Translations under genes and position numbers: made by a program
Shown here: one piece after another, positions 1-56,441 of the stretch
Numbering within the stretch: the stretch's first letter is position 1
How the letters are laid out: each line of letters begins with the position of its first letter
The notes under the pieces: generated by a model
What the model was told of the DNA's origin: nothing
The model's input: only the letters and a program-made list of their open reading frames with translations
Database searches by the model: none
Assembly (NCBI GenBank): GCA_944324455.1
Contig: CALUWJ010000011.1
Span: 1-56,441 of the forward strand
Reading direction: 5' to 3'
DNA length: 56,441 bases
From: Candidatus Gastranaerophilales bacterium
GTDB lineage: Bacteria; Cyanobacteriota; Vampirovibrionia; Gastranaerophilales; Gastranaerophilaceae

Positions 1-79
1 AAGTGAACAATTGCTTAAAAGCATTAGTTGATTGAAACAATTTTGTTAGGTACAACATGCCTAATCTATTTTCACACAC

Positions 80-348
80 GGCTTACGCTTTTTTCCGGCT
101 GTGGGTATTTCGGCTCCGTTTGGCTAAAGTCGCCAAACAGCCTCAATTATCCTACGCCGGCTATCAATAGTTACGACCAAAACTCATCGTTTTGGTCTTC
201 ACTCTGGCTTACGCTTTTTTCCGGCTGTGGGTATTTCGGCTCCGTTTGGCTAAAGTCGCCAAACAGCCTCAATTATCCTACGCCGGCTATCAATAGTTAC
301 GACCAAAACTCATCGTTTTGGTCTTCACTCTGGCTTACGCTTTTTTCC
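80..348. repeat. Tandem 126-bp intergenic repeat (two full units plus a 17-bp stub)
   Basis: Two consecutive, apparently identical 126-bp units lie at 80-205 and 206-331, followed by a partial third copy of 17 bp at 332-348 (GGCTTACGCTTTTTTCC). Each unit contains two inverted repeats: GTTTGGC/GCCAAAC around a 7-nt loop and ACCAAAAC/GTTTTGGT around a 5-nt loop, so single-stranded forms would fold. 126 is a multiple of three, which leaves an open frame through both units, but the frame has no ribosome site or recognisable product. The stub overlaps the last codons and stop of the minus-strand gene ending at 335. A related motif occurs at 56,328-56,362. The first 79 bases show nothing else I recognise. 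Confidence 0.93.
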
Positions 349-1096
349 TAATAAAGTCTAATATTGCATTTATAAATGTCAAAGGATGAGTTGGACATCC
401 AGGTATATATAAATCGATTTTGTATTTATCAATAAATTCCCTGTTTAATTCTTGAGAATCTTGGAAAATTCCACCTGAAATAGCACAAGCTCCGCACAAA
501 ACCACAACTTTTGGATCAGGACAAGATTTATAGCAATCTTCCAGTGCATAAGCCATATTTTTAGAAATTGGACCTGTAACCACAATACCGTCCGCATGGC
601 GAGCTGAAGCCACAAAATCAATTCCAAATCTGCCCATATCAAAGTTAGCATTTCCTGCAGCATTTAATTCCATTTCGCAACCATTACAACCGCCTGCTGA
701 AACTTGACGGAATTTTATTGAACGGTTAAAAATAGAATATATTTCTTTTCTTACTTCAATTGCTTTTTTATGATATTCTTCAGGGGTAATTTCTTCAGTA
801 ATAATCAATTTTTCCCTTTTATCCGCCCCTAATTTATAATAATTTGTAAAATCAATTGCATGGTTTTCGCAAAATCTTTTGCATTTACCACACAAAGTGC
901 ATTTTCCTAAATCAATTGATAAAGGATTAACATTCAAAGCGCCTGTTGGGCAAATTTTAGCGCATTCACCACAATTATTACATTTTGAATTATCAAGTTT
1001 TGGCAATCCTCTAAATGCTGTTCTCATTGGAGCATTTTGAATATCAGGTATAAACTGATTTTTTTGCCATAATTTCATTTTTAAAGTATCAAACAT
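335..1096 (-). CDS. Hydrogenase-4/Ehr-type small subunit with N-terminal 2x[4Fe-4S] ferredoxin domain (NuoB/HycG family)
   Basis: 253 residues. Residues 39-76 carry two [4Fe-4S] ferredoxin motifs (C39, C42, C45, C49 and C66, C69, C72, C76), as in HycF/HyfH/NuoI. Residues 130-250 are a NuoB/HycG-type electron-transfer subunit with C137 and C140 (GGCNGCEME), CGACA at 201-205 and GCP at 233-235, the expected ligands of the proximal [4Fe-4S] cluster. So two subunits that are separate in Hyf/Hyc are fused here, as I recall for Ehr small subunits. It is the last gene of a six-gene minus-strand operon, 17 bp after the large subunit. It should sit on the cytoplasmic peripheral arm and pass electrons between a soluble donor or acceptor and the membrane arm. 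The C-terminal residues KKA and the stop are encoded within a repeat stub. Confidence 0.9.
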   Translation of the reverse strand: MFDTLKMKLWQKNQFIPDIQNAPMRTAFRGLPKLDNSKCNNCGECAKICPTGALNVNPLSIDLGKCTLCGKCKRFCENHAIDFTNYYKLGADKREKLIITEEITPEEYHKKAIEVRKEIYSIFNRSIKFRQVSAGGCNGCEMELNAAGNANFDMGRFGIDFVASARHADGIVVTGPISKNMAYALEDCYKSCPDPKVVVLCGACAISGGIFQDSQELNREFIDKYKIDLYIPGCPTHPLTFINAILDFIRKKA

Positions 1097-1113
1097 AATA
1101 TTTTTTCCTTAAA

Positions 1114-2565
1114 TTATAAATCAAATCCACAATATGAAAGGTCAAAACCTTTATTACATAATGGAAAATCAGATATTCCATTTCCTCTAACCGCCATTGA
1201 TAAACCATACCAATTATTAAAAGACGGATCTTTGATTTTATATCTGGTTAATTTTCCTGTTTCATCAGTTGTTGCAATATGAACCAATTCACCTCTCCAG
1301 CTTTCAACAACGCTTAGCGCAAAAGAGTTTGGAATTAAATTATTAGCTTCAACTTTGATTTCTTCATCTTTATAATTTTCTAATTTAGCAAGTAATTTTT
1401 TAATATATGAAATTGATTCAATTGTTTCTTTGTATCTTATTCTAAAACGAGAATATGCGTCATTTGTGGCTTTAAACTGTTTGCGTTCAAAATCTTTATA
1501 AAATTCATCACAAAAATCAAAGCGAGAATCAAGTTCTAAACCGCAAGCTCGGCCCATTAAGCCAACCAGATTTAATTCTTGAGCGGTTTCTCTACTGACT
1601 ATACCTGTTTTTTCAAATCTTGACATAACTGTTGCACTCTTAAATACAGCTTGTGTCATTTTGTTTACAGTCTTTTTAACGCCATCTAAAACGCTAATTA
1701 TTTTATCTGACATTTCTTTATCTATATCAAAATTTACACCGCCAACAGAAATTAAACCTCTGCCAAATCTGCTTCCTGAAATTTCAAGCATGGTATTAAT
1801 AACCAATGTTCTTGTAACAGCATAAACTTCTTTACCCATTAAATAAGCAATATCACCTAAAATTGCGCCCATATCACCAATATGAATTGCACATCTTTCC
1901 ATTTCAAGAGCTATTCTTCTAATTAACTTCGCTTTAGTTGAAATTTTTGTATCGGATAATTCTTCCATAATTTGTGAATAAGCCATATTATAAGCTATTA
2001 CGCTATCACCACAAATAGATTCAGCTAATTGATTGGATGGATTTTTAACCATTAAATCTTCACATCCTCTATGTTGGTAACCAAGCATAATTTCAAGATT
2101 ATAGACTTTTTCACCTTGACACATAAATCTAAAATGCCCCGGTTCAATTACACCAGCATGGATTGGTCCAACTGCAACTTGGTGAGCAGCCTCACCATCC
2201 ATTTCAAAAAATTTATAATCATCTTGATTTTTTCTAACAGGTTTTAGCCAAGGATGCCCTTTAGGTTCAATATTAAATTGTTCATAAAATTCACGCTCAA
2301 ACATGTGATATTGAGGATTGTCTTTTGTAATTGATTCATATTCTCTTACGCTTTTATTTATTAAAGATGAAGTTAATAAAATTTCACCTTTTTCATCGTC
2401 TGCTAAAGCAACAAACAATTTAATATTTTCACCCCAATCACATCCAAAAAATGATAATGGTCTTAGATTACTTGCTGCAAGTCTTGCTCTTAGCGCATCT
2501 AATTCAAGCGTTGGAATATCTAAAAGATTAACTCTTTGATTATTTTTTATAGTATAGTAATTCAT
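1114..2565 (-). CDS. Large subunit of a hydrogenase-4-related (Ehr-like) complex, NuoC-NuoD/HycE family, NiFe ligands not conserved
   Basis: 483 residues. Residues 1-115 are a NuoC-like (30 kDa) domain ending in GHPWLKP. Residues 125-483 are NuoD/HycE-like, with HRG at 165-167. True NiFe enzymes have RxCGxC and DPCxxC. Here the first motif reads ESICGDS (C185 kept, second Cys replaced by S188, following His replaced by Y192). The second reads DPSFNN (446-451), with S448 and N451 where cysteines belong. A NiFe centre therefore looks impossible, and the protein fits Ehr-type large subunits. The C-terminus (LSYCGFDL) resembles HyfG-type relatives. The gene lies between the HyfF-like and small-subunit genes of the same operon. 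The in vivo substrate is unknown. Confidence 0.9.
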   Translation of the reverse strand: MNYYTIKNNQRVNLLDIPTLELDALRARLAASNLRPLSFFGCDWGENIKLFVALADDEKGEILLTSSLINKSVREYESITKDNPQYHMFEREFYEQFNIEPKGHPWLKPVRKNQDDYKFFEMDGEAAHQVAVGPIHAGVIEPGHFRFMCQGEKVYNLEIMLGYQHRGCEDLMVKNPSNQLAESICGDSVIAYNMAYSQIMEELSDTKISTKAKLIRRIALEMERCAIHIGDMGAILGDIAYLMGKEVYAVTRTLVINTMLEISGSRFGRGLISVGGVNFDIDKEMSDKIISVLDGVKKTVNKMTQAVFKSATVMSRFEKTGIVSRETAQELNLVGLMGRACGLELDSRFDFCDEFYKDFERKQFKATNDAYSRFRIRYKETIESISYIKKLLAKLENYKDEEIKVEANNLIPNSFALSVVESWRGELVHIATTDETGKLTRYKIKDPSFNNWYGLSMAVRGNGISDFPLCNKGFDLSYCGFDL

Positions 2566-2586
2566 TTTATCTCCTAACCCTTTTAA

Positions 2587-4020
2587 TTAACCTACAAGGG
2601 TATTTCTAATAATTACATCTAAAAATTTTGGTATATATACTCCCAAAACAAAAGCTAAAGTCAAAAGCGCAACTTGCGGAATATACATTGCTTTTGAAAT
2701 TTTTGTAATATTTTTCTTTGCAAGTTCAAATTTTTCTTCACTTTTTTTGCCATATACCATTTTTATTACTACTCTTGCCATACCAAACAGAACAACTGTC
2801 AACAAGAACAAGAATAAAGCACATAATATATAATGTTTTTGAATTAAAAATGCTTTCACAACCAAAAATTCACTCAAAAACAACATACTTGGAGGAAAAG
2901 CACAAATTCCCAGGAATGAAACAATCCATAACCAAGCTGTTTTTTTATCAATTAGCCCTAAAGAACGAATTGATTTAATTCTTTTTGTTTCAAAAAGTTC
3001 TAAAACATTTCCTGATGTAAGAAAGAAAGAAGCTTTAATTAAAGAGTGACCTATTAAATGAATAATTAAAGCAAAATAAGCAATTCCGCCTAATGCAGTT
3101 GCAATTGCTAAAATACCCATATTTTCAATTGATGAATAAGCAAGCATTCTTTTGTAGTTTGTTGTGTGATATAAAAATACTGCTGTTACAAATAATGATA
3201 AAAAGCCCATTATTAAAAGCATTGTTCTTGCAAAAATAACACAGTTGGCACAAAGCATAATTTTATATACATTTAAAATAACTAAAAAAGCACAATTTAA
3301 TAATGTTGCAGATAATAGCGCTGAAATCGGACTTGGAGCTTCAGAGTGTGCGTCAGGAAGCCAAAAATGAACAGGCGCAAGACCCATTTTTGTTCCAAGA
3401 CCAAACAAAATAAACACAAAAGAAACATTCAACCAAAAATGACTGAAAGATTTTGCGTTGTTCATTAAATCAGCATAATTTAAGCTATTTACATCACCTG
3501 TTGCAATTGTTAAAAGGATTATTCCAACAAACGCTAAAGCAATACCGATTGAACAAATAAACACATATTTCCAAGCAGCTTCAATAGAATGTTTTGTTTT
3601 ATTGAAATAAATTAAATATGCACTTGCTAAGGTTGTGCCTTCAATAAAAATCCAAGCTAGACCAAGATTATTAGATAAAATGCCGCCTGTCATTGAAAAG
3701 ACGAATACCAATATCATCACACTGTATAACATCATTTTTTTAGCAGGAAATTCTTTTGCTAAATTTTTGCTATAACCGCAATTATAAATTGAAACTGCAA
3801 GAAATACTATTGATAATACAAGATAAAATACAATGTTCGATGAACCTAAATTAAAATAATTGCTATCATTCAATAGTTCAGGTTTAACAAAATATGCAAC
3901 TCCCAAAAGAGAATGTATAAGTGCATACAAAGTTATTAATATATTATTTAAAGTATTGTTTTTAAAGAAAAATAATACCAAACAAAAAACTATAGGTAAT
4001 ATTAAAACTAAACTAATCAT
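2587..4020 (-). CDS. hyfF: HyfF-like proton-pumping membrane subunit (NuoN/Mrp antiporter family)
   Basis: About 477 residues of almost continuous hydrophobic helices. Visible family motifs are GLAPVHFWLPDAHSEAPSP (about residue 215) and YKRMLAYSSIENMG (about 290), the signature of antiporter-like subunits of complex I and group 4 hydrogenases. They carry the lysine and histidine proton path. I prefer the ATG at 4020; an in-frame GTG three codons upstream (4029) sits only 2 nt from a possible AAAGGA ribosome site, whereas the ATG is 11 nt from it. Either start overlaps the end of the HyfE-like gene, implying translational coupling. It is one of two antiporter-like subunits in this operon. Confidence 0.88.
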   Translation of the reverse strand: MISLVLILPIVFCLVLFFFKNNTLNNILITLYALIHSLLGVAYFVKPELLNDSNYFNLGSSNIVFYLVLSIVFLAVSIYNCGYSKNLAKEFPAKKMMLYSVMILVFVFSMTGGILSNNLGLAWIFIEGTTLASAYLIYFNKTKHSIEAAWKYVFICSIGIALAFVGIILLTIATGDVNSLNYADLMNNAKSFSHFWLNVSFVFILFGLGTKMGLAPVHFWLPDAHSEAPSPISALLSATLLNCAFLVILNVYKIMLCANCVIFARTMLLIMGFLSLFVTAVFLYHTTNYKRMLAYSSIENMGILAIATALGGIAYFALIIHLIGHSLIKASFFLTSGNVLELFETKRIKSIRSLGLIDKKTAWLWIVSFLGICAFPPSMLFLSEFLVVKAFLIQKHYILCALFLFLLTVVLFGMARVVIKMVYGKKSEEKFELAKKNITKISKAMYIPQVALLTLAFVLGVYIPKFLDVIIRNTLVG

Positions 4021-4663
4021 TGTTTTCACTATCCTTTAAGTCTGATAAATGTGCTACTTCCATATCTCCAAGTTCTTTGTTAATTTGAGAAACAAACAAA
4101 CCTAAGATATAAATTGCAATAAATACATCCAGTAAAACGCCAATATTAACCAACATTGGCATTTCTTTTGCAACAGATAGCGATAATAAAAATATACCGT
4201 TTTCCATTGTAATAAATTCAATAACATTTGATAAAATCTTTTGTTTAATTGTAATAAGCCATAAACTTATTATTATTGTTGCTAAAGCAATTCCAAAACA
4301 CATCGGATTTATCATAGATAATGATGGAATATCTAAAACAGAAATCATAAAACCGCCGAATAATATTGCGCTTGAAATAAATAAACAATAAAAATGAGCA
4401 ATATTAGCGTCGGTATCTCTTTTTAAATGCGTCTTTTTTAAAACTTTATTTAAAAACAAAGGAATTAAAATTGCTTTAACAAGCAATGTTTCGATTGTCA
4501 AAAATAAAATAATATACCAAGGCATATGAGAAAAACCTGCTGCACAAATTAAAAACAGCAATATACCTTGTGCAATTAATGTATCAACATGTGCTTTTAA
4601 TCTACTTGTTGTAGATAAATAGAGCATTGTTAAACCAAATAATATTATAAAGCCGTTAACCAT
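4013..4663 (-). CDS. hyfE: HyfE-like membrane subunit (NuoK-like)
   Basis: 216 residues, about six predicted membrane helices, and a short charged C-terminal tail (QINKELGDMEVAHLSDLKD). Length and position between HyfC-like and HyfF-like genes match HyfE, a NuoK-related subunit that carries membrane acidic residues in the proton path. The start ATG lies 2 bp after the stop of the HyfC-like gene, and the stop overlaps the next start, so the operon is translationally coupled. Primary sequence alone is weakly diagnostic for this family, and the call leans on operon order. Confidence 0.78.
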   Translation of the reverse strand: MVNGFIILFGLTMLYLSTTSRLKAHVDTLIAQGILLFLICAAGFSHMPWYIILFLTIETLLVKAILIPLFLNKVLKKTHLKRDTDANIAHFYCLFISSAILFGGFMISVLDIPSLSMINPMCFGIALATIIISLWLITIKQKILSNVIEFITMENGIFLLSLSVAKEMPMLVNIGVLLDVFIAIYILGLFVSQINKELGDMEVAHLSDLKDSENND

Positions 4664-4665
4664 TT

Positions 4666-5595
4666 TTATACTCCATACATCTTTACAGCTACTAAAGAAG
4701 CAATAACAAGGGCAAATGAACTCATAACAAATACAAATTCAAATACGTGGCTCATTCTTAATCTTGCTATTCCTGATTCAATTATTCCAACTAATACAGA
4801 TATTACAAACATCATTAATAAAAATGCGATTATTGAAACCCCCATTCCTAAATTTGAAGGTAAAATCAAATTAGATATTAATGAAGCAAGTAAAAACATT
4901 TTCATATATGCACTCCAAGAAATAAGCGCTAATTCTGATGAACAATTATCTAATATCATAACTTCATGAATCATTGTTAATTCTAAGTGTGTTGCAGGGT
5001 CATCAACAGGAACTCTGCAACCTTCTGTTAAAAGCATTATTAATAGCGCTAATACTGCAAAAATAACAATTAAATAGCCAATACTTCCTGCATTTTGAAT
5101 GACTAAAGCTAAACTATCAAATGTGTATATTTTGCATAACGCCATTATTGAAGCTATAACAATGAAAAATGCGGGTTCAATTATTGTTGTAAAACAAGCT
5201 TCGCGAGATGAACCCATCCCCTCAAAGCTGCTTGCTGTTTCCATTGCAGCTAAAAGAGAAATGAATTTAGATAAACCTAAAGCATAAGCAAAAATAATTA
5301 AACCGCCTTGGATATTTATTATTGTTGTTCCGCCGACAATCGGAATAAACAAACAAGCAAAAATTGTACAGGCAAAACCAACAATTGGAGAAAATCTAAA
5401 AATCCAAGTTGTTGTATTTGAAAAAGTTGAAGTTTTTTTCATTAATTTAATAAAATCATATAACGGCTGAAAAACACTTGCACCTTTTCTTCCTCCAAAA
5501 AATGCCTTTGTTTTTCTGATTATTCCTGTCATCAAAAAAGGAACAACTAATAAAAATAAAATATTTAAAATTTTCATTATTAATTCATCTGACAT
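4666..5595 (-). CDS. hyfC: HyfC-like membrane subunit (NuoH family)
   Basis: 309 residues with about eight hydrophobic helices. NuoH/HyfC motifs are visible: GRKGASVFQPLYDFIKLMKK near residue 35 (equivalent to the RxGP..QP..D..K loop), and the acidic loop EGCRVPVDDPATHLELTMIH near 191-210, which in complex I forms the link between the quinone or redox site and the membrane arm. The family anchors the peripheral arm to the membrane. The start lies 15 bp after the HyfB-like gene, and the operon order HyfB-HyfC-HyfE-HyfF is preserved. Confidence 0.9.
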   Translation of the reverse strand: MSDELIMKILNILFLLVVPFLMTGIIRKTKAFFGGRKGASVFQPLYDFIKLMKKTSTFSNTTTWIFRFSPIVGFACTIFACLFIPIVGGTTIINIQGGLIIFAYALGLSKFISLLAAMETASSFEGMGSSREACFTTIIEPAFFIVIASIMALCKIYTFDSLALVIQNAGSIGYLIVIFAVLALLIMLLTEGCRVPVDDPATHLELTMIHEVMILDNCSSELALISWSAYMKMFLLASLISNLILPSNLGMGVSIIAFLLMMFVISVLVGIIESGIARLRMSHVFEFVFVMSSFALVIASLVAVKMYGV

Positions 5596-5610
5596 AATCT
5601 GTTTCCTATG

Positions 5611-7581
5611 CTATCCTAAAATCAATGCGGCAATTAAAGCAATTGCCAAGAATATTAATCCTACACGAATATATTGTTGAATATCTCCGTTTTGTATTTT
5701 TTCAAATTTAGATAAGAATTTTTCATCTAATTTTATTATCGGATTAATAACATAAACTTCTTCAATATCGTCAAATTCAGCCTCGTAATGTGCTTCTTTT
5801 GGGAATAATCCTTTTGCTTTTCTAACATCTGTATTTCTTTTAAATAATGGTTTTAAAATACTTGAAAAAGGACTAACGTAAGATGCTGCGCTGTATTGAA
5901 CTTTGCTTGTAAGTTTGTTATATCCGCAACCCCAAGTTGAATAGATTTGAGGAGTTTTAGAAATTATTTTTTTAATAATTAAAACAACAGTAATTAAACC
6001 AACAAGAATTAAAATATATTTTGAAACAGATGATAAAAATGCTATTGTTTCCCCTGCTTGCGGGTTTTCTATTAAAACTGATGCCGGTTTTAGGGCGTAT
6101 TGAAAAATATATTGAGGAAACAAACCAATTACAAAACAAGCCAAACCCAATATTCCCATTGGAATTAACATTGTTTTTGGACTGTCTGTTTCAACATTTT
6201 GCGCTTTTTCGCTTCTTGCAAGACCCAAGAAAGTTATGCTAATTGTTTTTGTAAAACATAATATTGCCATAGTTCCAACTAAAGCTAAAGCTGAAAAAGC
6301 AAATAATATTGCAATAAATACTCCAAAGTTATTTATTGCAAGAGCTTTAATAAAGCTTAAATAAATTAAAAATTCGCTCACAAAACCATTAAATGGAGGT
6401 AGAGCACAAATTGAAATGCCGCCAATTATAAAGCATAATGCTGTTGTTGGCATTTTTTTAATCAAACCACCCAAAACTTCCATATCTTTTGTATGAGTTT
6501 TAATATATACACTACCCGCACTCAAGAATAATAATTCTTTAAATATTGAGTGGTTTAAAATATGAACCAAGCTTCCGCACAAAGCTAAAAGCGCCATAGT
6601 CGGATGATTGAAATAAGCTGCCAACATATAAATTGAAATGCCGATACCTATAATTCCTATGTTTTCAATTGATGAATAAGCAAGCATTTTTTTGATATCT
6701 TTTTGAACTGTTGCATAAGCAATACCATAAAGTGCTGTTATTACAGTTAAAACTAAGATTGTATATATAATTGCAATTTTTGGAATTGAACTAAATTGAA
6801 TAGCTCTTAAAATCCCATAAATACCTGTTTTAATCATAACACCGCTCATCATAGCGCTAACATGAGATGGCGCTTGAGGGTGGGCATCAGGTAACCAGTT
6901 ATGGAAAGGAACAAAGCCTGCTTTTATTCCAAAACCGATAAATCCAAATACAAAAATTAAATTTGCTAAATTAACATTATCTTTTAGTGCTTCTTTAAAT
7001 GTCATAAAATCAAGACTCATAGCATTGGTTGAAAGCAATACAAAGAATAAAATTATAAATATTACAGATACATGCATATAAACAAGATATTTAATACCTG
7101 AATTTATAACTTCTTTTTTTTCGTGTTCAAATATAACAAGGAAAAATGATGATAAAGACATCAATTCCCAAATAATTAAAAACAATAAAGCATTTTGACA
7201 AGTTACAACTAAAAGCATTGAAGCCATTAACATGATTAAAAATATGCAATGAGCAGAAACATCTTTTCCTTTATTAATATAAGGAGCAAGATATCCGTTT
7301 GAATAAATAATTGCCAAAGTTGACATTATTGAAATAAAAATTACAAAAAATGCGCTTAAATTATCAAGCACAAATCTTACATTTTGAAATATTGAACCAA
7401 GATGTAAAATACATTCTTGATTTCCTGAAACTAGTGCATTAATTGCAGCGCTGACAGTGGCGCAGCTTGCTAAAAAAGCTCCGATTGATACACATTTTAA
7501 TTTTGCAGACTGATTTTTGAAAAACAAACTAATAATTGCACTGCAAACTAAAATTGCTATTCCTATAAAATAGTTTTCCAT
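5611..7581 (-). CDS. hyfB: HyfB-like proton-pumping membrane subunit (NuoL/Mrp antiporter family)
   Basis: 656 residues, mostly membrane helices, the first gene of the six-gene operon. Antiporter motifs are GFVPFHNWLPDAHPQAPSH (about 222-240) and VQKDIKKMLAYSSIENIG (about 289-306). The C-terminal 140 residues are more polar and include STWGCGYNKLTSKVQYSAAS, a sequence typical of HyfB/HycC-type subunits, before a final membrane helix. A good ribosome site (AGAGGAAAC) precedes the ATG. Upstream are 117 bp to coaE, where the operon promoter should lie. Together with the HyfF-like subunit it gives the complex two putative ion channels. Confidence 0.9.
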   Translation of the reverse strand: MENYFIGIAILVCSAIISLFFKNQSAKLKCVSIGAFLASCATVSAAINALVSGNQECILHLGSIFQNVRFVLDNLSAFFVIFISIMSTLAIIYSNGYLAPYINKGKDVSAHCIFLIMLMASMLLVVTCQNALLFLIIWELMSLSSFFLVIFEHEKKEVINSGIKYLVYMHVSVIFIILFFVLLSTNAMSLDFMTFKEALKDNVNLANLIFVFGFIGFGIKAGFVPFHNWLPDAHPQAPSHVSAMMSGVMIKTGIYGILRAIQFSSIPKIAIIYTILVLTVITALYGIAYATVQKDIKKMLAYSSIENIGIIGIGISIYMLAAYFNHPTMALLALCGSLVHILNHSIFKELLFLSAGSVYIKTHTKDMEVLGGLIKKMPTTALCFIIGGISICALPPFNGFVSEFLIYLSFIKALAINNFGVFIAILFAFSALALVGTMAILCFTKTISITFLGLARSEKAQNVETDSPKTMLIPMGILGLACFVIGLFPQYIFQYALKPASVLIENPQAGETIAFLSSVSKYILILVGLITVVLIIKKIISKTPQIYSTWGCGYNKLTSKVQYSAASYVSPFSSILKPLFKRNTDVRKAKGLFPKEAHYEAEFDDIEEVYVINPIIKLDEKFLSKFEKIQNGDIQQYIRVGLIFLAIALIAALILG

Positions 7582-7698
7582 TGTTTCCTCTTTTTGTTAA
7601 TAGTAATTCAGCTAACTTTTTAATTTTGTATCAAATAAAAATCATAATCAAGAAGAAAATGAGATATAGAAAAATTATTTTTTTGAATATATGTTTTT

Positions 7699-8253
7699 TT
7701 AAAAAAGCAACGCTATTATGTTATTAATCTTGGTGTTTAGGTCTTTTATATCAGAATTATTTTCTATTATTATATCTGCTTTTGTTTTATTATCATCATT
7801 TTGACAATTAATTCTTTTGAGTGCCGTTTCTTTATCCAAATTATTTCTTTTCATTAGGCGTTTCAATCTCAAATCTTTATTTGCATCAACAAAAATGATT
7901 TTATCAAACAACACATCAAATCCTGCTTCATAAATCAAAGCACCTGAAACAACAACAACCCTTTTGTCATTATTAATTTTAAAAACATCCAAAATATATT
8001 CTTTTAATTTTGGATAAATTATATCTTCCAAAATTTTTTTCTTATTTAAATCGCTAAAAACAATTTTTGCCAATTCAATTCTGTTAAGCGTATTAAATTC
8101 ATTTAAAACACTCATTCTAACTTCATCATTATTTTCTAATAGCTGATGAGAAATTTTATCAAGGTCAACAACAATAAAACCTTTTTTTAAAAAAAGATTT
8201 TCAACTTCTGATTTACCTGAAGCAATATTACCCGTTAAACCTATTTTTATCAT
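7699..8253 (-). CDS. coaE: Dephospho-CoA kinase
   Basis: 184 residues, slightly shorter than the usual 195-205. It phosphorylates the ribose 3'-OH of dephospho-CoA, the last step of coenzyme A synthesis, in the cytoplasm. The Walker A loop is GLTGNIASGKS (residues 5-15), followed by DLDKISH (31-37). VVVSGALIYEAG near 100-111 is the conserved substrate region (usually PLL.E), and the lid region has RLKRLMKRN. There is no Shine-Dalgarno sequence; the -10 box lies 6 nt before the ATG, so translation is probably leaderless. It is divergent from the 8319 gene. Confidence 0.93.
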   Translation of the reverse strand: MIKIGLTGNIASGKSEVENLFLKKGFIVVDLDKISHQLLENNDEVRMSVLNEFNTLNRIELAKIVFSDLNKKKILEDIIYPKLKEYILDVFKINNDKRVVVVSGALIYEAGFDVLFDKIIFVDANKDLRLKRLMKRNNLDKETALKRINCQNDDNKTKADIIIENNSDIKDLNTKINNIIALLF

Positions 8254-8259
8254 GGCTTT

Positions 8260-8289
8260 ATTTTAACTTAAAATTAGTGTATAATTCAA
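8260..8289 (-). promoter_or_regulatory. coaE promoter with start-proximal -10 box
   Basis: On the minus strand TTGAAT (8289-8284), an 18-bp spacer and TAAAAT (8265-8260) precede the coaE ATG by only 6 nt. Transcription would start at or next to the ATG. A plus-strand TATAAT at 8280-8285, probably serving the 8319 gene, overlaps it, so the divergent promoters would compete. Confidence 0.6.
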
Positions 8290-8318
8290 ATTGATATTTT
8301 TATTAAGGAGGAGAAAAT

Positions 8319-9047
8319 ATGACATCTAATCCGATGTTAAATTCAAGAGTCCAAGAAAACGTGATTTTAGATTCTAAACCCATGACAGTACAAGGTGCCG
8401 TTAATAAAACATTAATTTTATTAGCAGTAGTTGTTTTATCAAGCATTTATACTTGGTATTTATGTGCCACTGGTTTTGCCGATAAAGCTTCATTATTGTC
8501 AATCGTAGGTGCGATAGCAGGATTTATTTTAGCGATTATTACCTCTTTTAACCCAAAAGCCTCTAAATACACAGCTCCTGCTTATGCAATTTGCGAAGGG
8601 CTTTTAGTTGGTGCAGTTAGCTTTATGTATAATGTTGCTTATAACGGCATTGTGGTTAACGCTGTTGGTATAACATTTCTTGCTTTATTTGCCATGCTTT
8701 TACTTTATAAATCAAGAATAATACAAGCAACCCCAACATTTAGAAAAGTTATTCTTATTTCAACCATTGCAATTGCAATATTTTATCTTGCAGGGTTTAT
8801 TGGCGCACTTTTAGGTCATCCCATGACAATTTTCAACGGCTCAATGATTGGCATTGTGGTTAGCCTTGTTATATGTGTTATTGCAGCCTTGAATTTTGTT
8901 TTGGACTTTGATTTTATAGAACAAGGTTCAAACAATAATCTTCCTGATTATTTTGAATGGTATGGCGGTTTTGCTCTTTTAGTTACCGTTATTTGGTTAT
9001 ACTTTGAAATTTTAAGATTATTAGCACAATTAAGCCGTAGAGACTAA
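8319..9047 (+). CDS. Bax inhibitor-1/YccA family integral membrane protein
   Basis: 242 residues with a polar N-terminus and seven predicted helices. Its pattern (N-terminal MTVQGAVNKTLILL, TRPLFR-like YKSRIIQATPTFRKVI in the middle, LDFDFIEQG near residue 206 and YFEILRLLAQLSRRD at the end) is that of the YccA/YbhL-type Bax1-I family. Relatives act as calcium-leak channels or modulators of membrane proteases; the role here is not known. A strong ribosome site (AAGGAGGAG) precedes the ATG. The gene is followed after 9 bp by recJ and is probably cotranscribed with it. Confidence 0.88.
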   Translation: MTSNPMLNSRVQENVILDSKPMTVQGAVNKTLILLAVVVLSSIYTWYLCATGFADKASLLSIVGAIAGFILAIITSFNPKASKYTAPAYAICEGLLVGAVSFMYNVAYNGIVVNAVGITFLALFAMLLLYKSRIIQATPTFRKVILISTIAIAIFYLAGFIGALLGHPMTIFNGSMIGIVVSLVICVIAALNFVLDFDFIEQGSNNNLPDYFEWYGGFALLVTVIWLYFEILRLLAQLSRRD

Positions 9048-9056
9048 TAAAAAATA

Positions 9057-11417
9057 ATGCAATATAGAAAAATAAAAACAAAAGAAAATATAAATAAAAT
9101 CAAAAGCTCAACCAAGGACTCATTCTTGGATGAGCTTTTGGCAATAAGAAATTTAACAAACGAAAAAGATATAAATAAATTTTTAAATCCAACCAGAAAA
9201 GATTTAATTTCTCCCTATGCTTTTTTAGATATGGAAAAAGGTAAAAATCGAATTATAGAAGCAATAGAAAAAAACCAAAAAATCCTTATCTGGGGTGATT
9301 TTGATTGTGATGGTGTAACTTCAAGCGCAATATTATATAAAGCATTGAAAAAATTAAACGCAAATTTTATTAATTTTATTCCCGATAGATTACTCCATGG
9401 GCATGGGCTAAATTCTAAAGAACTTTTAAAGCTGATTTCAAAAGAAAAAGTTAAGCTTGTAATAACTGTTGATTGCGGAATTTCAAATGTTTCTGAAGTT
9501 AATCTTTTAAAAGGTTTAAATGTTGATACGATAATCACTGATCACCACTCAACAGATACACAGCTGCCAAGCGCATATTGTATTATTAATCCACAAGTTA
9601 AAAATGCACTAAAAGAAGATTTATCTATTGAAGATATTCAATCTCTAAGCTCTAATTGCGGAGCAGGAATTGCCTATAAACTAGCGCTTGCACTATTAGA
9701 AAATACAGATGACAATGATTTAAAAGATGAATTAATGTTAATAGCTGCTCTAGGCACAATTGCCGATGTTGTATCTTTATTAGGTGAAAATAGAGCACTT
9801 GTAAGTGAAGCGCTTAATATTTTAAATACAAAAAAAGAAGCTTCTCATAAGGGTATATATCAACTTTTGTCCAAAAATGTAAATTCCGAAATTACAAGTT
9901 ATGATATTGCTTTTATTTTAGCACCAAGAATTAACGCAGTCGGAAGATTAGCAAATGCAAAATTGTCATTTGATTTTTTAACCGTTGATGATGATACAAA
10001 ATTATCCATGATTATAGAAAAATTGGATAATTATAATAGAATAAGACAATCAAAATGCACTGAAACCTATGAAGAAATAAATAATTATCTAAAAAAACAT
10101 AAAGATGAACAAAACAATCCAGCTATTATTCTGCTAAATCCTGATTGGCATATTGGGATAATTGGTATTGTTGCAGCAAAAATTGTTGAAGAATATAATA
10201 AACCATGCTTTTTAATGACGGTTGATGAAAACAATAATGCAAGATGTTCTATAAGAAGCAACGATTTGATTAATGTTTACAGCGTTTTAAAAGAAAATGA
10301 AAACTTGTTCTTGGGTTTTGGCGGTCATAAACTGGCGGGCGGGTGCTCATTTAATAAAGATGATTTTGAAAAGGTTAAAGTTTCTCTTTTAAAAACCATA
10401 AAAGAGCAAATGCCTGATGAAAAACAAGAAAATATTCTTTATGCCGATATGGAATTAAAACCGGATGATATCGAGCTTAATATTTTAGATAGCATAAACC
10501 AATTGGAACCATTTGGGCAAGATAATCAAGCGCCAATATTTGCAATGTATAATGTAAATTTAGATGAATTTAAGTTAATCGGAAAAGAACAAAATCACCT
10601 AAGACTTGTTTTTTCTAAAGATGATAAAAAATTTCAATGTGTCAAATGGAATGAAAACGAAGTTAAAATTCCTCTTGGTGCAAAGTGTGATATTGCCTTT
10701 TATCCAAGATTAAACGAATTTAATGATGTCAAAAATATACAGCTTGAAATAGTTGATATTTATTCATCGCAATATAATCACAAAATACAAAACAAAATAA
10801 AAATATTTGACCATAGACAAAAAACAGGCATATTACCACAAATTTCATCTTATTTAGAAAAAGATAATACAGATATTGCAATTTGGGCTAAAAACCCGCT
10901 GACAAAAGAAATATTATCTAAATATCAAAAAATAAAAGATAATTTTATTGAAAAATTAAACAATCATAAAGGTTTAATGTTTTTCGATTACCCAAGCTCC
11001 TATGAAGAAATGACACAAATTTTATCACAAATCCATCCTGATAAAATTCATTTTATGAATCATAGAATTGATGAAAATCTTGAAAATTACATTAAACAAC
11101 TAAATGGAATGATAAAATTTTGCCATAATAAATTAAATGGCAATATTGAAATTCAAAGACTCGCTCAAGCACTAAGCGTGAATGAGAATTTTGTGCAAAT
11201 CACTCTTGAAATCTTAGAAGATATAAATTCAATAAAAATTCTGGATATAGATAAAATAGAATATATAAAACCGTTTAATTATGAAGATTTTAAAAACAAT
11301 TCCATGTTTGAAATTTTAAAAGAAGAATTTGAAAATATAATCAATTTTAAAAAGTCTTTATTAAGTTGCAATATTTCAGAAATTGAAGATATGGTCATTT
11401 CCATTCTTAAAAACTAA
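9057..11417 (+). CDS. recJ: Single-stranded-DNA-specific exonuclease RecJ
   Basis: 786 residues, longer than the roughly 580 of E. coli RecJ, with a long C-terminal extension as in several low-GC lineages. RecJ degrades single-stranded DNA 5' to 3' in recombination and mismatch repair using two metal ions. DHH-family motifs are present: WGDFDCDGVTSS (79-90), VDCGIS (about 140), DHH (162-164), LGTIADVV (about 233) and the DHHA1 motif GGHKLAGG (about 421-428). An OB-like domain follows around 450-560. The remaining 220 residues, ending in a possible winged-helix segment (IQRLAQALSVNENF), are less recognisable. No clear ribosome site; translation may be coupled to the gene 9 bp upstream. Confidence 0.95.
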   Translation: MQYRKIKTKENINKIKSSTKDSFLDELLAIRNLTNEKDINKFLNPTRKDLISPYAFLDMEKGKNRIIEAIEKNQKILIWGDFDCDGVTSSAILYKALKKLNANFINFIPDRLLHGHGLNSKELLKLISKEKVKLVITVDCGISNVSEVNLLKGLNVDTIITDHHSTDTQLPSAYCIINPQVKNALKEDLSIEDIQSLSSNCGAGIAYKLALALLENTDDNDLKDELMLIAALGTIADVVSLLGENRALVSEALNILNTKKEASHKGIYQLLSKNVNSEITSYDIAFILAPRINAVGRLANAKLSFDFLTVDDDTKLSMIIEKLDNYNRIRQSKCTETYEEINNYLKKHKDEQNNPAIILLNPDWHIGIIGIVAAKIVEEYNKPCFLMTVDENNNARCSIRSNDLINVYSVLKENENLFLGFGGHKLAGGCSFNKDDFEKVKVSLLKTIKEQMPDEKQENILYADMELKPDDIELNILDSINQLEPFGQDNQAPIFAMYNVNLDEFKLIGKEQNHLRLVFSKDDKKFQCVKWNENEVKIPLGAKCDIAFYPRLNEFNDVKNIQLEIVDIYSSQYNHKIQNKIKIFDHRQKTGILPQISSYLEKDNTDIAIWAKNPLTKEILSKYQKIKDNFIEKLNNHKGLMFFDYPSSYEEMTQILSQIHPDKIHFMNHRIDENLENYIKQLNGMIKFCHNKLNGNIEIQRLAQALSVNENFVQITLEILEDINSIKILDIDKIEYIKPFNYEDFKNNSMFEILKEEFENIINFKKSLLSCNISEIEDMVISILKN

Positions 11418-11486
11418 TGTTAAAAAATGTAATAATTAGGTTATATTATAATTCTATGTTATAAATAATATTATAAAGGAAGCGTA

Positions 11487-11798
11487 ATGCCACAAGAGGT
11501 AGTTAACGAGGATACTATGGAAAATTTTAAAAACATTTCAAAAGTCGGGAATGTTGAAGTAACTCTTTGCGCTGAACTGGGAAAAGCAAAAATCACTCTT
11601 AAAGATGCAATAGAATATGATGAAGGTTCAATTGTAGTTCTTGATAAATTAGAAGATGAACCTGTTGATGTATATGTTGATGATATTCTTATTGCAAGAG
11701 CTAAAATTGTTGCAATAGAAGACACATACGGAATTAAAATAGTCGAAATAATTGAAAATAAAAATTTAGAAAACAAGAAAAATGGCACAATCAATTAG
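11487..11798 (+). CDS. FliN/YscQ-type SpoA-domain protein
   Basis: 103 residues, essentially one SpoA domain (about 25-97), the surface-presentation-of-antigens fold of the flagellar motor switch protein FliN and of type III secretion C-ring proteins. The pattern VEVTLCAELGKAKITLKDAI followed by GSIVVLDKLEDEPVDVYVDD and ARAKIVAIEDTYGIKIVEI matches FliN well, including the GxxxxLdk turn. FliN normally carries a longer N-terminal part and sits beside fliM. Here no flagellar gene is near. A good AAAGGA site lies upstream. The gene overlaps the ThiF-like gene by 17 bp, so the two are probably translated together. Confidence 0.85.
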   Translation: MPQEVVNEDTMENFKNISKVGNVEVTLCAELGKAKITLKDAIEYDEGSIVVLDKLEDEPVDVYVDDILIARAKIVAIEDTYGIKIVEIIENKNLENKKNGTIN

Positions 11799-12519
11799 AT
11801 ATAAAAGAAATTTAGAACAAAATGGAATAACACAAGAGGCACAAGAAAAACTTTTAAATGCAAGAGTACTAATTATGGGTGCAGGTGGGCTTGGCTCCGG
11901 TGTTATTATGAATTTAGCTGCTCTTGGAGTAGGCCAGATCAAAATAATTGATGGTGATATTGTAGAAGAAAGCAATTTTAATCGACAAATTATTCATAAA
12001 TATAAAAATATAGGTAGAGCAAAAGTAATTTCAGCTAAAGACTGGGTTCAAGAATACAACCCCGATATTAAAGTTGAGCTTGATAAAATTAAAATTAACG
12101 AACTAAATTATTTCAATATAATTCAAGGCTACGATATAATTGTAGATTGCTTTGATTCTTATGAAGCAAAATACATGCTAAATGAAATTGCACTAAGACA
12201 CAAAAAAGTATTAATCCATGGAGCAACACAAGGTTTTTATGGACAAGTTACAACCATTATCCCTGATAAAACAGGCTGCCTAGAGTGCGTTATACAAAAG
12301 CCAAAAAACTTAAAAGAAGTACCTCTTGCATCTTTATCTCCCGTTGTAAATACAATTTCAGCACTTCAAGCACAAGAAGTTCTGAAAGTAATAAGCGAGA
12401 TAGGCACACCATTATTAAATAAATTACTTGTATTTGATGGTACTACCACCGAATTTAAAACACTAAACTATTCCAAAAACACAGCTTGCGCTGCTTGTTC
12501 TAACTTAAATTCATTTTAA
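11782..12519 (+). CDS. ThiF/MoeB/HesA-family adenylyltransferase (E1-like)
   Basis: 245 residues. This family adenylates the C-terminal glycine of small sulphur carriers such as MoaD or ThiS. The nucleotide-binding motif GAGGLGS is at 33-39 and the Arg-containing FNRQIIH at about 67. The DCFDSYEAKYMLN region (about 121) is the conserved DxxD stretch. Two CxxC zinc motifs are usual; the first is reduced to TGCLECV (CxxC, about 169-175) and the second is ACAACSN near the C-terminus. The catalytic Cys region (SLSPVVNTISALQAQEV) lacks a cysteine, as in several MoeB-type enzymes. No MoaD or ThiS partner lies nearby. It overlaps the SpoA gene. Confidence 0.87.
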   Translation: MAQSIRYKRNLEQNGITQEAQEKLLNARVLIMGAGGLGSGVIMNLAALGVGQIKIIDGDIVEESNFNRQIIHKYKNIGRAKVISAKDWVQEYNPDIKVELDKIKINELNYFNIIQGYDIIVDCFDSYEAKYMLNEIALRHKKVLIHGATQGFYGQVTTIIPDKTGCLECVIQKPKNLKEVPLASLSPVVNTISALQAQEVLKVISEIGTPLLNKLLVFDGTTTEFKTLNYSKNTACAACSNLNSF

Positions 12520-12520
12520 A

Positions 12521-13639
12521 TTAATTTAATTTAAAATATTCAGATATGATTTTTTCAATATAAATACATGCCCTGCCATCTCCATAAGGATTAACGGCTT
12601 TTGACATTTTTTCATATTTTTCTTTATCTAAAAGAAGTTCATCAACTTTATTTACAATTTTTTCTTTGTTTGTTCCAACTAAGCAAACACCGCCATATTC
12701 AAGAGCTTCAGGGCGTTCTGTTTCATCTCTTAAAACTAAAACAGGCACACCTAAAGCAGGTGCTTCTTCTTGAACTCCGCCTGAATCAGTTAATATAATA
12801 TGAGATTTTTTCATTAAATTGCAAAATGGAACATAATCTAAGGGTTCAATTAATTTTACTCTTTCAATATTTTCTAAAATCGGTTTTACTGTATTTCTAA
12901 CATTAGGATTTAGATGCAGAGGATAAACCACTTGAATATCATTATGTTTTTCAATTAATTCTTTTATTGCATAACAAATATTTTCTAAGGGTTTACCAAA
13001 ATTTTCTCTCCTATGAGAAGTTAATAAAATTGTTTTTAATTTAGGTTTTAAACCAATAAAATCAAGATTAGCTTCTTTATTTTGAACAACATATAATAAA
13101 GCATCTATTACAGTATTGCCTGTTTTATATATGCCCTTTTTAATTCCTGATTTTTCAATATTTTCACACGCTCTATCAGTAGGACAAAACATTAAATCAG
13201 AAACAGAATCCACAATTACACGATTAATTTCTTCAGGGAACGGGTAATCTTTATCAAAAGTTCTTAACCCTGCTTCAACATGTCCTATTTTTATTCTTGA
13301 ATAAAATGCACTCAATGCGCTAATTCCCGCTGTTGTGGTATCACCATGGACTAAAACTAAATCAGGTTTTTCTTTTTCAAAAACTTTTTTTGTTTCAGTT
13401 AATATTTCACAAGACAAATCCCAAAGATTTTGATTAGGCTTCATTAAATTTAAATCATAATCTGGTGTTATTTCAAACAACTCTAAAACACTATCAAGCA
13501 TTTGTCTGTGTTGGGCCGTAACTATTGTTAAAACATCAAAATTTTTATTTTCCTTTAGCTTTTTAACCAAAGGACACATTTTAATTGCCTCAGGGCGAGT
13601 ACCAAAAACAAGTGCGATTTTAATCTTTTTTTCTATCAT
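12521..13639 (-). CDS. wecB: UDP-N-acetylglucosamine 2-epimerase (non-hydrolysing)
   Basis: 372 residues, the normal length of WecB/MnaA. It interconverts UDP-GlcNAc and UDP-ManNAc for surface glycans. Family motifs are LVFGTRPEAIKMCPL (10-24), TAQHRQMLD (about 41), VHGDTTTA (about 96), GHVEAGLRTFD (about 118), SHRREN (about 208) and DSGGVQEEAPALGVP (about 286). The gene ends 2 bp from the convergent ThiF-like gene; the space between them holds only an AT-rich imperfect palindrome. The glycosyltransferase gene lies 26 bp upstream in the same direction, suggesting a joint role in envelope polysaccharide synthesis. Confidence 0.95.
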   Translation of the reverse strand: MIEKKIKIALVFGTRPEAIKMCPLVKKLKENKNFDVLTIVTAQHRQMLDSVLELFEITPDYDLNLMKPNQNLWDLSCEILTETKKVFEKEKPDLVLVHGDTTTAGISALSAFYSRIKIGHVEAGLRTFDKDYPFPEEINRVIVDSVSDLMFCPTDRACENIEKSGIKKGIYKTGNTVIDALLYVVQNKEANLDFIGLKPKLKTILLTSHRRENFGKPLENICYAIKELIEKHNDIQVVYPLHLNPNVRNTVKPILENIERVKLIEPLDYVPFCNLMKKSHIILTDSGGVQEEAPALGVPVLVLRDETERPEALEYGGVCLVGTNKEKIVNKVDELLLDKEKYEKMSKAVNPYGDGRACIYIEKIISEYFKLN

Positions 13640-13665
13640 AACGCTTTTATTTTACTATAAAAATT

Positions 13666-14937
13666 TTATTTAATACCAAATCTTGAATAGAAAAATTTAA
13701 TTAAAGAATCTATTGCTTTTAAACCTCTAACATGTTGAATTGCAGGATTTTTTCCATATAGAAAATCATAATAGCTTAATTGGTAGTTATCTTGTGTTGC
13801 TAAATCAATCCAAAGATTTTCATGGATTCCGCCTTTTTTAAAATCGATAAGGTAATTATGATAATACGGAAAATAATCTACAAGAGTATTTATGAAATTT
13901 TTTCTTCCGCTGTATTTTAAATAACTTTTTCTTGGCTCATAATATTCAGGGTGAGAAATTATTTTATGAACAGCATCAGCCATACATTCAGCAGAAAAAA
14001 TTTCAGCGTATTCACCACTTTTTTCTCTTAATATAGGATAACCGCCTCTTGCCCATTTATTATGATCTCTAAAAACAACAACAGGAGTATTACAAGCATT
14101 TGCTTCACCGATTGAGCGATTTTTGCCCTCAATTAATGAAGCCAAAATAAGACATCTTGCACCTGTGTAATATTTCATCAAATCCTTATAATCAATCCAA
14201 GGATGAAATTCAACATTTTTAATTGATTCTCCAAGAATTTTAATAACTTCATCAAGCTGTTTTCTTTGGCTTTCGTGTATTTTGGAATAGTCAATTTCAC
14301 CGTTTTCTTTTTTTATTATTGATTTATTCCCCAATACAAATGTTGCTTTTAGAGCCCTATTATATTTTTTTTCATAAGCTTTTATAACTGAAGCCACCAT
14401 AGGAAGATTTTTAACCTCCAAAGGCGTTGAAACACACAAAATATCAATTGTTTTATGCGTATTAAATGTTGGTGCTACCTTATATTCATTTGTAAAATCA
14501 ACATCCTGTAAAGGCACAAAAGGAATATGTTTTTTGTGTGGATATTTGTTTTTATAATATTGTTCTCTTGGTTTATTTTCATAACAGGTTAAATAATAAT
14601 CAGCATTATCAGACCAAGAATAATTTGACCACATTGTGTATGCGCCAGCAAAGAAAATCTTTTTTAAATCAGGATATAATTTTAAAAGATATTCACAGCC
14701 CTGTGAAAAAAATAACCCTTTTAATACTCTTCCTTTATATCTTAGGGGAGCAAGAGGAATTACAAAATCAATTTTTTCATGAAGATTTACTTCATCTTCA
14801 AAATATTCTCCTGAATATGCATCAATATCATCCCATATTTCTTCGATGGGTTTTGCAACATGCGGAGCTTTAAAATAACTTCTTGGATAAACGCCTTTCA
14901 TAAGATAAATTCTATAAAATTTTTCATAATATTTCAA
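13666..14937 (-). CDS. Glycosyltransferase, GT4-like (GT-B fold)
   Basis: 423 residues. The C-terminal half has the GT4 donor-binding signature: NVEFHPWIDYKDLMKYYTGA (about 237) followed by LASLIEGKNRSIGEANACN (about 266), equivalent to the PSxxEGFGxxxxEAMAxGxP motif. The N-terminal half contains an unusual aromatic-rich stretch and is not diagnostic. It probably adds a sugar to an envelope glycan together with WecB downstream. The start is uncertain: 14937 is a TTG without a clear ribosome site, and the next in-frame ATG (MKGVYPRSYF) begins at 14901. The 79-bp spacer to gyrA holds the divergent gyrA promoter. Confidence 0.8.
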   Translation of the reverse strand: MKYYEKFYRIYLMKGVYPRSYFKAPHVAKPIEEIWDDIDAYSGEYFEDEVNLHEKIDFVIPLAPLRYKGRVLKGLFFSQGCEYLLKLYPDLKKIFFAGAYTMWSNYSWSDNADYYLTCYENKPREQYYKNKYPHKKHIPFVPLQDVDFTNEYKVAPTFNTHKTIDILCVSTPLEVKNLPMVASVIKAYEKKYNRALKATFVLGNKSIIKKENGEIDYSKIHESQRKQLDEVIKILGESIKNVEFHPWIDYKDLMKYYTGARCLILASLIEGKNRSIGEANACNTPVVVFRDHNKWARGGYPILREKSGEYAEIFSAECMADAVHKIISHPEYYEPRKSYLKYSGRKNFINTLVDYFPYYHNYLIDFKKGGIHENLWIDLATQDNYQLSYYDFLYGKNPAIQHVRGLKAIDSLIKFFYSRFGIK

Positions 14938-14952
14938 GTTTTATTTATCATT

Positions 14953-14981
14953 TTGCGCATAAAATTCTTTTATTATATAAT
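14953..14981 (+). promoter_or_regulatory. gyrA promoter
   Basis: TTGCGC (14953-14958), exactly 17 bp, and a perfect TATAAT (14976-14981) form a good sigma-70-type promoter. The predicted start lies about 25-30 nt upstream of the TTG start codon and leaves room for the GAGGGGAG ribosome site. Confidence 0.75.
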
Positions 14982-15016
14982 ATTATTAACAGATTATACA
15001 TAGAGGGGAGTTTATT

Positions 15017-17557
15017 TTGGCTCAAACTAGCTTATTCGACGATGGAAAAATAGTTCCTGTTAATATAAGAGATGAGATGAAACGCTGTTATATAGATTAC
15101 GCTATGAGTGTAATCGTAGGCCGTGCTTTGCCTGATGTTAGAGATGGCTTAAAACCTGTTCACAGACGTATTTTGTTTGCTATGAACGAACTTGGCATGG
15201 CGCCTGATAAACCGTTTAAAAAATGCGCAAGAATAGTTGGTGAAGTTTTAGGTAAATATCACCCTCATGGCGATAGTTCCGTATATGAAGCTCTTGTTCG
15301 TATGGCTCAAGACTTTTCTACAAGATATTTAACCGTAGATGGTCATGGCAACTTTGGTTCAGTAGACGGTGATGGCGCTGCTGCAATGCGTTATACAGAA
15401 GCAAGAATGCACAAAATTACAACTGCAATGCTTGCTGATATTGATTGTGAAACGGTTAATTTTGTACCTAATTTTGACGGTTCTTTAGAAGAACCTTCTG
15501 TTTTACCTACAAGACTACCTATGCTTTTATTAAACGGCACATCCGGTATTGCTGTTGGTATGGCAACAAATATTCCTCCGCACAACTTAAATGAAGTTGT
15601 AGATGGGGTTATTGCTTTAATTGATAATCCAAATATTACAACAGACGGATTAATGCAACATATCAAAGGACCAGATTTCCCTACTGCTGCAACAATTGTA
15701 GGTACATCTGAAATCAAGAAAGCCTATGAAACAGGCAGAGGTTCGATTAAAATGCGCGCTGTTTCATCTATTGAAGAACTCCAAGGCGGCGGCGGACGCC
15801 AAGGCAGAAGCGCCATTGTAGTAACAGAAATTCCATATCAGGTTAATAAAGCGGAATTAATAAGAAAAATAGCTGAACTTGTTAAAGACGGTAAAATTCA
15901 AGGCATTTCAGACCTTCGTGATGAATCAGACAGAGAAGGTATGAGAATTGTTATTGAATTAAAGCGTGATGCAAAACCTGATGTTGTAAGAAATAATTTA
16001 TATAAACAAACTGCTCTATCTACAAGCTTTGGTTTTAATATGGTAGCTTTAGTTGGTCAACAACCAAGATTATTAAATCTTTATGAAGTTTTATCAGAGT
16101 TTGTTGAACACAGGGTTGAAGTAATAACAAGAAGAACAATGTTTTTCTTAAAAAAAGCTAAATCTCGTGCTCATATTTTAGAAGGTTTAATGATTGCACT
16201 AAATTCATTAGATGAAGTTATTGAATTAATCAAAAAATCTCCTAATACAGAGGCGGCTCGTGCTGGTTTAATTAATCGCTTTGGATTAGACACAGAACAA
16301 GCAAACGCAATCCTTGAAATGCAATTAAGACGCTTAACAGGATTGGAACAAGATAAAATCAGAGCAGAACATGCTGAATTATTAAAGAAAATCGCTGAAT
16401 ATGAAGAACTTTTATCTTCAAGAGATAAGATTTTAGCTTTAATTAAAGTTGAATTAAATGAAGACAAAGAAAAATACGGCGATGAAAGAAAAACACAAAT
16501 TATCCCTGAAGAAGGTGAAATGAGTATTGAAGATTTAACTCCGAATACTCAAATGGCTGTATTTATAACTCGTCAAGGTTATATTAAGAGAATTTCTCTT
16601 GATACTTTTGTTCGCCAAAATAGAGCAACAAGAGGAAAAGGCGGCATGAAAACTAAAGAAGATGATGATGTAGCTCATTTCTTTACTGCTATGATGCATG
16701 ATAAAGTTCTATTCTTCTCATCTAAAGGGTTGGTATATTCTCTATCTGTTTATGATTTCCCTGAAGGTTCAAGACAATCAAAAGGATTACCTATTATAAA
16801 CGTTCTTCCTTTAGAGCAAGATGAACAAATCACAGCCATTGTGCCTGTTTCAGAATTTAAAGACGATATGAATTTAATCATGTTAACTAAAAAAGGTTAT
16901 ATTAAGAGAATTTCTCTTGATAACTTTACATCAATTCGAAGAAACGGTTTAATTGCAATCGGTTTAGAAGAAAATGATACATTGAATTGGGTTAAACTTG
17001 CAAAAGGAAATGATGAAATCATAATCGGTACATCTTGCGGTATGGCAATTCGCTTCCCTATTGAAGATTTAAGACCTTTGGGCAGAAGTGCTCGCGGAGT
17101 TAACTCAATGAAATTAAGAGCTTCTGATGAAATCATAGGTTGTGATGTTGTTCCAAAAGATTATGACGCTGATTTATTGGTTGTAACATCAGACGGTTTT
17201 GGAAAACGTTCAAAAATTTCTGAATTCAGAACACAAAACAGGGGCGGAATGGGTCTTATCGCAACTAAATTTAAATCATCAACATCAAGATTGGTTGATT
17301 TATCAATAGTTAAAGAAGAAGATGAAATCATGGTTGTAACAGCAAATGGCGTTGTTACAAGAGTTAGCGCTTCTGATATTTCTCGCCAAGGAAGACCTGC
17401 AACAGGTGTTAGAGTTCAAACTCTTGATGGCGATGATTATGTTGTATCCGTTAATAAAATTATAAATACGGATGACGAAGAAAAAGATAAAGACACTATT
17501 CAAGAAGCAAAAGAAGAAATCGCAAATGCCGTTGAACAAGGCAATATCTTTGAATAA
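15017..17557 (+). CDS. gyrA: DNA gyrase subunit A
   Basis: 846 residues, normal for GyrA. It cuts and rejoins DNA in the A2B2 gyrase that introduces negative supercoils. The N-terminal domain has [20 protein letters not shown] (about 25-44) and [19 protein letters not shown], the quinolone-resistance region with a serine at the first key position and a glutamate at the second. The active-site tyrosine is Y126 in MRYTEA. The C-terminal beta-pinwheel begins about residue 510; the GyrA box is present in degenerate form ([10 protein letters not shown], about 536), which supports GyrA over ParC. Translation starts at TTG (15017) with an AGGGGAG ribosome site. gyrB is not in the window. Confidence 0.96.
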
Positions 17558-17574
17558 AATAATCTATAAATAAT

Positions 17575-17603
17575 AAATGGCTCCTTTATTAAAGGAGCCA
17601 TTT
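17575..17603. terminator. Bidirectional terminator between gyrA and the M16-like gene
   Basis: AAATGGCTCCTTT and its exact complement flank a 3-nt loop: a 13-bp perfect stem with A/T-rich ends on both sides. It serves gyrA and the convergent gene that stops at 17609. Confidence 0.9.
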
Positions 17604-17608
17604 GTATT

Positions 17609-18943
17609 TTATGCTTTAACCTCTGTTACAGATGATTTTGATAAATGTTTTTTAGTGAATTTTGTCATTTCATCTAAAGTGATTTCATTTAAAATTTTAT
17701 TTGTTTTTGAAATATTAATAACTCCATCAGAATAATTTTGCATTAAAATTGCCGCACGATTAAATGAATTACTACAAAAAGAGCTTAATTCTTCAGCAGT
17801 TTCTTTTTTGGCTTTTTCAAGTTCCATTGGAGTTATTGGATTATTTATTAAACTTTTTATTGAATCATTTATTCTTTTTTCAATTTCGCCTCCTTGACAT
17901 TTTTTATCTTTGGAACTCAAATAAATTTCTAAATAATCATCTTCAATAAAAGTTGATTTATCAACAACCAAGGTGTAATCATAATCTTTTGGCATAAAAT
18001 CTTTAATTCTGTTTTTGATTAATTTAGCCAATATAGATGTTTCAATTTCTTTTTTGAAGCTATTTTCATCACTAATCACATAAAATTTTGAAATTGAAAG
18101 TTCATCATTTCCGGATGAAATTTCTATTCTGTAATCTTTTTCAATAGGCTTAATTCTATTTGCTTGCCTGATTTCAGTTTCTTTTTTCATTTTTGGGAAT
18201 GATTTTTCAAAAATTCCAATAACTCTATCTTTATTTTCTTTATAAAAAGCACTTGTTGATGACAAACAAACTCTCATTTGAGAATTTTCAATTATTTTTT
18301 TATGAGCTTTTTTAATGTCATCTAAACTAATTTGTTCTAATTCATCAATACTAGGATATTTCTTAGGAAAGAATATTTCCATAGGTTCATTGGCAAATGA
18401 AAATTGGTGGGTTTTAGCTCTTTCAATGACAGCGGTTTTGGCTTTAATAAAATTTTTATTTGAAAAATCAGGATATAATATGGTATCAATTGAATCATTT
18501 AATGTTTTTAAAAGTTCTGTTTCATCACTATTAATACTACATTGTAATTCATTATTCATATAGTCTATTGTTGAAAAAGAAGGTTTATTTTCTTCTGATT
18601 GCAAAGATTGATTAAACAATATTTCATTTAATATCTCACAAATAGCGGGTTTTATCTCTTTTTTGTCAACGGGTAATATAGAAAAAATCATTTTAGGTAT
18701 ATCAGAACTGTTATTATCGGCTAAAAAGACAATATCATTTAATAATGTTGCTTTTTCAATTATAAATTCGCGCGCATTTACATTTGTTTTATTGGGCTGG
18801 CAAGCTAATTGATTAAAAACTCCTATTGGTAATGAAGTTTCTTTTTGATTTTGTGTAGGATTATTTGCAGCATTTTGCGCTTTTATATATTTATCAAGCA
18901 GTTGAGATTTAAAATTTATATTTTGAATATTTTTTATATTCAT
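17609..18943 (-). CDS. M16 peptidase-fold protein without zinc site (paralogue 1 of 3)
   Basis: 444 residues, no signal peptide. The layout is that of a single-chain M16 (insulinase/processing peptidase) half: an N-terminal domain with IVFLADNN followed by a helix where HLLEHMLF would be, then LEQISLDDIKKAHKKIIENSQ near 206 (family LxxvtleDlkaFyk..), and a C-terminal domain ending ILNEITLDEMTKFTKKHLS. The HxxEH zinc motif reads EILNE (103-107), so all three key residues are changed and peptidase activity is unlikely. The N-terminus has NINFKSQ (8-14), resembling the other two paralogues. The function is unknown; such inactive M16 subunits usually support a partner. I am fairly sure of the fold, not of the role. 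Confidence 0.7.
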   Translation of the reverse strand: MNIKNIQNINFKSQLLDKYIKAQNAANNPTQNQKETSLPIGVFNQLACQPNKTNVNAREFIIEKATLLNDIVFLADNNSSDIPKMIFSILPVDKKEIKPAICEILNEILFNQSLQSEENKPSFSTIDYMNNELQCSINSDETELLKTLNDSIDTILYPDFSNKNFIKAKTAVIERAKTHQFSFANEPMEIFFPKKYPSIDELEQISLDDIKKAHKKIIENSQMRVCLSSTSAFYKENKDRVIGIFEKSFPKMKKETEIRQANRIKPIEKDYRIEISSGNDELSISKFYVISDENSFKKEIETSILAKLIKNRIKDFMPKDYDYTLVVDKSTFIEDDYLEIYLSSKDKKCQGGEIEKRINDSIKSLINNPITPMELEKAKKETAEELSSFCSNSFNRAAILMQNYSDGVINISKTNKILNEITLDEMTKFTKKHLSKSSVTEVKA

Positions 18944-18955
18944 GAGTTTCCTTTT

Positions 18956-20284
18956 TTAGTTATTGGCTTCTACATAATAGCCGCTAAGATTTCTTTTTGC
19001 CATGGCTTGTACATCTTGCGGAGTAATCGAGTCTAAAATTTCCAATTGTGATTTTAGACTGCCATCAGTATCTTTGTATCTGCTTAGTGCTTTGTTCATT
19101 CTGGTAAATCCGGATGTAAAATCTTTAATTATACGGTATTTTCTATCTTTTTTTATTTTTGAAAGCATACTTTCATCCATTTTTTCATTAATTAATTTTT
19201 CGATTCCCATATTAACATTTTGCTTAAATTCATCTAAATCCCCTTGATAATCTTTGTTCCACGCATCAAAACGAATGATAGAGGTCGTTTCATCGGTTAT
19301 ATAATTTGCATCAAATTGCGTTGATTTATCACTAAAATCTCTTTGCATGATTTTAATATAATAATCATGCAAAATTAGACCCATTAATTCATTTTTAAAT
19401 TTTGAATCATTTTCAAGAATAAAATATTTTGAATAGCAGGGTCTATCGACAATTTCACCGTTAAACGTTTTGTTTTCTACTAATGGTTTAGTTGGTCTTG
19501 TAAAGTATTGTTCCTCAAAGGGCATAAATAACGGTATACCTGATAAAATATTTAATATGCTATTTTCATCTGAAAAATTGGTGGCCGCGCATATTGCAAT
19601 ATCTGCTTGAGAATTTGCAAATAATTCGGAATACAATTTTTTAATGTCATCAAGCCCAATTTTATCAACATCTTCAATTGTTGTACTTCTGTTTTTATTG
19701 AGCAAATAATCTTCTGCCATTTGGCCGCCACATTTCATATCATTTAAATCTTCTTTTTCGGCATCTTTTGCATATTTAAGTGTTGATTCTTTTAAAATTG
19801 GATTTTTTAAAAATTCTGTGAGATTTTTAAAGCATTGAATTGTATTTGCTTTTTCTGAAGAAAAAATAGCCACTATATTTGTTTCTGTACTATAAATTAT
19901 AACAAAATTTTTGTCTTGAAAATTATTATTTGCAGCAACATTCATCATTCTGGCAAGAATTCTTAATTTTAGTGGGTCAACTTCCATTTTTTTGGGAGTA
20001 ATTAACATTTTTCCCTCAATAACACCGTCATCGTATATTGGTATTTTGGCAATTGAAACTTTTAAATTATTTTTTAAATTATATTTTTCATCCTTAAATC
20101 TTGCCGAATTTGTGCCAATTTGATCAACATAATTGCACATGGCAGTTTTTCTAAAAGTTTCAAAATCTACCAAGCCCATGGTTGCAGAAGTGTTTTCTTT
20201 TGATGGTCTTTTTTTAGTTTTTTTTGTTGCAGCATTTTTAAAGTAAATTGGCCTATATGTATTAATTCTATTTATTTTTACCAT
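18956..20284 (-). CDS. M16 peptidase-fold protein without zinc site (paralogue 2 of 3)
   Basis: 442 residues, no signal peptide. It follows the same plan: a basic N-terminus with PIYFKNA (12-18), a long linker, LKNNLKVSIAKIP (about 70) as the first strand, and a helix RILARMMN (108-115) replacing HxxEH. VDKIGLDDIKKLYSELFANSQ (about 204) matches the family linker before the second subdomain, and the end reads EILDSITPQDVQAMAKRNLS. It lies 12 bp upstream of paralogue 1 in the same direction and is probably cotranscribed. No active-site zinc ligands are visible, so the function is not peptidase by itself. Confidence 0.68.
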   Translation of the reverse strand: MVKINRINTYRPIYFKNAATKKTKKRPSKENTSATMGLVDFETFRKTAMCNYVDQIGTNSARFKDEKYNLKNNLKVSIAKIPIYDDGVIEGKMLITPKKMEVDPLKLRILARMMNVAANNNFQDKNFVIIYSTETNIVAIFSSEKANTIQCFKNLTEFLKNPILKESTLKYAKDAEKEDLNDMKCGGQMAEDYLLNKNRSTTIEDVDKIGLDDIKKLYSELFANSQADIAICAATNFSDENSILNILSGIPLFMPFEEQYFTRPTKPLVENKTFNGEIVDRPCYSKYFILENDSKFKNELMGLILHDYYIKIMQRDFSDKSTQFDANYITDETTSIIRFDAWNKDYQGDLDEFKQNVNMGIEKLINEKMDESMLSKIKKDRKYRIIKDFTSGFTRMNKALSRYKDTDGSLKSQLEILDSITPQDVQAMAKRNLSGYYVEANN

Positions 20285-20429
20285 ATTATATGCGCTCCAT
20301 TGTCTTTTAGCTTTCTTACAATTTTTTTAAATTCTGAATTATCCAATAAACTTATTTTGTTGTATCCTTTACATATTTTACTTAATTGTCATTATCTTCT
20401 TCATCATTGAGAATGTTTACTTTCATTAA

Positions 20430-21752
20430 TTATCTACGAATTTCTGTTATAGAAGGTGAGCAAAGAATTATTTGTGCTTTTTGTTGTAGCTCTTTTGGAC
20501 CAATCGAATTCAAAACAGAAGAATAATCCTCATTTGCACTCGAGGTTTGAGCAGGCTTATATGACAATAATTCCGCTCTTGAAATAGAAGTTTTTAAATC
20601 TTCTTTTCTTGATTTTAAAACTCTTTGTTTAATCTTTTCAAAAAATTTATCATCAATCGGCGATTCTGTGATTGACTTAATAGCTAAATTAATCATATTT
20701 TCATTAATTTGTGCATTTTTATCTGCTATAATGTAAGTTATAAAATGTTTGTTTAAAAAGTCTGCATTATGGAAACACTTTAAACTTTTAGTATCTTGTA
20801 AATAATTTTTATACATTATTTCTTCAAGTGCAGCCCCAATCAAATCTGAAATAACTTGATCTTTTAAGGTAAGGCTATTTTGAAAATTAAAAGTTTTTGA
20901 AACAAGTTCACCAAATTCGGAACTTGGTTCTAAATAAAAGACTTCATCTTTTTCTATTGGTAATGGAGTTTTTGATAAAACATCATCATTAAAAGGCTTT
21001 TTATTTGGTATTTGACTTTCTATTATACCTTTTATTTGTTCCACTGTTGTTTCATTTGCACCTTTAGGAATTGATATAGTACATAATATAGCTGAATTTA
21101 ATAATAAATCATTATGAAAATTTTTTATATCATCGCTTGTTATAGCTTTAATGTCTTCTTTTGTGAATTTTTTAGCACCATATAATCTATTAAAGGCTTC
21201 ATCATTTTGTTGATAATTAAAATCATCAAGAATAAATTCTTTTTCAAGCTCTAATTCTTTTTCGCTAAATTTTAAAGTATGAAAATCTTGCAAGAATTTT
21301 TTTAACATCACTAAAAAATCTTTTTTATCCCAATTTGCGCATATTTCCATGGCTTTAGCATTTGCCGAGTAGAATGTTACAAAATTATCGCTATCGTTTT
21401 CATAATGACCAATATTATCTAACATTTTTCTATGCAAAAATTTAACTGCAGGATTAACATTTTGTTGTTGTGTTGGAATAAAATACATTTTAAGTGCAAT
21501 TTTATTTTCTGGAGAATTTTTATCAATATTTAACAAAACATTATTTTTAAGAGTTAATGTTTCTATATCTTTAAAATCATCCGGTGCTGGTTTATGCAGT
21601 TCAATCCAATATTCAAGCCCTTGCGGATATAATATTTTTTCATAGGCTTGACTATAACTTGGTTTTTGAGAATTTCTCTTTAATATAGTTGGGTCAACTA
21701 TACTTGTTTGAAATTTAAAATTACTATTAATTGTAGTTTTGTTTATTTTCAT
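20430..21752 (-). CDS. M16 peptidase-fold protein without zinc site (paralogue 3 of 3)
   Basis: 440 residues, the first of the three tandem paralogues. The N-terminus has NSNFKFQ (9-15). NNVLLNIDKN (70-79) marks the first strand, the helix at 104-111 reads KFLHRKML where HxxEH belongs, and TSDDIKNFHNDLLLNS (about 203) is the family linker. The C-terminus (VLNSIGPKELQQKAQIIL) matches the other two. A 145-bp gap to paralogue 2 contains nothing I can call beyond AT-rich sequence. The 304 bp upstream (21,753-22,056) hold only a hairpin at 21,800-21,830 and AT-rich sequence. Confidence 0.67.
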   Translation of the reverse strand: MKINKTTINSNFKFQTSIVDPTILKRNSQKPSYSQAYEKILYPQGLEYWIELHKPAPDDFKDIETLTLKNNVLLNIDKNSPENKIALKMYFIPTQQQNVNPAVKFLHRKMLDNIGHYENDSDNFVTFYSANAKAMEICANWDKKDFLVMLKKFLQDFHTLKFSEKELELEKEFILDDFNYQQNDEAFNRLYGAKKFTKEDIKAITSDDIKNFHNDLLLNSAILCTISIPKGANETTVEQIKGIIESQIPNKKPFNDDVLSKTPLPIEKDEVFYLEPSSEFGELVSKTFNFQNSLTLKDQVISDLIGAALEEIMYKNYLQDTKSLKCFHNADFLNKHFITYIIADKNAQINENMINLAIKSITESPIDDKFFEKIKQRVLKSRKEDLKTSISRAELLSYKPAQTSSANEDYSSVLNSIGPKELQQKAQIILCSPSITEIRR

Positions 21753-21799
21753 AAAACTGTGCCCCTGTTTTATTTAAAATTTTCCCTTTCTTTTTATAC

Positions 21800-21830
21800 A
21801 AAAAGTCGACAATCAGAATGTCGACTTTTT
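21800..21830. terminator. Rho-independent terminator-like hairpin in the 304-bp gap upstream of the M16 cluster
   Basis: AAAAAGTCGACA and its exact complement enclose a 7-nt loop and end in a T run on either strand. On the minus strand it lies 226 bp beyond the stop of the 22,057 gene and 47 bp before the start of the M16 cluster. It may end the kinase transcript or attenuate the M16 one. Confidence 0.75.
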
Positions 21831-22056
21831 ATTTTAGAGGTCAAAAACTTAAAAGAACATTTTGTTCTATTTAGCTTAATTATAAAATAATAATATATTT
21901 TATTAAGCATAAAACCTCGCTTTTTATTATACAATATTTTAAAAAAATTTTTTTTGCGTAAATATGGATAAAATCTATACAAAAATTTACATTTTACTAT
22001 ATGTGTAGCAATTACCTAAACAAATGAACTAAACTATATAAATTTTAAACAAGAAA

Positions 22057-22728
22057 CTATTTAATTTCTCCGCTATTTAACAATTTTTCAACTTCATTTT
22101 TTATTTTTTGATGAATTTCATCTTGGCTTTTTGTTCCGTCAAGCTCAATAAAATGATACTCTTTAATCAATTTTTTATATTCATCAAGACATCTTTTTTG
22201 ATATATTTCAAAACTGTTATAAATATCTGTTGATAAGCCAATATCTCGTCCTGATTCAAAATAATCCAAAGCACCATTTTTAGCTATCAATCTTTTAATT
22301 AAAATATCAGGTGAAACATTTAAATAAAAAACTAAATCAGGTTTAGGAGCGAAACTATATAAATTTTTCACCCAATTTATATCATGTCCTCTCACTGAAT
22401 CACGAACATAAGCTGTATAAATATATCTATCCATTAAAACAACAAACCCTGCTTTTAGAGCGGGAATTATTTCATTTTCTAATCTATCAGTATAATCTGC
22501 TGCATACAAAAGAGAATATGTTGTTGTATTTAGCATATTTTTTTCTTTTGCTTCATTGATTATTCCTGAGATTAATCTTGAAGTTTTCCATTCTGAAACA
22601 GTACAACCATAACATCTATCTATAATGTATTGAGATAGTAAATTAACTTGTGTAGATTTTCCTGAGCCGTCTGTTCCCTCAATAACAATCAAAAGCCCGT
22701 CATAACCATGGTTTATATTATTTTTCAT
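22057..22728 (-). CDS. Thymidylate kinase-like P-loop kinase (second of a tandem pair)
   Basis: 223 residues. The P-loop is GTDGSGKST (18-26) and the substrate loop LMDRYIYTAYVRD (about 99). These place it in the TMP-kinase superfamily. Two classic TMPK signatures differ: the TREPGGT loop is replaced by SEWKTS, and the AYQ after DRY is replaced by YVRD. The same changes occur in its neighbour, so both belong to a divergent subfamily commonly auto-named dTMP kinase; the true phosphate acceptor is uncertain. Its start overlaps the end of the upstream gene by 11 bp, with a good AAAGGA site. Confidence 0.8.
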   Translation of the reverse strand: MKNNINHGYDGLLIVIEGTDGSGKSTQVNLLSQYIIDRCYGCTVSEWKTSRLISGIINEAKEKNMLNTTTYSLLYAADYTDRLENEIIPALKAGFVVLMDRYIYTAYVRDSVRGHDINWVKNLYSFAPKPDLVFYLNVSPDILIKRLIAKNGALDYFESGRDIGLSTDIYNSFEIYQKRCLDEYKKLIKEYHFIELDGTKSQDEIHQKIKNEVEKLLNSGEIK

Positions 22729-23407
22729 TTTGTTCCTTTAAAATTTTTCTTGATTTTAATAACTCAGATACTTCTTGCCTGATAAACTCTTGTTTAGCAT
22801 GTATTGATTTCATTGCGTCAATTTTAATTAATCCAAATTCATCAATCATAGCTTTATATTGTTCAACTATTCGATTTTGAAATAAGACATAACTTTTATA
22901 TGGATTATTTGATAATTTCATGTCCATGCCTGCTTCATAAAATTTTGGCTGCCTGTTAGAGCAAATTCTCTCTAAGCTGTCTTTTGGGCTAACATCAAAA
23001 TAAAACGTCATATCAGGTTTTATTGCAAAACCATACATATTTCTAACCCACTTTGGATCAACCTCTCTAGCTACATCGCGAGCAAAAGCCGTATAAACAT
23101 ATCTATCTGCTAAAACTACAAACCCCGCTTTTAGCGCAGGTTTAATTGTTCTTTCTAATCTATCAGCGAAATCAACTGCATGTAATAATGAAAAAGTTCT
23201 TCCTGATAAAAGATTTTTCTTTTTGGCTTTTTTAGTTGTATTTGAAATTAATTCAGAAGAATTCCATTGAGTTAAAATTACATCTATTCCTTTAGATTTT
23301 AGCCAATTATGCAATAATTCAATTTGGGTTGACTTGCCTGAACCGTCAATACCCTCTACACAAATTAGCACCCCTGAATAGGTATGTTTTTTTGAAAATC
23401 TTAACAT
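22718..23407 (-). CDS. Thymidylate kinase-like P-loop kinase (first of a tandem pair)
   Basis: 229 residues. The P-loop EGIDGSGKSTQ lies at 18-28, TQWNSSELIS (about 50) sits where TREPGGT is expected, and LADRYVYTAFARD (about 101) forms the substrate loop. It aligns closely with the next gene over its whole length (PALKAGFVVL, DRYxYTA, KPDxxFYxxVSP), so the pair arose by tandem duplication. The two could form a heterodimer, since TMP kinases are dimers; that is inference. AAGGT lies upstream of the ATG. It is probably the first gene of the operon. Confidence 0.8.
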   Translation of the reverse strand: MLRFSKKHTYSGVLICVEGIDGSGKSTQIELLHNWLKSKGIDVILTQWNSSELISNTTKKAKKKNLLSGRTFSLLHAVDFADRLERTIKPALKAGFVVLADRYVYTAFARDVAREVDPKWVRNMYGFAIKPDMTFYFDVSPKDSLERICSNRQPKFYEAGMDMKLSNNPYKSYVLFQNRIVEQYKAMIDEFGLIKIDAMKSIHAKQEFIRQEVSELLKSRKILKEQNEK

Positions 23408-23515
23408 TTTTTACCTTGTTTTTTTAGTTGCACGTAATATATTAATAATAGATTAGATTAACAAAATTGTAAATCTGATTAAATAGGCATTAATAATATT
23501 CAGGGGTTCTACACA

Positions 23516-24400
23516 ATGATAATAATAGATTTAATAAAAAAATCTTTTCATACGGTTATTGAAAATCCGACAATTACTTTATTTTTTGTTTTATTCTTGA
23601 TTATAAGCAACTTTTTAGCACCATATATAATGATGGTTCATTCTAAAATAATAGCCATCATTATTGCTTTATGTGTATTTTTCTTGACCACCGTCTTTTT
23701 AGCCGGTTGGTTTCAAATGATTAAAGAAGCAGCAAAAGAAGAAGATATTTCAAAATTAAAAGACAAAAATTTTGCTGCAATATTTTTAGAAGGCATTACA
23801 AAAAACGGCATAACCGTAACCGTTGGAACCGTTGTATATTTGTTTTTATTAACAATTGTATTATATTTAACAAGCGAAATTGCACTAAAACTTTTTGGCA
23901 GTCTTGATTTTATCTTTAGAGATATGATGATTAACGCGTCAGGCAGCATTGATAATGCCATTGATTATTTACAAAAACTTTCCGATGATCAAAAATTTAT
24001 ATTATACGGATGGCAATTCAGCTTTATAATCTCTAGCATGATTTATAATTTCTTCTTCTTATTTTTAGCTCCGATTGCTGTAAAAGATGATAACAAAAAT
24101 CAATTTATAAAAGCATTTAGTGCTTTTATTTCATCAATTTGTTTTTCTTTTAAAAATTTCTTAGGAACAGTTAGTGTATTTTTTATAATTTATTTTATTT
24201 ATTTCACTCTTGGAACCCTAAAAGCAATTATCGGCTCAAACGTAATTTTATCTATATTAATATTATTCATCTATATTTATTTTATCTCAGGTGCACTTGT
24301 GTTAATATTTAACTACTATGAACAAAAAACTAATAGTTTTAACAGGTGCGACAGCATCGGGGAAAACAAAACTCTCGATACAATTAGCGAAAATAATTGA
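23516..24400 (+). CDS. Polytopic membrane protein of unknown function
   Basis: 294 residues with about six hydrophobic segments (around 20-40, 44-65, 100-120, 160-190, 215-240 and 245-265) and an amphipathic loop in the middle. I recognise no specific family; the spacing of helices is vaguely like DUF4013-type bacterial membrane proteins. An AGGGG ribosome site precedes the ATG. The last 28 residues overlap the first 83 bp of miaA in another frame, and they are hydrophilic and low in hydrophobic residues. That overlap is unusually long, so the true C-terminus may have been extended by a lost stop codon. Confidence 0.7.
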   Translation: MIIIDLIKKSFHTVIENPTITLFFVLFLIISNFLAPYIMMVHSKIIAIIIALCVFFLTTVFLAGWFQMIKEAAKEEDISKLKDKNFAAIFLEGITKNGITVTVGTVVYLFLLTIVLYLTSEIALKLFGSLDFIFRDMMINASGSIDNAIDYLQKLSDDQKFILYGWQFSFIISSMIYNFFFLFLAPIAVKDDNKNQFIKAFSAFISSICFSFKNFLGTVSVFFIIYFIYFTLGTLKAIIGSNVILSILILFIYIYFISGALVLIFNYYEQKTNSFNRCDSIGENKTLDTISENN

Positions 24401-25193
24401 CGCTATAATAATTTGCGCTGACTCTAGAATAATCTATAAAGATTTTGATATTGTAAGCGCAAAGCCAACTATTGAAGAACGCTTTGATATCCCGCATTAT
24501 TTAATAGATATAATTGACCCTAACCAAGATTTTTCGGCAGGCGATTTTGTATCTGAAGCTAAAAAAATAATAAATAATACAAATAAAAATATAATAATCT
24601 CAGGGGGCACTTGGTTTTATATTAAAAGCCTGCTGGATGAAAAAGCGCTCCCAAATTGCCCTATTAATAAAATTTTAAGAGAAAAATTATCAACTTATAG
24701 TAATAGTGAATTATGGGAAAAATTAAACAAAATTGACCCTAAAAGAGCCTCTTTAATTCATCAAAATAATAAAGATAAAATTATTCGCTCAATTGAAATG
24801 TGTGAAGCGCTAAATATGCCAATTAGTGAATATATAAGAGAAGAAAACGATATCTTCAGCGCCAATTGGTATATGCCATCTATATCAAGAGAAGAATTAT
24901 ATAATAGAATTAATCAAAGAGTAGATGAAATGATAAATTTAGGGTTATATGATGAATGGATTAATAATTCAAAAAAATACCCTAATTCAAAAGTAATCAA
25001 AAACACAATAGGATATAAAGAATTTTATGAACTTGATGACGGTTTATATAAAGATAGAAATGAAGCAATAGAAAAAATAAAACAACACACAAGAAATTTT
25101 GCAAAAAGACAACTGACATATTTTAGAAGTAATCCTGATATCAAACCAATTCAAACAATTGATGAGATTTTAAGAGATATAAAAAATGATTAA
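24318..25193 (+). CDS. miaA: tRNA dimethylallyltransferase
   Basis: 291 residues, typical length. MiaA transfers dimethylallyl to the N6 of A37 in tRNAs that read UNN codons. The P-loop is GATASGKTKLS (9-19). DSRIIYKDFDIVSAKPT (36-52) is the substrate-binding DS(R/Q)xxY region, HYLIDIID follows, SGGTWFYIKSLL is at about 95-106, and RNFAKRQLTYFR (about 261-272) is the C-terminal tRNA-binding motif. The start ATG lies inside the end of the upstream gene and has no clear ribosome site, so coupled or leaderless translation is likely. Confidence 0.96.
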   Translation: MNKKLIVLTGATASGKTKLSIQLAKIIDAIIICADSRIIYKDFDIVSAKPTIEERFDIPHYLIDIIDPNQDFSAGDFVSEAKKIINNTNKNIIISGGTWFYIKSLLDEKALPNCPINKILREKLSTYSNSELWEKLNKIDPKRASLIHQNNKDKIIRSIEMCEALNMPISEYIREENDIFSANWYMPSISREELYNRINQRVDEMINLGLYDEWINNSKKYPNSKVIKNTIGYKEFYELDDGLYKDRNEAIEKIKQHTRNFAKRQLTYFRSNPDIKPIQTIDEILRDIKND

Positions 25194-25737
25194 AAAACTA
25201 TTTATAATATTTTGTTTATTTTTATTTTCATTTGCTTTAGCTGATGAACCTATTAAAGCCAAGGTTAAATATAATGAAAAAAGCGCTCGAATTGAAGCAT
25301 TTAAAGATGTTAAAAAGAAAATCGATAAAGATTTTTATAAAGATTATTTAAAAGATAAAAACAAAAAAGAAAACCTTGAAGCAATATCTAAGAAAAATTT
25401 TGAGCTTGATAACAGATTACTTTGTCCTTTTTATATTAAGAGCATATTACTTGCCTATGGCATAACTTATTTTGATAAAATAGATGCAACTTTTTATTAT
25501 AACCCCATGGGTAATTTAATCAAATTTGAAATATCTGATATAAATGCCCCATATCCCAAAAAAACCTATGGTTACAGTCAATATGGAAATTTAATCAGCG
25601 TAAGTTTTGAAGTAGATGAAAAAGAGCAGTACATCTACAATAAAAACGGCAAACTAATTGCTCATTGGCAAGATGATAAAATGCAAAATAAAGATGATAA
25701 AATCCCTAAAATTCTTCAATTAAAAAGAGGGGGCTAA
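25186..25737 (+). CDS. Secreted hypothetical protein
   Basis: 183 residues with a clear signal peptide (MIKKLFIIFCLFLFSFALA, cleavage after residue 19). The mature part is lysine-rich up to residue 70, then contains repeats reminiscent of YD/RHS-type strands (FYYNPMGNLIKFEI, GYSQYGNLISVSFE, YIYNKNGKLIAHW), spaced about 35-38 residues. I know no function. Its start overlaps miaA by 8 bp, so it is translated with it. It ends 4 bp inside the convergent carboxypeptidase gene. Confidence 0.72.
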   Translation: MIKKLFIIFCLFLFSFALADEPIKAKVKYNEKSARIEAFKDVKKKIDKDFYKDYLKDKNKKENLEAISKKNFELDNRLLCPFYIKSILLAYGITYFDKIDATFYYNPMGNLIKFEISDINAPYPKKTYGYSQYGNLISVSFEVDEKEQYIYNKNGKLIAHWQDDKMQNKDDKIPKILQLKRGG

Positions 25738-26543
25738 ATTTCAATTTTTATTCCGCAGGGAATTGTTTTATTGGTAATTTTATGGGTAATATCTTTGCTA
25801 TAATATACTCCACAGTTAAATAAAGCGCCAAATTCCTCAAATAATGGCATAATTTCATCATCAGCTAAATAAAAATCCCCGAAAATAAGCCCTTTTATTT
25901 TTGATTTTAATTTTTCACTTCGATAAATCTCATAAAACATTTTATCAATTTTATATAAAGGCTCATTTAAATCTTCCAAAAATAAAACTATATCCTTATC
26001 AGGTAAATATCTATCATTTGATAACATTGAAACAATACTTGATAAATTTCCGCCCCATAAAATTCCTTTCGTTTGTTTTTTTATTATGGGTTTTAAATTA
26101 ATATCAAATATATTATTTTGAACTATATTAATATTTTCATCCAAATTATCCACAAATCCATTCATCAACATTAAAGAATGGAAGCATTTTATTTTTGTTT
26201 TCTTAGTTAATGCCATAAGTAATATTGAAGCATCTGAACTTCCTAAATAATATTTTGAGCAATTTTTAACTAAATTATAATTAATTTTATCAACAATTCT
26301 TATTGCACCATATCCGCCTCGAACAGATAAAACTAAATCAACTTCATCATCCAAAAAGGCTTTTTCAAAATATCTTGCTCTATTTTCATCACAATCTGCC
26401 AGATACCTAAATTGAGCATTTTCATCATAATATTTTTTAACTTTAAAATATTTTTTTAAAGTTGCAATATTATTATTAACCGCATCAATATTTCTAATAT
26501 TGCCACTCGGTGCAACAAGAGCTATTGTTTTAATTCTTTTCAT
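25734..26543 (-). CDS. Muropeptide LD-carboxypeptidase (peptidase family S66, LdcA/MccF type)
   Basis: 269 residues, close to the family's usual 290-340. S66 enzymes cut the terminal D-Ala from tetrapeptide muropeptides during wall recycling, or cleave microcin C-like conjugates. Visible motifs are IALVAPSG (7-14), LSVRGGYGAIRIV (about 73), and YLGSSDASILL (about 98) with the serine nucleophile after G. FLEDLNEP (about 187) holds the glutamate, and DITHKITNKTIPCGI near the C-terminus holds the histidine. No signal peptide is seen, so it acts in the cytoplasm. Neighbouring pgeF is also a peptidoglycan-editing gene. Confidence 0.88.
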   Translation of the reverse strand: MKRIKTIALVAPSGNIRNIDAVNNNIATLKKYFKVKKYYDENAQFRYLADCDENRARYFEKAFLDDEVDLVLSVRGGYGAIRIVDKINYNLVKNCSKYYLGSSDASILLMALTKKTKIKCFHSLMLMNGFVDNLDENINIVQNNIFDINLKPIIKKQTKGILWGGNLSSIVSMLSNDRYLPDKDIVLFLEDLNEPLYKIDKMFYEIYRSEKLKSKIKGLIFGDFYLADDEIMPLFEEFGALFNCGVYYSKDITHKITNKTIPCGIKIEI

Positions 26544-26673
26544 AAAATTAGTTTAAAACAAAAAAGTTAATAAATTAAATTGTAAAGTTATGTAACAAAA
26601 TAAACAAAAACTGAAATTATGTATTTTATATATACTTTATATATATGTAAGTGATTACTAAAGGGAATTAAAA

Positions 26674-26850
26674 ATGAGATTACAAATTACTGAAGATTTC
26701 GATAAAAAATTAGCTGAACTTTATTCATCAAAAGTAACTGTTAATCTAGATAATACAAAATCTACTATTCAACCAAATGAATTTTGGAACTCAATGGAAT
26801 TAATCGCAGTAAACCACAAAGCAATGATTAATTTTAGAATAGCAAGATAA
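26674..26850 (+). CDS. Small hypothetical protein (58 aa)
   Basis: A 59-codon frame beginning MRLQITEDFDKKLAELY and ending KAMINFRIAR. It stands alone between two minus-strand genes, with an AAAGGGA ribosome site 7 nt before the ATG and a strong terminator 66 bp after the stop. Codon use is like its neighbours (TTA, AAA, GAA). It looks helical and amphipathic at the start. No family recognised. The transcription-unit layout (spacer, ribosome site, ORF, terminator) is the main support that it is real. Confidence 0.6.
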   Translation: MRLQITEDFDKKLAELYSSKVTVNLDNTKSTIQPNEFWNSMELIAVNHKAMINFRIAR

Positions 26851-26916
26851 TAAAAAAGAATGAAAAGTATAGATGTTATTTCTATATGAGTTTTAATAGA
26901 GGAAGAGATAAATTTC

Positions 26917-26946
26917 AATAATCCGCACCAATTGGTGCGGATTATT
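26917..26946. terminator. Perfect 30-bp palindrome, bidirectional terminator
   Basis: AATAATCCGCACCAA is followed directly by its exact complement, with no unpaired loop (tetraloop AATT if folded). It sits between the 58-aa gene and the convergent TSCPD gene and would stop both transcripts. Confidence 0.8.
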
Positions 26947-26951
26947 GTATG

Positions 26952-27230
26952 TTAAACATTTGTTTTTTCTTTCGATTTTTCTTTAATATATTCTTCAAGA
27001 CAAATTGCTAATTGGTCGGGACAACTTGTCGGTTTTGAACCACACATAATTCCTCTTAATTTTGCTCTAACATCATTAATATTCATACCGATAATTAAAC
27101 TTCTTATTCCTTTTAAATTGCCGTTACAACCGCCGATAAATTCAACATCTTTTATGATATCGTTTTCAATTTCAACATTAATTTGTCTTGAACATGTGCC
27201 ATAAGTTGTGTAATTAATAATTTCAGACAT
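26952..27230 (-). CDS. TSCPD-domain protein (TIGR03905 family)
   Basis: 92 residues from the ATG at 27230. This start is preferred to an upstream in-frame ATG at 27266 because GAGGG lies 4 nt before it and family members begin here. The pattern GTCSRQINVEIENDIIKDV, GGCNGNLKGI, CGSKPTSCPDQLA is that of the short stand-alone TSCPD proteins. The domain is also found at the C-terminus of B12-dependent ribonucleotide reductases. The conserved cysteines suggest metal binding. The function is not established. It is divergent from pgeF. Confidence 0.9.
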   Translation of the reverse strand: MSEIINYTTYGTCSRQINVEIENDIIKDVEFIGGCNGNLKGIRSLIIGMNINDVRAKLRGIMCGSKPTSCPDQLAICLEEYIKEKSKEKTNV

Positions 27231-27265
27231 ACTACCCTCATTTCTTCTATAATTCAATTTTACCA

Positions 27266-27274
27266 TGGTATAAT
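27266..27274 (+). promoter_or_regulatory. pgeF extended -10 promoter
   Basis: TGGTATAAT (27266-27274) is an extended -10 element (TGn-TATAAT). The pgeF ATG follows after only 7 nt and there is no ribosome site, implying a leaderless or nearly leaderless transcript. Confidence 0.6.
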
Positions 27275-27281
27275 TTTTTTA

Positions 27282-27968
27282 ATGTTTAAAGTTAAAAAAA
27301 TTCAAGATAAAGATGTATATTATTCAACCTTGCTTAATGTTGAACATTTTTTTACATCAAGAGATTTAATTGTTAGAGATAATATTGATTTAATTTGTAA
27401 TTATTTAAAAATTAATCCTAAAAACTTAATTAAACCAACTCAAACCCATAGTGCAAATATTGAAATTGCAGAGGAAAATAAAACAGATTACCCTAATTGT
27501 GATGCTTTAATTTTAGATAAAAAAGATTATGCAATTTATCTTAATTTTGCAGATTGCACACCCGTTATTTTATATGATTTTAAAAATCAAATAGCAGCAA
27601 TAGCTCACGCAGGCTGGCGAGGAACTGCACAGAAAATTGCCCCTAAAACCGTTATTAAAATGAAAGAAATATATAACACAAACCCTGATGATGTTATAGC
27701 ACTAATAGGCCCTTGCATTTCCTTTGAATATTTTGAAACATCTTCTGAAGCAATAGAACAGCTATCTTCAACCATTAAAAACAAAGAAGGTTTATTTAAA
27801 AACAACTTTGCCGATTTAAAAGGAATAAACAAACGCCAGCTTGAAGAAATCGGGGTTAAAAATATTGACATTTGCCCTTACTGCACAATAAAAAATAACG
27901 ACAAATTCTTTTCATACAGAAAAGAAAACAAAACCCAAAACAGGCACTCAGCAATAATTAAACTATAA
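27282..27968 (+). CDS. pgeF: Peptidoglycan editing factor PgeF (YfiH/laccase-domain family)
   Basis: 228 residues, standard length is about 240. Family motifs: QTHSANIEI (about 50) with the metal-binding histidine, CDALILDKKDYAIYLNFADC (about 72-91) with the cysteine, AIAHAGWRGT (about 105-114), IGPCISFEYFE (about 142) and ICPYCT near 200. In E. coli the protein removes wrongly incorporated amino acids from muropeptide precursors. Older databases call it polyphenol oxidase. There is no Shine-Dalgarno sequence; a TGnTATAAT promoter sits immediately upstream. It overlaps the convergent TPR gene by 6 bp. Confidence 0.93.
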   Translation: MFKVKKIQDKDVYYSTLLNVEHFFTSRDLIVRDNIDLICNYLKINPKNLIKPTQTHSANIEIAEENKTDYPNCDALILDKKDYAIYLNFADCTPVILYDFKNQIAAIAHAGWRGTAQKIAPKTVIKMKEIYNTNPDDVIALIGPCISFEYFETSSEAIEQLSSTIKNKEGLFKNNFADLKGINKRQLEEIGVKNIDICPYCTIKNNDKFFSYRKENKTQNRHSAIIKL

Positions 27969-28820
27969 ATCAAATTTAATTAATTTATTTGTTTCTTGTT
28001 CAGTTACATATAATTTATTGCTTTGATTGTCATAAAAAAGGCAATAAGGTTTTTGCACTTTTGAAAATATACTTGAATTACCCTCAGGGGTTATTTTTAC
28101 AATAGTATTAGCACTATAATTGGCAACAAAAATATTATCATTTTTATCTATTGCAATACCAATAGGACCCCTTAATAAAACAGAGTTAGAAAAAACTTTT
28201 TTCTGACCATAAACAGATATTTTATATATAATGTTATCTAAAAAACTTGCAACATATATATTTCCCCTGCTATCAAGTGCAATACCTGATGGAGCTTCAA
28301 ATTCAGCAAGCTCAGCTCCGATTGCCAAGCCTTGCGCATCATAAGTTGTTTTATTTTGTTTAATTTTATTTTCTAAATCAAGCTCTTTTTGTCTTTGTTC
28401 TATTTTGTCAATTAAAATTTTTGCAGAATTATATTGAGGAGCACTCTCTGGGATTTTTGTTAAATAGCTGTGTGCGCTTGATAAATAACCTCTTTTATAT
28501 TGTATTCTACCTATATTATAAAGAGCCTCTAAATCCTCAGGTTTTAGTTTTATTAATTCTAATAAAGAATTATAAGCTTCATCATTTTTATTAACCGAAA
28601 TTAAAATTTGAGCTAAATTATAATGGGCTTCATAAAAATCGGGTTTTAATTCTATTGCTTTTTTAAATAATTCAATAGAGCGGCTGACATCATCTTGGCG
28701 ATATAAATCAATAGCCTCATTATAAACCATTGCAGCTTCTTCTTCATTATCCGCAAAAGAAGCATTAAAAGTCATAATGCTCATTAAAATAAAAAATGAA
28801 ATTAAGATATTCTTTTTCAT
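27963..28820 (-). CDS. Secreted TPR-NHL repeat protein
   Basis: 285 residues. The signal peptide covers about residues 1-23 (cleavage after NASFA). TPR helices follow at about 27-145 (ASxLY/EAxYNLA patterns such as DFYEAHYNLAQILI and LEALYNIGRIQYKRG). A C-terminal domain from about 170 has NHL-type propeller repeats (GIALDSRGNIYVASFLDN, GIAIDKNDNIFVANYSAN, DNQSNKLYVTEQETN). Only three or so repeats are present, so the propeller is short. It likely acts outside the cytoplasmic membrane in protein interaction. The -10 box lies 6 nt before the ATG. Confidence 0.85.
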   Translation of the reverse strand: MKKNILISFFILMSIMTFNASFADNEEEAAMVYNEAIDLYRQDDVSRSIELFKKAIELKPDFYEAHYNLAQILISVNKNDEAYNSLLELIKLKPEDLEALYNIGRIQYKRGYLSSAHSYLTKIPESAPQYNSAKILIDKIEQRQKELDLENKIKQNKTTYDAQGLAIGAELAEFEAPSGIALDSRGNIYVASFLDNIIYKISVYGQKKVFSNSVLLRGPIGIAIDKNDNIFVANYSANTIVKITPEGNSSIFSKVQKPYCLFYDNQSNKLYVTEQETNKLIKFDL

Positions 28821-28826
28821 GCTATC

Positions 28827-28854
28827 ATTATAACAAAAGTTAATAAAACTACAA
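28827..28854 (-). promoter_or_regulatory. Promoter of the TPR-NHL gene, start-proximal -10
   Basis: On the minus strand TTGTAG (28854-28849), a 16-bp spacer and a perfect TATAAT (28832-28827) lie 6 nt before the ATG. With a normal start distance the mRNA would begin at the start codon. Confidence 0.65.
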
Positions 28855-28878
28855 CAAGAATTTTAAAGGAAAAATAAA

Positions 28879-29853
28879 TTGCTAATTTTAGGTTTAGAAT
28901 CAAGCTGCGATGAAACAGCATGTGCAATAGTTAAAGATGGGCGTGAAGTATTGGCTAATGTTGTATCAAGCCAAATAAAAACCCATGAAAAATTTGGAGG
29001 AGTAGTTCCGGAAGTTGCCGCAAGAGAACATTTAAACTCAATAAATTTAGTTATAAAAGAAGCCTATAAACAAGCTCAAATAACCCCTGATAAATTAGAT
29101 TGTTTTTCATCCACCGTAGGCCCCGGGCTGGTTGGGTGTTTGCTTGTTGGTTTAAATGCTGCAAAAGCCCTTTCAATTGTACATAATAAACCTTTTCTTG
29201 GCGTAAATCATCTAAACGCACATGTTTGCGCTAATTTTATAAATTCAAACTTAAAACCGCCTTTTATTTGCTTATTGGTTTCAGGCGGACACACTCAAAT
29301 TATCCACGCCAAAAGCTACTTTGAGCAAGAAATTCTTGCTCAAACCATAGATGATGCTGTTGGTGAAGTTTATGATAAAGTTGCAAGATTATGTTCCATT
29401 CCATACCCCGGTGGAATTTTACTTGATAAAATGGCGCAAGAAGGAAATAAAAATGCCTTTAATTTTCCTGAAGCAAAAGTTAGAGCTGATGAATTTTCTT
29501 TTTCAGGCTTAAAAACAGCAGTCTTAAGAGAAATTAAAAAATTTAAATCTGATGAACTGCCTAAAAAAGATATTGCAGCAAGTTTTCAATATAGGGTAGC
29601 TGATACCTTAATTAAAAAAACAAAATATTTTGCAGATGAACTAAACTGTAAAACCATCGTTATGGCAGGCGGGGTTGCCGCAAATTCTGAATTAAGAAAA
29701 AGACTTAAAGAATTAAAATCCAAAGGCTATATAACCCATGCTCCAGAATTAAAATATTGCACCGATAACGCTGCTATGGTTGCATCTTGCGCTTATTTTA
29801 ACCCGATTAAATCAGACAATCCATTAATGCTTGAAGTTTTTTCAAGAGATTAA
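28879..29853 (+). CDS. tsaD: tRNA N6-adenosine threonylcarbamoyltransferase TsaD
   Basis: 324 residues; essential transferase that puts threonylcarbamoyl on A37 of ANN-reading tRNAs with TsaB and TsaE. Starts at TTG (28879) with an AAAGGA ribosome site. Motifs: ILGLESSCDETA (3-14), GGVVPEVAAREH (about 42), GPGLVGCLLVG (about 82-92), the iron-binding pair in NHLNAH (about 113-118), LVSGGHTQI (about 135), SFSGLKTAV (about 208) and MAGGVAANSELR (about 262). It abuts the convergent DUF815 gene with no gap. Confidence 0.96.
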   Translation: MLILGLESSCDETACAIVKDGREVLANVVSSQIKTHEKFGGVVPEVAAREHLNSINLVIKEAYKQAQITPDKLDCFSSTVGPGLVGCLLVGLNAAKALSIVHNKPFLGVNHLNAHVCANFINSNLKPPFICLLVSGGHTQIIHAKSYFEQEILAQTIDDAVGEVYDKVARLCSIPYPGGILLDKMAQEGNKNAFNFPEAKVRADEFSFSGLKTAVLREIKKFKSDELPKKDIAASFQYRVADTLIKKTKYFADELNCKTIVMAGGVAANSELRKRLKELKSKGYITHAPELKYCTDNAAMVASCAYFNPIKSDNPLMLEVFSRD

Positions 29854-31032
29854 CTATATTTCAACATGCGCTATTAAATTATCAATTAATTGACGAGCAA
29901 TTCTTGGGCTTGTAGAGCCTTTTATTAAAGCTATTCTTTGAGCTTTTTCAACTAAAACTTTTTTGTCAATATCAATATTATAATCTTTAGCTAAATCTAA
30001 AACAATTTGAATGTAGTCATTATTGTTTGGTTTTGAGAATAATAAATTTATTCCAAATCGTTCTGATAATGAATTTAGCTCATTAATTGTGTCGTTAAGA
30101 TGTATTTCATCTCCTTTTCTTGCTTGAAAAGATTCTTTTACTAAATGGCGTCTATTTGATGTAGCGTAAATTACCGCATTTTTAGGACATTGAATTAAAG
30201 AACCATCTAAAACAGCTTTCATTGTTGAAAATGTATCATCTGCTTCATCAAAAGAAATATCGTCAGCAAATATAATGAATTTATATGGAAGATTTTTCAA
30301 TTTTTCATAGAGCTTATCAAGATTAATTAAGTTATTTTTAAATATTTGCACGATTTTTAAACCACTAAATTCATTCAATAATGCTCGAACACTTGATGAC
30401 TTGCCGCAGCCTGCATCACCATATAAAAGAATATTATTAACTTTTAAGCCTTCCAGTAGTGCTTTTGTATTTTCATATAGTACTTTTTTTTGCTCCGCAT
30501 AACCTTTTAAATTTTTAAAAGATAAATTTTCACTTACTTCAATAGGTTTTATTTCAAGGCTATTATCAAAAATAAAAGCTCTATTTTTCTCAAATAATTC
30601 ATCAAATTGAATTTTTATTTCGCTAAAATCAGATATTTTAAATTCATAAAAAGTATTTTTAAATTCAGGTAAATCATTTAATAAATCTATATATTTTTCA
30701 AATTTTTTATTTAATTCTTCTTTAATAACTTCAAATGAAATTTCTGTTATTTTTGTTATTATATTCAATTCTTTTTGAATTCTTTTTTCAAAAAACATAT
30801 CTACTTTAGTTTTATACACCAATTTTTTTATGTATAGAGAAAAATCATCACATTTTTCTTCCTCTAAAATCGAAACAAAATCGCAATATGTTTCAATAGT
30901 TTTTTCAAAATTATTTTCATCTTCAAAAGTTTTTAAAAAAGCAAGAAATTTTTTAATTAAAAAATCATTTTTTAAATTTTTAAAAATTATCAAAAAATAA
31001 ACAGAAAAATACGTTTTTAATAATTCATTCAT
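29854..31032 (-). CDS. DUF815-family AAA+ ATPase
   Basis: 392 residues. The C-terminal 220 form an AAA+ module: Walker A GDAGCGKSSS (about 204), Walker B FIIFADDISF (about 254), sensor 1 AVIYATSNRR (about 285) and ERFGINLLF (about 323), the order and spacing of DUF815 proteins. The N-terminal 170 residues are helical and rich in Lys, Glu and Phe. The biochemical role of DUF815 proteins is unknown. It is the last gene of an operon with the debranching enzyme (1 bp gap) and the DUF1015 gene. Confidence 0.85.
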   Translation of the reverse strand: MNELLKTYFSVYFLIIFKNLKNDFLIKKFLAFLKTFEDENNFEKTIETYCDFVSILEEEKCDDFSLYIKKLVYKTKVDMFFEKRIQKELNIITKITEISFEVIKEELNKKFEKYIDLLNDLPEFKNTFYEFKISDFSEIKIQFDELFEKNRAFIFDNSLEIKPIEVSENLSFKNLKGYAEQKKVLYENTKALLEGLKVNNILLYGDAGCGKSSSVRALLNEFSGLKIVQIFKNNLINLDKLYEKLKNLPYKFIIFADDISFDEADDTFSTMKAVLDGSLIQCPKNAVIYATSNRRHLVKESFQARKGDEIHLNDTINELNSLSERFGINLLFSKPNNNDYIQIVLDLAKDYNIDIDKKVLVEKAQRIALIKGSTSPRIARQLIDNLIAHVEI

Positions 31033-31033
31033 T

Positions 31034-33157
31034 TTATACTTCCATAAACACTGCTAAGCCTTGCGGATTAATTATATATTTTTTTTCAATATAATCTTTA
31101 ATTTCAAAATCTATATTTGAAAAATCAGTCGTATCAAGACACTTATGCCAACCCTTATTATCCATATTATCTGGTAAAACTATATTTAAAGGGTCGTCAT
31201 TTTTAGATGATGCTATATATATCCGGTTTGGTTTTGAATTAATTAACACTCCAAAGAATAAATCACAATTATTATCCCAATAACCTCTATTTTCAAAAGG
31301 CGCAACAGCACCATTATCATAATGGTATGTAAGAGATTTAGTAAATTCTCTACTTCTAAATATAGGATGTTCATTTCTAAATTTTATTAAATTTCTGACA
31401 TATTCCATTGTTCTATTTTCAAAGGTATCTTTTCTTGTTGCTCTATCCCAATTAAGATAATTTGTACCGTCATCTTTATTATAGCTGTTGCTATTACCAT
31501 TTTTAGTGTGCATTATAATATCACCTATTTGAATCATAGGAATACCATAAGACATAAATAAAAATGCGAGCTGTTTTCTTATAGCATTTTCTTTTTTATA
31601 AAAATCACCATCATAATCACCGCAAATTTCCCAGCTTGAGCCGCCTTGAGTGGATGAACTTTTTTCCCTGAAATTATTTAAATCAAAAAGACAAAAACCA
31701 TCATGAGCAGCAATATAATTAACTGATTTATCTAACCCTTTAAATTTAGATGGAGTCCCCTCAAAAATATCTTTCATATCTGATGGAGTTATTTCAAAAG
31801 GTCTTAGGGTTATTTTTCTTACCGTATCTCTAAACACATTATTCCACTCAGCCCAAAAAGGAGCAAATTGACCCAATTGATAACAATTCCTACCGCCGCA
31901 TGTCCAAGGCTCAGCTATTAAAATAATTCCATCTTGAGCTTGGGAAAAATCATCCACAACTTTTACGTTTCTTTCTTCCAGTTTTTCTTTTAATTTGCCG
32001 GCAAGAGAATTAACACTATCGTACATTTCTTCACATGTTGAACTACATTCATTTAATGCAGCCGCTAAATCAAAACGAAAAGCATCCACTCCTTGATTTA
32101 CCCAATAAACCAAAGAATCGACAATCAAATTCCAAACGCCTTCATTGCTTATATTTAAATCATTTCCGCAACCCGAATTAGAGCGATAATATCCGTTTTT
32201 ATATGTTTTATAATATGATTGATTATCTATTAGGGCATAAGAAAATAAATTAGCATCATCAACATTATGATTTACAAGCCCTGCTTCGCCTGTATGATTA
32301 TAAACCATATCAAGACATACTTTTATATCATTTTTGTGAAACTCATCAATCATAGAACGAAATTCATTTAATATCGCCCCTTGAGATTTATCATAAGCAT
32401 ATCTTCTTGATAAACTAAAATATCCTAAAGGCATATAGCCCCAATGATTTATACCGTTTTGTCTTGAATCAAATTCATTCAAAGGCAAAAATTCAACCAT
32501 TGTAATCCCAAGATTTTTAAGGCTTTTTGCAAACTTAGCTGCTCCCTTATATGTTCCTTTTTCAAGCATGGATAAATTTTGAGTTAAATCTTTAATATGC
32601 ACTTCGCCTATAATTTCAGAATTAAATGCACGCGGTGCAACTTTTGTAATATTTGTATCTGGTATTGGGCTATAAACGGATTTTATTGCCCATTTTGCAT
32701 TATTAATCAAATGAAATCCGGCTCCCGAGCGAAACATATTAAAACCGGGGTTAACATCTGATGGAACATGAGATAATTCTCTTGCATAAGGATCATATGC
32801 TACTTTATTAGGATTAAAACGATTTACATTTTCATCAAATTTAGATTTAAAACCTTTATCTGTACCCAATTCAAAATCTTCAACATATTCCCAATTTGGA
32901 CCAAAAACCCTAAAGCCATAAAAAACAGGTGCTTGATGACAATTTAAAACATAATCTTTAACAGATGTCTCCCAAATATCATTTTCGCCTTTTTTCATTT
33001 CAAGGGTCATAATAGGTTCTTCACCTTGAGGTTTATCAAAAATGCACAAAAGAACCTTTTGAGCGTTTTTTGAATACAACTTAAAATCTACGCTTTTTGT
33101 ATTTGGATTATAATTTGCACCTAATTTAGTTTTTTCACTTGTTGTTAAATTTTCCAT
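31034..33157 (-). CDS. glgX: Glycogen debranching enzyme / isoamylase-type GH13 (GlgX-like)
   Basis: 707 residues: an N-terminal CBM48 domain (about 10-120, GANYNPNTKSVDFKLYSKNA), a GH13 barrel and a short C-terminal beta domain. Catalytic regions: LDMVYNHTGEA (about 260), DAFRFDLAAALNE (nucleophile Asp, about 355), ILIAEPWTCG (acid/base Glu, about 410) and NYIAAHDGF (about 480). The type hydrolyses alpha-1,6 branches of glycogen or starch in the cytoplasm. A pullulanase-like role cannot be excluded. An AAGGGG ribosome site precedes the ATG. No other glycogen gene is in the window. Confidence 0.88.
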   Translation of the reverse strand: MENLTTSEKTKLGANYNPNTKSVDFKLYSKNAQKVLLCIFDKPQGEEPIMTLEMKKGENDIWETSVKDYVLNCHQAPVFYGFRVFGPNWEYVEDFELGTDKGFKSKFDENVNRFNPNKVAYDPYARELSHVPSDVNPGFNMFRSGAGFHLINNAKWAIKSVYSPIPDTNITKVAPRAFNSEIIGEVHIKDLTQNLSMLEKGTYKGAAKFAKSLKNLGITMVEFLPLNEFDSRQNGINHWGYMPLGYFSLSRRYAYDKSQGAILNEFRSMIDEFHKNDIKVCLDMVYNHTGEAGLVNHNVDDANLFSYALIDNQSYYKTYKNGYYRSNSGCGNDLNISNEGVWNLIVDSLVYWVNQGVDAFRFDLAAALNECSSTCEEMYDSVNSLAGKLKEKLEERNVKVVDDFSQAQDGIILIAEPWTCGGRNCYQLGQFAPFWAEWNNVFRDTVRKITLRPFEITPSDMKDIFEGTPSKFKGLDKSVNYIAAHDGFCLFDLNNFREKSSSTQGGSSWEICGDYDGDFYKKENAIRKQLAFLFMSYGIPMIQIGDIIMHTKNGNSNSYNKDDGTNYLNWDRATRKDTFENRTMEYVRNLIKFRNEHPIFRSREFTKSLTYHYDNGAVAPFENRGYWDNNCDLFFGVLINSKPNRIYIASSKNDDPLNIVLPDNMDNKGWHKCLDTTDFSNIDFEIKDYIEKKYIINPQGLAVFMEV

Positions 33158-33165
33158 TTTTCCCC

Positions 33166-34410
33166 TTATTTTAGTGGGTTTATTACAATTCCTGATAGCA
33201 ATTTAGGATAAAAATATGTTGATTTTTGAGGCATACGATATCCATTAGATGAAATATTAATAATATCTTTCATTTTTGGATAAGCCATTATAAAACAAGC
33301 GCTCGCACTGCCATCTTTAACTGAATTAAAAGCAACAGGCTCTTGTTTTTCATATTTTATTCCATTTTGTGCCATTAATTCATCGTCTGTGTAGTTAAAT
33401 TCATTTTTTAAAATTAATTCATGTAACACAACCAAATCTAAATCCTGTAAAACCTTTGGCGCATTAACTGTTTCTTTAACATTAGGCTTCAATTTTAAAA
33501 CATAATAATTATTATCATCCTTTAAAATCATGCCTGTTGTTATTTGTTTTTTGTTTTCTTCTTCGATTTTTTCTAAAAAATCATCCTTGTTTGATAAAAT
33601 TTCAATATCACAATATTTTGAAACTTTATCAAGAATGGTTTTTTTATCAATTTGTTTTTGAATTATTCTATGAGTCGGATAAATAACTAAATTTTCATCC
33701 TGCGCATTTGTAAAATAACTCATAACATATTTTGCATATTCATTTTCAGGATGTAATTTTGAATAATTCATAGATGTTTCATATCTATGATGACCATCTG
33801 CTATTAAAAGAGTTTTATCTTTCAAAGTATCTTCAATAACTTTAATATCATTTTCGTCATCAATTAAATAAACAATATTTTCTACACCCAAATCATCAAC
33901 AACATCCATAAACGGTTTTTGAGAAAGATATTTTTCAACCATTTTTTCAATTGCTTTTGTTTTATCATCATAAACCATAAAAATTTGAGAAAAAAATGCC
34001 CCTGTTTCTTCTACAAGATTTAATCTATCTTGCTTAGGGCCGCCCATAGTATATTCATGGGGTAAGATTTTTTTAGTTTCAAAATCTTCTATTTTATTTC
34101 TTGCAATAAAACCTTTACGCTCAATTAATTTTCCTTTTTCATTTTTATATTTTTGAATAATATAAAAAACAGAAGGTTTTTTTGTTTTTATTAGAACTTC
34201 TTTTTCTTTCCAATCTTCAAAATATTTTTTAGCATCAGAATATCTGTTTTGCCCTTTTGTTAAAATCAACCTTACAATATTAAACTCACTTCTTAAATAC
34301 AAATCATCTTGATATTTTTCATCTATAACATCATAAGGTGGCGCTATAACATCAGCCAAATCCACTTTTTCTTGATTATATACAATTGCATTTAATGGCA
34401 AAACTTCCAT
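33166..34410 (-). CDS. DUF1015 family protein
   Basis: 414 residues, the usual length. Family landmarks: DVIAPPYDVID (about 20), EFNIVRLIL (about 42), RKGFIARNKIEDFE (about 98), the histidine-rich ADGHHRYETSMNY (about 204-216), and a C-terminal FYPKLLSGIVINPL. DUF1015 proteins are conserved in many anaerobes; the function is not established, though the HH-R-ET motif looks catalytic. First gene of the operon with glgX and the DUF815 ATPase, with an AGGGGAT ribosome site. Confidence 0.88.
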   Translation of the reverse strand: MEVLPLNAIVYNQEKVDLADVIAPPYDVIDEKYQDDLYLRSEFNIVRLILTKGQNRYSDAKKYFEDWKEKEVLIKTKKPSVFYIIQKYKNEKGKLIERKGFIARNKIEDFETKKILPHEYTMGGPKQDRLNLVEETGAFFSQIFMVYDDKTKAIEKMVEKYLSQKPFMDVVDDLGVENIVYLIDDENDIKVIEDTLKDKTLLIADGHHRYETSMNYSKLHPENEYAKYVMSYFTNAQDENLVIYPTHRIIQKQIDKKTILDKVSKYCDIEILSNKDDFLEKIEEENKKQITTGMILKDDNNYYVLKLKPNVKETVNAPKVLQDLDLVVLHELILKNEFNYTDDELMAQNGIKYEKQEPVAFNSVKDGSASACFIMAYPKMKDIINISSNGYRMPQKSTYFYPKLLSGIVINPLK

Positions 34411-34581
34411 TCTTTATCCCCTGGTTATCTGATACTTTTATTATATTGTAGTTGATTTTATAATCCGTGTAAAATTTAAAACAGTTTTTAACATTTGTTA
34501 CATTTTTTTAAAATTAAGCAATTATTTTACACAAAAATACTTTATTAACATGTGTGTAATTAGTTTAGGTTAGTTATTAGT

Positions 34582-35463
34582 ATGACAGAAGCATTAGCAA
34601 ACAATTTTACAAACAATTTAGGTGGAATTTACAATAATTCTTCAACCAACAAAAAAACTCAAGAGCTTGAAGAAAAATTAAAAGAAGTCCAAGATGAACA
34701 GGGTTTTTTAGGTAAAACTTGGAATGGCTTTAAAGAAATAACAAATCTTGGTTTAAGTAATTCCGATTGCGAAAAAATGGTTGATAAATATAATAATGGC
34801 GAAATTTCTTTTGAAGAAGCTGTAAGTTATATTGAAGATTTTGAATCTAAACAAGAAACAATGTCTGAATTAGGCGCAAATATATTAACGGGTATAGGTG
34901 CAATCGCATTTGCAACAACAGCTCTTTCTGCTGGACCAATTGGCTGGGTTGCAGCAATAGCAAAAGGTGCTCCTATTGGTGCAGCGCTAAAAACAGGAAT
35001 TAAAACTCTTGATAGAGCAACAAATGATATTGAAGGTGACGCGCTTGATATGAAACAAATGACAAAAGATGCTATTTCAGGAGCACTAACAGGAACAACA
35101 AGTGCTGTTTCATCAGGAGTAGGCGCAGGTATTAAAGCAGGCAAAGTAGGTTTATCAATCTTAAACGGTGCTAAATGCGGTACAATATGCGGTAGTGTTT
35201 CAGGGGCAGCAAGCTATTTAGCAGATGTCGCTTTTGAAGAAGATAAAGAATTTAATACAGGTGAATTGTTGAAAAACACCGCAACTTCAGCATTTGTATC
35301 AGGAACGGTCGGAGCCGTAGTTGGCGGCGGAATGTATGGTCTTTCATCAAATGTAGGAAAAGAAGCAACAAAAACCTTAGGTCAAACCATTGTTGCGGAT
35401 TCATCATCAAGCACAGCAAGAAAACTCCTTGGGCAAGGTGAAAGAAACATCTTATCAATGTAG
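34582..35463 (+). CDS. Glycine/alanine-rich hypothetical protein with glycine-zipper segments
   Basis: 293 residues, no signal peptide. Residues 20-40 are a charged helix (TQELEEKLKEVQDEQ). From about 92 to 270 the sequence alternates small residues and hydrophobics (GANILTGIGAIAFATTALSA, SGALTGTTSAVSSGVGAGIK, TGTVGAVVGGGMYGLSS-like), a glycine-zipper pattern able to form membrane-inserted hairpins. Such segments also occur in the pre-toxin part of secreted polymorphic toxins and in colicin-like proteins. No toxin domain is visible. It is monocistronic with a perfect terminator after it. The role is unknown. Confidence 0.65.
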   Translation: MTEALANNFTNNLGGIYNNSSTNKKTQELEEKLKEVQDEQGFLGKTWNGFKEITNLGLSNSDCEKMVDKYNNGEISFEEAVSYIEDFESKQETMSELGANILTGIGAIAFATTALSAGPIGWVAAIAKGAPIGAALKTGIKTLDRATNDIEGDALDMKQMTKDAISGALTGTTSAVSSGVGAGIKAGKVGLSILNGAKCGTICGSVSGAASYLADVAFEEDKEFNTGELLKNTATSAFVSGTVGAVVGGGMYGLSSNVGKEATKTLGQTIVADSSSSTARKLLGQGERNILSM

Positions 35464-35466
35464 AAG

Positions 35467-35496
35467 AAATATCGAGAAATTAATTTCTCGATATTT
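35467..35496. terminator. Perfect 30-bp palindromic bidirectional terminator
   Basis: AAATATCGAGAAATT followed directly by its exact complement, then a T run. It separates the glycine-rich gene from the convergent SDR gene, which stops 4 bp further on. Confidence 0.85.
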
Positions 35497-35499
35497 TTT

Positions 35500-36198
35500 T
35501 TAACATCCTATTGAAAGCCCCGCACAAAGATTAATATTTTGTCCTGTTAATCCTTTAGCGGAATCTGAAATAAGATATTCACACAATTTTGCTATTTCAT
35601 ACGGTTCAATAAATCTTCTTTGAGGGGTTACATCTATTACTTCTTGTTTTTCAGTGTCATTTAGTGAATTTTCAACAAGAGGCGTTTGAACCCAGCCGGG
35701 GTTTATTTGATTAACCGTAATATTATTTTGAGCAGCTTCAAGCGCTAAGCCTCTTGTTAACCCGCTTAATGCAGCTTTTGTTGCACAATATAGTGTTGCA
35801 TTTGCTTCACCTACCATAGCAGAAATTGAACCTATATTAATTATTCTTCCCCAGTTATTTTTTTTCATGCTCTGAATTACAAGACTTGATAAAATATAAG
35901 CACTTTTAAAATTAAGATTAATTAAATAATTTATTTCATCAAGTGACATTTTTTCAATTGGTTTATAAATATATTGACCTGCACAATTTATTAAAATATC
36001 TATTTCAGAACTAAAATATTCTCTTGCTTTTTCTATTAGCTTTAATGCTGAATTATCATCAGCCAAATCAAGCGCAAAATAATTTTTATTATCCGATTTT
36101 CTTCTGCCTGATAAAAAAATTTTATTATTTTTTTCTAAAACTTTTGCAATCTCAAGCCCAATTCCTGAACTTGCACCTGTAATTAAAATGTTTTTCAT
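35500..36198 (-). CDS. Short-chain dehydrogenase/reductase (FabG-like SDR)
   Basis: 232 residues, classical SDR. The cofactor motif is GASSGIG (7-13), and an Arg after the second strand (SGRR) points to NADP(H). NCAG stands at about 74-77. The catalytic Ser lies in IGSISA (about 122) and the YCATK motif (YxxxK) at about 136-140. NPGWVQTPL follows, as in FabG. FabG-type 3-oxoacyl-ACP reductase is possible, but there is no fatty-acid gene cluster here, so I do not assign a substrate. It lies 2 bp after the gene at 36,201-36,548 and is probably coexpressed. Confidence 0.85.
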   Translation of the reverse strand: MKNILITGASSGIGLEIAKVLEKNNKIFLSGRRKSDNKNYFALDLADDNSALKLIEKAREYFSSEIDILINCAGQYIYKPIEKMSLDEINYLINLNFKSAYILSSLVIQSMKKNNWGRIINIGSISAMVGEANATLYCATKAALSGLTRGLALEAAQNNITVNQINPGWVQTPLVENSLNDTEKQEVIDVTPQRRFIEPYEIAKLCEYLISDSAKGLTGQNINLCAGLSIGC

Positions 36199-36200
36199 AA

Positions 36201-36548
36201 TTAATCTATATCTTTTGTATCATCTATTTTTATATAATGCGAATTTAAAATTTTTTCACAAAATTCTTGTATGACTTCATCTCTTTGCTGTTCATCCAAA
36301 TCTCTTAAAGATTCAATAGCTAAATGTATATTCGGGTTTTTATCGTACCATCTTTTATATTCTCTTGGATTATAATTTGCAACTTCTTCTATCATTTTTG
36401 AATAATCTCTATCTATCATTGATGAAGTTTTCATTATCATATCTATTGCAATCTCGCATTGCACTTCAATGTCTAAATCAGAAAGTAAATTCATAAAAGC
36501 GCAGAGATATTCGTTTTTCTCATACCATCTTTGAAAGTGTCTTTTCAT
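36201..36548 (-). CDS. Hypothetical helical protein with an internal duplication
   Basis: 115 residues from the ATG at 36548. A longer open frame to 36689 runs into the hup promoter and lacks a start signal, so I reject it. The protein contains two copies of one unit: QRWYEKNEYLCAFMNLLSDL (about 5-24) and KRWYDKNPNIHLAIESLRDL (about 63-82), each followed by an acidic helix. No family recognised. The -10 TATAAT lies 6 nt before the ATG and no ribosome site is present. It is first in an operon with the SDR gene. Confidence 0.7.
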   Translation of the reverse strand: MKRHFQRWYEKNEYLCAFMNLLSDLDIEVQCEIAIDMIMKTSSMIDRDYSKMIEEVANYNPREYKRWYDKNPNIHLAIESLRDLDEQQRDEVIQEFCEKILNSHYIKIDDTKDID

Positions 36549-36554
36549 AAAGAA

Positions 36555-36560
36555 ATTATA
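36555..36560 (-). promoter_or_regulatory. -10 box 6 nt before the start of the 36,548 gene
   Basis: A perfect TATAAT (minus strand) precedes the ATG by 6 nt (TTCTTT). A weak TTTTCA -35 lies 16 bp further upstream. The layout matches the leaderless-type starts of coaE, pgeF and the TPR gene. Confidence 0.55.
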
Positions 36561-36597
36561 ACAAAAATAAATTTTTTGAAAATTTTTAAAAAAAGAC

Positions 36598-36626
36598 TTG
36601 CAAGATAGCCACATCTCAAATATAAT
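36598..36626 (+). promoter_or_regulatory. hup promoter
   Basis: TTGCAA (36598-36603), 17 bp and a perfect TATAAT (36621-36626), followed by the AAAGGGG ribosome site and the ATG at 36656. This fits a strongly expressed gene. Confidence 0.8.
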
Positions 36627-36655
36627 CATTTCAGAGATATAGAAAGGGGTTCTAA

Positions 36656-36934
36656 ATGAACAAAGAAGAATTAGTACAAGAAATTTCAAAAAAAGCTAAA
36701 GTTACTCAAAAAGAAGCTACTGAAGTTTTAAACAGCTTAGTAGAAACAGTTCAAAAAACTGTCGCTAAAGGTGAAAAAGTTACTTTAGTTGGTTTTGGTA
36801 CTTTTGAATCAAGAAAAAGAGCAGCTAGAACTGGCAGAAATCCTCAAACTGGTAAAGAAATTAAAATCGCAGCTAAAACTGTTCCAGCATTCTCTGCAGG
36901 TAAAAAATTCAAAGAATTAGTAAACAAAAAATAG
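36656..36934 (+). CDS. hup: HU family DNA-binding protein
   Basis: 92 residues, standard HU. It bends and wraps DNA as a dimer. Visible are MNKEELVQEIS, the conserved VTLVGFGTFE (about 42-51), the DNA-intercalating arm RTGRNPQTGKEI with the proline at its tip (about 60-72), and PAFSAGKKFKELVN at the end. It has a strong promoter and ribosome site, and is monocistronic with a terminator 25 bp after the stop. Confidence 0.96.
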   Translation: MNKEELVQEISKKAKVTQKEATEVLNSLVETVQKTVAKGEKVTLVGFGTFESRKRAARTGRNPQTGKEIKIAAKTVPAFSAGKKFKELVNKK

Positions 36935-36959
36935 TTTTTTGAATTAAATATAAATTATA

Positions 36960-36991
36960 AAATATGATATGTGTTATCGCATATCATATTT
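36960..36991 (+). terminator. hup terminator
   Basis: AAATATGATATG and its complement CATATCATATTT around an 8-nt loop, followed by a T run. Confidence 0.8.
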
Positions 36992-37018
36992 TTTTAAATA
37001 TAAATCAAAATATAAAAA

Positions 37019-37585
37019 TAAAAGACACTCATTTGTCGAGTGTCTTTTATGGAGCGGGATGCTTAGTCCTAGGCGAATTTATGAGCCGTAGGAATAAGTA
37101 TACATGGGAAGCGCGGAGCGCTGAGTCGTAAGAGGCGTTTATTTCTGTAAAAATCAAAGAATTGTGGTATTGTTGGGTACGGTTTCGCTCTGTTCGTCAG
37201 GCCTCAACAGCCTGCCGTCACGAGCTCACACACCATGGGGTCATTTCTAAAACATAAGCGCAGTCGCGCTAATGTTTTAGTTCATTCCCATTGCCGAGTC
37301 TCACGCATAATAAAAGACACCCCTTTAGGGTGTCTTTTATGGAGCGGGATGCTTAGTCCTAGGCGAATTTATGAGCCGTAGGAATAAGTATACATGGGAA
37401 GCGCGGAGCGCTGAGTCGTAAGAGGCGAAGCCGAGTCGAGTGCATAATAAAAGACACTCATTTCTGAGTGTCTTTTATGGAGCGGGATGCTTAGTCCTAG
37501 GCGAATTTATGAGCCGTAGGAATAAGTATACATGGGAAGCGCGGAGCGCTGAGTCGTAAGAGGCGAAGCCGAGTCTCACGCATAA
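37019..37585. repeat. Repeat block of three 88-bp units with hairpins beside tRNA-Gly
   Basis: Three near-identical 88-bp units (37050-37137, 37340-37427, 37478-37565) run from TGGAGCGGGATGCTTAG to GTAAGAGGCG. Each is preceded by a hairpin of type TAAAAGACAC(YC)...GTGTCTTTTA (37019-37049, 37311-37339, 37448-37477), and a fourth hairpin abuts the tRNA (37586-37614). Units two and three plus hairpin repeat at about 138 bp. The first 10 bases of each unit, TGGAGCGGGA, equal the complement of the tRNA-Gly 3' end with CCA. Units also hold the palindromes AGCGCGGAGCGCT, CCTAGG and GTATAC. Between units one and two lies a unique 170-bp insert with a strong hairpin at 37247-37280 (CTAAAACAT..ATGTTTTAG). 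No gene is visible in the whole 680-bp stretch. Confidence 0.92.
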
Positions 37586-37614
37586 TAAAAGACACCCCTT
37601 TAGGGTGTCTTTTA
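37586..37614 (-). terminator. tRNA-Gly terminator
   Basis: TAAAAGACACCC and its complement around a 5-nt loop, directly after the encoded CCA of tRNA-Gly on the minus strand. The same hairpin stem recurs three more times in the adjacent repeat block. Confidence 0.85.
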
Positions 37615-37689
37615 TGGAGCGGGAGACGAGGCTCGAACTCGCGACATCTTCCTTGGCAAGGAAGCATTCTACCACTGAATTACTCCCGC
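37615..37689 (-). tRNA. tRNA-Gly (GCC)
   Basis: 75 nt including the encoded CCA (complement TGG at 37615-37617). The acceptor stem GCGGGAG pairs with CTCCCGC; discriminator U. The D arm contains TTCAGTGGTAGAA. The anticodon arm is CTTCC-TTGCCAA-GGAAG with anticodon GCC, reading GGC and GGU. The T arm contains GTTCGAGCC. A terminator follows at once on the minus strand. No other tRNA was found in the window. Confidence 0.96.
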
Positions 37690-37830
37690 AAATTCACTTT
37701 GCTTAATCATAATACAATATCAATAAAAATAATCAAGTACTTTATTTTGTTAATTTTTGTTAAATATTAAATAAAAACATGAACTTTTTAATTTCACCCT
37801 CGTTTTATAGTGTAGAAAGTGGGGCTTTAT

Positions 37831-38097
37831 ATGAAAAAAGTGTGTTTTTGTTTAGCAATGTTTTTAGGTTTTCCTTGTTTTGCATACGCATATAATACTA
37901 CAAATGTTTATGTAACAAACAATAACTATAACCAAGGAACCCCTTCAAACATTATGTGTACCTCTCGTCAAGGCATTTGCACTAACGGATACTATATGAT
38001 GTCAACCGCCAGAATGCAATATGCGCCGACTCGCTCAAAATTAAAAAATGAAAAATTAAAAGAAAGATTGGCTGAAAACCAATATTCACTTTATTAA
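37831..38097 (+). CDS. Small secreted protein with CTNGYY motif
   Basis: 88 residues from the ATG at 37831, which has GTGGGG at a good distance; an in-frame GTG at 37819 would add four residues and overlap that site. The signal peptide is about 1-20 (MKKVCFCLAMFLGFPCFAYA). The mature protein is Asn/Tyr/Thr-rich (TTNVYVTNNNYNQG), has two cysteines (MCTSRQGICTNGYYM) and a basic helix at the end. No known family. It is followed after 25 bp by a second small secreted gene that shares the CxNGYY motif. Confidence 0.72.
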   Translation: MKKVCFCLAMFLGFPCFAYAYNTTNVYVTNNNYNQGTPSNIMCTSRQGICTNGYYMMSTARMQYAPTRSKLKNEKLKERLAENQYSLY

Positions 38098-38122
38098 TTT
38101 AAATAAACACGAGGGGATTAAG

Positions 38123-38398
38123 ATGAGAAAGAGTTTATTAATTATATTACTTTTATTTTCAACATTAATATATAACACTGCATATGCAGGCCCAAAAGGC
38201 GGTCCTAAAGGTCCAAAACCACCAAGAGGTCACATGATGATACACCATGCACCACCTCCGCCACCACACCATCATATGATGTTTAGGCCAAGACATAGAT
38301 CATTTATATATTTAAACAGGTCATATTGTCCTAACGGATATTATTATTCAAATTGTATGACACCTATAAACAATTTTGGATTTGCAATATCAATTTAA
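38123..38398 (+). CDS. Small secreted His/Pro-rich protein
   Basis: 91 residues. The signal peptide is about 1-22 (cleavage after NTAYA). The mature part is GPKGGPKGPKPPRGHMM, then a His/Pro/Met-rich stretch HHAPPPPPHHHMMF (41-54) that could bind metal ions, then SYCPNGYYYSNCMTP with two cysteines. The CxNGYY motif is shared with the preceding gene, suggesting a related fold or common origin. A GAGGGG ribosome site precedes the ATG. No family recognised. Confidence 0.72.
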   Translation: MRKSLLIILLLFSTLIYNTAYAGPKGGPKGPKPPRGHMMIHHAPPPPPHHHMMFRPRHRSFIYLNRSYCPNGYYYSNCMTPINNFGFAISI

Positions 38399-38439
38399 AC
38401 AAACTATCTACTATAGCACTTTTAATCATTCCGTATAGC

Positions 38440-38461
38440 AAAGAGGTATTTATACCTCTTT
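38440..38461 (+). terminator. Terminator after the small secreted genes
   Basis: AAAGAGGTAT and its complement around a 2-nt spacer (TT), followed by a T-rich run, 42 bp after the stop at 38398. Confidence 0.75.
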
Positions 38462-38497
38462 TATTTTCTTTTATTTTTGTGATAACATCAAAGTATT

Positions 38498-41155
38498 ATG
38501 ATGAAAACAGTAGATGAAATAAGAGAAGGTTTTTTAAGTTTTTTTGAGAAAAAACATAATTCAACAAGGGTTAAAAGTTCAAGTTTAATTCCTGATAACC
38601 CCACATTATTATTAACAAGCGCAGGCATGGTTCAATTTGTTCCATATTACTTGGGGCTTGAAAAATGTCCATACGATCCTCCAAGAGCAACCACTTGCCA
38701 AAAATGCGCGCGCGCAGGCGGAAAAGATTCCGATATTGAAAATGTCGGAAGAACTCCAAGACACCATACATTCTTTGAAATGTTAGGTAATTTTGCTTGG
38801 GGTGACTATTATAAAAAAGAGGTTATTCCTTGGGCTTGGGAATTTGTTACAAGCAAAGAATACCTTGGTTTAGATAAAGATAGATTATGGGTAACAATAT
38901 TTGAAACAGACGATGAAGCTTATGAAATCTGGAAAAATTCAACAGATATTGACCCAAAAAGAATTATAAGAAAAGGCAAAAAAGACAATTTCTGGGGTCC
39001 TCCGGGACCAACAGGGTCATGCGGTCCATGCAGTGAAATCCATTATGACCTTGGTGAACATTTAAAATGCTCTGATGACTGCTCAATTTCAACATGCGAG
39101 TGTGACAGATGGGTTGAAATCTGGAATATGGTATTTACTGAACTATTCCAAGATGAGGAAGGAAATCAAACTCCTCTTGAAAATAAAAACGTTGATACAG
39201 GCATGGGTCTAGAACGTATTGCAATGGTATGCCAAGGCGTTGAATCAACATTTGAAACAGATATTTTAAAGCATATCTTAGAAAAAGTTTGCGAAATTTC
39301 AGGCAAAAAATATAAAGAAAATGAAAAAACAGATGTTTCACTAAGAATTATAACAGACCATGCCCGCTGCGTATCATTTATGATAGCAGACGGCATAATG
39401 CCATCTAATGAAGGTCGCGGCTATGTTCTTAGAATGATTTTAAGAAGAGCGTTACGCCATGGGTATCTTTTAGGGCTTGAATTACCATTTTTAGAACCTA
39501 TTATTAACGTGGTAATTGAAAAATACTGCGCTCAATATCCTGAATTAAAAGAAAATGAAAAGAAAATTAAAGAAACTATTCTAAAAGAAGAAGAACGTTT
39601 CAAATTAACTCTTGATAAGGGCTATCAATTAATTGAACAATTGATTGAAAAAGCACAAAATACAAATAAAACAATTTCAGGCTCTGACGCATTTAAATTA
39701 TATGATACATACGGATTTCCTTATGAATTAACAAAAGAAATTGCGCAGGAAAAAGGCTTAAATGTTGATGAAAAAGGTTTCCAAGAAGCAATGCAAGAAC
39801 AAAAAGATAGAGCCCGAGCTTCAGCACAAAAAGTCGTTATTACCAATGATTTAAATTATCTAAATAATCCGGATACAGATTTTATTGGCTATGATGATTT
39901 TGAATGTGAAGCAAAAATTTTATCTATTGTGGATGAAAATGGCAAAAACCTTGATAAAGCTCAAGAGGGCGTTTTTGATATTATCTTGGATAAAACTCCA
40001 TTTTACGCTGAATGCGGCGGTCAAGTCGGTGATAGCGGATATTTCATTAAAAACAATGAAAATATAGAAATCATCAAAACATTTAAAGTTCAAAATATTT
40101 TTGTTCATAGGGCAATAATAAAAGAACTTTCATTATCAAAAGGCGACAAAATAAAAGCTAAAATCGATGTTTTAAGAAGAAAAGAAATAACAAAACATCA
40201 CTCTTTAGCTCATCTTTTACAAGCAGCCTTGCAAAAAACTCTTGGGAAAGAGGTTCATCAGGCCGGCTCTCAAGTTGAAGAAAACAAAACAAGATATGAC
40301 TTCACTTTTGACAGAGCGCTAAACAAAGATGAAATCCAAAAAGTTCAAAAATTAATAAACTCTTGGATTAGCCAAGGACTAAAAAGAACAACAAAAGTTA
40401 TGAGCCTTGAAGAAGCTAATCAAACAGGAGCTATGGCATTATTTGGCGAAAAATACGGCGACTTTGTAAGAGTTGTAAGTTTTGATGATATCAATGGCAA
40501 CTGCCAATCAAAAGAGCTTTGTGCGGGCTGCCACGTTGATAACGCATCTGAACTTAGAATGGCAAAAATCATCTCTGAATCAGCAAGTTCAGCAGGTGTT
40601 AGAAGAATTGAGATAGTTTGTTCCGATGCTTGTTTTGAATTATTAAATTCAAAAGCTGATGAATTAGATAAATTATCCCAATTAAACAAAGTGCCATTTG
40701 ATAAAATCCAAGAAAAAATTGATAAATTAACCCAAGAAGTAAGAGAACTATCATCAAAACTTGGCGATTTTGAGGCAAATAGGGCAAAAGAAAGCTTTAA
40801 TACTTTCTTATCCAAAGCAAAAGATATAAATGGCGCAAAAGTTTTAATTACGAAAATTGAAGATTTTACGCCAAATGCAATTAAATCAGGAATAGATTTA
40901 GTTTCTTCAAAACTTGGAGAAAGTATTGTTGTATTGTGCTCAATGAAAAAAGATGGAACAGTTTTTGTTATTGCTAAAGTATCTGATTCATTAACTAAAA
41001 AAGTACAAGCGGGCAAAATTGTTTCAACAATAACAAAAGCTCTAAACGGAAACGGCGGAGGAAAACCTCAACTGGCACAAGGCATGGGTAAAACTCAAGA
41101 AGGAATAGATGAAATCTTGTTAAAAATACAAGATGAGATAATTACTTCTTTATAA
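38498..41155 (+). CDS. alaS: Alanyl-tRNA synthetase
   Basis: 885 residues, normal length. It charges tRNA-Ala and edits mischarged Ser and Gly. Class II motif 1 region: REGFLSFFEKKHN (about 9) and TSAGMVQFVPY (about 39). Motif 2: RHHTFFEMLGNF (about 88). Motif 3: GYVLRMILRRALRHG (about 309). The editing domain has the zinc-site HHSLAHLL (about 565) and the later CAGCHVDN (about 676). The C-terminal oligomerisation domain ends GGGKPQLAQGMGK. Two adjacent ATGs (38498, 38501) are possible starts and neither has a clear ribosome site. Confidence 0.97.
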   Translation: MMKTVDEIREGFLSFFEKKHNSTRVKSSSLIPDNPTLLLTSAGMVQFVPYYLGLEKCPYDPPRATTCQKCARAGGKDSDIENVGRTPRHHTFFEMLGNFAWGDYYKKEVIPWAWEFVTSKEYLGLDKDRLWVTIFETDDEAYEIWKNSTDIDPKRIIRKGKKDNFWGPPGPTGSCGPCSEIHYDLGEHLKCSDDCSISTCECDRWVEIWNMVFTELFQDEEGNQTPLENKNVDTGMGLERIAMVCQGVESTFETDILKHILEKVCEISGKKYKENEKTDVSLRIITDHARCVSFMIADGIMPSNEGRGYVLRMILRRALRHGYLLGLELPFLEPIINVVIEKYCAQYPELKENEKKIKETILKEEERFKLTLDKGYQLIEQLIEKAQNTNKTISGSDAFKLYDTYGFPYELTKEIAQEKGLNVDEKGFQEAMQEQKDRARASAQKVVITNDLNYLNNPDTDFIGYDDFECEAKILSIVDENGKNLDKAQEGVFDIILDKTPFYAECGGQVGDSGYFIKNNENIEIIKTFKVQNIFVHRAIIKELSLSKGDKIKAKIDVLRRKEITKHHSLAHLLQAALQKTLGKEVHQAGSQVEENKTRYDFTFDRALNKDEIQKVQKLINSWISQGLKRTTKVMSLEEANQTGAMALFGEKYGDFVRVVSFDDINGNCQSKELCAGCHVDNASELRMAKIISESASSAGVRRIEIVCSDACFELLNSKADELDKLSQLNKVPFDKIQEKIDKLTQEVRELSSKLGDFEANRAKESFNTFLSKAKDINGAKVLITKIEDFTPNAIKSGIDLVSSKLGESIVVLCSMKKDGTVFVIAKVSDSLTKKVQAGKIVSTITKALNGNGGGKPQLAQGMGKTQEGIDEILLKIQDEIITSL

Positions 41156-41172
41156 TTTATTAATAAAACAAT

Positions 41173-41214
41173 ATAAATAAAATATTACCAATTTGTTGGT
41201 AATATTTTATTTAT
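41173..41214 (+). terminator. alaS terminator, 19-bp perfect stem
   Basis: ATAAATAAAATATTACCAA and its exact complement enclose TTTG. It lies 18 bp after alaS and 23 bp before the FRG gene, so the two are separate transcription units unless there is read-through. Confidence 0.8.
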
Positions 41215-41236
41215 ATATAAAATTTGGAGGAGAAAA

Positions 41237-42259
41237 ATGCTAAATTGGATGAATTTACCTATACCAAACCCGCACCACCATGAAATATTAAGAACACCTT
41301 TCGGGATATTTGATACAGAAATAAAAGGTCATATTGTATTAAATAAAAAATTTAAATTTTATAAAATTATGATATTTGAAATGTTTAACGGTAATTTATC
41401 AGGGTACTTTAGAGGTGAAAATGATAAGTATCCAAGTTTTTTAACAAGTTACCAAAAATTAAAAACCAACTTTGATAAAACTATTGCAACGCTTCAAAAA
41501 ATTGAATTTATCAATTGGTTTATCACAACACCATATTATAAATATTTTGCCTATGAATCAGAATTTGCACCAGACCCATATACACCCGAAGGTGAAGGAT
41601 ATAAATTTTGTTTTGACTTTGAAGCAATAGCTCAACACTATGAATTTGCAACAAACTACCTTGATATCACAACAAACCCCGATATAGCAGAATTTTTTGC
41701 ATATACTCAAAAAATAGATGACAAATATGTCCCTATTGAAAATTTTAACAATAGGCAGCCCTGCTTATATTCATCATTTAACAGCACTTTAGAAAATCCA
41801 TACAACCAAGATGTAAGAATAGTTGGTTTTCAGACACTCTTGCGCCCGCTAAGACAACAAGCAATGGCAATAAATCTTGAAAACTGCAAAACAAACTATA
41901 AAACAGAAATGATTTATACTGAACTACCTTGTGATAAAAAAAGAGCATTTGCAATATATGATAAAATGGAGGGCGGAAATTTCTTAATGCCAGATGATTA
42001 TGCAGGCAAAATTGCAAATATAATAAAATCAAAATACAAAAACGAAAAAATAATAAATTACAAAGCTTTTGAAAAATATTGCAAAGACTTTAAGATAAGT
42101 CCTAAAAAGCTTAATAAGCAATTAAAAAACAGGGGATATATAATATCATGTGATTCTATTCAAAATACACAAAAAATGAATGTAGAAATGAAAAATGACT
42201 TAAATAAAAACATAATACCTTGGATAAATGAATTTGTAAGTTATTCTCCAAGTTTTTAA
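41237..42259 (+). CDS. FRG-domain protein
   Basis: 340 residues. The FRG domain (about 55-160) is marked by GYFRGENDKYPSFLTSYQK, which contains the eponymous F-R-G, and by AIAQHYEFATNYLDITTNPD (about 131-150), the AQHxGxxTxLLDxTxxP signature, then IAEFFAYTQ. FRG domains occur in many bacteria, often in variable loci including toxins and phage-related genes; the biochemical activity is not known. The C-terminal 120 residues are lysine-rich and helical. A strong GGAGGAG ribosome site is present. It stands alone between two terminators. Confidence 0.85.
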   Translation: MLNWMNLPIPNPHHHEILRTPFGIFDTEIKGHIVLNKKFKFYKIMIFEMFNGNLSGYFRGENDKYPSFLTSYQKLKTNFDKTIATLQKIEFINWFITTPYYKYFAYESEFAPDPYTPEGEGYKFCFDFEAIAQHYEFATNYLDITTNPDIAEFFAYTQKIDDKYVPIENFNNRQPCLYSSFNSTLENPYNQDVRIVGFQTLLRPLRQQAMAINLENCKTNYKTEMIYTELPCDKKRAFAIYDKMEGGNFLMPDDYAGKIANIIKSKYKNEKIINYKAFEKYCKDFKISPKKLNKQLKNRGYIISCDSIQNTQKMNVEMKNDLNKNIIPWINEFVSYSPSF

Positions 42260-42265
42260 AGCATT

Positions 42266-42298
42266 AAAAAACACTCTCTTAAAAAGAGAGTGTTTTTT
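42266..42298. terminator. Bidirectional terminator between FRG gene and rpsI
   Basis: AAAAAACACTCTCTT and its exact complement around AAA, a 15-bp perfect stem with A and T runs on either side. It ends both the FRG gene and the ribosomal cluster. Confidence 0.9.
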
Positions 42299-42311
42299 AT
42301 AAACATATCCA

Positions 42312-42713
42312 TTATCTTTTTGAGAATTGGAATCTTTTTCTTGCTCTTTTTCTACCGTATTTTTTACGTTCTTTAATACGAGCATCACGAGTTAATAAAC
42401 CTTCTTGTTTTAAAGTAGGCTTAAATTCTTCATTGATTTCAACTAATGCTCTTGAAATAGCTAATTGAATTGCATCAGCTTGAGCAGAAACACCACCGCC
42501 AATAGCTTTAACTCTTACATCAAATTTATCTTGATTTTCAGTTAAAACCAATGGTCTATAAATTGTCATTTCAAGTGATGGTCTGTTTCCAAAATAACCT
42601 TTAAGAGTTTTGCCGTTAACAAAAATTCTGCCTTTGCCGGAAACAACTTTAGCAACTGCAATTGAGCATTTTCTTCTACCGGTTTTTACGATTTCATTTT
42701 TATTATCAGCCAT
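42312..42713 (-). CDS. rpsI: Ribosomal protein S9
   Basis: 133 residues, last gene of the ribosomal cluster. GRRKCSIAVAKVVSGKGRIFVN opens after a short N-terminal tail; the C-terminus is the tRNA-contacting KKYGRKRARKRFQFSKR, ending in the invariant KR. The start codon overlaps the last base of the rplM stop, and a GGAG ribosome site lies inside the rplM end. Confidence 0.97.
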   Translation of the reverse strand: MADNKNEIVKTGRRKCSIAVAKVVSGKGRIFVNGKTLKGYFGNRPSLEMTIYRPLVLTENQDKFDVRVKAIGGGVSAQADAIQLAISRALVEINEEFKPTLKQEGLLTRDARIKERKKYGRKRARKRFQFSKR

Positions 42714-43153
42714 TATTTATCTCCTTTTAGTGTATATACTTCTGGTTTTTGAGCAGCGTGTGGGTGCTCAGAACCTGCATATACTTTTAACTTTTGGAAT
42801 TGTTCGTCACCAAGTGTGTTGTGTGGAAGCATACCTTTAACAGCTTTTTCAATAGCTCTTTCAGGAGCTTTTTCCATCATAGTTTTGAAACTGATTTCTT
42901 TAAAACCACCAGGGAAACCTGAGTGACTTCTATACATTTTATCAGTTTCTTTTTTGCCTGATACTTGGATTTTATCAGCATTAATAACGATAACAAAATC
43001 ACCTGTATCAACATTTGGTGTATATTGAGGTTTATTTTTTCCTCTTAAAATATCAGCAACTTCAACGGCTAATCTACCTAAAGTAGCGCCGTCAGCATCA
43101 ATTAGATACCATTTACGAGTTACTTCCAGTGGCTTTGCACTAAATGTTTTCAT
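42713..43153 (-). CDS. rplM: Ribosomal protein L13
   Basis: 146 residues, normal for L13. It binds 23S rRNA early in assembly. Key stretches: [20 protein letters not shown] (16-35), [34 protein letters not shown] and [11 protein letters not shown]. It is translationally coupled to rpsI, the usual rplM-rpsI pair, and follows truA by 16 bp. Confidence 0.97.
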
Positions 43154-43169
43154 TATTTTACCTTCCTTT

Positions 43170-43982
43170 TTAAGAATTTATTTTTTTAATATAATCATCT
43201 ACATTATCATAGCCGACATACTCAAGACTTAAAGCTTCTGCAGATGCAGTATTAGCAGCATTTCTTCTATCTTTAGAATTAAGAATTTCAACCATTACTT
43301 CAGGGTTTAAGTTGTTTCTCTCAATCATAAGTATCTGACCGACTATTGTTCGCACCATATTATAGAGAAATCTATTTCCTATAATGTCTATAAAGATAAA
43401 TCTTTGCGTTTTTTTCTCAAATTTTACAACTTTTTCAATCGCTTTTGCATAATAAATTATGCAATCGTTATAAGGGTTATCACTTTTCGATTTAAAAGCT
43501 GAGAAATCATGATGTCCTATAAGAAAAGATAAACTTTTATTCATTCTATTGATATCCAACCTGCAATAAGGATAAAATAAACAGTTTTTCAAAAAAACCG
43601 AAGCAACATGGTCATTTTGAATTGAATATCTATAGTGTTTATATTTTGCATCCTTTTGAGCATGGAAGGAATTTTCAACTTCTTCAAGCCCAAAAATTTT
43701 GACATCATCAGGCAAAATGCAATTTAATTTATATAAAAAATTATCTATGTTTTCAATTTTGTTATCTAAATCAAAATGTGCTGTTTGGTATTTAGAGCTA
43801 ACTTTAGCATCTGTTCTGCCTGAAAGAAAAATATTAACTTTATCTTTTTTCAATGTACAAGCTAACACATTGAGTGCTTTTTCAATTTCTCCTTGGACAG
43901 TTCTTTTGTCGGGTTGTTTTTGGCTTCCAAAAAAATCAGCTCCAAGAAATTCAAAATATATAATGTAGCGAGTTTTCGACAT
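43170..43982 (-). CDS. truA: tRNA pseudouridine(38-40) synthase TruA
   Basis: 270 residues. It makes pseudouridine at positions 38-40 of many tRNA anticodon arms. [17 protein letters not shown] (about 51) contains the catalytic aspartate in the RTD motif. HHDFSAFKS (about 152) and [16 protein letters not shown] (about 203) are further TruA signatures. It lies between rplQ and rplM, an arrangement common in several bacterial phyla. The start overlaps the rplQ stop. Confidence 0.95.
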
Positions 43983-44410
43983 TAAACTAACTGAATTAAT
44001 GCCATTTCTGCATTGTCACCACGTCTTGGGGTTAATCTTAATATTCTGGTATAACCACCATTACGTGTTGCATATTTTTTACCTATTACAGAAAATAATT
44101 GTCTTAAAACTGTTTGTTTAGGAAGTTTTTTTCCTTCGGGCATAACATCAAACAATTCACCTGTTTCAGTGTCAATATATTTTTCTGTTTCAATATCATA
44201 GATATCTTTTTTAGCTTCACGTCTTGCTGCTAAATCACCTTTTTTAGCAAAAGTAATAATAGATTCAGCAAACGGTTTAAGAGCTTTTGCTCTAGCCATA
44301 GTAGTTGTAATTTCGCCTTTTAAAAACAGTTGAGAAGCCAAAGTTCTTAATAAAGCTTTTCTTTGGTCAGCTGCCTTTGAAAGTTTATGAATTTTACGAC
44401 CGTGTCTCAT
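43982..44410 (-). CDS. rplQ: Ribosomal protein L17
   Basis: 142 residues. MRHGRKIHKLSKAADQRKAL opens as in all L17 proteins, followed by LFLKGEITTTMARAKALKPF and, at the C-terminus, YTRILRLTPRRGDNAEMALI. An internal insert (about 60-92, DIETEKYIDTETGELFDVMP) is longer than in E. coli L17. It lies at the peptide exit tunnel. It is placed 19 bp after rpoA, the normal alpha-operon order. Confidence 0.97.
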   Translation of the reverse strand: MRHGRKIHKLSKAADQRKALLRTLASQLFLKGEITTTMARAKALKPFAESIITFAKKGDLAARREAKKDIYDIETEKYIDTETGELFDVMPEGKKLPKQTVLRQLFSVIGKKYATRNGGYTRILRLTPRRGDNAEMALIQLV

Positions 44411-44429
44411 TTTTATTTTCCTTACTTAA

Positions 44430-45407
44430 TTATATTAATTCCATATCATCAGCTTCTTCAGGATTTGGTTGAAGATCAAGCCCCATTTGATGAAGTTTTT
44501 CGATTACTTCGTCTGATGATTTTTTACCAAAGTTTTTAATATTCAATAAATCATGTTCTGATTTTTTCAATAATTCACTCATTGAATTAATTGAAGCTCT
44601 TTTTAAGCAGTTATATGCTCTTACTGAGAAGTCAAAATCTTCAATTGATAGTGTTGGAGCTGCTTCTTCAACTTCTTCAACAGGTTCTACAACTTCTGTT
44701 TTAACTTGAACAGGTGCACCTGAAATACCAGCAATTTGGCTAAAATGTTCAATTAAAAGATTTGAAGCTTTTGATAAAGCTGCACCAACTTCAACTGAAC
44801 CGTTAGACCAAATTTCAAGAGTTAATTTATCAAAATCTAAAGATTCACCCACACGAGCAGGCTCAACATTGTAGCTAACTCTTTTAATTGGCATAAATAC
44901 TGCATCAATCGGCAATAAATCGATTGGCAAACCGTTTTTGTGTTCTTTTAAAACATCAGTTGTAACATAGCCTTTACCAACTTCAACAGTGATATCAGCA
45001 TGTATAGAACCACCTTGAGATAGAGTACAAATAACACAATCAGGGTTAACAATTTTAACGCCTGCCGGTAATTCGATATCACCTGCAAGAACTGGTCCAG
45101 GTTTTGTTGCATCTAATCTAAGGTGTTGCGGTTCAGAAGTTTCTGTTTTTACAACAACTGATTTTAAATTCAACATTATATCAATAACATCTTCAACAAC
45201 CCCTGGAATAGAAGTATATTCGTGAGTAATACCTTCAATTCTAACAGATGTAACAGCAGCACCTTCAAGGCTTGATAACAAAACTCTTCTTAAAGCGTTA
45301 CCGATTGTTGCACCATATCCTCTTTCAAGCGGCTCAATAACGAATTTACCGTATTGAGAGCCATCAGATGAAGTTGTTGTATTAATGTTTTTAATTTTAA
45401 GTTCCAT
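44430..45407 (-). CDS. rpoA: RNA polymerase alpha subunit
   Basis: 325 residues. The N-terminal assembly domain has FVIEPLERGYGATIGNALRR (22-41), LLSSLEGAAVTSVRIEG and HEYTSIPGVVEDV; the NTD runs to about 230. A Glu/Val-rich linker (VVEPVEEVEEAAP) leads to the C-terminal domain (about 248-310) that contacts UP elements, with SVRAYNCLKRASINSM and NFGKKSSDEVIEKL. Length and domains are standard. Located between rpsD and rplQ. Confidence 0.98.
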   Translation of the reverse strand: MELKIKNINTTTSSDGSQYGKFVIEPLERGYGATIGNALRRVLLSSLEGAAVTSVRIEGITHEYTSIPGVVEDVIDIMLNLKSVVVKTETSEPQHLRLDATKPGPVLAGDIELPAGVKIVNPDCVICTLSQGGSIHADITVEVGKGYVTTDVLKEHKNGLPIDLLPIDAVFMPIKRVSYNVEPARVGESLDFDKLTLEIWSNGSVEVGAALSKASNLLIEHFSQIAGISGAPVQVKTEVVEPVEEVEEAAPTLSIEDFDFSVRAYNCLKRASINSMSELLKKSEHDLLNIKNFGKKSSDEVIEKLHQMGLDLQPNPEEADDMELI

Positions 45408-45425
45408 AATTTTATTCTCTCCCTA

Positions 45426-46028
45426 TTATTTAGAGTAATATTCAATAACGAGTTGTTCTTTAAAGTCAGGATCTAATTCTTCTCTTTGAGGAATTCTGTC
45501 AAATGTAATTGATAGTTCATTTCTATCGACAGTTAACCAAGCATAATTTAGTGCAAGGTCAATTTGTTCCATTACATTTTTAACGAATTGTTTAGAATTT
45601 TCTCTAACTGTAACAACGTCGCCTGCTTTCAATAAATAAGAAGGGATATCTACTTTTTTACCGTTAACAAGAACGTGTGCGTGATTAACAATTTGTCTTG
45701 CTTGTCTTCTTGTAATAGCAAAACCTGCTCTATATAAAACATTGTCTAATCTTGATTCAAGAGTTTGTAACATAATTGTACCTGTTACACCTGTTTTTCT
45801 TGAAGCAATTTCATAATATTTTGCAAATTGTTTTTCGCTAACTTGATATGTCATTCTGATAGTTTGTTTTGCTTTTAATTGCAATGCATAATCAGAACTT
45901 TTCTTTCTTGCAGCACCATGTTGACCAGACGCGTGCTGTCTCATTGATGTTGTTAATTTACGATTAGATAAATCTTTAACACCATAGTTTCTGAATAATT
46001 TATTTGTAGGTCCTGTATATCTAGCCAT
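45426..46028 (-). CDS. rpsD: Ribosomal protein S4
   Basis: 200 residues, typical S4. It nucleates 30S assembly and represses its own operon in many bacteria. The N-terminal MARYTGPTNKLFRNYGVKDL lacks the zinc cysteines, a C-minus form. The S4 RNA-binding domain is SRLDNVLYRAGFAITRRQAR (about 91-110). The gene sits between rpsK and rpoA as in Firmicutes and Proteobacteria-type alpha operons; in Cyanobacteria proper rpsD lies elsewhere, a point to keep in mind for the taxonomy. Confidence 0.97.
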   Translation of the reverse strand: MARYTGPTNKLFRNYGVKDLSNRKLTTSMRQHASGQHGAARKKSSDYALQLKAKQTIRMTYQVSEKQFAKYYEIASRKTGVTGTIMLQTLESRLDNVLYRAGFAITRRQARQIVNHAHVLVNGKKVDIPSYLLKAGDVVTVRENSKQFVKNVMEQIDLALNYAWLTVDRNELSITFDRIPQREELDPDFKEQLVIEYYSK

Positions 46029-46074
46029 TTTAGCTCCTATTAGTTACTTATTACTTAATTTCTATAATCGCAAA

Positions 46075-46461
46075 TTAAACTCTGCGTTTCTTTGGTGGAC
46101 GACATCCGTTGTGAGGAATTGGAGTTACATCTTTAATTAATGTAATTTCAAGACCTGCACCTTGAATAGCTCTAATTGCTGTTTCTCTGCCTGAGCCGGG
46201 GCCTTTAACATATACTTCAACTTTTTTCATGCCTTGATCAATTGATTTTTTTGCAACGATTTCAGCAGCGCTTTGTGCAGCAAAAGGAGTACCTTTTCTG
46301 GCACCTTTAAAACCGCATCCGCCAGCAGAAGCCCAAGCTACAGCATTACCTTGAGTATCTGTTGAAGTAACTATTGTATTATTGAAGGTGGATTGAATAT
46401 GAACTACACCTTGCAATATATTTTTTCTTTCTTTCTTTTTAGTTTTTTGTGGTTTAGCCAT
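46075..46461 (-). CDS. rpsK: Ribosomal protein S11
   Basis: 128 residues. Contains [40 protein letters not shown] and a C-terminus [18 protein letters not shown], all invariant S11 features. It contacts the Shine-Dalgarno helix in the 30S platform. It is 46 bp upstream of rpsD and 57 bp downstream of rpsM. Confidence 0.98.
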
Positions 46462-46518
46462 TATTTAACTTCCTTTTAATTATTTTCAACTTAATATTGA
46501 ACACTTACGCAAGGTTAA

Positions 46519-46887
46519 TTATTTTTTCTTACCTGCGATAGGTCCTGTCTTTTTACCTCTGCGTGTTCTGGCATTTGTTTTAGTTCTTTGACCACGAACA
46601 GGCAATTTTCTTCTGTGACGAATGCCACGATAAGAATTAATTTCACTTAAACGTTTAATATGAAGTGATTCTTCTCTTTTTAAGTCACCTTCAATTGTAT
46701 AATTTGAAATTTCATTTCTTAATTTTTTAATATCTTCTTCGGTTAAATCGTCAGTTCTCAAGTCTTGAGAAATACCACAAGCGGCTAATATTTTTGCACT
46801 TCTAGTAGGTCCGATTCCGTAGATATAGGTTAATGCTATAACCATTCTTTTATTACGAGGTAAATCTACCCCAACCAATCTTGCCAT
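46519..46887 (-). CDS. rpsM: Ribosomal protein S13
   Basis: 122 residues. [20 protein letters not shown] is the family N-terminus, [15 protein letters not shown] the helix-hairpin region, and [20 protein letters not shown] the rRNA/tRNA-binding tail. It contacts the P-site tRNA and the subunit bridge. It follows rpmJ by 17 bp. Confidence 0.98.
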
Positions 46888-46904
46888 TTATTTTCTCCTA
46901 TTTA

Positions 46905-47018
46905 TTAACCTTGTCTTTGTTTATGCTTTGGATGTTTACAAACAACCGTTACTCTGCCGCGTCTTTTAATGATTTGACAGTCTTTGCATATTTTTTTAAC
47001 TGATGCTCTTACTTTCAT
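46905..47018 (-). CDS. rpmJ: Ribosomal protein L36
   Basis: 37 residues, start ATG at 47018. [20 protein letters not shown] opens the protein, with the zinc-binding pattern C11, C14, C27 and H32 (CKDC ... [11 protein letters not shown]), so this is the zinc-bearing C-plus form. Length and sequence match bacterial L36. It lies between infA and rpsM, the classical position. Confidence 0.96.
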
Positions 47019-47033
47019 TTTGTTATCCTTTAT

Positions 47034-47249
47034 TTACTTTAGTCTATATGTAATTCTTCCTCTGCTTAAGTCATAAGGAGTCATTTCAACTTTTACCTTA
47101 TCACCGGGCAGTATTCTTATGAAATTTTTTCTTATCTTTCCTGAAATATGAGCCAAAATCTCATGTTTATTTTCAAGTTCGACTCTAAACATTGCATTTG
47201 GCAAAGATTCAAGAATTACGCCTTCTAATTCAATTACGTCTTTTGACAT
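47034..47249 (-). CDS. infA: Translation initiation factor IF-1
   Basis: 71 residues. The true start is the ATG at 47249 ([20 protein letters not shown]) with AAGGAATG upstream. An in-frame extension to 47312 (21 more residues) lies across the promoter and is not part of the family. The OB fold ends [22 protein letters not shown]-1 binds the 30S A site. It is the first gene of the cluster; secY, adk and map, often found upstream, are absent here. Confidence 0.96.
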
Positions 47250-47280
47250 AGCATTCCTTATTAAATCTTTTGCATAATTA

Positions 47281-47308
47281 ATCATACATGTTGAATTTTG
47301 CTTTGCAA
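47281..47308 (-). promoter_or_regulatory. Promoter of the infA-rpsI ribosomal cluster
   Basis: On the minus strand TTGCAA (47308-47303), 16 bp and TATGAT (47286-47281) sit about 32 nt upstream of the infA start. The 323-bp gap to the ubiA gene (47250-47572) holds this promoter, AT-rich sequence, a small inverted repeat (CGTTTTAAAAAACG, 47462-47475) and a TATAAT at 47546-47551 probably belonging to ubiA. I see no RNA gene there. Confidence 0.6.
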
Positions 47309-47572
47309 GCAAAAAAGGGCAAAAAATGCCGAAAAATTAAAGAAATTAACAAAAATAATAAAATAATTTTTTTAAACTTATAACACATTAAAATCGGATA
47401 ATAATACTAATATGCAATTATATTGTATATTTAAAACTAATTTTTTAATTAAAAAATTGGCGTTTTAAAAAACGTATATTTAAAAAAATAACTTTACAAA
47501 AATTATCCTACTCATGGCGGGAATAGAAAAAAATACTGTTTTATTTATAATTTAAAAAAACGGAGCGAAAAA

Positions 47573-48547
47573 ATGCAAAAAACAATACTTAATTTTCTTC
47601 AATTAACAAGAGCGTATTCATTAAGCGTTACCATAGCTTCTTGTTTAGTTATTTTGTCATATGCACACTATAGTGAAAATTTCAGCTGGTTTAATTTTAT
47701 TGTTATGACAATTGCACTCTGTTCTATTCATCTTGGTGCAAACCTGTTTGATGATTATATTGATGTAAAAACAAAATTAAAAAAAGGAATAGCCTTAAAA
47801 GACATATATTTTAATTCTTTTACCCCGAAAGCAAAATTAATTACCCAAGAAATATATTCTCTAAATCAGGTAAAAACAATATTAATGACATTGTTTGGTA
47901 TAGGATTGTTATCAGGATTATATTTTACTCTAACCACAGGATGGCAGGTTCTGATTTTTGCCCTAATAGGTGGAATTTTAACTCTATTTTACCCAATATC
48001 ATCAAGATACTATTTAGCTGAAATCACAATTGGTTTAATCTATGGTCCGTTAATAATAATGGGTGGATATTTTGCACTCAGCGGCGAATTTAACTCAAAT
48101 TTACTGTTATTCTCATTTGCAATATTTTTCTCAACCCTAGTTTTATTACATACCCACAACATTATGGATTGGGAATTTGATATAAAAGAAAACAAAAACA
48201 CTCTTGCAATTTTATGCAAAACAAAAGAAAACGCAATTAAAGCACTGAAATATATGATTGTTTTGTCATATGCAATAATTGTTCTTGGTGTTCTAAATCT
48301 AAATTTTAACCCCGATATGCTTTATGTATTTTTAACTTTACCAATTGCAACAAAGTTGCTAGAATCAATAAAAGATTATATAAATATAAAAGATGTTAAA
48401 TTTGAACCAAGATGGTATTGGGGATTTTTTGAAAATTGGAAAGAAATAAAATCTGAAAAAATTGATTTTTTTATGTTTAGATTTTATTTGGCAAGAAATT
48501 TTTCACTGTTTTTTGCCATATTTGCAAGTATCGGAGTCGTATCGTAG
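47573..48547 (+). CDS. UbiA-family prenyltransferase
   Basis: 324 residues, about nine membrane helices. The prenyl-diphosphate binding motif GANLFDDYIDVKTK (about 59-72, N-x-x-D-x-x-x-D) and the second aspartate motif MDWEFDIKENKNT (about 198) are present. These bind Mg and polyprenyl diphosphate. It may be MenA (menaquinone) or another UbiA-type enzyme such as digeranylgeranylglyceryl-phosphate synthase; no menaquinone gene is in the window, so I leave the substrate open. An ACGGAGCG ribosome site is present. A PEBP gene follows 16 bp later. Confidence 0.85.
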   Translation: MQKTILNFLQLTRAYSLSVTIASCLVILSYAHYSENFSWFNFIVMTIALCSIHLGANLFDDYIDVKTKLKKGIALKDIYFNSFTPKAKLITQEIYSLNQVKTILMTLFGIGLLSGLYFTLTTGWQVLIFALIGGILTLFYPISSRYYLAEITIGLIYGPLIIMGGYFALSGEFNSNLLLFSFAIFFSTLVLLHTHNIMDWEFDIKENKNTLAILCKTKENAIKALKYMIVLSYAIIVLGVLNLNFNPDMLYVFLTLPIATKLLESIKDYINIKDVKFEPRWYWGFFENWKEIKSEKIDFFMFRFYLARNFSLFFAIFASIGVVS

Positions 48548-48563
48548 CTAAAATAGGAAAATT

Positions 48564-49118
48564 ATGAAAAAGATAATATTATTAATATTTTGTTTATATT
48601 TAGGAGGGGTGATAATGTCCAGCACATTAGATAAAGTTGAGGAAAATATATTTAAATTAACAAGCAATGAAATAAAGAACAATGAAATTCTGCCGCAAGC
48701 ACAAGTATATAATGGCTTTGGATGCACAGGCGGAAACGTATCCCCTCAATTAAGCTGGACAAATCCTCCAAAAAACACAAAAAGCTATGCAATAATTTGC
48801 CATGATCCTGATGCACCAAAAGAAAATGGATGGTATCACTGGCTTGTAATAAACATACCCTCAAATATAACCTCAATAAAACAAGGTGAAAAAATTAAAG
48901 GCGCCACTGAAACCATAACAGATTTCAAAACAACCGGCTTTGGCGGTGCATGCCCTCCAAAAGGCCATGGTATTCATCATTATAATTTTACAATCTATGC
49001 CCTAAATGTTGAAAAACTTGATATCAAAAAAGATACTGCACCAAAAGAAGTTGAATCTTTGGTAATATCTCATTCAATAGCTAAATCAACACTTTGCGGA
49101 CTTTTTGAAAGAAAATAA
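48564..49118 (+). CDS. YbhB/YbcL-family (PEBP) protein, secreted
   Basis: 184 residues with a signal sequence (about 1-20). The PEBP domain has NVSPQLSWTNPPKNTKSYAI (about 54), CHDPDAPKENGWYHWLVINI (about 75; DPDAP motif with a cysteine just before) and GFGGACPPKGHGIHHYNFTI (about 122; GPxPPxGxHRY motif). It ends CGLFERK. Bacterial PEBP proteins bind small phosphate or phospholipid-like ligands; their role is unclear. It is in the same orientation as, and close behind, the UbiA gene. Confidence 0.9.
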   Translation: MKKIILLIFCLYLGGVIMSSTLDKVEENIFKLTSNEIKNNEILPQAQVYNGFGCTGGNVSPQLSWTNPPKNTKSYAIICHDPDAPKENGWYHWLVINIPSNITSIKQGEKIKGATETITDFKTTGFGGACPPKGHGIHHYNFTIYALNVEKLDIKKDTAPKEVESLVISHSIAKSTLCGLFERK

Positions 49119-49120
49119 AA

Positions 49121-49372
49121 TTAAGTTAAAAAATAATCACAGATTAATTTTTCTTTCTTTTTGAAAGTCAATGCCTCTCTTAATCTTTGTTTAAGAGATG
49201 GTTTGTAGCACAATTTTTTATAACTATCAACCAAAATTGCTTTTCTGACAATGATTTTATTGTATTCAACAGATTTTTCTTCATCAAAATCAATATCAGG
49301 CGCAAGCTCTTTTAATCTTTTCTTACAATTAATAATTTCTGCTTCCAAAGATTTCTGTGTGTTGTTTTTCAT
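49121..49372 (-). CDS. Small hypothetical protein
   Basis: 83 residues from the ATG at 49372 (an upstream TTG at 49384 adds four). Charged and helical: KSLEAEIINCKKRLKELAPD is a likely coiled coil, then EEKSVEYNKIIVRKAILVDS, ending LREALTFKKKEKLICDYFLT. GAGAGA precedes the ATG. It overlaps no other gene and stops 2 bp from the convergent PEBP stop. I recognise no family. The 206 bp upstream to the GH38 gene are AT-rich with nothing I can call. Confidence 0.6.
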   Translation of the reverse strand: MKNNTQKSLEAEIINCKKRLKELAPDIDFDEEKSVEYNKIIVRKAILVDSYKKLCYKPSLKQRLREALTFKKKEKLICDYFLT

Positions 49373-49578
49373 GGATTCTCTCAAAATTCTTTTTATGGGG
49401 ATAATCTTAACTATACAAATGTATTTCTCTTTGTTTTTTTATAATACAACATTTAAAAAATTAAAACTCATCCATAATATGTAAAATCCAAAAAACGCAT
49501 TTAGATGGATGATAATTAATTATTTTATTCAATTAAATAAAGTATTTTTTGAATTCAAAAAAGAATTACAATACACTT

Positions 49579-51816
49579 ATGAAAAAGAAAGTTTATGCTT
49601 ATTTGCACACTCATTGGGATATTGAGTGGTATAGAGATAAAGAAGACTTTACTTTAAGATTAATTGAAGTTTTTGATGTTATTTTAGATGAACTAAAGAA
49701 AAACAACGCCCCATTTTTTTATTTTGACGGGCAAACGATGGCTCTTTTAGATTATTTAAAATATAGACCTGAAAAACTTCAAGAAGTTTTGTATTATATA
49801 AAGAACAATAAATTAGCAATAGGACCATTTTATATTAGTGCAGACAGCTATTTAATTAATTTTTGTTCAATGCTTAAAAATCTTGATTTAGGCATAAAAG
49901 TTTCAAAAGACTTCAAACAAAAAGAATTCATAGGCTATCTGTCTGATATTTTTGGCATTTCTAATTCAATATTTGAAGCACTAAAATTAAAAAATATCGA
50001 TAAAGCATTGATTTGGAGAGGCGTAAATCCTAAAAAAATAAAAAACAACTGCAATTTTATAAAAAATTCAATTAAAACAACTTGGCTTGCTCAAGGCTAT
50101 TTTAACGATTTTTTCCATCAAGAAAATAATATTGAAAATATTAAAAATTACCTTGATAAAATATCAAAATATTCATCCGATATTATGCTTTTACCAATCG
50201 GGGGAGATCATCTTGGAATTTTAAAAAACGCAAACGAAAAAATCAAAGAAATTAATTCAAAACTAAAAGACTATGAAATTATTTTATCCAGTCCTTTTGA
50301 ATATTTTAAACACGCAAAATTTATAAACACAACAAAACAAATAGAATTTTTAGATAACTCAAATACATATATTCTTCAAGGAGTATATAGCTCAAGAATT
50401 TATCAAAAAGTAAAAAATAACAAAATTCAAAATATTTTATCAAGAATAGTTGAGCCTTTTGATTATTACTTAGGTTCAAACTATAAAAACTACATTGAAG
50501 ATATTTATAAAACACTCTTATTAAACCACGCCCATGACGGGATTTACGGCTGTTCTATTGATGATGTTCATAAATCAATAGATTATAGACAGCATAAATG
50601 CCTGCTAATGTTAAATGCAACCTTAAAAAAACTTATTGGCGATTTTAAGAAAAAATATAAAATAAATTCTAAAAGCAAAGATAAAATCGGCATATTAAAT
50701 TTATCTAACAACAACAATATTAAAACTGTTAAACTAGAAATCCCTTATTTATTAAAAAACGCGCAATTAATTGAAACAAATGAGGGCTTTTGCAATGAGT
50801 TACTCTATGACATCAATAAAATTCCTGTTACAGAGGATATAACAAAAATTTATACACAACTTATTGAAATTTCAGCCAACAATAAATTTGAATTTAATAC
50901 GGTTAAAATAAAAAAACCGATTAAAAAAACAAAACTAACAAACACATCTATTGAAAATGATTTCATAAAACTAAAAATTGAAAATAAAAAAATATACATT
51001 ATTAATAAAAAAACTAATGAAAATTATACTCTTAAATTAACAGATATCATAGACGAGGGTGATAGCTATAATTTCAGCCCAAAAGGAAAAAGAAAAGCTA
51101 TCAATTTAAAAGAAAGCAAAATTTTTTATGATGGAAATATTGAATCTTCGCTTTTAATTAATTTTAAAGACATAAAGCTTTTTGCTTTTTTAAACAATCA
51201 TTCTAAATTTATCAAATTCAAAGCTGAAATTAACAATAAAACAAAAAACCATAAACTCCAGCTTACGCTCAATTTAAAAGACAACATTAAAGAAACAACT
51301 TCTGATGACGCCATAGGAATAATAAAAAGAAAAATAGATTATAACTACAACATGCAAGATTTTATGCCAACAAGACGTCCCTATGAATTAAAAACAAATT
51401 CATATCCTATGCAGAATTTTGTATGCGCAAATAACGCCCTTGTTATTACAAAAGGCTTAAATGAATATGAAATTTATCAAAACGAACTCAGGATTTGCTT
51501 ATTAAGAGCTTTTTCAACCATTTCAAATCCCAAAAATAAAACAAGAGCAATTCCTGCAGGCCCCGATTTAAAAACTTTTGACAGCCAATGTCTTTTTAAA
51601 ACAGAAGCAGAATTCATATTATCATTCGGAAATTATAAAAAAGGCTTTGAATATCTTGATGAATTTCAGCAAAATTACGTTGTGATAGATGGTCAAAATG
51701 ACAAAAATATAAATTTTAAATTAGATGAAATACAAGAAAATGAATTTGTTTATGGAATAAATTCCGAAAAGAAAATTTGCTACAATCTAAAGAACAAAAA
51801 AATATCATTGATATAA
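49579..51816 (+). CDS. Glycoside hydrolase family 38 protein (alpha-mannosidase-like)
   Basis: 745 residues from the ATG at 49579; an in-frame TTG at 49549 would add ten. N-terminal HTHWDIEW (10-17) holds the zinc ligands H12 and D14, GYLSDIFGIS carries the nucleophile D123 (third zinc ligand), and LNHAHDGIYGCSIDDVH (about 317) carries the fourth ligand region. The order and spacing match GH38 alpha-mannosidases of the MngB type. The beta-rich C-terminal half is normal but Lys/Asn-rich. No signal peptide, so probably cytoplasmic. The -10 TACAAT lies 6 nt before the ATG. Confidence 0.88.
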   Translation: MKKKVYAYLHTHWDIEWYRDKEDFTLRLIEVFDVILDELKKNNAPFFYFDGQTMALLDYLKYRPEKLQEVLYYIKNNKLAIGPFYISADSYLINFCSMLKNLDLGIKVSKDFKQKEFIGYLSDIFGISNSIFEALKLKNIDKALIWRGVNPKKIKNNCNFIKNSIKTTWLAQGYFNDFFHQENNIENIKNYLDKISKYSSDIMLLPIGGDHLGILKNANEKIKEINSKLKDYEIILSSPFEYFKHAKFINTTKQIEFLDNSNTYILQGVYSSRIYQKVKNNKIQNILSRIVEPFDYYLGSNYKNYIEDIYKTLLLNHAHDGIYGCSIDDVHKSIDYRQHKCLLMLNATLKKLIGDFKKKYKINSKSKDKIGILNLSNNNNIKTVKLEIPYLLKNAQLIETNEGFCNELLYDINKIPVTEDITKIYTQLIEISANNKFEFNTVKIKKPIKKTKLTNTSIENDFIKLKIENKKIYIINKKTNENYTLKLTDIIDEGDSYNFSPKGKRKAINLKESKIFYDGNIESSLLINFKDIKLFAFLNNHSKFIKFKAEINNKTKNHKLQLTLNLKDNIKETTSDDAIGIIKRKIDYNYNMQDFMPTRRPYELKTNSYPMQNFVCANNALVITKGLNEYEIYQNELRICLLRAFSTISNPKNKTRAIPAGPDLKTFDSQCLFKTEAEFILSFGNYKKGFEYLDEFQQNYVVIDGQNDKNINFKLDEIQENEFVYGINSEKKICYNLKNKKISLI

Positions 51817-51876
51817 AAAAAATTTTTAGGGAATAAAAAAATTAAGAAAGATTAGTTTATTTAATGAAGGATTAAA

Positions 51877-52728
51877 GTGGAGACTAAAATTATGAACAAA
51901 ACCCAATGGGCGGTTGAGATTTTTGAAAAATATGACATCAAAACAAGTGTTGATAACAACAATATGATTATTATTTCTCATTATAATCAACCAAAAGGAA
52001 CAACATTTGAAGAATTAGGCATAGATGAAAATGAATTAATCGAAAATGTCATTGCTTGCGATGGCAATTTTGATACAAGAAAATCTAAACTAACAACTTT
52101 TCCGCTTATCGCTTGTAGAGAATTAAGACTAGATAAAGAAACAAAAATAACAGAAGCCCCAAACCTAAAAGCAGTAGGGGTTTTATTAACCAATCAATAT
52201 CTGAAAAAACTTCCAAAATTAAAAACCGCAGGTTCAATTTCAATCGAAGATTCCCCTATCAAATCACTGCCAAAATTAAAAGAAGCAACAATTATTATTG
52301 CACAAAATTCAGCACTCAAAGAATTACCAAATCTTGAAAAAGTTGCAAAATTATGCATTATTGATTGCCCTATTGAAGATTTAGGCAAATTAGAACAAGG
52401 CGAAGATATTTTTATTTGTTCATCAAACGAAAATGAAAAAATAAACATTCAAGCGCTAAAAAATCTTGAAACCGTAAAAAAATTATTTATTGCTAATTCA
52501 AATATTAAATCACTGCCAAAATTAAAAAAAGCAGAAAAAATTGCGCTATATAACTGCGAAATAAAAAGCGTTAGAACTTCAATTAAAGCGGAGGTTGAAA
52601 TTGAAAACAAAATTTCTGATGAAGAATTAAGCAATAAATTTGATACATTTACAGATTGGTATAACTCCGATTTATTGAATAAATCAATGGATTTATTGGG
52701 TAATATCGTAAACAGAATACAAAGCTAA
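51877..52728 (+). CDS. Leucine-rich-repeat-like protein
   Basis: 283 residues starting at GTG 51877 (AAGGA 5 nt upstream); an in-frame ATG at 51892 is an alternative (278 residues). From about 95 to 235 there are some six irregular repeats of about 20-22 residues with the core LPKLKxAxxIxIxx (KLPKLKTAGSISIED, SLPKLKEATIIIAQN, ELPNLEKVAKLCIID, SLPKLKKAEKIALYN). They form an LRR-like solenoid. The C-terminal 45 residues are helical. No signal peptide. LRR proteins of gut bacteria can be effectors; nothing proves it here. A terminator follows. Confidence 0.75.
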   Translation: METKIMNKTQWAVEIFEKYDIKTSVDNNNMIIISHYNQPKGTTFEELGIDENELIENVIACDGNFDTRKSKLTTFPLIACRELRLDKETKITEAPNLKAVGVLLTNQYLKKLPKLKTAGSISIEDSPIKSLPKLKEATIIIAQNSALKELPNLEKVAKLCIIDCPIEDLGKLEQGEDIFICSSNENEKINIQALKNLETVKKLFIANSNIKSLPKLKKAEKIALYNCEIKSVRTSIKAEVEIENKISDEELSNKFDTFTDWYNSDLLNKSMDLLGNIVNRIQS

Positions 52729-52753
52729 AGTATAGAAGTATGAAAAAATATTT

Positions 52754-52776
52754 AATGCTGCAAAAATTGCAGCATT
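52754..52776 (+). terminator. Terminator after the LRR-like gene
   Basis: AATGCTGCAA and its exact complement around AAA, followed by a run of T residues, 26 bp after the stop. Confidence 0.85.
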
Positions 52777-52878
52777 TTTTTATTTAAAATATGTTAAGAA
52801 ATATTAAAATAGTATATATTTTTGAAATACTCGACTAAAAAAATTGTTTATATATATGTAGATAATTTTAGGCAAGAT

Positions 52879-53268
52879 ATGAGTCAAATTAACAGAGTAC
52901 AAGTTAATAACGAAAACGAACTTCAAGCAAGCGAGCAAAACAGGTTTGAAGTTTGCGAAGAAATCGTATCTGCTCTTGTTGAACAAAACTTGCCAAGCAC
53001 ATTTAACCCTGATACATTTATTTCAAAAATTTCAAATACATATAATGTAACCGCTCAAGAAGCAAAAACCTGTTTAAAACTTGCTATTAAGAAGCTTGAA
53101 GGAGCAGAAGAAAAACCACAAAAACAAGAAGAATTAAGATATGCCCAATGCGGATATTTTTACCCATCCAGAAATGAAACAACTAATAAAGCTCTAAAAC
53201 ATAATGATGGAATGGATAGCTTATCATCATTAGGGGCTTACAATCGTTTAATGTTTGGAATAAAATAA
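52879..53268 (+). CDS. Hypothetical protein
   Basis: 129 residues from the ATG at 52879 (MSQINRVQVNNENELQASEQ); an open frame to a TTG at 52822 lacks any start signal. A helical core at about 20-75 (NRFEVCEEIVSALVEQNL, then YNVTAQEAKTCLKLAIKKLEG) is followed by a polar tail. I recognise no family. It is followed after 14 bp by another small helical gene in the same direction; the two probably form one operon of linked function. Confidence 0.6.
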   Translation: MSQINRVQVNNENELQASEQNRFEVCEEIVSALVEQNLPSTFNPDTFISKISNTYNVTAQEAKTCLKLAIKKLEGAEEKPQKQEELRYAQCGYFYPSRNETTNKALKHNDGMDSLSSLGAYNRLMFGIK

Positions 53269-53282
53269 AAAAGCAGGCAAAT

Positions 53283-53567
53283 ATGACAAATAATTTTGAA
53301 AAAACTTTTCCATCATCCATACAAGACCAATGTAAATCAATGTTTGTGCAAAATAAAAAAGAATTAAACAATCAATGCAGCGATATTTTACAGAGTGTAA
53401 ATTCTGCTGTGGCAAAAGAAATTAAATCAGTGCAGGAAATTTCAAATTTATCTACCCAATTAAAACAATTACAAGCCGACACTTTTACAAAATCATGTAA
53501 AGAAGTCTCAAATAAACAAACAAAAGGTCTTATTAAAAAAGCCGTTAATCTTTTAAAAAAAGCTTAA
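53283..53567 (+). CDS. Small helical hypothetical protein
   Basis: 94 residues, entirely predicted helix: NKKELNNQCSDILQSVNSAV and VQEISNLSTQLKQLQADTFT have a heptad-like pattern. It resembles phasin-type or secretion-chaperone-type helical proteins only in general shape. A weak AGGC ribosome site is present. It overlaps the convergent ispF stop by 4 bp. Confidence 0.6.
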   Translation: MTNNFEKTFPSSIQDQCKSMFVQNKKELNNQCSDILQSVNSAVAKEIKSVQEISNLSTQLKQLQADTFTKSCKEVSNKQTKGLIKKAVNLLKKA

Positions 53568-54037
53568 ATACTTTCAACTAAAACTATTGCGTTTGTGCTA
53601 ATTGAAAGCCCATTGCCCATTGAATCCATTTTTTCATTTGTTTTAGCTTTAATTGAAACTTGATTTATTTTAAGCTCAAGCACTTGCGATATATTTTTTC
53701 TCATTTCTTCAATATAAGGCGATAACTTTGGTTTTTGACAAATTATATTTGAATCAATGTTAATAATTTTATAGCCCTCATTTAAAAGCAATTTTTTTGT
53801 TTCTTTTAATAACTCCAGACTATTTGCATTTTTATATTTTTCATCAGTATCAGGAAAATGATAACCAATATCTCTTAGAGCAACAGAACCTAAAATTGCA
53901 TCAATTATACTATGAATTAATACATCAGCGTCAGAATGACCCAATAAGCCTAATTCATAAGGAATTTCAACTCCGCCCAGAATTAATTTTCTATCTTCAA
54001 CAAGTCTATGAATATCATAACCCAGACCTATTCGCAT
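53564..54037 (-). CDS. ispF: 2-C-methyl-D-erythritol 2,4-cyclodiphosphate synthase
   Basis: 157 residues, standard length. IspF makes MEcPP in the MEP isoprenoid pathway, so this organism uses the bacterial route. The zinc site is GYDIHR (7-12), with GHSDADVLIHSIIDAILG (33-50) and DIGYHFPDTD (56-65) as further motifs, and QVSIKAKTNEKMDSMG near the C-terminus. It overlaps the upstream HAD gene by 10 bp and is coupled to it. Confidence 0.97.
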   Translation of the reverse strand: MRIGLGYDIHRLVEDRKLILGGVEIPYELGLLGHSDADVLIHSIIDAILGSVALRDIGYHFPDTDEKYKNANSLELLKETKKLLLNEGYKIINIDSNIICQKPKLSPYIEEMRKNISQVLELKINQVSIKAKTNEKMDSMGNGLSISTNAIVLVESI

Positions 54038-54831
54038 AAAACCAAACTTTCTATAATATCTACAAGTTCATTACTATCTACGCTTTTACAATGATACTTT
54101 GAAACCTTATATAATTCTTTAGAATTTTTACCAACGCAAATTCCAACTCCGGCGTTTAATATCATATCAACATCATTATCTTGATCGCCTGAAGCAATAA
54201 CTTCATCATCAGCTAAATTCCAATACTCTTTTAAAAATTTCAAAGCATTACCTTTTGAAGCATTTTTATTATTTATTTCAAGATATATCGGAGAACTTTG
54301 GACAATCGTTAAAACATCGGAATACTTTTTTATTAAATCCTGTTTAACTTCTTGCATTATTTTTTTATCGTTAATTACACCTAAAATCTTTGCAAACCCA
54401 TTTATATTAACCTCATCAAAAGATTTTACATAAGTATAGGTTGTGCCCCTGCCATTACAATATTGATTCATAATTTCTTTATTATCGTCTTCGATATATA
54501 AAATATCATTTGTATAAATATGAGTATGAACTTTTTTTTCTCTCAGATAACTAATGATTTCTTTTCCTAGTTCGTTATTTATTAACGATTGCCACAGAAT
54601 TTCATCTTTTGTTCTAACCACAGCACCTTGATAACATACAACCGGTGTTTTTATATTGAATTTATCTGCAACAAATTGCGCGCCCATAAACATTCTACCT
54701 GTTGCCAAAACAAGTTTTGTATTACTTTTGTTTATTTTTTTAATCAACTCATCCATTTGAGGAGTGTATGAACTGTCATAATTCATTAAAGTGCCATCAA
54801 TATCGCTAATCCAAAGTTTAAATTTCGTCAC
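54028..54831 (-). CDS. HAD-superfamily phosphatase (Cof-type, IIB)
   Basis: 267 residues from GTG 54831, chosen because AGGGG lies 7 nt upstream; an in-frame TTG at 54864 overlaps the -10 region. Motifs are SDIDGTLMN (catalytic aspartates, about 8-16), LATGRM (about 42), a lysine region near 190, and GDQDNDVDMI (about 215), which define Cof-type HAD phosphatases. These act on sugar or nucleotide phosphates; the specific substrate is unknown. Upstream a TATAAT lies on the minus strand at 54857-54862. It is coupled to ispF. Confidence 0.9.
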   Translation of the reverse strand: MTKFKLWISDIDGTLMNYDSSYTPQMDELIKKINKSNTKLVLATGRMFMGAQFVADKFNIKTPVVCYQGAVVRTKDEILWQSLINNELGKEIISYLREKKVHTHIYTNDILYIEDDNKEIMNQYCNGRGTTYTYVKSFDEVNINGFAKILGVINDKKIMQEVKQDLIKKYSDVLTIVQSSPIYLEINNKNASKGNALKFLKEYWNLADDEVIASGDQDNDVDMILNAGVGICVGKNSKELYKVSKYHCKSVDSNELVDIIESLVLCE

Positions 54832-54906
54832 AATATTACCCCTATTAATATTTTTATTATACAATAAAAATATTAATAGAATATAAATAGGAGCTTATAA
54901 GGTAAA

Positions 54907-56280
54907 ATGGCTGAAAAAATTGAAAGACAAAGACAAAAAGAACAAGACAGATTTGAAAGAAGAAAAAATTTCAATGCCGTAGAAGAAAATTTTACACCCG
55001 AACAAGCGCAAATTGAGGCGTCAAGATGTTTAAATTGCAAAAATGCAAGGTGTAAAACAGGTTGCCCTGTAAGCATTGATATTCCATCATTTATTAAAGA
55101 AGTTAAAGAAAATAATTTAGAAAAAGCAGGGGATATAATTCGCCAATCTTCAATGCTTCCTTCTGTTTGCGGCAGAGTTTGCCCGCAAGAAAAACAATGC
55201 GAAGGAAAGTGTATTTTAGGCATCAAAGGTGAACCTGTTGCAATTGGAGCATTGGAAAGATTTGTCGGCGATAATACAGCTGCTAAAAAAGTAGATATAA
55301 CTCCAAACGGCAAAAAAGTTGCAATAGTAGGATCAGGTTGTGCAGGTATGACAGCTGCTGCCGATCTTAGAAATGCGGGTTTTGAAGTATCTGTTTTTGA
55401 AGCATTGCATGAACTTGGCGGTGTTTTAAGATATGGTATTCCGCCATTCAGACTTCCAAGAAATGTTTTAGATAGAGAAATTAAAGCACTGGAAGAAATC
55501 GGAGTAAAATTCTTTAAAAATGTTGTAGTAGGTAAATCAATAACAATAAAACAACTTAAAGAAGAAGGTTATAGCGCTATATTTATTTGCTCAGGTGCCG
55601 GATTACCTAAAATGATGCACATTAAAGGTGAAAATTTGAACAACGTATATTCAGCTAATGAATTTCTAACAAGGGTTAATTTAATGCATGCACAAAGCCC
55701 TGATACACCAACACCATTGAAAGTAGGTAAAACTACTGCAATTATAGGCGGAGGTAACGTTGCAATGGATGCAGCAAGAACTGCTGTTAGAATAGGATAT
55801 GAAAAAGTTTATATTTTCTATAGAAGAACAGAAAAAGAACTACCTGCAAGACTTGAAGAAATTCGTCATGCTAAAGAAGAAGGAATTGAATTTAAGTTCT
55901 TACATGCACCTGTTGAAATTAATGGTGAAGATGGCTGGGTAAAATCAATGAAATTTGAACTAATGGAATTAGGTGAACCCGATGCATCAGGTCGTCAAAG
56001 ACCTGTTGGAACAGGCAAATTTGTTGATTATGACCTTGATAGCGTAATTGTTTCATTAGGAACAGGTCCAAACCCAATTATCCAACGCTCTGCAAATGAT
56101 GAAAATATTGACCTTGAAACAGATAATAAAGGCTATATCATTATCAATGAAAAAGGTGAAACATCTGTTCAAAACGTTTACGCCGGCGGTGACGTTGCTC
56201 CATTAGGTCCATCAACTGCAATTAACGCTATGGGAGCAGGCAAAAGAGCAGCAAAAACAATCATTGAAGCTCTTTCATAA
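54907..56280 (+). CDS. gltA: NADPH-dependent glutamate synthase-type oxidoreductase (GltA/GltD/NfnB family)
   Basis: 457 residues. The N-terminal Fe-S region has CLNCKNARCKTGCPV (about 42-56) and CGRVCPQEKQCEGKC (about 88-102). FAD binding is GSGCAGMTAAADL (about 141), and NADPH binding is IGGGNVAMDAAR (about 280). The end reads YAGGDVAPLGPSTAINAMGA. The family includes GltD, NfnB and related diaphorases; without a gltB or nfnA neighbour the partner is open. AAGG lies just before the ATG. Divergent from the HAD-ispF operon. A terminator follows. Confidence 0.9.
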   Translation: MAEKIERQRQKEQDRFERRKNFNAVEENFTPEQAQIEASRCLNCKNARCKTGCPVSIDIPSFIKEVKENNLEKAGDIIRQSSMLPSVCGRVCPQEKQCEGKCILGIKGEPVAIGALERFVGDNTAAKKVDITPNGKKVAIVGSGCAGMTAAADLRNAGFEVSVFEALHELGGVLRYGIPPFRLPRNVLDREIKALEEIGVKFFKNVVVGKSITIKQLKEEGYSAIFICSGAGLPKMMHIKGENLNNVYSANEFLTRVNLMHAQSPDTPTPLKVGKTTAIIGGGNVAMDAARTAVRIGYEKVYIFYRRTEKELPARLEEIRHAKEEGIEFKFLHAPVEINGEDGWVKSMKFELMELGEPDASGRQRPVGTGKFVDYDLDSVIVSLGTGPNPIIQRSANDENIDLETDNKGYIIINEKGETSVQNVYAGGDVAPLGPSTAINAMGAGKRAAKTIIEALS

Positions 56281-56295
56281 ATTAAATAAAATTTT

Positions 56296-56322
56296 AAACC
56301 GCCCTTAATCAAAGGGCGGTTT
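56296..56322 (+). terminator. Terminator after gltA-like gene
   Basis: AAACCGCCCTT and its exact complement around a 5-nt loop, followed by T residues, 15 bp after the stop. Confidence 0.9.
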
Positions 56323-56327
56323 TTATA

Positions 56328-56401
56328 CACGGCTCACGCTTATTTTTCCATCTGTGGAGTTTTACTTTAGCAAAACATATATAACTTGGGCGAAAGCCCA
56401 A
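56328..56401. repeat. Dispersed intergenic repeat, copy at window end
   Basis: CACGGCTCACGCTTATTTTTCC (56328-56349 in pieces) and the following CTGTGG match, with few changes, the start of the 126-bp unit at 79-110. Further on is a small hairpin TTGGGC-GAAA-GCCCAA (56386-56401) with a GAAA tetraloop. The remaining 40 bases to the end are unassigned. Confidence 0.65.
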
Positions 56402-56441
56402 TAATTATGAGGCAGGCGGAAGTTTTCTTCTTTTTATGTTC

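Follow-up and report, generated by a model that had tools for sequence, protein, structure and literature searches.

Some Candidatus Gastranaerophilales, gut bacteria with kinship to the cyanobacteria, encode a complex-I-like, membrane-bound Ehr (energy-converting hydrogenase-related) complex, and every genome of this order in which we detected no FeFe hydrogenase carries one. The copy described here lies in a window of 56,441 nucleotides, which is the whole stretch of DNA analyzed. The complex itself is no discovery. A six-subunit NiFe-type complex without H2-binding motifs was published from gut Melainabacteria in 2013 (Di Rienzi et al., PMC3787301), and Ehr in Melainabacteria was published in 2019 (Matheus Carnevali et al., PMC6349859); these complexes come from the same lineage and likewise have six subunits and a NiFe-type build lacking metal-binding motifs, and we found nothing that sets them apart in kind from ours. 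What is new is the co-occurrence with absent FeFe hydrogenase, the exact residues involved, and the loss of the distal cluster. In the open-access literature, we saw no previous description of this co-occurrence for the order. The sequence-only reading had presented the electron partner of this complex as a real open question; the question is real, but the instance had been reported before. We infer the direction of electron flow, the ion pumping, the donor, and the role as a sink, and we consider it about as likely as not that the complex oxidizes ferredoxin, pumps ions, and acts in place of hydrogenase.

Gene content and family of the complex

Six intact, closely spaced genes at positions 335–7581 of the minus strand encode HyfB-, HyfC-, HyfE-, and HyfF-like proteins together with a large and a small subunit. 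Their products match HyfB, NuoH, HyfE, HyfF, Complex1_49kDa, and Oxidored_q6 plus Fer4 in Pfam and NCBIfam, in agreement with the six-gene complex first proposed from the letters. The HyfF-like and HyfE-like genes overlap by 17 nt. See Table 1 for all features.

Table 1. Genes and key residues of the Ehr complex in the window
Feature	Position	Strand	Basis
HyfB-like antiporter subunit, 656 aa, ~15 TM, first gene of the operon	5611..7581	-	NCBIfam hydrogenase 4 subunit B, 541 bits
HyfC/NuoH-like membrane anchor, 309 aa	4666..5595	-	Pfam NADHdh, 108.8 bits
HyfE-like membrane subunit, 216 aa	4013..4663	-	NCBIfam PRK11492 hydrogenase 4 membrane subunit, E 8e-16, sub-cut-off
HyfF-like antiporter subunit, 480 aa, GTG start	2587..4029	-	NCBIfam hydrogenase 4 subunit F, 309.8 bits
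EhrL-type large subunit, 483 aa, without NiFe site	1114..2565	-	Complex1_49kDa and Complex1_30kDa, alignment, tree, fold
I140-E141 of the large subunit	2143..2148	-	Nqo4 H38 (quinone His) replaced by Ile; MbhL E21 (hydrogenase proton-relay Glu) kept as E141
C185, NiFe ligand position 1, sole Cys kept	2011..2013	-	Aligned with HycE C241, MbhL C68
S188, NiFe ligand position 2	2002..2004	-	Aligned with HycE C244, MbhL C71
S477, NiFe ligand position 3	1135..1137	-	Aligned with HycE C531; S in 80/80
G480, NiFe ligand position 4	1126..1128	-	Aligned with HycE C534; G in 80/80
EhrS-type small subunit, 253 aa	335..1096	-	Fer4 and Oxidored_q6, cysteine counts, alignment with MbhJ, HycG, NuoB
Cluster ligands: distal C39, C42, C45, C76; medial C49, C66, C69, C72; proximal C137, C140, C204, C234	395..982	-	

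The complex had been described as having the subunits and order of hydrogenase 4. The order B-C-E-F-large-small does hold, in 64 of 80 loci, but counterparts of HyfA, HyfD, and HyfJ are missing, and in the small subunit an N-terminal HyfH-like 2[4Fe-4S] ferredoxin domain is fused to a HyfI-like (NuoB/HycG-like) domain. The large subunit combines a NuoC/HycE-N domain and a NuoD/HycE domain. Compared with E. coli hydrogenase 4 and formate hydrogenlyase (Hyf, Hyc), the complex thus shares homologs of HyfB, C, E, F, G, and I and the fold of the large subunit, but besides HyfA/D/J it lacks the NiFe ligands, the C-terminal maturation extension, and HypD. Alignment shows that E139 and E403 of the HyfB-like subunit are invariant with HyfB and HycC, and that E130, K214, and E387 of the HyfF-like subunit are invariant with HyfF. 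The flanks of the operon vary between loci, with no conserved adjoining partner gene.

In our tree, whose rows do not include Geobacter EhrL, the large subunit falls within a 16-row NiFe-less clade (support 100/99), apart from HycE/HyfG, MbhL, and NuoD. We assign the complex to Ehr on this placement, a group-4-like large subunit devoid of the NiFe cysteines, Mrp-antiporter-like subunits in the operon, and the absence of HypD. The nearest relative found outside the order (support 100/100) is a plasmid complex of Variovorax sp. PBL-E5 (positions 4731–12015 of its locus), with the same six genes, a fused small subunit, and a C-terminus of the same kind (NKSFDLSYCGNDL). It differs in having V at the C185 position, in belonging to a soil betaproteobacterium, and in having a second six-gene set nearby. 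The Ehr of Geobacter sulfurreducens (GSU0739-45; PMC7894505) has subunits named EhrA, EhrC, EhrL, and EhrS, and its membrane subunits are likewise hydrogenase-4-like. Unlike the window's genome, that of Geobacter encodes formate dehydrogenase and true hydrogenases as well.

The former NiFe site

The four NiFe ligands of HycE, C241, C244, C531, and C534, align with C185, S188, S477, and G480, so that the two CxxC positions of group 4 [NiFe] hydrogenases read CGDS and SYCG in the window. The protein ends 3 residues past G480, without the HycI-type C-terminal extension, whereas HycE and HyfG continue. The absence of a NiFe site, with C185 as the only remaining ligand cysteine, therefore stands as first read from the sequence. 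That reading placed the other ligand positions at S188, S448, and N451. S188 is correct, and is S in 75 of 81 copies (T in 5, M in 1), but S448 and N451 belong to DPSFNNW, a conserved motif that is unrelated to the ligands and aligns with RAATYANW of HycE; HycE, HyfG, MbhL, and Nqo4 likewise have N at the N451 position. The true positions are S477 and G480. The Ehr-type reading survived two further searches: the alignment shows no set of four NiFe cysteines elsewhere in the protein, and the genome, which is 99.4% complete, encodes no other large subunit, with the EhrL-type protein as its only PF00346 protein and no match to the PF00374 profile. The window had also been noted to lack hyp genes, and HypD is indeed absent from all 40 family genomes searched, the window's own included.

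It is extremely unlikely that the complex is a functional hydrogenase whose metal ligands are merely unusual ones. The retention of C185 and of the proton-relay Glu E141 would fit such an enzyme, but three of the four ligand positions are Ser (or Thr), Ser, and Gly throughout the order, and HypD is present in 0 of 40 genomes. The C185 position itself is Cys in 77 of 81 Gastranaerophilales copies, replaced in the other 4, and V, S, A, or G across the wider clade, sister clades included. We considered C185, C470, and C479 as a possible new site, on which the predicted structure of the large subunit is uninformative: it is confident overall (pTM 0.84), but residues 108–163 and 468–483, which make up much of the cavity, have pLDDT below 50. 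A fold search gave HycE (7z0s_E) as the best structural match, confirming the HycE/NuoCD fold and nothing beyond.

The same fold is shared by ferredoxin:quinone oxidoreductases resembling cyanobacterial NDH-1, and a UbiA prenyltransferase is present in 60 of 60 genomes tested. The window also carries a MenA-like prenyltransferase (47573–48547, far below the MenA cut-offs), and its genome a sub-cut-off MenD-like gene. Against this, alignment shows both quinone head-group residues replaced (Nqo4 H38 by I140, Y87 by G186). MenD, which marks the route other than that through futalosine, is above cut-off in 0 of 57 genomes, and among the sub-cut-off MenD-like matches the stronger ones do not track Ehr; with UbiA ubiquitous, we rejected quinone synthesis as a correlate of Ehr. 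Di Rienzi et al. (PMC3787301) counted quinones among the missing electron carriers, although they allowed vitamin K synthesis for one gut genome. We regard a quinone acceptor as very unlikely.

Cluster ligands of the small subunit

The window copy has the full set of distal, medial, and proximal ligands. Of 78 small subunits in the order, 78 have complete medial and proximal sets, and 37 have a complete distal set. About half of the order has thus lost the distal cluster. This loss would fit a degenerate complex, retained chiefly for antiporter or ion channel activity and with little or no redox input, as would several relatives that have no ferredoxin domain and two plasmid relatives, in Allomeiothermus silvanus and Mycobacterium branderi, that lost all four proximal ligands. 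However, the invariance of the medial and proximal ligands within the order points to selection for electron transfer, and with every ligand present in the window copy, we consider degeneration improbable. Judging from the ligand counts, about half of the relatives would be unable to form the distal cluster, an oddity if the complex were simply a ferredoxin oxidase.

The proximal cluster bears on a comparison with Pyrococcus furiosus MBS, which is likewise a NiFe-less, ferredoxin-fed group 4 relative that keeps some ligand cysteines (PMC7684303). An MBS-like sulfane-sulfur reductase would reduce polysulfide directly at an open site of this cluster. In MBS the motif around two cysteines is three residues shorter, so that one Cys is no longer a ligand (PMC7684303). 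In contrast, the CxxC loop of the window's small subunit aligns gap-free to MbhJ (VSAGGCNGC versus VNSGSCNGC), which predicts full four-Cys coordination, and the Glu of MbhL E21, absent from MBS, is retained here as E141. The proximal cluster is thus predicted to be MBH-type, not MBS-type, and we find an MBS-like activity quite improbable. The CxxC (C137, C140) is that of hydrogenases; the tandem CysCys of complex I cluster N2 is absent.

Hydrogenase loss and genome context

We searched 145 genomes of the order by profile, and all gene absences given here are results of such searches. FeFe hydrogenase was missing from 17 genomes in three genera, and 17 of 17 carry Ehr; none of the 104 Ehr-less genomes lacks FeFe hydrogenase, and 24 genomes have both (Fisher p 2.6e-11, uncorrected for kinship). 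An independent-pairs test gave 3 pairs on supported branches and none contrary, which is too few for significance. HydB-type PF01512 is also absent from all 17. These genomes keep ferredoxin-reducing 2-oxoacid oxidoreductases, with a ~1180-aa PFOR swapped for a three-gene type in 16 of 17. This pattern suggests that Ehr became the means of discharging electrons from ferredoxin, while the 24 genomes with both enzymes indicate that Ehr is more than a substitute. The co-occurrence bears on neither the direction nor the acceptor.

In the window's genome, we detected no hydrogenase, formate dehydrogenase, or HypD, and 2-oxoacid:ferredoxin oxidoreductases are retained. NuoD of complex I was not detected either, whereas an 11-subunit complex I was described in the 2013 gut genomes (PMC3787301). 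Genomes of this kind strip away the usual partners of Ehr and so narrow the search for its substrate, and their reduced ferredoxin needs some outlet. Rnf was rejected as this outlet: RnfC has no full-length match, only weak matches to its cluster-binding part. A formate dehydrogenase-Ehr complex was suggested for Margulisbacteria and Saganbacteria (PMC6349859), and Geobacter Ehr proteins increase with formate (PMC7894505). For this family such a complex is ruled out, barring a formate dehydrogenase of another fold, by the absence of FDH-type molybdoenzymes (molybdopterin oxidoreductase, PF00384) from 60 of 60 family genomes, the window's included; we give it next to no probability.

Under the ferredoxin oxidase reading, 2-oxoacid:ferredoxin oxidoreductases would reduce ferredoxin, which would in turn reduce the small subunit at its ferredoxin domain. 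From there, electrons would run along the distal, medial, and proximal [4Fe-4S] clusters into the large subunit's former NiFe cavity, where a small acceptor, neither H+ nor quinone, would be reduced. The energy released would drive export of H+ or Na+ through the HyfB-, HyfF-, and HyfC-like subunits, and Ehr would serve this order as a ferredoxin sink in place of the lost FeFe hydrogenase. Di Rienzi et al. (PMC3787301) proposed the reverse for gut Melainabacteria, with a proton or sodium gradient driving ferredoxin reduction from a higher-potential donor. Group 4 complexes are in principle reversible, and the 24 genomes with both enzymes would suit this mode. However, its stated purpose was to supply FeFe hydrogenase and nitrogenase, yet Ehr is retained in every genome that lacks FeFe hydrogenase, and reduced ferredoxin is already supplied by the 2-oxoacid:ferredoxin oxidoreductases. 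We think reverse operation unlikely.

More tentatively, and with rather less than even confidence, we propose that Ehr, as a respiratory enzyme that oxidizes ferredoxin, pumps ions, and reduces something other than H+ or quinone, let whole lineages of gut Gastranaerophilales drop FeFe hydrogenase and H2 about three times or more, along with the change of 2-oxoacid:ferredoxin oxidoreductase. If Ehr is the ferredoxin sink, gut Melainabacteria of these genera make no H2, contrary to what has been assumed, and NiFe hydrogenase calls in Gastranaerophilales (e.g., PMC4040986) may be the NiFe-less Ehr complex.

The operon and its missing NiFe site

The six genes of the Ehr operon are intact. Profile matches identify hydrogenase 4 subunit B, NuoH, a hydrogenase 4 membrane subunit, and hydrogenase 4 subunit F, together with a large subunit that fuses the complex I 30 and 49 kDa proteins and a small subunit that fuses a 2[4Fe-4S] ferredoxin domain to a NuoB-type domain. 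The nearest genomes are Candidatus Gastranaerophilales (Melainabacteria) MAGs, several with animal-gut sample titles, at up to 96% large-subunit identity. The window's genome is 1.76 Mb at 99.4% completeness.

Location and properties of the features described
Feature	Location	Observation
Ehr operon	window 335-7581, minus strand	six genes; gaps 2-21 nt, plus one 17-nt overlap
Tandem duplication	window 80-331	perfect, 126 nt, directly downstream of small-subunit gene
UbiA prenyltransferase	window 47573-48547	MenA-like, far below MenA cut-offs
NADPH-dependent flavoprotein	window 54907-56280	GltA/NfnB-like, TIGR01316 above cut-off
MenD-like protein	L138:5084-6838	window's genome; isolated; 173 bits vs cut-off 244
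Three-gene oxidoreductase	L101:9072-11515	
Variovorax sp. PBL-E5 plasmid sets	L082:4731-12015; L097:770-7954	two different six-gene Ehr-like sets, few kb apart
Allomeiothermus silvanus, Mycobacterium branderi plasmid relatives	L083:11260-12132; L095:7309-8103	all four proximal-cluster cysteines gone

The exact duplication was absent from the other loci compared, its only match being the window's own copy.

We aligned the large subunit with E. coli HycE and HyfG, P. furiosus MbhL, and complex I proteins. HycE ligands C241, C244, C531, and C534 fall opposite C185, S188, S477, and G480. A sequence-only reading had proposed that the NiFe site is lost, and the alignment agrees, including S188 opposite HycE C244. 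Its other two positions, S448 and N451, were wrong and should be S477 and G480. They arose from matching DPSFNN to DPCxxC; this stretch aligns with HycE RAATYANW, and N451 is also Asn in HycE, HyfG, MbhL, and Nqo4. S477 and G480 are invariant in all 80 copies extending that far, and 80 of 81 copies carry S or T at position 188. C185 is not a conserved remnant ligand, as the residue is C in 77 of 81 copies, while the nearest sister clades have V, S, A, or G there. The HycE maturation extension is absent from the window large subunit, and a search of 40 family genomes, with the window's among them, turned up no HypD. No other PF00346 protein is encoded in the window's genome, which has no PF00374 match.

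Maximum-likelihood analysis of 23 large subunits places the window protein in a clade of 16 rows that lack NiFe ligands (support 100/99), beside the Variovorax plasmid complex L082 (100/100) and apart from HycE/HyfG, MbhL, and NuoD. The plasmid complex shares the six genes and the fused small subunit. The proposed Ehr-type identity agrees with the published definition (PMC6349859). The closest match to the predicted large-subunit fold is HycE (7z0s_E), with the cavity region at low confidence in the model.

Di Rienzi et al. (2013) described a six-subunit NiFe-type membrane complex without hydrogen-binding motifs in gut and aquifer Melainabacteria and proposed that it performs gradient-driven ferredoxin reduction (PMC3787301). 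Matheus Carnevali et al. (2019) used the name Ehr for a complex in Melainabacteria (PMC6349859). Ehr of unknown function has also been reported in Geobacter (PMC7894505), comammox Nitrospira, the M. tuberculosis complex, and CPR bacteria.

Of the two Variovorax sets, which share one plasmid, one has the ferredoxin domain and one lacks it; genes for fused MFS/spermidine synthase and universal stress proteins are found close by, and Paraburkholderia shows the same. The Allomeiothermus and Mycobacterium relatives have also lost the NiFe ligands and keep the antiporter-type complex; they may lack a terminal redox centre.

Clusters and cavity

Across 78 small subunits from the order, the medial (C49, C66, C69, C72) and proximal (C137, C140, C204, C234) ligands never vary. 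All four distal ligands (C39, C42, C45, C76) occur together in just 37 of the 78; the window protein has ligands for all three clusters. We named the distal and medial clusters by analogy with the ligands of NuoI clusters N6a and N6b. Key Glu/Lys residues are retained in the aligned antiporter subunits.

Complex I quinone residues Nqo4 H38 and Y87 align with I140 and G186, and E141 preserves the proton-relay Glu of hydrogenases (MbhL E21). MBS, a NiFe-less relative, has an open site on its proximal cluster where polysulfide is reduced; a motif three residues shorter leaves this site open (PMC7684303). Unlike MBS, the window small subunit has a motif of full MBH length. Because of this motif and the replaced quinone residues, the sequences argue against quinone and MBS-type chemistry. 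A lack of quinones has been described for these bacteria (PMC3787301). UbiA proteins occur in 60/60 genomes tested; no other men genes were recognised around the MenD-like gene.

Hydrogenase loss and ferredoxin

We surveyed 145 genomes of the order, using match class and open-frame length to separate Ehr from NuoD. Ehr is present in 41. FeFe hydrogenase is absent from 17 of these and present in all 104 Ehr-less genomes (Fisher p 2.6e-11, uncorrected for kinship). The 17, none with PF01512 (HydB-type), belong to three genera, g1 (the window's), g3, and g15. On a tree of VorABC, plus FabH/FabF where present, for 32 of the 145 genomes, their hydrogenase-less groups form three separate supported clades, and hydrogenase presence changes at least five times on the best tree. 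Supported branches give three independent pairs, none against the pattern, too few for significance. Ehr-less members G084 (g1) and G109 (g15) retain the hydrogenase. We found no earlier report of this co-occurrence, or of distal-cluster loss, in the literature searched. Soo et al. (2014) reported FeFe hydrogenases in Gastranaerophilales and Fe-only or NiFe types in koala gut genomes (PMC4040986); those NiFe calls may be the Ehr complex.

Of the 17 hydrogenase-less genomes, 16 have a different 2-oxoacid:ferredoxin oxidoreductase in place of the ~1180-aa PFOR. In the window's genome it is encoded by three genes, and its alpha subunit was detected in 0 of 15 hydrogenase-bearing genomes tested. 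With such an oxidoreductase kept and the hydrogenase absent, ferredoxin is still reduced and its usual outlet is gone. Full RnfC was not found. Most economically, Ehr would be a ferredoxin-oxidising ion pump able to replace the FeFe hydrogenase. The anatomy, the residues, and which genes are present or absent are observed directly; we infer the donor, direction, and coupling.

The Ehr partnership with FDH that has been proposed is excluded here, since molybdopterin oxidoreductase is absent from 60/60 genomes. No recurring partner gene lies beside the cassette, which travels alone. Within the window, no NfnA-like gene was seen adjoining the flavoprotein. The alpha subunit of the three-gene oxidoreductase in the window's genus is 85-86% identical to that in the two other hydrogenase-less genera, against only 59-61% for the VOR alpha paralogue; horizontal transfer or strong constraint could possibly explain such sequence identity.

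Follow-up and report, generated by a model that had tools for sequence, protein, structure and literature searches.

Background

Inactive members of the M16 peptidase family (pseudo-M16 proteins) have two known roles: they partner an active half, or they form the core proteins of the bc1 complex. In M16B heterodimers, the active sites are completed by inactive subunits (PMC12731061, PMC8960859). The inactive partner in such heterodimers, e.g., Bcn-gP1, bears in its C domain an Arg/Tyr pair that forms the second signature of M16 catalysis (PMC8960859), and this pair is generally situated in the D4 domain (PMC12731061). The inactive alpha subunits of the M16B type (MPP-alpha, TTHA1265, PA0372, SPH2682 and YmfF) resemble the proteins described here in that they are M16 two-domain proteins of about 420 residues without the HxxEH motif and are often encoded by tandem genes. 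A literature search retrieved no paper combining Gastranaerophilales and M16, and none joining inactive M16 peptidases with an AAA+ ATPase and an operon.

Three tandem proteins with an M16 fold

The stretch of DNA analyzed (the window) comprises 56,441 nucleotides and constitutes one contig (C11) of the 1.76-Mb genome of a Candidatus Gastranaerophilales bacterium (GCA_944324455.1, CALUWJ010000011.1:1-56441; G000 below). The genes under study, transcribed in the order A3, A2, A1, are:

17609..18943, minus strand: A1, M16-like pseudo-peptidase of 444 aa (open reading frame)
18956..20284, minus strand: A2, M16-like pseudo-peptidase of 442 aa (open reading frame, homology)
20430..21752, minus strand: A3, M16-like pseudo-peptidase of 440 aa, first gene of the cassette (open reading frame, predicted structure)

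None of the three reading frames is truncated, and no frameshift interrupts these 4 kb. Their products share 24–26% identity over the aligned parts, and BLASTP relates them beyond chance (A1–A2, 1e-13; A1–A3, 9e-11; A2–A3, 3e-8). Pfam matched A1 alone and below its cut-off (Peptidase_M16_C, E 0.0011), A2 and A3 had no matches in Pfam or NCBIfam, and a sequence search of the PDB with A1 gave weak LysR-type matches alone (E ≥0.03). AlphaFold2 models built from shallow alignments were good for A1 (pLDDT 76, pTM 0.74) and weaker for A3 (pLDDT 67, pTM 0.53). In the former, residues 1–56 form a disordered leader with an NINFKS motif, followed by the M16 two-domain unit. Foldseek matched both models to M16 structures (A1, E 2e-17; A3, 4e-15), and VIA likewise matched A1 (Z 27). 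An M16 fold, i.e., the alpha/beta two-domain unit, is supported by predicted structures for A1 and A3, and for A2 solely by homology. The first-pass annotation had described three tandem, same-strand M16-fold proteins of 440–444 residues, and the reading frames, BLASTP and the AlphaFold2/Foldseek comparison agree with it. It had also ascribed to all three a linker motif, xxISLDDIKKxH, which fits A1 best; the corresponding stretches of A2 (IGLDDIKKLY) and A3 (ITSDDIKNFH) differ.

The top Foldseek match of A1 is bc1 core protein 2. As some bc1 core proteins are pseudo-peptidases of the M16 type (PMC11266112, PMC12731061), the trio could be structural proteins of another membrane complex of this kind, with no link to an AAA+ protein in this organism. 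We consider this improbable: the top match means little because M16 chains of every kind give the A1 model similar scores (VIA Z 24–27), and the genomic context points to AAA+ and HEAT genes (see below).

Both signatures of catalysis are lost

When A1, A2 and A3 are aligned to the genome's own active M16 enzymes, EILNE, RILAR and KFLHR, respectively, stand in the HxxEH columns, just as the first-pass annotation had read them. Thus, A1–A3 lack the zinc site that marks active enzymes of peptidase family M16, and scanning them over their full lengths for a second site revealed no HxxEH, HExxH or other zinc-like motif among those sought. The zinc motif is likewise absent in all 13 members of the trio's family. 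The loss extends to the Arg/Tyr pair of the C domain: scored as R-x4-[LIMV]-[AGTSC]-Y (an R-x6-Y pair motif), it was present in all 12 fetched two-half M16 proteins as well as in C8b, an inactive partner, but in no member of the family (0 of 13). The earlier statement that no active M16 adjoins the trio also holds, there being no other M16 gene on the contig; the active enzymes lie on contigs C1 (870 aa), C8 (a 445 + 410-aa pair) and C15 (968 aa). No catalytic M16 neighbor was seen among the reading frames at the loci of the trio's homologs in related genomes.

Given these active enzymes and the precedent of the M16B heterodimers, at least one of the trio might pair with an M16 encoded elsewhere in the genome to form a working protease. 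We hold this to be very improbable, since each active M16 already has its own second half or adjacent inactive partner with an intact Arg/Tyr pair, no M16 gene lies near the trio, and in the tree the trio's clade falls among halves that share a polypeptide with a catalytic half, not beside the C8b-type subunit. With the C-domain pair gone in 13 of 13 members, the trio is unlikely, as judged from sequence, to supply the inactive partners of a protease assembled in trans. With the zinc site missing and the substrate pair lost, A1–A3 would neither cut nor complete the active site of another subunit. This favors the non-peptidase use that had been proposed for them, although its original basis, a cluster made up of inactive subunits only, was not upheld (see below). 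The loss of the Arg/Tyr pair also argues against a canonical mode of peptide binding by these proteins.

Descent from the C-terminal half of a two-half enzyme

A profile search with the family recovered 13 stand-alone proteins of about 440 aa at E < 1e-140 (hereinafter M16L), along with one relic in G057; all other matches listed were weaker than 1e-40 and fell in reading frames of about 850–1030 aa. Among the 383 genomes of the order that were sampled, stand-alone M16L proteins are restricted to the genus g1 and one g36 genome. In a tree built from separated M16 halves, the 13 M16L form a single clade (support 100/97) nested within the C-terminal non-catalytic halves of the two-half M16 enzymes of about 950 aa (100/99) that are common in this bacterial family. 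The nearest sister of the clade is the C half from G118/G112 (98/96), whereas the N halves, the C8-type subunits and the C1 enzyme are placed elsewhere, apart from it. On the evidence of this tree, the trio descends from the non-catalytic C-terminal half of the family's ~950-aa M16, and A1, A2 and A3 are old paralogs within the clade, each with orthologs in other species.

A larger AAA+ operon in relatives and its trimmed form in the window

The gene neighborhoods of M16L in related genomes include a recurrent operon. In G260 and at one locus of G176 (contig C18), it comprises five genes in the order AAA+ ATPase, HEAT protein, HEAT protein with one membrane helix (HEATtm), 980-aa protein and, last, an M16-like protein whose start overlaps the 980-aa gene; the A2 orthologs of these genomes lie directly behind the 980-aa gene. 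The ATPase (about 441 aa) has an intact Walker A motif, and its nearest solved relatives are VCP-like, AFG2 and Msp1 proteins. The 980-aa protein contains a degenerate AAA region, with no Walker A pattern found, and one predicted membrane helix; the HEAT assignments are weak, sub-cut-off Pfam matches. Variants of this arrangement include a membrane protein, AAA+ and A3 at the second G176 locus (contig C15); AAA-like genes and A1 in G133, separated by a gene whose 630-aa product is homologous to the later part of the 980-aa protein; an AAA+ gene split over two reading frames, a membrane protein and an M16-like gene in G296; the 980-aa gene and A3 in G223, where an A1 ortholog then begins and is cut off by the end of the contig; and HEATtm–A3–A1 in G233 (L040). 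Judging by gene order and spacing, M16L shares an operon with or adjoins AAA+ in G260, G176 (two loci), G133, G057 and G296; it has no AAA+ nearby in G279 (C12), G320, G233 and the window.

Further features in the window are:

20281..20355, minus strand: 25-codon 3′ relic of the 980-aa degenerate-AAA gene, ending in RKLKDNGAHIIW and a stop codon (tblastn E 7e-7)
17573..22050, minus strand: whole inserted cassette, ends approximate (comparison with relatives)
17573..17605, no strand assigned: bidirectional terminator hairpin between gyrA (plus strand) and A1 (minus strand) (sequence)

The relic lies between A3 and A2, matches the C-terminal 25 residues of the 980-aa protein of G260 at 68% identity, and overlaps the start of A2 in the same arrangement as in G260. 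The cassette (about 4.5 kb) separates gyrA from tmk1 (tmk). At least nine relatives, among them some whose GyrA is 97–98% identical, have these genes side by side; in the four relatives aligned, the ends of these two genes are about 45 bp apart and share one terminator. The relic and the insertion mean that the cluster of only inactive subunits, which the first-pass annotation had described, is, on these sequence comparisons, a secondary state: the end product of the insertion of a larger operon and of deletion within it, in either order. The ATPase, HEAT and degenerate-AAA genes are missing, and the leader RNA (see below), A3, A2 and A1 remain between gyrA and tmk. Queries with the AAA+ protein had no match in G000 at E 1e-6, and no homolog of the 980-aa protein other than the stub was detected there; hence, any machine encoded by this genome would be incomplete.

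These observations also bear on the main rival to a functional reading, namely that the trio is the decaying left-over of a mobile AAA+ operon and has no function in this genome. It draws on the 25-codon relic, the lack of AAA+ and 980-aa homologs and the state of the genus relative G057, where AAA+ is followed by an A1 reduced to the gene start and the last ~117 codons. Further, the window copies have longer branches than some of their orthologs (A1, 0.23 vs. 0.09), such that constraint may be relaxed. However, three full-length reading frames have persisted over 4 kb, and the leader, promoter-like box and terminator are intact. The core-region dN/dS between orthologs is 0.21–0.37, though this value is averaged over time before the deletion. 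On balance, we judge decay to be a rather unlikely account of the trio.

Two other origins were considered and set aside. A phage origin was rejected, as IMG/VR contained no relatives and the PHROG matches of A1–A3 are weak. A role in defense was likewise rejected, with PADLOC giving a weak IetA match for the AAA+ of the relatives and a weak hit for A3 (E 0.011).

A structured leader RNA precedes the operons

Upstream of A3, two further elements were delineated:

21799..21922, minus strand: structured leader RNA (folding, covariance model)
21926..21933, minus strand: putative extended -10-like box, TGTATAAT, just upstream of the leader (by eye)

The leader, of about 125 nt, comprises three stems closed by GAGG/CCUC, followed by a hairpin and U run resembling an intrinsic terminator, and ends 46 nt before the start of A3. 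Its folding z-score is -6.8 in the window, and -5.8 and -7.7 in relatives. The putative -10 box is preceded by an A/T homopolymer block that is conserved in relatives. With a covariance model, 383 genomes of the family yielded 11 strong copies, which belong to the genus g1 and a single genome of g36. Every one of them is upstream of these operons, in most cases 20–46 nt before the first gene; weaker matches outside the genus (E 0.001–0.01) were treated as chance. Compensatory changes were seen in 19 of 35 pairs (36 cells), against 4–10 pairs (5–10 cells) in slid-structure controls, in an alignment that was fitted to the covariance model and so favors covariation, with 4 of the 11 copies lying outside the model. 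No Rfam 15 family came near its gathering score. A leader peptide was also considered, there being a short reading frame (MKYKI..YFI..) with one 3-nt gap, and rejected: changes are mostly non-synonymous and even over codon positions (0.30, 0.31 and 0.33, with no third-position excess), pointing to an RNA rather than a peptide. Being compact, strongly covarying, absent from Rfam and placed before these operons in every strong copy, the leader is a candidate for a new class of regulatory RNA. With its terminator-like end, it would control the operon by attenuation.

An N-terminal motif common to unrelated operon proteins

The disordered N-terminus of M16L contains a motif, [I/V]xF[K/T/G][G/S/A], whose phenylalanine is invariant in all 13 members in an otherwise variable region. 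Of 42 operon proteins, drawn from several unrelated families, 25 have the motif, whereas random positions in these sequences would give 2.1 ± 1.2; the pattern was partly shaped on the proteins counted, and homologs were counted separately. It is absent from the four HEATtm proteins and from two of the three other transmembrane proteins. A genome-wide N-terminal motif was rejected, as a loose version of the pattern gave 25 occurrences against 19–20 expected over 348 genes; the enrichment is confined to the operon proteins. Some C halves of the ~950-aa M16 enzymes start with a similar NINFKA leader (G023).

A putative accessory AAA+ machine

Our best reading, to which we give an even chance, is that the trio act without catalysis, as clamps or scaffolds within an accessory AAA+ machine of which this genome retains just three genes. 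M16L would serve as binding or scaffold modules of a membrane-linked assembly that also includes the Msp1/VCP-like ATPase, the HEAT proteins (one with a membrane helix) and the degenerate-AAA protein with its predicted membrane helix. These parts would be gathered by the short N-terminal motif common to most soluble members, and the trimmed cassette of the window would still be at work. More tentatively, and with somewhat less than even confidence, we propose that the operons represent a novel accessory system of Gastranaerophilales-type bacteria: membrane-linked AAA+, HEAT and degenerate-AAA proteins in which between one and three pseudo-M16 clamps hold substrates without proteolysis, the parts being assembled through a shared N-terminal motif and controlled by a new class of attenuator RNA. 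The fuller, expressible operons of G260 and G176 make the function testable.

Comparison with known systems

Among described proteins, the C half of the ~950-aa M16 enzymes (C15 in this genome) is the closest sequence relative of the trio and is likewise inactive; unlike the trio, it has retained the Arg/Tyr pair and is joined in one chain to an active half with HxxEH. The M16B alpha subunits complete the active site beside a catalytic subunit, with the bacterial Bcn-gP1-type versions carrying the Arg/Tyr pair (PMC8960859), whereas the trio has no catalytic neighbor, no such pair and an ancestry from the C half of a two-half enzyme. The bc1 core proteins I and II provide a precedent for pseudo-M16 proteins retained in a structural role within a membrane complex. 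The chloroplast FtsHi/Ycf2 complex is an ATP-driven AAA machine with dead protease modules (PMC11266112); FtsHi, however, belongs to M41 rather than M16 and to a eukaryotic organelle, and the analogy is by idea alone. In the IetAS anti-phage system, which combines an AAA+ with a protease, IetA is weakly matched by the AAA+ of the relatives (E 2e-6) over about 110–140 residues ending at the P-loop. The IetAS partner is a subtilisin-like protease and not a pseudo-M16. The bc1 core proteins, for their part, belong to a mitochondrial respiratory complex and, to our knowledge, have no AAA+/HEAT operon, leader RNA or N-terminal FKG-like motif. Against this background, the locus seems to record a non-catalytic half freed from its two-half enzyme, multiplied to at least three paralogs, stripped of its remaining substrate residues and set in an AAA+ operon.

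Leader RNA

The roughly 125-nt leader RNA 5' of A3, one of the three M16-like pseudo-peptidase genes in the window, shows strong covariation across 11 strong copies; it comes with a terminator, has no counterpart in Rfam and is a candidate new structured RNA.

Copies of the leader RNA (L numbers, stretches of relatives' DNA)
21799-21922, minus strand, window copy
L040:5562-5693, copy
L113:1349-1480, copy
L042:7758-7881, copy
L085:7911-8040, minus strand, copy
L087:182-314, copy
L088:2249-2375, copy
L142:911-1039, copy
L143:659-788, copy
L144:12277-12414, minus strand, copy
L145:1465-1606, minus strand, copy

Genomic neighborhood

In genome G254 (genus g36), L142:911-4409 carries the leader RNA and, 3' of it, a broken version of the AAA/HEAT/980 operon, whose decay is recurrent. 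In G057, an internal deletion reduced the A1 ortholog to its start codons and last ~117 codons (L042:9020-9450), and a complete AAA+ gene adjoins this remnant.

Beside the cassette lie two tandem thymidylate-kinase family genes (22057-23407, minus strand; ~45% identity to each other), a pair kept as neighbors in nearly all genus relatives searched. In G233, reverse-transcriptase-like, DnaB-like ATPase and tyrosine-recombinase-like genes (L040:13969-16291; assigned by reading translations) lie several kb 3' of the two M16-like genes and suggest a mobile element.

N-terminal motif

A short N-terminal motif, [I/V]xF[K/T/G][G/S/A], recurs on soluble proteins from unrelated families and is possibly a targeting or assembly tag; it is carried by A1 and A2 and by proteins encoded in the operons of L085, L087, L144 and L147.
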